Below, piece by piece: positions 1 to 21,703 of a stretch of DNA of 21,703 bases; position 1 is the stretch's first letter; the number at the start of each line of letters is the position of its first letter. The DNA lies in the NCBI GenBank assembly GCA_028276365.1, contig JAPYWL010000017.1, positions 1-21,703 on the forward strand, given 5' to 3'. Both the position numbers and the translations under genes were made by a program. The notes beneath the pieces were generated by a model. It was not told the origin of the DNA, made no database searches, and saw nothing but the letters and a program-made list of their open reading frames with translations. This stretch comes from Deltaproteobacteria bacterium. GTDB lineage: Bacteria; DRYD01.

Positions 1-748
1 CTTTACCTACTGCTCCTAATTTAACAACATTTGCGGGTTTTAAAAATGCTGTTACATTAGCTCTACCTTTTTCAGCAACTCCTAAACCTACATATATTTC
101 TTCTTGATAATCTAAATTAGTTATAGCAAGTAAGATTAATTTTTGAGCTAATTGAGATAAGAGTTGTTCTTGAGTTTTATTTAATTTTATGCCTGATGAT
201 TTTTCAAATTCTGAATATAGATCTTCTGTTAAAGTAGATAATAAAGTTTGCTCTAAAATAGCTTGTTTAGCTTCTTCTTCGTCCATTTTAACACAATGTG
301 CAGCTGTTAATATATATCCATTAGGGTTTATTATTACTCCACTTCCTACTGAAGTTACATTGACTTCTTTGGTTTTTGTTCTATTACTGAAATCAAAAAA
401 TAATTCAGGTTTTTCTGCCATTATTTTTAAAGAAAAGGTTACTATTTCTTCTTGACTATTTATATTTAATTTTCCTTGATAATAAGCTTGTTGTAAGTAT
501 TTAGTTAGTATTTGTTGTCCTTTTGTTTGATTAAATATGGGTTCTCTATATTGGATTTGTCCTTTTAAATTCATTACAATTAATACAACAGATGGTTTAT
601 TTATTTCTATCATTTTTTGACTTTCTGTTATATTGCTATTAGCTGATATTATTTTGAAAAATATAAATAAATAAGTTAAATTAAATATGATTAAAGTAAA
701 AATTTTTTTAGCAATTGAATTTGTTATTAAGTTTTGCTTTTTTGTCAT
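1..748 (-). CDS. Secreted or membrane-anchored trypsin-like serine protease (C-terminus off the left edge)
   Basis: Reading leftward from ATG at 748, the frame stays open for 249 codons to the window edge. A strong Shine-Dalgarno (AAGGAGGTAATCAT, directly before the ATG) fixes the start. Residues about 12-37 form one hydrophobic segment, a signal peptide or membrane anchor. After a spacer of about 95 residues comes GSGVIINPNGYILTAAHCV, the strand and loop carrying the catalytic His (H151) of chymotrypsin-fold proteases (HtrA/trypsin-like). The Asp and Ser of the triad would lie past the edge. The spacer before the core is longer than in typical HtrA proteins. It is probably the last gene of the leftward set rpmA - RNase E/G - protease, with 53 bases after the RNase stop. 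An envelope protease of the HtrA type is the best guess; PDZ domains cannot be checked here. Confidence 0.85.
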   Translation of the reverse strand, partial: MTKKQNLITNSIAKKIFTLIIFNLTYLFIFFKIISANSNITESQKMIEINKPSVVLIVMNLKGQIQYREPIFNQTKGQQILTKYLQQAYYQGKLNINSQEEIVTFSLKIMAEKPELFFDFSNRTKTKEVNVTSVGSGVIINPNGYILTAAHCVKMDEEEAKQAILEQTLLSTLTEDLYSEFEKSSGIKLNKTQEQLLSQLAQKLILLAITNLDYQEEIYVGLGVAEKGRANVTAFLKPANVVKLGAVGK

Positions 749-801
749 ATGATTACCTCCTTTTTATAAAAATTTTATTTTATGTTTTATGATAGTTCTA
801 C

Positions 802-2532
802 TTATACTAGTTCTATAGCTTCAATTAGGTAATATTTATGAATTTTAATAACTTTTATTCTAGATTCTTCAATTTTTTTAGAAAAAATATCATACTTATC
901 TTTTTTTACAATTACAGGATATCCTTTGTATATTGAGTATAAATTATTAGTGTTTAGATCAGGGATATTCCATACTTCTAATTCTAAGGTTTCATTTTCT
1001 TTTGGAAAATCCTCTAAATTTATTTTAGAAATATTATCATAAAATCTTAGTTTATAAAAATCATATTTAGAGATATAATAAACTGATTTAAAGGATTTTA
1101 TGATAAGATTTATGTTATTTTCTTTTAAAATTTTTTCGTAATCAAAGTTAAGGATGTAATCTATTAGGTAGGGGATAATATAAGAACTAGTTTCTAAGTA
1201 AATATTTTTTTGTTTAAAATTTTGGGTTTTTAGGATAGTAGAGTTTATATTATTTATTATTTGTAGCACTTGGTATTTAGGATTAATAATATATCCAACT
1301 GAATTACAGAATTCACAAGGGGTAGTTAATCTGGAGTATATATCACTTTCAGTTCTTTGTCTAGTTATTTCTAAGATACCTAAGTTAGTAAATCCTAGGA
1401 TATGTGTTTTTATTTTATCATCTTTTAGGTTATCTTGTAGGGTTTCTATTATTTGTTTTTTTATTATTTCAGATTGCGTGTTATCTTGGATTTTAAGAAA
1501 ATCAATTAATATGATGCCGGTTATATTTCTAATTTTTAATTGTTTAGCGATTTCTATGGCTGCTTCTAAGTTTGTAGTTTTAGCAGTTTCTATTGGATTA
1601 GCTCCTATGTAGCTTCCGGAATTTACATCTATGAAAGTACCCATCTCTGTTGATTGGATTATTATAGAACCCCCAGATTTTAACCATACCTTTTTTTCTA
1701 AATATTTTGATAAATCTATCTTCAAATCATAGTAATCTATTAATGATTTATTTGTTTTAGAGATATCGTAAAAGATTATTTTATTTAAATATTCTTGGGA
1801 GAATAATGAGATATATTCTCTTAGTTTTTGATAAATTTCTTTGTCATCAACTATAACTTGGGTTTTAGTATCAAAATATTCTCTGATTATTCTGATTGGA
1901 AAGAAATCATCAGTATATATTAATTTTTCATGTTTAGAAGTGTTAAAATCATTTAGTATATTTATCCAGATTTTAATAAGTAGTTCCATATCTTTATAGA
2001 TTTCCATAATATCAACTTCTTTAGAGGCTGTTCTTGCTATAAATCCTAAATTTTCTATATCTATATTATTATATTTTTTAGCTAATTGGGCTTTTATATT
2101 TGAGATTGTATTTATTAGTACTTCTTTTATATCTTCTTCTGTTATTTTAGCTGATATTTTGATAGCGTTTTCAAAGGGTAGTAATATAACATATTTTCCC
2201 GCTATTGTTATATATGCACTAAGTTGTGGTAATTTACTTTTTAAACCTGCTTTTTTTATTTTTACTAATAAGTAGTTTCCTACTTTTATTTTATTCTTAA
2301 GGTTATCAGGAATATCGTTGAAATTGAGAAATCCTGATTGAGAATTACCTAAACTAACAAAGCAAGCATTAATACCTGGAGTTATGTTTGTTATTCTTCC
2401 TTTATAAATATTACCTACTTCTTCCTCTTCTGTATCAAAAAAAATATTAACAATATTATTATTCTGAAGTATTATACAGATAGTAGGTTTTAAAAAACTT
2501 TGGATTAGGATTAATTTTTCTTCTTTTTTCAT
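802..2532 (-). CDS. rng: Ribonuclease E/G family endoribonuclease
   Basis: 576 residues. Residues about 36-120 form the N-terminal S1 RNA-binding region (GNIYKGRITNITPGINACFV). GFIARTAS near 163 is the family 5'-sensor region. FIDVNSGSY (D302, N304) and ILIDF (D344) match the two catalytic Asp of the RNase E/G DNase-I-like domain. CEFC (C406, C409) is the zinc-link CxxC that helps the protein dimerise. About 165 residues follow, so it is longer than a typical RNase G (about 490) but lacks the long disordered scaffold tail of RNase E. The role is endonucleolytic processing of rRNA and mRNA with a 5'-monophosphate preference. It lies 138 bases downstream of rpmA on the same strand. Grouping RNase G with the L21/L27 genes is common in bacteria; L21 is not seen here. 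Family assignment is firm; RNase G rather than E is inferred from size. Confidence 0.95.
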   Translation of the reverse strand: MKKEEKLILIQSFLKPTICIILQNNNIVNIFFDTEEEEVGNIYKGRITNITPGINACFVSLGNSQSGFLNFNDIPDNLKNKIKVGNYLLVKIKKAGLKSKLPQLSAYITIAGKYVILLPFENAIKISAKITEEDIKEVLINTISNIKAQLAKKYNNIDIENLGFIARTASKEVDIMEIYKDMELLIKIWINILNDFNTSKHEKLIYTDDFFPIRIIREYFDTKTQVIVDDKEIYQKLREYISLFSQEYLNKIIFYDISKTNKSLIDYYDLKIDLSKYLEKKVWLKSGGSIIIQSTEMGTFIDVNSGSYIGANPIETAKTTNLEAAIEIAKQLKIRNITGIILIDFLKIQDNTQSEIIKKQIIETLQDNLKDDKIKTHILGFTNLGILEITRQRTESDIYSRLTTPCEFCNSVGYIINPKYQVLQIINNINSTILKTQNFKQKNIYLETSSYIIPYLIDYILNFDYEKILKENNINLIIKSFKSVYYISKYDFYKLRFYDNISKINLEDFPKENETLELEVWNIPDLNTNNLYSIYKGYPVIVKKDKYDIFSKKIEESRIKVIKIHKYYLIEAIELV

Positions 2533-2670
2533 AAAATTATTTCCCTAACCTTAATTCCCAAAATTAAAAGGTATTTAGCGAATAAAAAAATATTTGGATA
2601 TCTAACTTAAACTTAATAAGAAATAAATTTATTTCAAAGTATGTCAAATAAATTTTAGTTAATTTATTGA

Positions 2671-2925
2671 TTAATTAATAGGTATAACATCTACAAAAGT
2701 TTTAGTTCGAGTTTTTCTGAATTTTACGATACCTTCTGCTAAGGAAAAGATTGTGTAATCATTTCCTAAGGATGTATTTATGCCTGGATGGAATTTAGTA
2801 CCTCTTTGTCTAATAATAATATTTCCAGGCTTAGCTAATTGTCCTTCATATAGTTTTACTCCTAATCTTTTGCTATTACTGTCTCTTCCGTTTTTAGTTG
2901 CGCTACCTGATTTCTTTTGTGCCAT
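2671..2925 (-). CDS. rpmA: 50S ribosomal protein L27
   Basis: 84 residues, full length. [20 protein letters not shown] and the later [10 protein letters not shown] are diagnostic of L27, whose N-terminal tail reaches the peptidyl-transferase centre. It starts directly with MAQKK. The cleavable extension found in Firmicutes and relatives (removed by Prp protease) is absent, which argues for a Gram-negative-type lineage. An ideal Shine-Dalgarno (GGAGGTG) precedes the ATG. It is the first gene of the leftward set followed by RNase E/G and the protease. rplU (L21), usually adjacent upstream, is not there: the upstream neighbour is divergent tsaD. The last residues ([16 protein letters not shown]) are typical of the basic C-terminal end. 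Confidence 0.97.
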
Positions 2926-2982
2926 TATCCTTACACCTCCTTATTATAATACCTAATTTATAATTATAAATTTTTTCATTAT

Positions 2983-3001
2983 TACCTTTTTATAAAAGGT
3001 A
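2983..3001. promoter_or_regulatory. Perfect inverted repeat in the rpmA/tsaD divergent region
   Basis: TACCTTTT and AAAAGGTA are separated by TAT, an 8-bp perfect inverted repeat. It sits between the leftward rpmA start (2925) and the rightward tsaD start (3030), 28 bases before the latter. It could be an operator or the hairpin of a leader. No T-run follows on either strand beyond the stem itself, so a terminator is less likely. Function is inferred only from symmetry and position. Confidence 0.35.
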
Positions 3002-3029
3002 GTAAATTAAAGTTTTTAGAATAGTATTA

Positions 3030-4151
3030 ATGATGTATATTTTAGCTATTGAAACTACTTGTGATGAAACCTCAATAAGTGTTGTTAAAGCTAATTATAA
3101 TCTAAAAAATGAAGATTTAAAATTTGATATTATAGTTAATGTGATATTGTCCCAGGATATACACAATATTTTTGGGGGTATATATCCTGAGCAAGCTTTT
3201 AGAAAACATCAGGAGAATATTATAAAAATTTTAGCAAAGGTTAATCAAGAATTTGATATTACTAAAGTGGATTTAATAGGAGTAAGTGCTTTTCCTGGAT
3301 TAGTTGGGGCTTTAGCTAGCGGAGTAGCTTTAGCTAAGACGCTAAGTGTTATTTTATCTAAAACTGTTATTCCTGTTAATCATTTATGGGGACATTTATT
3401 TGCTAATTTTGAAAAAATTGAAACTAAAAATATTAATGAATTAAATAAAAATTTATTACCTGCTTTGGGGTTAGTTGTTTCAGGAGGACATACTAATTTA
3501 TATTTTATTGAAAGTTTTTTACCTATAAAGATTAGTTTAATAGCTAAGACATTAGATGATGCAGTAGGAGAAGCTTATGATAAGGTTGCTAGGTTACTTA
3601 ATTTAGGTTTTCCTGGAGGACCTATAATTGATAAATTAGCTAAAGATTATGTCCCTGATTTAAATGAGAAACCAATATTTCCAATTCCTAAGGCTAATAA
3701 TTTTAGTTATAGTGGATTAAAAACTGCTGTTTATAGATATCTAAAAAATATAAATTTTGAACATTTAGATCCTCAAAAAAAACAAGATTTAACAAGAAAA
3801 GTAGCCTATTATTTTCAACATTCTGCAATAGAACATATTATAAAAAAACTAGAACTAACTTTATTAGATTATAAAAACAAAAATATAGAATTAAAGTCGA
3901 TATTTGTAGGTGGTGGAGTTGCTGCTAATTCATATTTAAGAAAAAGATTAGCTGATATCTGTAATAAAAATAAATTAAATTTGTATATTCCTTCTATTAT
4001 ATTATGTACAGATAATGCTGCTATGATTGCTATTGCTACTTTCTTTATTTATAAATCATTTTTTGAAAATAAGACTTTAAAAGATTATATTATTGATTTT
4101 GATGTTTATCCTTCCGAAGAAGAAGGTTTAAAATTATTTTTTCAAAATTAA
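3030..4151 (+). CDS. tsaD: tRNA N6-adenosine threonylcarbamoyltransferase TsaD
   Basis: 373 residues, somewhat longer than the usual 335-345. The order of ASKHA-fold motifs is complete: ILAIETTCDETS at the start, SGGHTNL, DDAVGEAYDKVARLL, FPGGPIID, FSYSGLKTAV, VGGGVAANS, and CTDNAAM with the metal-binding Asp (D328). TsaD works with TsaB/TsaE to transfer threonylcarbamoyl from TC-AMP (made by TsaC) to A37 of ANN-decoding tRNAs. The metal-binding pair lies in HLWGH (H118, H122); the family usually has H-x-E-G-H, so Glu is replaced by Trp. Two ATGs stand in tandem (3030, 3033) and no Shine-Dalgarno is visible, so the exact start is uncertain by one codon. The kinase-like gene follows 46 bases after the stop. 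Confidence 0.96.
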   Translation: MMYILAIETTCDETSISVVKANYNLKNEDLKFDIIVNVILSQDIHNIFGGIYPEQAFRKHQENIIKILAKVNQEFDITKVDLIGVSAFPGLVGALASGVALAKTLSVILSKTVIPVNHLWGHLFANFEKIETKNINELNKNLLPALGLVVSGGHTNLYFIESFLPIKISLIAKTLDDAVGEAYDKVARLLNLGFPGGPIIDKLAKDYVPDLNEKPIFPIPKANNFSYSGLKTAVYRYLKNINFEHLDPQKKQDLTRKVAYYFQHSAIEHIIKKLELTLLDYKNKNIELKSIFVGGGVAANSYLRKRLADICNKNKLNLYIPSIILCTDNAAMIAIATFFIYKSFFENKTLKDYIIDFDVYPSEEEGLKLFFQN

Positions 4152-4197
4152 CTAACAAAAATTCTTTTTACAAAATTAAAATTAATATTTAGCTTAT

Positions 4198-6300
4198 ATG
4201 GAAATAAAATTCTTCAGCTCAGATAAAAAAATAAATATAAAACCTAATAAATTAGTTTTAGTTGATAAAATTAACGATTTGATTGAATTGTATGAATATG
4301 AGAATTATTATTTAAAAGTTATACAGGATATACTAAATACTAATAAATTTTATAGAGATTTAGTAAATAAAATTGAATTTATATATAAATTGTTAAGTGA
4401 TGCTAAAGAAGAGAATATAAAGAAAAGTTTGGAATTATCGTTAGCTTGTGGATATTTTTTAGATGATGGGAAATTCTTTAAAAAAGAAACTAAAAATATA
4501 GTTTTACTTTATAAAAAACAAAATTTTGTTAATTTAAGGGAATTTTTGGAAAATGAAGAAATCTTTAGTTATAAAAGAATAAGTATTTATCAAAAAATCA
4601 TTGATTTATTAATTTTTTTACATCAAAAAGATATTTTAATTTGTGATTTTAATTTAGATAATTTTAAAATTCTACAAGATTTAAATAATTCTAATGATTT
4701 AATAGTAATAAATTTAGAAAAGATTAGTATTAAGGAATTAAAAGATGCAAAATTTCTTGAATCTAGTTTTATATTACCTCCTGAGACTTTGTTTAAAAGT
4801 GAATATAATATTTATTCTGAAATTTGGCTGTCTACTAATTTAATTTTTTATATTTTAACGGGGTTAGATGCTTTTGCTTTTATAAAATTAAATATTATGA
4901 ATCATAATATATTACAGAAATTTTTATATTATATAGATTATAGAATAAAGACTTGGCCACCTGTTATTAAACAAAATATAAATATTTCTTCTCAATTCCC
5001 TTATTTTGATCAAAGTAAATATGATAATTTAACCGAAATTTGTAAAAATTATTTTAAATCCTCTAATTTTAAGGAGATTTTATTTAGAAACTTTATTTTA
5101 GGATACCTTTTATTTAATCAACGAAAAGATTTAAATTTTATAAAAAACGAATTAAAGAAAGACTTAGTTAATTATAACCTAAATGAGGTTAAAAATTTAG
5201 AGAGTTTTGAAAAAGAAATAAAACAAAGGGAGATTCTTAAAAAAGAAGCAGAGCAAAAAGGGATTTTTCATAAAGAGATACTTCAAGAAGAGAGATCTCA
5301 GGAAGAAAGCCAACAGAAATTGGTATTTCAAGAAATTAAAAATGAGGAAAATAAAGAAATAGCTTATGAAATTAAATCAAATAAAGAAATTAAGGAGGAA
5401 ATTTATAATGTTAATTTAAATTTTCAAAAACAGGATTTTTTACAAAAGCAGGATTCTAAAGTAGAACATGAAAACAATATTAAAGACGATATTTTAGAAG
5501 ATGTTATAGAAAATGTTATAGAAAATGTTATAGATTCAGATATACGGGAATCTAGTAAAGATGTGTTAAAATTAAATTTAGTTAATAGGTTTCAAGTTGA
5601 AAGTAATGTATTTTATAATCAAGAAGTAGGGGATATATATGAATATATTACTACTAAATTAAAGGAAAAAAACATAATAAATACTAAGTTAGTAGAATTT
5701 ATAAAAAATATTTTTATATTTATTCCTTTGGATTTGGATTTACTTAGTTTTTTTAAAGTTAATTTGCTTTATAGTTTATTTAGTGTAATAAATAATAAAG
5801 AAGATGAAATAAAAAAAAGTATTAATTTGGATGATAAAGAATTTTATAATCTCAAAGTAGTTATTGTTAATTTTATTCAGTTTTTATCTGAAGAGAATCT
5901 AAAAAGAGTAGTTAATCTATTTTTAAAACTTTATAAGAGTAATCCTTATGAAAAGTTAATTTATTTTATTTATCAAAATTTACACAAAGATTTATTAAAT
6001 ATTAAGTTAAATACATCAGACAGAACGGTATTTTTAAAGAATATTAATTTAAAGCTTAATAGTTTTCTTTCTGTTAAGATTTCAGAGATTTTAAATGATT
6101 ATTTGGAAAATTATAATAAAAAATTAAAATTATTTTTAATTGGTTTAACTCTTATTTTATCAATTATTAATGCTTTTCTATTTTTAATTAATTTTAAATT
6201 ATTTTTGATTTTTTTTGCTATTAATTTTTTTGTTTTGATATTAATTATTTATTTTGTGCTAAAGTATATAAGGAATGTAATTTTTGAAAGGTTTAGTTAA
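4198..6300 (+). CDS. Protein-kinase-like (pseudokinase) membrane protein
   Basis: 700 residues. The first 320 or so read as a protein kinase fold. YLKVI (K40) resembles the VAIK lysine. LHQKDILICDFNLDNF (D150, N155) matches the catalytic loop HRDxxxxN with the His lost. VINLEK (172-175) stands where DFG or DxDS should be, with the metal-binding Asp absent. PPETLF resembles the APE motif, YSEIWLSTNLIFYILTG the helix-F DxWSxG region, and QRKDL the C-lobe Arg. The layout recalls bacterial YegI/helix-hairpin-helix kinases. Residues about 330-430 are very rich in Glu, Lys and Gln with heptad-like charge, probably coiled coil, followed by a short ENVIENVI repeat. Two strongly hydrophobic helices lie at about 638-690. 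Inferred topology: cytoplasmic kinase-like domain and stalk, C-terminal membrane anchor. There is no Shine-Dalgarno. Loss of the DFG Asp suggests a regulatory rather than catalytic role; kinase homology is my reading, not proven. Confidence 0.6.
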   Translation: MEIKFFSSDKKINIKPNKLVLVDKINDLIELYEYENYYLKVIQDILNTNKFYRDLVNKIEFIYKLLSDAKEENIKKSLELSLACGYFLDDGKFFKKETKNIVLLYKKQNFVNLREFLENEEIFSYKRISIYQKIIDLLIFLHQKDILICDFNLDNFKILQDLNNSNDLIVINLEKISIKELKDAKFLESSFILPPETLFKSEYNIYSEIWLSTNLIFYILTGLDAFAFIKLNIMNHNILQKFLYYIDYRIKTWPPVIKQNINISSQFPYFDQSKYDNLTEICKNYFKSSNFKEILFRNFILGYLLFNQRKDLNFIKNELKKDLVNYNLNEVKNLESFEKEIKQREILKKEAEQKGIFHKEILQEERSQEESQQKLVFQEIKNEENKEIAYEIKSNKEIKEEIYNVNLNFQKQDFLQKQDSKVEHENNIKDDILEDVIENVIENVIDSDIRESSKDVLKLNLVNRFQVESNVFYNQEVGDIYEYITTKLKEKNIINTKLVEFIKNIFIFIPLDLDLLSFFKVNLLYSLFSVINNKEDEIKKSINLDDKEFYNLKVVIVNFIQFLSEENLKRVVNLFLKLYKSNPYEKLIYFIYQNLHKDLLNIKLNTSDRTVFLKNINLKLNSFLSVKISEILNDYLENYNKKLKLFLIGLTLILSIINAFLFLINFKLFLIFFAINFFVLILIIYFVLKYIRNVIFERFS

Positions 6301-6325
6301 GATGTTTTATTTTAGATGGGGTTTA

Positions 6326-6359
6326 TATTAGGGTAAGGTTGGTATTAGGGTGGGGTTGG
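6326..6359. repeat. Near-tandem 17-bp repeat overlapping the tRNA-Arg 3' end
   Basis: TATTAGGGTAAGGTTGG (6326-6342) is followed directly by TATTAGGGTGGGGTTGG (6343-6359), with two mismatches. The right copy covers the last nine bases of the tRNA-Arg gene (its acceptor strand) plus its flank. The left copy is therefore a partial duplicate of the tRNA 3' end. Confidence 0.75.
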
Positions 6360-6424
6360 CCGGAATCGAACCGGCAACCTTTGCCTTAGGAGGGCAACGC
6401 TCTATCCTTTTGAGCTACAACCCC
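6351..6424 (-). tRNA. tRNA-Arg (anticodon CCT)
   Basis: On the minus strand the sequence folds as a full cloverleaf of 74 bases including the discriminator A. The acceptor is GGGGTTG/CAACCCC. The D stem is GCTC/GAGC with loop AAAAGGATA. The anticodon stem is TTGCC/GGCAA with loop CTCCTAA, giving anticodon CCT. The variable loop is AGGTT and the T stem GCCGG/CCGGC has loop TTCGATT. All stems pair perfectly. CCA is not encoded after the discriminator, so it must be added by nucleotidyltransferase. It reads AGG codons. It faces the end of the kinase-like gene. Confidence 0.97.
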
Positions 6425-6674
6425 TCTTTTGTCTTGTCCCCTTTTTATACTATTAAACACTTTTTTATTATTAACCTCTTTAAATCTCTACTAAATTATA
6501 TCTAATTTATAGATTCATTAGTGGTTATGGAAAATTCTTCATAACAAATTAAAAACTAACTTTGTAAAAAAATTGTTAAAAAATATGAAAATCTTATTTA
6601 GTTTTAAAAAAAATGATTATATTTATATTGAAAACAAAAAATAAAAAACTAAAAAATAGGAGGTGTAATAAAGT

Positions 6675-7409
6675 ATGTTTGGAATAGAAGGAAATGAATG
6701 GCTTCCATTTTTAAGACAACAACAATTGGAGCCATTTTTAAACGTACAAAGAAATTTTATAATAAATAATAATACTACAATAATAAATAATTATTTTTAT
6801 CCTCAACCTCAAATCCCACCACAAATTATACTCCAATTAATAATGATATTAATTCAATTATTACAAGCACAACAAGGAGGATATGGTTTTTATCCACCTA
6901 TTTTGGGGGCTCCAGAGATAGGGGGGCCAGTAAGTCCTTTAATTGGATTCCCAGGAAGAGGACCAATCTTAGGGTTCCCAGGAATTGGTTTGCCAGGAAT
7001 GGGTTATCCTACAATTGGTTATCCAATGCCATTCCCAGGGCCAATAGGTTATCCATCACCTATGCCATTCCCAGGATTTCCTCCAATTGAACCACCTACA
7101 TTTACTGATTATGGTATGGCTATAGGTCAATCAGTAGGTAGTATGGCTGGAGGTATAGCAGGAGGATTTGTTGGTTGGCAAGCAGGTGCTGCTGCTGGAG
7201 CAGCATTAGGTACAGCAATATTACCAGGCATTGGAACACTTATAGGTGGTTTCTTAGGAGGAATAGTAGGTGGTATTGGAGGTAGTTTCTTAGGTAGTTC
7301 AGTAGGTGGGTTTGTTGGAAAAGTAGCAGGTGGATTTATAGGAGCAGTCGCTGACGGAATAGGTGGATTCTTTAAAGGGGCTGGAAAAATATTAAAAAAA
7401 CTATTCTAA
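6675..7409 (+). CDS. Gly/Pro-rich protein with C-terminal glycine-zipper region
   Basis: 244 residues, no family recognised. The N-terminal 50 residues are polar and Asn/Gln-rich. Residues about 48-66 (IPPQIILQLIMILIQLLQAQ) form one hydrophobic helix. Residues about 67-145 are a Pro/Gly/Phe/Tyr low-complexity stretch with loose repeats (GFPG, GYP, PFPG). Residues about 150-235 carry many small-residue GxxxG-like steps (GGIAGGFVGWQAGAAAGAALG) as in glycine-zipper membrane or oligomerising proteins, and the end is basic (KILKKLF). No signal peptide is visible. AGGAGGTG at 6658-6665 lies nine bases before the ATG, and a terminator closes the gene, so it is a single-gene unit. Codon choice (CCA, GGA, GGT) and G+C look richer than in the neighbours, partly because of composition. 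Strong translation is inferred. A structural, surface or pore-like protein is possible; the function is unknown. Confidence 0.85.
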   Translation: MFGIEGNEWLPFLRQQQLEPFLNVQRNFIINNNTTIINNYFYPQPQIPPQIILQLIMILIQLLQAQQGGYGFYPPILGAPEIGGPVSPLIGFPGRGPILGFPGIGLPGMGYPTIGYPMPFPGPIGYPSPMPFPGFPPIEPPTFTDYGMAIGQSVGSMAGGIAGGFVGWQAGAAAGAALGTAILPGIGTLIGGFLGGIVGGIGGSFLGSSVGGFVGKVAGGFIGAVADGIGGFFKGAGKILKKLF

Positions 7410-7437
7410 ACGATTGATTTAAATGGAATTTACAGAC

Positions 7438-7467
7438 GAGGAGGAAGTAAAGTTCCTCCTCTTTTTT
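7438..7467 (+). terminator. Rho-independent terminator after the Gly/Pro-rich gene
   Basis: GAGGAGGAA (7438-7446) pairs perfectly with TTCCTCCTC (7453-7461) around a six-base loop, followed by six T. It begins 29 bases after the stop codon at 7409. It is the clearest terminator in the window. Confidence 0.93.
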
Positions 7468-8066
7468 ATTTTATTTTATTTATTTTATTATATTCCAATG
7501 TAATAAAATTGTAATTCCTGCTTTGTATCTTTTTTAATCACTAATTTAATTTTCTAAACTTTTAAGAAAGTAAATTTTTTGAAACTTTTATATTTAAGCT
7601 TATTTTTAACTTTTAGGAGTACCTTGAATTAACTTAAGAAGTAAAGATATATATTGAGTATTTTGAGTATTTTTAACTCATCTTTTTTTTTATAGTACTA
7701 TTTATTTTTTTGATATTATTGCTTTTAGGGAGTATATGGTATTAATTGAGTAGATGCTAATAATTGGGCTTAATGTCTAAGTAATTGATTTAGTAATTGA
7801 GTGTAGGAATTTAAAGACTTAATGGCTTAGAGATCTATGTAAATGTAAAATGATTATTTTTTTTAATAGAATTATCTTAAAGTAAATGTTAATGTAATTG
7901 ACTATATTTTATTTCAAACATTATAAAGAGTTAAAATTTTATTTAATGAAAATGCATTAACACGTAAAGAAAAAATTAGTAAGACTGTTTTATATGTTTT
8001 TTTGTTTTTTTATTGGTTTTTTAGTATTTTTTTATTGGTAAGGTTTTTATAATATTGTTTTAGTTT
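7468..8066. other. Non-coding, AT-rich stretch
   Basis: About 600 bases with stop codons in all frames and no convincing start with a ribosome binding site, tRNA or stable G+C-rich hairpin. It holds long T and A runs and a repeated TTTTTTATTGGT near 7998-8040. I see no gene here. It separates the terminated Gly/Pro-rich gene from the convergent Cys/His-rich mini-gene. Confidence 0.6.
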
Positions 8067-8114
8067 TTTTTGCAGTGATATTTTTAAAAGTTTTTGTAGT
8101 GATATTTTTAAAAG
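8067..8114. repeat. Tandem 24-bp repeat at the 3' end of the Cys/His-rich gene
   Basis: Two adjacent 24-bp copies (8067-8090 and 8091-8114), each ending GTGATATTTTTAAAAG, differ at one base (C or T before AGTGATATT). The right copy contains the TAA stop (8108-8110) of the leftward mini-gene, so the other copy lies just beyond its 3' end. Confidence 0.85.
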
Positions 8115-8320
8115 AAGGTGTGGCCATGTTTACAGTAATGAGCTCCTCCATGATCTTCTTCTAAAATACAAGGAGCAAAGCATTCTCAAGGATTATCTGA
8201 AGAGCCACATGGAGGAATTGTGCATTTATGACCTTTACATTGCTTACCACAGCTTTTTCTTTTTTCGTTTTCATTAATTTCATTAATATTAATTTCTTTA
8301 TATTCCTTATTTTCTTGCAT
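8108..8320 (-). CDS. Small Cys/His-rich (probable zinc-binding) protein interrupted by an in-frame TGA
   Basis: Leftward from ATG at 8320, preceded by AGAGGTTAATCAT (the same leader form as the protease gene), the frame gives 44 residues, a TGA at 8188-8186, 25 more residues, then TAA. Before the TGA: Asn/Glu/Lys-rich start, then CGKQCKGHKCTIPPCGSSDN. After it: ECFAPCILEEDHGGAHYCKH and GHTFF. The Cys/His pattern (C24, C28, H31, C33, C38, C47, C51, H57, H61, C63, H65, H67) runs straight through the TGA, as expected for one metal-binding domain of 70 residues. Either the TGA is a recent nonsense change (TGG Trp would fit), is read through, or encodes selenocysteine. It lies about 85 bases downstream of the delta-60 gene on the same strand. 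No family is recognised with certainty. Confidence 0.6.
8142..8176 (-). other. Possible RNA hairpin just downstream of the in-frame TGA
   Basis: On the minus strand GCTCCTT (8176-8170) can pair with GAGGAGC (8148-8142), seven pairs including one G-T, around a 21-base loop. It begins nine bases after the TGA, roughly where bacterial selenocysteine insertion hairpins lie. The loop is larger than that of the classical E. coli element, and the G-rich apical loop was not found. The pairing could also be chance from coding sequence. Confidence 0.3.
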
Positions 8321-8360
8321 ATGATTAACCTCTTTTTATATGAAATTATATTTAGGTTAA

Positions 8361-8408
8361 ATTTTTTAGGTTTTAAATTTTTTAGGTTTTAGTTTTTTTA
8401 GGTTTTAT
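8361..8408. repeat. Three tandem 16-bp units at the 3' end of the delta-60 gene
   Basis: ATTTTTTAGGTTTTAA (8361-8376), ATTTTTTAGGTTTTAG (8377-8392) and TTTTTTTAGGTTTTAT (8393-8408) are adjacent and nearly identical. A weaker partial unit precedes them (about 8350-8360). The last unit overlaps the stop codon (8405-8407) of the leftward delta-60 repeat gene. Confidence 0.85.
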
Positions 8409-9805
8409 GGGTTAATTTTGAGAATGAACATATTATTATATTTTCCGTAAAAGCTTTCACCTGTGAGATATATTTTTTGATCTTTATCAATAGCTAAAGA
8501 GTAAGCTCTATCTTTTTCATCTCCCCCTGCTATATCATTATATACAAATACCCCTTTATTGGCAAAACTTTTATCTAAGCTTCCATTTTCGTTATATCTT
8601 AGTAATATTACATCATCATCTCTGTTATTATTTACATATCCAGCTACTAATATTCTATTTTGGTTGTCAATAGCAATGGAATAAGCTTTATCATCTTTGT
8701 TTTTATAATCGTATATTACATAGCCTTTGTTATTAAATGATTTATCAAGAGTTCCATTGGGATTATACCTCCAGATAATTATGTCATAGTCATCTCGTTT
8801 GCTTCTGGTATATCCTGCTACTAAGATTCTGTCTTGATTATCTACAATTATTGAATTACCATAATCTCCCATATTTACTGAATCATTATTAAAAGTAGCT
8901 ATTCCGTTATAACCAAATGTTTTATCTAGTGTTCCATCTGATTTCAAGCAGCATATAACCATATCGTTAGCGTTAATTCCTCTGGAATAACCGGTAATGT
9001 ATATTCTATTATTTTTATTATCTACAGCTACGGAATTAGCGATATCATCCATATCCATTTGTTCAAAGGCATTTAAAGTTATATAACCTTTATTATTAAA
9101 GGTTTTATCCAAGGATCCGTCGGGATTAATTCTAAGGATGATAATATCTTTATTTTTATTTTTTATGAAAGCGTTTCCAACAGCAATAATTTTTTCATTA
9201 CTATCTAATTTTATAGAGTTAATTTCGGGAATTCTTTGGATTTGATTGTCTTGGATATTAAGTAATAGGAATCCATTGTTAGCGAATGATTTATCATATG
9301 AACCGTCTGGATTAAATTTAAATATACTTCCATAAGCAGATCCACCTAATTCAAAATTTTCAGAAACTGCTACACTCCCTCCTACTAATATTTTATTGTC
9401 TTTAGTTAAGCAAACTGTTTTAATATATGGTAGTCCTATATTTTGAGATATTTTATCAATTATTATATATCCTTTAGAATTACCAAAATATTGGATGGGA
9501 TTTCCATTTAAATAAAATTTCCAGATTACGGCAAAGTGTTTAGTTGTTTGTGGTTTTCCAGCTGCTCCAATAACTATTATATTGTTTTCATTATCTATTG
9601 CTATATCTTCACCTGTAGAATATCCATCTTCTATAATATAAGATGTTAAATATCCTGTTTTATTAAAGCTACTATCTAAAGTTTCTAAGAGATTTTTAGC
9701 GTTTAATTTTTGGAAATTAATAATAAGCATTGCTAATAAGATACTAATAATTGAGTATATAAGGATCTTTAGCAACATATCTTTGGCTTTAAATTTATCT
9801 TTCAT
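8405..9805 (-). CDS. Delta-60 repeat (beta-propeller-like) exported protein
   Basis: 466 residues. After a basic start (MKDKFKAKD) residues about 10-33 form a hydrophobic signal or anchor. The rest is about seven repeats of some 55-65 residues. Each has an NPDGSLDKTFNNKGYI-like motif (variants NPDGSYDKSFANNG, KSDGTLDKTFGYNG, NPNGTLDKSFNNKG, NENGSLDKSFANKG) followed by DN.N.I.VAG strands. This is the signature of delta-60 repeat proteins, thought to form a propeller outside the cytoplasmic membrane. No enzymatic motif is present. Its ligand or role is unknown; such proteins are usually annotated as hypothetical surface proteins. A Shine-Dalgarno (GGGAAGAG) lies 10 bases upstream. It is the likely first gene of a leftward pair with the Cys/His-rich mini-gene. 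Confidence 0.88.
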   Translation of the reverse strand: MKDKFKAKDMLLKILIYSIISILLAMLIINFQKLNAKNLLETLDSSFNKTGYLTSYIIEDGYSTGEDIAIDNENNIIVIGAAGKPQTTKHFAVIWKFYLNGNPIQYFGNSKGYIIIDKISQNIGLPYIKTVCLTKDNKILVGGSVAVSENFELGGSAYGSIFKFNPDGSYDKSFANNGFLLLNIQDNQIQRIPEINSIKLDSNEKIIAVGNAFIKNKNKDIIILRINPDGSLDKTFNNKGYITLNAFEQMDMDDIANSVAVDNKNNRIYITGYSRGINANDMVICCLKSDGTLDKTFGYNGIATFNNDSVNMGDYGNSIIVDNQDRILVAGYTRSKRDDYDIIIWRYNPNGTLDKSFNNKGYVIYDYKNKDDKAYSIAIDNQNRILVAGYVNNNRDDDVILLRYNENGSLDKSFANKGVFVYNDIAGGDEKDRAYSLAIDKDQKIYLTGESFYGKYNNMFILKINP

Positions 9806-10289
9806 ATTGTTATTCTCTTCCCTTTATTGGTATTTACCCTCTTTTAGGGGGGCATTATTATATTATACTTTTTTTTTTAAAATTCCTACTTTCTAAAAAT
9901 AATAAAAAAATATTAAGGATTTAAAGGGAAAAGGAGAATAGTCTAAAGTTAAGCCTTTAAATAATACTCAAATAATGATCTGCTAGATGATAGCAACAGA
10001 CAAATATTACATAGTATTAAAAAAATTGAAAAGTAAAAAGAATAATATTTTTTGTATTATTTGTAGTTAGTATTATTTTAGACAGTATTTTGAAAATTAT
10101 TTTTATTAATAGATTAAATTAATTTAGTGTATGCGGTTAAAGACTAAAAATAAAGAGATTAATTTTTAGTATTATGAACGGTATATTTGGAATATAATAA
10201 ATTTATATTTTTATAAAATGATAATGTGTTTTATTTTTATAAATTTTATTTTAAGAGGAAAGAGTTTTTAGGGATTTAATTTTAAATTA
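9806..10289. other. Non-coding divergent region between the delta-60 gene and mlaE
   Basis: 484 bases without a supportable gene on either strand. It should hold promoters for the leftward delta-60 gene and rightward mlaE. It contains the first copy of the repeated hairpin element (9941-10001). A G-rich patch at 9843-9849 next to CCCTC could form a weak hairpin. The rest is AT-rich with long T and A runs. Confidence 0.6.
9941..10001 (+). ncRNA. Candidate structured RNA element, copy 1
   Basis: TCTAAAGTTAAGCCTTTAAA (9942-9961) recurs at 16491-16510 with one change. In RNA it forms UAAAG (9944-9948)/CUUUA (9955-9959) with loop UUAAGC. A second hairpin TGCTA/TAGCA (9981-9995) follows, and GTCT (9941-9944) can close the whole with AGAC (9998-10001), sharing one base with the first hairpin. 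It lies about 290 bases before mlaE on that strand. It could be a riboswitch-like leader, a small RNA or a protein-binding site; the strand is assumed. It does not match the core of riboswitch classes I can recall. Confidence 0.35.
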
Positions 10290-11042
10290 ATGAATGTATT
10301 CTTTGGGTTGTTAGAGTATATTGGGGTAATTTATTTTATAATAAGGGATATTTTAAGGTATTTTGTTAAGTTTGATTTTCCAGTTGAATATGTTCCATAT
10401 TATGTAGTTCATTTGGGGTATAATGCGTTATTTATAGTGGTATTAACGATAACATTTTCAGGGATGGTAATTTCATTGGAGTTAGCGAAAGAAGCGGTTA
10501 GGTATGGAGTAGCGGATATGGTGGGTGGAGGTGTAGCAGTGGCTATGGCAAGGGAATTTGGGCCTATGCTTAGTGCGATAGTTATAATAGGAAGGAGTGG
10601 AGCTGCTATTGCTGCTGAGTTATCTACTATGAATGCTACTGATCAGATTGATGCTTTAAAAACTATGGGGGCTAATATTTCTGCTTATTTAGTACTTCCG
10701 AGATTGATTGCTCTTTTAATTTCTCAGCCTATTATTACTTTGGTATCAATAATATCGGGGACTGCGGGGGGGTATTTTATGGCTAATATATATGCAGGGA
10801 TTTCTTATAAAGTTTATACTTCTTCTATTGAGCGGTTATTAGAACCTTACGATATATTTGCGGGATTAATTAAGTCAGTTGTCTTTGCTATAACTATTGT
10901 AGTAATTTGTAGTATAGAGGGAATAAGGAGTAGTAAGAATTCTGCAGGTGTTGGCATTGCCACTACTAAAGCTGTTATGTATTCTATTATTATGATTTTT
11001 ATTCTTAATTTTGTTTTATCTTATTTACTTTTTGCTAAATAA
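10290..11042 (+). CDS. mlaE: MlaE family ABC transporter permease
   Basis: 250 residues with five or six hydrophobic segments. The family core is clear: AREFGPMLSAIVIIGRSGAA, then AELSTMNATDQIDALKTMGA, then LPRLIA. The close SIEGIRSSKNSAGVGIATTKAV is also typical. MlaE pairs with the ATPase MlaF and the MCE protein MlaD to move phospholipids between the inner and outer membranes. The partner genes are not adjacent here, since secA follows at 123 bases, so they must lie elsewhere. The gene implies an outer membrane. No good Shine-Dalgarno lies at the usual distance: AGGGAT is about 14 bases before the ATG. The gene looks G-richer on the coding strand than its flanks. Confidence 0.93.
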   Translation: MNVFFGLLEYIGVIYFIIRDILRYFVKFDFPVEYVPYYVVHLGYNALFIVVLTITFSGMVISLELAKEAVRYGVADMVGGGVAVAMAREFGPMLSAIVIIGRSGAAIAAELSTMNATDQIDALKTMGANISAYLVLPRLIALLISQPIITLVSIISGTAGGYFMANIYAGISYKVYTSSIERLLEPYDIFAGLIKSVVFAITIVVICSIEGIRSSKNSAGVGIATTKAVMYSIIMIFILNFVLSYLLFAK

Positions 11043-11164
11043 GCTTTATAAAAATTTACTAAATATTATAGAGCAATAAATTAAAGGACTTCAAGAAGAT
11101 TTACAGAAATTTTTATTATGAAATAAATGAAAATATAGGCTTATAATAAGTATTAGATATTAAT

Positions 11165-13675
11165 ATGATAGGAAATTTAATAAAGAGTTTAGTAAAAGTA
11201 TTTGATCCTAATGAAAAGGAGCTAAAAAAAATAAGACCTATTGTTAATAAAATAAATGAATTGGAAAATGTTGTATCTAAGCTTAGTGATGAGGAATTAA
11301 GTAATAAAACGAGTGAGTTTAAGGATAGAATTTCTAAGGGAGAGAGTTTAGATAGTATATTACCAGAAGCTTTTGCTGTAGTAAGGGAGGCAGGCAAGAG
11401 AGTTTTAAAGATGAGACATTTTGATGTACAATTAATAGGTGGCATTGTCCTACATCAAGGAAGAATAGCAGAAATGAAAACAGGAGAAGGTAAAACTTTA
11501 GTTGCTACTTTACCTGCTTATCTTAATGCTTTAACAGGAAAACCAGTTCATATTGTAACTGTAAATGATTATTTAGCTAAAAGAGATGCTTCTTGGATGG
11601 GACCTCTATATAATTTCCTTAAATTATCTGTTGGATATATTGATCAATTAATGGATAAAACAGAACGACAATTAATGTATAATTGTGATATAACTTATGT
11701 AACTAACTATGAAATAGGCTTTGATTATTTAAGAGATAATATGGTATATGATTTAAAGGATAGGGTCTTAAGGGGATTAGAGTATGCTATAATAGATGAA
11801 GTGGATTCTATATTAATAGATGAAGCAAGAACCCCATTAATAATTTCAGGCCCTGCAGATGATGACCCTAAATTATTTAAATTATTTGCTAAAATATCTC
11901 AAAATTTGAAAAGAGATGTACATTATACAGTTGAAGAAAAAACACATTCTGTGGTTTTAACTGAGGAAGGTATAAAAGAAGTAGAAAAAATATTAAATAT
12001 AGATAATTTATATTCTAATTTCATCTACGCTTTTCATATAAATGCTGCATTAAAAGCTAAGGAACTATTTAAAAGAGATAGAGAATATATAGTGGAGAAT
12101 GGAGAGATAGTGATAGTTGATGAATTCACTGGTAGAAAGATGTATGGAAGGAGATTTTCAGGTGGTATTCACCAAGCAATAGAGGCTAAGGAAGATGTAG
12201 AAGTAAGACAGGCAAGTAAAACATTAGCTACTATTACTTATCAGAATTTTTTTAGATTATACAAAAAGATAGCTGGAATGACGGGGACTGCTGCTACTGA
12301 AGAAGAGGAATTTAAACAGATTTATGGGATGGATGTCGTTGTTATTCCTACTTATAAACCTACTAAAAGAAAAGATCATCCGGATCTAATTTTTGGTACT
12401 GAAATGGGAAAATTTAAGTACTTAGTAGATTTTGTGGAAGAGCTAAATAAACAGGGTAGGCCTGTGCTAATAGGTACTAGAAATATACATAAAAACGAAA
12501 TAATATCTAAGATGCTAAATCAAAGAGGGATTACTCATTTTGTTTTAAATGCTAAGAACCATGAAAAGGAAGCTGAGATAATAGCGCAAGCGGGGAAATT
12601 AGGGGCAGTTACTGTTGCTACTAATATGGCAGGTAGAGGAGTTGATATAATCTTAGGTGGAAAACCCCTAAATGATTCTGAACTATGTAATTTACCAGAT
12701 TGTAAAGTAGAATTCAAACATACTTCAGAATATCATAAGGTAGCAGAATTAGGGGGATTATATGTCATAGGTACTGAAAGGCATGAATCAAGGAGAATAG
12801 ATAATCAATTAAGGGGGCGTGCTGGTAGATTAGGGGATCCTGGAGATACTGTATTCTTTGTGTCTATTGAGGATGAATTATTCCAAATCTTTGGGGGATC
12901 TAATTTAAATAACCTAATGAAACTTTCTTTTAATCAATTAGATGAAAAAGAGCATATTTCGGCTTCTTTTATCGCTAAACAGCTTGATAGAATTCAAGAA
13001 AAAATAGAGGCTACTCATTTTCAAATTCGGAAAACTTTGTTAGCTTATGATGATGTAGTTAATCGTCAAAGAGAAGCTATTTACAAAGAACGGGATAGAA
13101 TACTTCATAAAGAAGAATTATTAGAAAGTTTGTTAGCTGTTTTTAAAGAATTCATTGAAAGAGTTAATAATTATGTAATCTCTTATTTTGCAGAAAATAA
13201 TATAACTAAAATCGAAAGACAAAATGTAATAGATAAATTAACTGAATTTTATAAAACATTTTTACCTTTAGATATATTAGCTGTTACTTTAAAAACATAT
13301 AATGATAATTTATCTTTGGATATATATTCTTTAGAAAACTTAAGTAGGGATTTAAACAAAGTTATAGATATTTTGAGTAATATATTTTTAATAGAGTTAA
13401 AGCAGAGATTAACTGAAGCTAATCAGATTCCTGAGGAGATATTTTTGGATGTAATAAAGTTTATAATGCTACAGATAATAGATAAATATTGGATTGAACA
13501 TTTACAGAATATAGAGTATTTAAGAGAAGGTATAAAGTTAAGGGGATGGGGAAATATTGATCCTTTAACTGCTTTTAGAGATGAATCTAATCAGTTATTT
13601 AATGAAATGGTTTTAAATATTCATGAAGAAATCATTAGAAATATCTTTAAGATTAGAATAGTTATTAGTAGTTAA
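11165..13675 (+). CDS. secA: Preprotein translocase ATPase SecA
   Basis: 836 residues. Walker A MKTGEGKTLVA is at 104-114. Walker B is IIDEVDSILIDEARTPLI (D211, E212). GMTGTAATEEEEF marks the preprotein cross-linking/NBD1 junction. NBD2 has ATNMAGRGVDIILGG and GTERHESRRIDNQLRGRAGR (arginine fingers). The helical scaffold and wing region follow through IMLQIIDKYWIEHLQNIEYL. The C-terminal Cys-rich zinc tail that binds SecB in many bacteria is absent; the protein ends IRIVISS. It powers protein export through SecYEG at the inner membrane. No Shine-Dalgarno is visible before the ATG, whose context is AT-only. No clear terminator follows; the next feature is the repeat-flanked toxin-antitoxin unit. 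Confidence 0.98.
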   Translation: MIGNLIKSLVKVFDPNEKELKKIRPIVNKINELENVVSKLSDEELSNKTSEFKDRISKGESLDSILPEAFAVVREAGKRVLKMRHFDVQLIGGIVLHQGRIAEMKTGEGKTLVATLPAYLNALTGKPVHIVTVNDYLAKRDASWMGPLYNFLKLSVGYIDQLMDKTERQLMYNCDITYVTNYEIGFDYLRDNMVYDLKDRVLRGLEYAIIDEVDSILIDEARTPLIISGPADDDPKLFKLFAKISQNLKRDVHYTVEEKTHSVVLTEEGIKEVEKILNIDNLYSNFIYAFHINAALKAKELFKRDREYIVENGEIVIVDEFTGRKMYGRRFSGGIHQAIEAKEDVEVRQASKTLATITYQNFFRLYKKIAGMTGTAATEEEEFKQIYGMDVVVIPTYKPTKRKDHPDLIFGTEMGKFKYLVDFVEELNKQGRPVLIGTRNIHKNEIISKMLNQRGITHFVLNAKNHEKEAEIIAQAGKLGAVTVATNMAGRGVDIILGGKPLNDSELCNLPDCKVEFKHTSEYHKVAELGGLYVIGTERHESRRIDNQLRGRAGRLGDPGDTVFFVSIEDELFQIFGGSNLNNLMKLSFNQLDEKEHISASFIAKQLDRIQEKIEATHFQIRKTLLAYDDVVNRQREAIYKERDRILHKEELLESLLAVFKEFIERVNNYVISYFAENNITKIERQNVIDKLTEFYKTFLPLDILAVTLKTYNDNLSLDIYSLENLSRDLNKVIDILSNIFLIELKQRLTEANQIPEEIFLDVIKFIMLQIIDKYWIEHLQNIEYLREGIKLRGWGNIDPLTAFRDESNQLFNEMVLNIHEEIIRNIFKIRIVISS

Positions 13676-13811
13676 AAAGTCAGTAATAGTTTAGGATTTA
13701 TAATTTCATTTTTAACATAAATCCGTAGGGAATCTTTTATAAATTTTCATATGTTTTTTTAGTAATTTTTCAAGGATTTAAATTAAATTTTGAAAATATT
13801 TTTATTATTAC

Positions 13812-13862
13812 TAACAATTTTTTAAAATAAATTTAACAATTTATTAATATTTTTAATTTAAG
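13812..13862 (+). repeat. 51-bp direct repeat, left copy
   Basis: This sequence recurs at 14521-14571 with only two A/G differences (49 of 51). It starts TAACAATTTTTTAAAATAAA and ends TTTTTAATTTAAG. The two copies bracket the toxin-antitoxin pair. The right copy is immediately upstream of the flgF ribosome binding site, so the repeat probably carries or carried the flgF promoter region. Confidence 0.95.
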
Positions 13863-13884
13863 AGTCAAATTAAGGGATGGGATT

Positions 13885-14055
13885 ATGAAGAAAGTAAAGG
13901 ATAAATTAAATGAGCTTGAAATAAGTAATGGCAAAATGAAATTCAAATGGGTCGGAGCATTAAAAAAACTAATATTTATAAGTTCTCATAAACTACAACA
14001 TCTGATATTTGATTTCCTAAGTAAAAAATATTATAAAAAAATAAGAAAAATATAG
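13885..14055 (+). CDS. Putative antitoxin (DUF2281/VapB-like) of a VapBC pair
   Basis: 56 residues, start ATG at 13885 with AAGGGATGGG upstream as ribosome binding site, TAG stop. The core KFKWVGALKKL followed by SSHKLQHLIFDFL resembles short VapB-like antitoxins that read F-W-x-GALK-x-L ... TSVELQHK-x-x-x-W and precede PIN toxins. No separate DNA-binding domain (AbrB or ribbon-helix-helix) is evident. It lies 67 bases before the PIN-domain gene on the same strand, whereas most such pairs overlap or nearly touch. Very basic C-terminus (KKYYKKIRKI). It would neutralise the toxin by binding it. Assignment rests on the motif plus the neighbour. Confidence 0.7.
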   Translation: MKKVKDKLNELEISNGKMKFKWVGALKKLIFISSHKLQHLIFDFLSKKYYKKIRKI

Positions 14056-14122
14056 GTAAAAAAATAAATAAGTAATATCTCTAGTGATTTCAATTTAGAG
14101 TTAAAGTTTTATCTTATTTTAT

Positions 14123-14506
14123 ATGTATTTTTCATTGAATTATAAAAATTTTCTTATTGATACTAATATTTTTTTAGAAATACTTTTAGATAGAAAAGGA
14201 GCTATTGAATGTCAAAAAATTTTAAAGTTAAAATACAGATATTTTATTTCTGACTTTTCGTTGTATTTTATAATAGAGATAATTAGATTAAATTTAAATG
14301 ATTTTTATGATGTTGTTAATAATGCTGAAAGATTTGGTTTAGATTTTGACGATGCTTATCAATATACTATTTCTGTTAAAAATAATTTGTTAATTATTAG
14401 TTATGATAAGCATTTTGATAAAACAGATCTGAAAAGTGATAAAACAGATCTTAAAAGAATGAAACTTAAGCAGTTATTAAAATTGACTGATATTAAATTT
14501 AACTGA
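14123..14506 (+). CDS. PIN-domain toxin, VapC-like
   Basis: 127 residues. LIDTNIFLEILLDRK near the start carries the first PIN Asp, and FISDFSLYFIIEIIR supplies a second-helix Glu. GLDFDDAYQY gives the third acidic site, and LLIISYDKHFDK the fourth (D in SYDKHFD). Together these form the Mg-dependent ribonuclease site of VapC toxins, which typically cut tRNA or rRNA. Start chosen at 14123 because the family begins just before the DTN motif; no Shine-Dalgarno is visible. It ends in TGA, the only TGA stop among the genes here. The C-terminus contains an internal tandem DKTDLKS/DKTDLKR duplication. The pair with the upstream antitoxin sits between 51-bp direct repeats, suggesting acquisition as a unit. 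Confidence 0.85.
   Translation: MYFSLNYKNFLIDTNIFLEILLDRKGAIECQKILKLKYRYFISDFSLYFIIEIIRLNLNDFYDVVNNAERFGLDFDDAYQYTISVKNNLLIISYDKHFDKTDLKSDKTDLKRMKLKQLLKLTDIKFN
14417..14458. repeat. In-frame 21-bp tandem duplication within the toxin gene
   Basis: Two adjacent 21-bp copies (14417-14437, 14438-14458), starting GATAAAACAGATCT, differ at two bases and encode DKTDLKS then DKTDLKR. The frame is preserved, adding seven residues just after the SYDKHFD active-site motif. Confidence 0.9.
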
Positions 14507-14520
14507 AAAACTAAAATTAT

Positions 14521-14571
14521 TAACAATTTTTTAAAATAAATTTAACGATTTGTTAATATTTTTAATTTAAG
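14521..14571 (+). repeat. 51-bp direct repeat, right copy
   Basis: Matches 13812-13862 except for G at two positions (TTTAACGATT TGTTAAT here against TTTAACAATT TATTAAT). It ends 12 bases before the GGGGGTG ribosome binding site of flgF. The distance between the starts of the two copies is 709 bases. Confidence 0.95.
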
Positions 14572-14599
14572 AATATAGAAAAAGGGGGTGTTAAAAGGT

Positions 14600-15364
14600 A
14601 TGTTTTATGAAGGAATGCAAAAAGCAGTAGAAAGTATGAGCTATTTAGTTAAAATGCAAGAAGTTATAACTAATAATTTAGCTAATGCTTCTACAAGTGG
14701 ATATAAACAAGATACTACGGTAGTAGCTAACTTTGGGGATTTACTTAAAGAAAATGTTAATAAAATAGAGCTAACGGGGATGGATAATAGTGCTGAAGTA
14801 GTAGTATCTGAAAATCCTTCTTTACTTGTTAAACAAAAAACTAGTTTTGCTAAAGGAAATATAGCTAAAACTGATATAGATTTTGATTTTGCTTTAGATG
14901 GAAATGGATTTTTTGTAGTTGATACTCCTCAAGGAGTAAGATATACCAGAAATGGTTCATTTACTGTAGATGCTGACGGAATTTTAAGAACTAAAGATGG
15001 TGGAATAGTATTGGGTGAAAACGGACCAATTAAAATAACAGGTAAAAAATTTGAAGTTAAAGAGGATGGTAGTATATATGTAGATGAAAAGAAAATAGAT
15101 AAATTACAATTGGTAGATTTTAATGATTATGGAGCTTTAGTAAAAGAAGGAGCAAGCTATTTTAAATTATCTCGTGATGTCCAAAGATTACCAGCTAATA
15201 CTAGAGTATTACAAGGTTATTTAGAAACCTCTAATGTTAATGCTATTAAAGAGATGGTTAATATGGTTAATATTTTAAGAAGTTTTGAAATGTCTCAAAA
15301 AGTTTTACAATCTCAAGATGAAGCACTTAAAAAACATATAGAACAAATATCTAGGATGAGATAA
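14600..15364 (+). CDS. flgF: Flagellar proximal rod protein FlgF (FlgF/FlgG family)
   Basis: 254 residues from ATG 14600 (MFYEGMQKAVESMSYLVKMQ). An upstream in-frame GTG at 14588 is rejected because it is part of the ribosome binding site AAAGGGGGTG, which stands nine bases before 14600. TNNLANASTSGYKQD is the N-terminal rod/hook signature. LDGNGFFVVDTPQGVRYTRN is the central D1 motif. The C-terminal helix LQGYLETSNVNAIKEMVNMV is the family close. It polymerises in the periplasmic rod after export by the flagellar type III system. First of a tight flgF-flgG-flgJ set (spacings 35 and 37 bases). Its promoter probably lies in or near the 51-bp repeat. Confidence 0.9.
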   Translation: MFYEGMQKAVESMSYLVKMQEVITNNLANASTSGYKQDTTVVANFGDLLKENVNKIELTGMDNSAEVVVSENPSLLVKQKTSFAKGNIAKTDIDFDFALDGNGFFVVDTPQGVRYTRNGSFTVDADGILRTKDGGIVLGENGPIKITGKKFEVKEDGSIYVDEKKIDKLQLVDFNDYGALVKEGASYFKLSRDVQRLPANTRVLQGYLETSNVNAIKEMVNMVNILRSFEMSQKVLQSQDEALKKHIEQISRMR

Positions 15365-15399
15365 TAATACTTAAATTAATTAAGAAGGGGGTGTAATTT

Positions 15400-16137
15400 A
15401 TGTTTAGTTCATTTTATACGGCTGCAAGCGGGATGGATGCTCAACTTAAAAAAGTAGAAATATTATCCCAAAACTTAGCTAATGCTAATACTATCACATA
15501 TAAACAACAAAGAATTAATTTTGAAGAATTAATGTATCAAAAATTAGACGAAAATATGAAAGCGGGAACTGGTGTTAAGTTAGGACAAACTGAAAGGATA
15601 TTTAAACCGGGAGCTATGCAAAGGACTGATAATCCTTTAGATGTTGCTATTCAAGGTAATGGTTTCTTTAAAGTAGAAACACCTGAAGGAAAAATATTAT
15701 ATACTCGTGATGGAAGATTAGCTGTAGAAAATGGGGAATTGGTAGTTAAAGATTTAGGAAAACTAAATATTAAAGTTCCTTCTGATATTGCTAATGTTAC
15801 AGTTGAAGAAGATGGAACAGTTATAGGATATAAAGGTAAGGATAAAGTTGAATTAGGTAAAATTAAATTATATGATTTTATAAATCCCAATGGATTAAAA
15901 ATAGTAGGAAAAAATGCTTTTGAAGCTACTAAGGAAGCAGGGAAACCCTTTGAAATTGAACCTAAAAAAGATGGTAATGCAGTTATCTTAGCTGGATTTA
16001 TTGAAAAAAGTAATGTTAATATTATTAGTCAAATGATGGAAATAGTAGCTTCTCAAAGGAATTATGAATTAGTATCTAAGTCTGTAGAATCTGCTGATCA
16101 AATTGCTAGGATGGCTTCCCAAATGAAAAAACAATAA
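15400..16137 (+). CDS. flgG: Flagellar distal rod protein FlgG
   Basis: 245 residues. MFSSFYTAASGMDAQLKKVE and SQNLANANTITYKQQRINFE are the FlgG N-terminal signature. FKPGAMQRTDNPLDVAIQGN then GFFKVETPEG is the conserved core, and LAGFIEKSNVNIISQMMEIV with QRNYE is the C-terminal helix. AAGAAGGGGGTG lies eight bases before the ATG. It forms the distal rod that crosses the peptidoglycan towards the L and P rings. Slightly shorter than the 260 residues of E. coli FlgG. The first of the two related genes is called flgF and this one flgG by closeness to the consensus and by the usual gene order. Confidence 0.95.
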   Translation: MFSSFYTAASGMDAQLKKVEILSQNLANANTITYKQQRINFEELMYQKLDENMKAGTGVKLGQTERIFKPGAMQRTDNPLDVAIQGNGFFKVETPEGKILYTRDGRLAVENGELVVKDLGKLNIKVPSDIANVTVEEDGTVIGYKGKDKVELGKIKLYDFINPNGLKIVGKNAFEATKEAGKPFEIEPKKDGNAVILAGFIEKSNVNIISQMMEIVASQRNYELVSKSVESADQIARMASQMKKQ

Positions 16138-16174
16138 ATAAAATACTAATTATATTTAGGGGAGGTAAAAATTT

Positions 16175-16471
16175 ATGGATTTTAATAAAATTGATTTAAA
16201 TAATGTTAAGGGTTATCAGGATTATGTAAATTATAATCAAGCACAAAAAAGTGCTAAAGAATTTGAAGCGATCTTTTTAAATATGATGTTATCTGAAATG
16301 TTTAAAACTGCTACTAAAAATCCGTTCTTAAGTGAAGAAGGATCAGGAGTTAATAATACTCAAAAAGAAATGATGTTTAGCTTATTAACTCAACAATTAT
16401 CTCAACAATGGGCTCAAAATAATTCTCTTCTATCTGATCAAATACTACAACAATTAAATAACGATTTTTAA
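16175..16471 (+). CDS. flgJ: Flagellar rod-binding protein (FlgJ N-terminal domain)
   Basis: 98 residues. AKEFEAIFLNMMLSEMFKT followed by Asn/Gln-rich turns and KEMMFSLLTQQLSQQW is the rod-binding domain of FlgJ. The C-terminal muramidase domain of enteric FlgJ is missing, as in many bacteria where the rod-cap and peptidoglycan-cutting roles are on separate proteins. GGGGAGGT precedes the ATG by nine bases. Last gene of the rod set; the next open frame begins 248 bases later, after a candidate hairpin element. Confidence 0.92.
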   Translation: MDFNKIDLNNVKGYQDYVNYNQAQKSAKEFEAIFLNMMLSEMFKTATKNPFLSEEGSGVNNTQKEMMFSLLTQQLSQQWAQNNSLLSDQILQQLNNDF

Positions 16472-16490
16472 TAAAAAAAGTATAGGATAA

Positions 16491-16580
16491 TCTAAAGTTA
16501 AGCTTTTAAAGGATGTTTTGGTAGCTGAAAAAGCTATCATATTTTTAAGTATAAACTCCCATTTTTCTATAAGAGGGAGT
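16491..16580 (+). ncRNA. Candidate structured RNA element, copy 2, with a following hairpin
   Basis: TCTAAAGTTAAGCTTTTAAA (16491-16510) matches copy 1 at 19 of 20 bases. The single change turns a G-C pair of hairpin 1 (UAAAG/UUUUA, loop UUAAGC) into G-U, so pairing is kept. A second hairpin follows: GGTAGCT (16520-16526) with AGCTATC (16532-16538), one G-T pair. A third, ACTCCC (16555-16560) with GGGAGT (16575-16580), has a 14-base loop and no proper T-run. It lies 3' of flgJ and 5' of the DUF4126 gene. It might end the flg transcript or lead the next gene. Confidence 0.35.
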
Positions 16581-16719
16581 AATTAATTTTTAAAGAAGGT
16601 ATCTTTTTAAGAGTAAAATGAATTGCTAAGGAGGTAATAAGATAAGAAAATAAGATTTAATGATAGATTTTAGGAAATAATTTTAAAAGAGTTATTATAA
16701 AAAAATAAAAAAAGAGTTT

Positions 16720-17349
16720 ATGAGTTTTGGTGATATTATTTTTATTATATCTTTTGCTATTATTTTATCTTCTTTAACGGGGTTAAGGACTTTTTTACCT
16801 ATTACTACTTTTTCTATATTAGCTAAATTTAATCTAATTCATCTTAAAATTTATAATACTCCCTTTTATAATTTTATAACTGATGATAGGGTATTATTGG
16901 TTTTTCTTATAGCTACTATTTTAGAATTATTGGCAGATAAAATACCTGCTATAGATAATTTTTTAGATAGTGTTTTGATTTTTATAAAACCTTTATTTGC
17001 TTTTATATTAAATTATAATTTATTAAATAGTTTAAATTTAAGTGATTGGCAGTTATTTTTACTTAGTTTTAGTTTATCTTTATTTTTAACAGGTTCTGTA
17101 ACTGCTTCTAAGAATGTCATTAGATTAACTTCTACTACTACTACTGTTGGTACTTTTAATATTTTTATAAGTTTTTTAGAGGATTTATTTGTTATAATTA
17201 AAACTATGTTATCGGGATTATTTGTTTTGTTTAGTGTTATTTTTGCTGTTGTGGTTATTGTATTATGTTCGTTTTTGTTTTATAAGGTTTTAAATAAGAT
17301 TTTAAAAATGAGGAATTTAAAGGGAATAGATAAAAAAGGGATAATATAA
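16720..17349 (+). CDS. DUF4126 family integral membrane protein
   Basis: 209 residues, about five hydrophobic segments. SSLTGLRTFLPITTFSILA near the start and LELLADKIPAIDNFLD in the middle are the two hallmarks of DUF4126, with GSVTASKNVIRLTSTTTTVG later. The function of the family is unknown. A weak AAAGAG is the only candidate ribosome binding site, six bases before the ATG. A strong GGAGGT 85 bases earlier has no suitable start. tRNA-Pro begins 22 bases after the stop on the same strand, so the two may share a transcript. Confidence 0.85.
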   Translation: MSFGDIIFIISFAIILSSLTGLRTFLPITTFSILAKFNLIHLKIYNTPFYNFITDDRVLLVFLIATILELLADKIPAIDNFLDSVLIFIKPLFAFILNYNLLNSLNLSDWQLFLLSFSLSLFLTGSVTASKNVIRLTSTTTTVGTFNIFISFLEDLFVIIKTMLSGLFVLFSVIFAVVVIVLCSFLFYKVLNKILKMRNLKGIDKKGII

Positions 17350-17370
17350 TATTAAGTGGGTGTTATTAAG

Positions 17371-17444
17371 CGGGGTGTAGCTCAGCTTGGCAGAGCGCAG
17401 GCATGGGGGGCCTGAGGTCGCCGGTTCAAGTCCGGCCACCTCGA
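17371..17444 (+). tRNA. tRNA-Pro (anticodon GGG)
   Basis: A complete cloverleaf of 74 bases. The acceptor is CGGGGTG/CACCTCG (one G-T pair) with the C1-G72 pair typical of bacterial tRNA-Pro. The D stem is GCTC/GAGC. The anticodon stem CAGGC/GCCTG has loop ATGGGGG, giving anticodon GGG. The variable loop is AGGTC and the T stem GCCGG/CCGGC has loop TTCAAGT. Discriminator A; CCA is not encoded. Six T follow directly and may stop transcription. Confidence 0.97.
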
Positions 17445-17833
17445 TTTTTTCATAAATAATAACATATTAAACTAAAATATAATTTCCCTTAAATTTTCCA
17501 TCTAATCTAAATCAATTAAATTAAAAACTTTTGGAGTTCTGAGTTCAAAGGGGTTTTATTTTTATTAGTTTTTTTATAAATATAAACTAAAGTAAAGGCT
17601 TTTCTAATTTTATAAAAAACAAACCTATAAATATAGCTAAATTTTGGATTTATTTAATACTTTGGGAGTCGGTTTTAAATTATGTATATATTAATTTTTA
17701 TAGTTATATTAATTTTTATAGTTACTTTTGGCAGAATTTTTCACATTTTTTTTACATTTACTCATTAGTATTTTATTTTTTATTATTATCATTTAATAGA
17801 GAAACATAAAAATAAAAATTAGGTGCTTTTAAA
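17445..17833. other. Non-coding region between tRNA-Pro and the deacetylase gene
   Basis: 389 bases with no supportable gene. It contains an 18-bp tandem repeat (17687-17722). CTAAAGTAAAGGCTTTT (about 17586-17602) faintly resembles the TAAAG/CTTTA hairpin of the two-copy element but lacks the shared loop. The deacetylase promoter should lie in its right half. Confidence 0.55.
17687..17722. repeat. Perfect 18-bp tandem repeat
   Basis: TATATTAATTTTTATAGT occurs twice in direct succession (17687-17704 and 17705-17722), 112 bases before the deacetylase start. It could spread promoter elements or be replication slippage. Confidence 0.9.
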
Positions 17834-18823
17834 ATGAGTACAATAAGCAATAAGTATTATAATGGTTACCTTAAGAATAATATTAATAAAATTGATAGTA
17901 ATAGAGTTAATTATATGGAAAAACAAGTTGTTTATAGTAGTGATAATAAAATAAAATCAAGAATTATTCAAAGTGATCTAATTGATAGTTATATATCTGC
18001 TTTAGAGAGTAAAATAGAAGAAAAAACAAATAATAATGAAATGATAGCAGCTTTAAGAATAGATGAAAAAATTGATAATAAAGATAATAATATAAGAACA
18101 CAAGCGATATATAGAGGAGTTAGTGGTAGTAAAAAAGTAGCAATTACTTTTGATGATACCCCTTCTCCTGAGATTTTAAGAAAATTAATTAATTTTGCTA
18201 AGGAAAATAATGTTAAAATGGTATTTTTTGTAAATACTAAGAAATTAAGTAAGGAAAGTGCTGAATTACTAAAAGAAGGTTTAAGTAGTGGTTTAATTAG
18301 AATAGGTAATCATACTCATTCTCATAATACTGAATTATTTAAAAAATTAAACACTAAAAATATTAATTTATCTGAAGAAGATAAAAAGTTAATAAGTAAG
18401 GAAATAGATGATTGGGAAAAAACATTAAAAAATTATGGAATAGAGGATAAATATCTAAAACACTATTTTAGGCCTCCAGGAGGTGGTGGCGGATATAAAA
18501 ATAATAATAGCTATATTTTGGATGAACTGTCTTATAGGGGGTATAAGTATTTACCTATGTGGGATGTAGAATTTATCTATTCTATTAACCAAAAAAGGAA
18601 AATGGACCCATCTTATAAATATAATGCTAAAAATATAGAAGATATATTAGTTAATAGTGTTGAGAAAACAAAAGGAGGAAATTTAGTACTTCTTCATTTT
18701 AGAAATGAAGATGTAGAGGGATCTTTAAATGCTATAAAAAAACTAAAAGATAAAGGTTATAATTTCGTTTTCCCTGAAGAACTTCTAAAAGATAATCAAA
18801 TAATAGATAATAAAAAATCATAG
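17834..18823 (+). CDS. Polysaccharide deacetylase (NodB homology, CE4)
   Basis: 329 residues. The catalytic set is present: TFDDTP (D107 as base, D108 as metal ligand; the family usually reads TFDDGP), HTHSH (H160 and H164, metal ligands), FRPPGG (R213), MWDVEF and LLHF (H288). The protein should remove acetyl groups from N-acetylglucosamine polymers such as peptidoglycan. Residues 1-90 are polar, Asn/Lys/Ile-rich and carry no signal peptide or membrane helix, although most relatives act outside the membrane. TAGGTG lies about nine bases before the ATG, supporting this start. It may be exported another way, act on a cytoplasmic substrate, or be anchored through its N-terminal region. TAG stop. 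Convergent with the pilin cluster to its right. Confidence 0.9.
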   Translation: MSTISNKYYNGYLKNNINKIDSNRVNYMEKQVVYSSDNKIKSRIIQSDLIDSYISALESKIEEKTNNNEMIAALRIDEKIDNKDNNIRTQAIYRGVSGSKKVAITFDDTPSPEILRKLINFAKENNVKMVFFVNTKKLSKESAELLKEGLSSGLIRIGNHTHSHNTELFKKLNTKNINLSEEDKKLISKEIDDWEKTLKNYGIEDKYLKHYFRPPGGGGGYKNNNSYILDELSYRGYKYLPMWDVEFIYSINQKRKMDPSYKYNAKNIEDILVNSVEKTKGGNLVLLHFRNEDVEGSLNAIKKLKDKGYNFVFPEELLKDNQIIDNKKS

Positions 18824-18970
18824 AAGTTTTATTTTACTAATAGAAATTACTTACTTTATTAATTATCCTAAGGATTTATAATTTAAAGGGTTATTATTGA
18901 GAATTATAAACATTATACTAATACTAACTTACTTTTATCGATTTTTATCAATTAGATTATGAGAGCTGTT

Positions 18971-19003
18971 AAAATCCTTAGTATTTAAAAATCCTTAGTA
19001 TTT
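18971..19003. repeat. Tandem 16-bp repeat at the 3' end of the PilX-like gene
   Basis: AAAATCCTTAGTATTT occurs at 18971-18986 and 18988-19003, separated by one A. The right copy ends one base before the PilX-like gene's stop codon (19005-19007 on the minus strand). Confidence 0.85.
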
Positions 19004-19004
19004 A

Positions 19005-20990
19005 TTAGTATATATTTCCTTTAGATGCAAAACTTGACCATAGGATTATATAATTTCCGGTTGTAGGGAAATTAGGTGGTGCTACGAAAGCAAATCTATT
19101 ATCGTATTGATAATCTTTAGTAAAACCAGTAGAAGGAGTGCTTCCACTGAAGGTTCCAACTGCTCCTCTATACCCTTGTATTATCCCACCGTAAACATGT
19201 AATATATTATTAGTGCTGTATGACCAGCTATCGTAGTCTTCAACAGTAAAATATCCATCTACTACATCAGTACTTCCGCTTTTGTAAGCTTTAAGTGCCA
19301 TTATTGATGAATATATATATATTCCCTTATTAGTTCCTGTTGTATTTAGTGTAGCATTTCTTGAAATGAATATCCTATCAGCGTATAACCCTAATACTCT
19401 CTTATCCGAATTTGGATCTGGTTTATTTCCTATTGGTAGATTGTACGGTTTTAAATCTCCTTTTATTCTTATATCGTAAAATCCTGTAGAAGATGAAGGA
19501 GAACTTACTGGTTTAGCTATTATTGATAACGGTTCTACATATTCCCCACTTAGTCCTCCTGTTTTGTTTGTACTACCTAATGGATTTCCTATATTGTCAT
19601 TTACCCAGATAGTATTTTGGAAAAATTTATCACTATCTGCTAATCTCACTACTACTATTCTTTTTTCTGTTCCTACTGTTTGTTCTAAGACTATTGCTTT
19701 AGGATCATTAACTGTATAATTAGCACCTGAAAAACTTGTATATCCTGAAGTATTATCTATTAATTCTTTTAGATTAACTATTTGGTTTGATGGAATATCT
19801 AAAACTTTGTACTTAATAGTAGATGCACTTCCTTTTGTTATATTAAGGGTTCTTGAGTTATCTGTGTCTTTTTTATAAATTGTTATTGGAGAAGAAGTTT
19901 GATCAAATTGGATGGTATAAGCTGGATATATGGTAGTTCCTTGATTTTCTCCTTTTAGATCTATTGAATATACATTATTATCAGCAGCATCATTAATATA
20001 TATTCCACTTATTATTTTGCCCGAATTATCTACATCTAAGAATATTCCAGTTTGTGAAGTAGGTGGATTAGTATTTCCATATCTTGGCCATACTTTTTTC
20101 TTTACCGTGTCTTCTGAGGTTATTGATGAAGTTAAATTAATTTTATCAGCATTCCCTTTAAATTTGGATGAGCCCCCTTCTATTATTTGAGATAATTTAG
20201 CTTCTGTATCTGGAGTTGTTCCACTATAATATAATTGTATTCCACCGCTTGATGCCGGAGGATTAGAGGTATAATATTGCTTATTTCCTGTAAAAGTAAA
20301 AGTACCCTTAAATGTAGGTTTTATATAGGAGTTATTTGTATAATAATCAGTAGGTATAGCCCATCTTACTATATTACTGTTTGTTCTTACTGGTCCTGTT
20401 AATTGGTCTCTACCTACTAAGAACCATATTTCCCTACCTGAAGGAGTTAATTCCACATTTGTAAAATAAGCAAATCTATTAAAATTTTCTAAATCTGTTA
20501 CTGCTATTTTATATAAAGGAGATCCTGTATTTGTTGTTACTTCTGAGATTATAAGATATGGAGGACCTTCTAAGGGATTTGTATTATCTCTTGTCGATAT
20601 TAAATTAACTCCTCCATTAATAAGATCTTGAAGTAATTGATTAGTATTATTATTATAAAAATTAACCACATCTTGATCAAATATTATTGTTCTTATTCTA
20701 AAATTAGCTATGTTAACTATTCTAGTTGTATTAGAGCCAAAACCATCTCCATTTATTCTGTTTGTATCTGGGATTATACTAGGAGTAGAGTTTATTAAAG
20801 TAGTTAGATATGAGATACCTATGTTTATCCCTAAATCAGTTAGTTCTACTTTTTGTATAAATCTTCTTTTAGAGGAGTTAAGATTTAGTTGTCCTTCGGA
20901 TATATTTATTATAGCCATTGCTAACATAAATATAAGGAAAATAATTAAAAGGGAATAGAGTAAAGCCCCTCCCTTTTTGTATTTATTCAA
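19005..20990 (-). CDS. PilX/DUF4900-like pilus assembly protein
   Basis: 661 residues. Start is TTG at 20990: an ideal Shine-Dalgarno (AAAGGAGGTG) lies six bases upstream, and the next residues NKYKKGGALLYSLLIIFLIF give a basic stretch, a G-G processing-like site and one hydrophobic helix, as in PilX-type minor pilins. There follows a long Thr/Asn/Ser-rich, beta-strand-like exterior region. Near the C-terminus, ILHVYGGIIQGYRGAVGTF and TGFTKDYQYDNRFAF resemble DUF4900-type proteins that pair with pilin genes in several deep-branching bacteria. The usual Glu5 of major pilins is absent, as in PilX/GspK. Probably a tip or priming component of a type IV pilus or type II secretion pseudopilus. Last gene of the leftward pilin set, 28 bases after the preceding stop. 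Confidence 0.8.
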   Translation of the reverse strand: MNKYKKGGALLYSLLIIFLIFMLAMAIINISEGQLNLNSSKRRFIQKVELTDLGINIGISYLTTLINSTPSIIPDTNRINGDGFGSNTTRIVNIANFRIRTIIFDQDVVNFYNNNTNQLLQDLINGGVNLISTRDNTNPLEGPPYLIISEVTTNTGSPLYKIAVTDLENFNRFAYFTNVELTPSGREIWFLVGRDQLTGPVRTNSNIVRWAIPTDYYTNNSYIKPTFKGTFTFTGNKQYYTSNPPASSGGIQLYYSGTTPDTEAKLSQIIEGGSSKFKGNADKINLTSSITSEDTVKKKVWPRYGNTNPPTSQTGIFLDVDNSGKIISGIYINDAADNNVYSIDLKGENQGTTIYPAYTIQFDQTSSPITIYKKDTDNSRTLNITKGSASTIKYKVLDIPSNQIVNLKELIDNTSGYTSFSGANYTVNDPKAIVLEQTVGTEKRIVVVRLADSDKFFQNTIWVNDNIGNPLGSTNKTGGLSGEYVEPLSIIAKPVSSPSSSTGFYDIRIKGDLKPYNLPIGNKPDPNSDKRVLGLYADRIFISRNATLNTTGTNKGIYIYSSIMALKAYKSGSTDVVDGYFTVEDYDSWSYSTNNILHVYGGIIQGYRGAVGTFSGSTPSTGFTKDYQYDNRFAFVAPPNFPTTGNYIILWSSFASKGNIY

Positions 20991-21018
20991 TTAAATCACC
21001 TCCTTTTTTATCTATTTT

Positions 21019-21582
21019 TTATTGTCCTGAAACAACAAAGGATGAAACTAATTTTTTATTGTATTTGGTCTCTTGGATATATATTATTGCTAATACATTA
21101 TCTCCTGTTAAGTCACCACTTGCTGATGATTGAATAACTCCATTATTCATTACTTGAAACCTAACATCTTCTAAATTCTTTAAAACTATTCTTCTACTTA
21201 TTAGGTTATTTGATAAATCTCTTACTTCTTCACATAATCTTCCGTCATTAAATGGAGAAGTTTGTGGTGTCCCTTCAAAATATAAGAATACATTAACATA
21301 TTGGTTATTATTATATCTTATTAATTGGACTCTTCTGCTTGTACTATTATTGATTTTCCAGCTTGGGGACATTATTAAAGTGTAAGGTGGTGTTGTTCCA
21401 TCTCTTGGAGGACTTGAAGATAAAGCTAGGACTAATCTTTGGGTTGCTTTTTGTAAATTAACTAATTCTTCGTTTTTAGCTAATAAAGTTCTATATGTTT
21501 TACTTATTGTTTGAAAAGTATAAAGTGTAAATATAGTGAAAAGTGAAAATATTACTATATATACTAATAGTTCCGATTTTAT
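21019..21582 (-). CDS. PilW/GspJ-like minor pilin with no standard start codon
   Basis: An in-frame ATG exists at 21372, but clear coding sequence continues upstream of it. The frame reads SELLVYIVIFSLFTIFTLYT, a pilin-type hydrophobic helix, then KTYRTLLAKNEELVNLQKAT and RLVLALSSSPPRDG, as in PilW/GspJ proteins. It is open back to a TAA at 21594-21592, and no ATG, GTG or TTG occurs between. The likeliest start is ATA at 21582, just after AGGGGG (21588-21583), but that spacing is too short for a normal Shine-Dalgarno. If read from the stop, SRGIKSELL would place a Gly before the helix like a prepilin cleavage site. About 188 residues. Possible explanations: rare ATA start, coupling to the upstream gene whose stop is 15 bases away, a frameshift, or an assembly error. 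Forms part of the pilus or pseudopilus. Confidence 0.65.
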   Translation of the reverse strand: MKSELLVYIVIFSLFTIFTLYTFQTISKTYRTLLAKNEELVNLQKATQRLVLALSSSPPRDGTTPPYTLIMSPSWKINNSTSRRVQLIRYNNNQYVNVFLYFEGTPQTSPFNDGRLCEEVRDLSNNLISRRIVLKNLEDVRFQVMNNGVIQSSASGDLTGDNVLAIIYIQETKYNKKLVSSFVVSGQ

Positions 21583-21596
21583 CCCCCTGGATTATA

Positions 21597-21703
21597 TTAT
21601 CTTATAAAATCTCTTGATAGTGAAAAATTGTAGGTAATAGTTTTATATTTTCCTTTTTCTTGGTATCTTATAGTTATGGTAAATAAAGCTACTCTGGTAT
21701 ATC
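21597..21703 (-). CDS. C-terminal end of a PilV/GspI-like minor pilin (start off the right edge)
   Basis: The last 34 codons before TAA read RVALFTITIRYQEKGKYKTI then TYNFSLSRDFIR. This has the hydrophobic strand ITI-x-Y-x-E-x-GK followed by Y-x-x-S-x-SR, as at the C-terminus of PilV/GspI-type minor pilins. Same strand as the two pilin-like genes downstream, and its stop lies 14 bases before their first possible codon, consistent with one operon. Confidence 0.6.
   Translation of the reverse strand, partial: YTRVALFTITIRYQEKGKYKTITYNFSLSRDFIR

Follow-up and report, generated by a model that had tools for sequence, protein, structure and literature searches.

Zinc knuckles and bacterial metallothioneins are small, metal-binding proteins rich in Cys and His. 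The product of the mini-gene described here is short as well and, like them, has Cys and His residues set close together behind a charged lead, whereas its spacing, C-x3-C...H-x-C, was assigned to no named family here (no match in Pfam, PHROGs or PADLOC, none over cut-off in NCBIfam). Judging from these residues, the product would bind a metal, probably zinc. The mini-gene also contains an in-frame TGA, a feature that it shares with bacterial selenoproteins that depend on a SECIS element, in which the TGA likewise lies in a small Cys-rich protein, flanked by coding sequence. A third point of comparison is formed by systems in which UGA is read through or reassigned as Trp: there, as here, TGG and TGA are one base apart and a tRNA-Trp(CCA) can misread UGA at a low level. 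In E. coli, background read-through of UGA by the endogenous tRNA-Trp(CCA) has been documented, and a 4-bp anticodon stem increases UGA reading (PMC13092985).

In this study, a window of 21,703 nt (the whole stretch of DNA that was analysed) from an uncultured, AT-rich bacterium was assessed together with further parts of its draft genome and related genomes. The preferred reading, to which a probability of roughly 60% is assigned, is that the mini-gene is a two-module Cys/His gene of about 70 residues that a recent nonsense change, or else a base error in the draft, has interrupted at codon 45.

Layout and neighbourhood of the mini-gene

The features of the locus are as follows.

8329-8335, minus strand: ribosome-binding site of the mini-gene, AAAGAGG, with an 8-nt spacer to the ATG
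8186-8320, minus strand: open reading frame of 44 codons through the TGA, with module 1 (C24-x3-C28-x2-H31-x-C33, plus C38)
8186-8188, minus strand: in-frame TGA, codon 45 of the mini-gene
8108-8185, minus strand: tail of 25 codons plus TAA, with module 2 (C47-x3-C51-x5-H57-x3-H61-x-C63-x-H65-x-H67)
8144-8216, minus strand: imperfect inverted repeat of 18 nt whose arms would flank the TGA in the mRNA; stability not above that of shuffles (z -0.53)
8405-9805, minus strand: DUF5122/SBBP beta-propeller gene, 466 aa, 84 nt upstream of the mini-gene on the same strand
7411-10228: segment holding the mini-gene and the propeller gene; about 50 bp at this place in a collinear genome of the same genus

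The frame starts with the ATG at 8320-8318 and is closed by the TAA at 8110-8108, both on the minus strand. The ribosome-binding site, the start, the TGA at codon 45, the 25 following codons and the TAA that an earlier note on this DNA had described were all found again, and a recount of the ligands agrees with its tally of five Cys/His residues before the TGA (C24, C28, H31, C33, C38) and seven after it (C47, C51, H57, H61, C63, H65, H67). The same note had reasoned that an ordinary stop would leave half of the domain untranslated. Seven ligands do lie past the TGA, but the claim was overstated, as the first 44 residues hold a complete module, C-x3-C-x2-H-x-C. Because module 1 has its full set of four ligands, the damage that an ordinary stop would do to the domain is a weaker argument than the note had made it. 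Short tandem repeats flank the mini-gene at 8361-8396 and 8058-8113 (16-nt and 24-nt spacing), the latter overlapping its TAA.

The mini-gene and the beta-propeller gene are the only genes of a 2.8-kb segment on both sides of which the same-genus genome (G001) is collinear. At the ends of the segment, no IS or long terminal repeats were seen. Of the seven genomes of the order that were compared, five have relatives of the propeller and none has a relative of the mini-gene. Loss of mini-gene function, in a segment that G001 lacks at this place, would be easily tolerated. Next to the segment lies a gene for a Gly/Pro-rich protein of 244 aa (6675-7409, plus strand), which has no Pfam match and of which the DNA is conserved in the same-genus genome; it is followed by a strong terminator-like hairpin (7438-7461, plus strand; nine pairs and then a T run). 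A 700-aa protein encoded at 4198-6300 on the plus strand has no Pfam match either.

Homologues of the mini-gene were found neither in Pfam, PHROGs or PADLOC nor in plasmids, phages, viral contigs or genome contigs, and the sole NCBIfam match, TIGR04453, lies far under its cut-off (12.9 vs 34 bits). The 386 genomes sampled across the domain yielded no relatives; weak matches in them (E 0.001-0.01 per genome, and one of 0.023 in G006) were read as chance. Scans with looser patterns of the type HGGxHxCxxGH returned 75 stretches, all of them out-of-context chance matches on reading, and PDB matches to lipases (E 0.1 or worse) were likewise taken as chance. The AlphaFold2 prediction, made without relatives, has a mean pLDDT of 46 and is too poor to interpret or to search with.

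Decoding of TGA in the genome

The genetic code of the bacterium is standard, and TGA serves as a normal, though seldom used, stop. The stop is TAA in 248 of 330 sampled genes, TAG in 66 and TGA in 16; behind the last 16, the open tail has a median of 9 codons and reaches 25 codons in none. RF2 is present in the genome, over its cut-off. The statement of the earlier note that the rest of the window uses TGG for Trp holds, since TGG occurs 24 times in the major genes of the window and TGA never inside their frames. The sole major gene of the window that ends in TGA encodes a PIN-domain protein (14123-14506, plus strand). The only tRNA-Trp is of the ordinary CCA type; its anticodon stem has 5 bp, with G27-U43 at the top, and its D stem has C11-G24 (stems assigned by eye). 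None of the 37 tRNAs found in the draft has the UCA anticodon that would read UGA. A genome-wide UGA-to-Trp code was therefore rejected, given RF2, the use of TGA as a stop, and a tRNA-Trp(CCA) with a 5-bp stem. Unlike systems in which UGA is read as Trp, this genome thus combines a standard code in the sample with RF2, a 5-bp anticodon stem and the lack of a UCA tRNA.

The earlier note had also listed selenocysteine as a reading of codon 45, which would make the mini-gene product a new small selenoprotein. The position of the TGA in a Cys-rich protein speaks for this, and the 50 nt after the TGA can adopt a fold that meets the loose bacterial SECIS geometry (constraints as given in PMC13188914). 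However, 14% of all TGA sites sampled fit the same geometry, the fold does not surpass those of shuffles (z 0.06), and the G of the loop has A behind it instead of G or U. SelA is missing from the genome itself and from every one of the seven genomes of the order, whose completeness is 71-90%, and the search for it works, because 25 of the 59 genomes of a wider sample score over the cut-off. SelB was over cut-off in none of the seven, the best matches being GTPases, among them a 398-aa protein of the size of EF-Tu. That all seven drafts miss the gene by accident has a probability of about 4e-6 if they are independent, a figure that leaves uncovered a gene acquired by this species alone. The draft of the organism itself (G000; 1.59 Mb in 124 contigs, 87% complete) gives a best tRNA-Sec score of 45.8 bits, under the gathering score of 47, at a place that is a tRNA-Ser(CGA). 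Among the 37 tRNA genes found in this draft, none was seen for Cys, Phe or Ile(GAU); because this is a sign of missing sequence, the draft alone is weak evidence on selenocysteine. No homologue was found in the collections searched, and so none with Cys at codon 45 as in selenoprotein families. Unlike bacterial selenoproteins, the mini-gene thus stands in an order in which neither SelA nor SelB was found (7/7 genomes), in a draft with no tRNA-Sec over cut-off, and with no significant stem-loop after the TGA. Selenocysteine at codon 45 is contradicted by these results and close to excluded, and a new small selenoprotein is very improbable.

Other ways of decoding the site were considered as well. 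The RNA around the TGA has no structure beyond chance (z -0.53; z 0.32), and the Rfam search gave no match. A frameshift at CCU-UGA was rejected by eye, as the short ends that would result, hydrophobic in the +1 frame and basic in the -1 frame, are not Cys/His-rich. An independent start for the tail was ruled out, since it contains none of the codons ATG, GTG and TTG in frame.

Composition and coding character of the tail

Tail statistics were derived from 414 kb of the same genome, namely, the window and 20 further stretches (about 390 kb). Of the 923 stop-free stretches of 20-40 codons that follow any TGA in these 414 kb, only one besides the tail reaches the Cys/His density of the tail (7/25), and the binomial expectation for random DNA of the same composition, given an open tail, is 1.6e-4. 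Both halves of the mini-gene have the ligand order C-x3-C...H-x-C in common (CGKQCKGHKC and CFAPCILEEDHGGAHYC), an order that is present in 1% of shuffled tails. The Cys/His content of the tail is unlikely to be chance. The tail is also undecayed, as is shown by its 25 open codons (chance of such an open tail, p about 0.09) and by a GC content of 40% vs 17-20% in the non-coding flanks. Cys/His density, shared ligand order and GC content all indicate that the tail is coding sequence. Codon usage is uninformative: the log-odds of the tail in frame 0 amount to -1.7 bits, one antisense frame scores higher, and a low score is expected because the composition is so unusual. The 414 kb contain no second open reading frame with a TGA between Cys/His-rich sequence on both sides, and the small open reading frames of the sampled stretches and the related loci include no other Cys/His-rich protein like the mini-gene product.

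Lacking a start codon, the tail must once have been translated in continuation of the frame before it; only reading across the TGA could translate it now, unless it is a recent remnant of such translation. These data bear on the simplest alternative, in which an ordinary protein of 44 residues ends at the TGA and the tail owes its Cys/His residues to chance or is an old remnant. TGA does work as a stop in this genome, and a complete four-ligand module fits within the 44 residues. Such a protein is nevertheless unlikely in view of a tail density that is matched once among 923 comparable stretches, a motif that recurs in 1% of shuffles, and a GC content about twice that of the flanks; in an old remnant, moreover, stops would be expected to accumulate at the same base composition, as the open-tail probability of about 0.09 indicates.

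Probable interruption and possible read-through at codon 45

An interrupted gene is favoured because the composition and the motif of the tail are not due to chance, no decay is seen in it and TGA acts as a genuine stop, and also because no UGA-reading tRNA is among the 37 found and neither selenocysteine machinery nor above-chance structure at the TGA was detected. The ancestral gene would have encoded roughly 70 residues with two Cys/His modules that probably bound zinc. A single-base change would then have turned codon 45 into TGA, either as a very recent nonsense mutation in the lineage or as a base error of the metagenome assembly. Should the mutation be real, translation would now end mostly at the TGA, giving a product of 44 residues in which one C3H module is complete, and the full-length protein would be present at most as a trace, made by Trp mis-reading. 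We infer both the recency and the kind of the base change; a change from TGG (Trp) to TGA is a possibility, one among several single-base neighbours of codon 45. No uninterrupted relative of the mini-gene was seen in the collections searched. Of the three readings that the earlier note had left side by side, the recent nonsense mutation would, like a base error, fit all findings.

Stop read-through, the last of the three, is possible at a low level with Trp at the TGA. In its stronger form, the stop would be functionally leaky, the near-cognate tRNA-Trp(CCA) reading UGA at a rate of at least a few percent so that one- and two-module forms are both used. This is improbable, if less so than a plain 44-residue protein, and it has to be considered because functional read-through, too, predicts an intact tail: the sequence behind the TGA is free of decay and has kept a module-like ligand order, the site has UGA instead of the dominant UAA (248 of the 330 genes), and background read-through by the endogenous tRNA-Trp(CCA) is known in E. 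coli (PMC13092985). Against it, the tRNA-Trp, with its CCA anticodon, 5-bp stem with a G-U top pair and C11-G24 (stems assigned by eye), is without the features that are read here as favouring UGA reading, and no stimulating RNA structure beyond chance was found. Nor is read-through required, because the 44-residue product keeps one complete module.

The present analysis removes the selenocysteine reading. In case the TGA is not read through, as the preferred reading of an interruption implies for all but a trace of the product, the locus would be an interrupted orphan small gene. In case it is read through, the locus would represent functional, cellular, non-selenocysteine stop read-through in a bacterium with a standard code; it is conceivable, though doubtful, that in this organism, with its standard code and without selenocysteine machinery, a leaky UGA sets the ratio of one-module to two-module protein.
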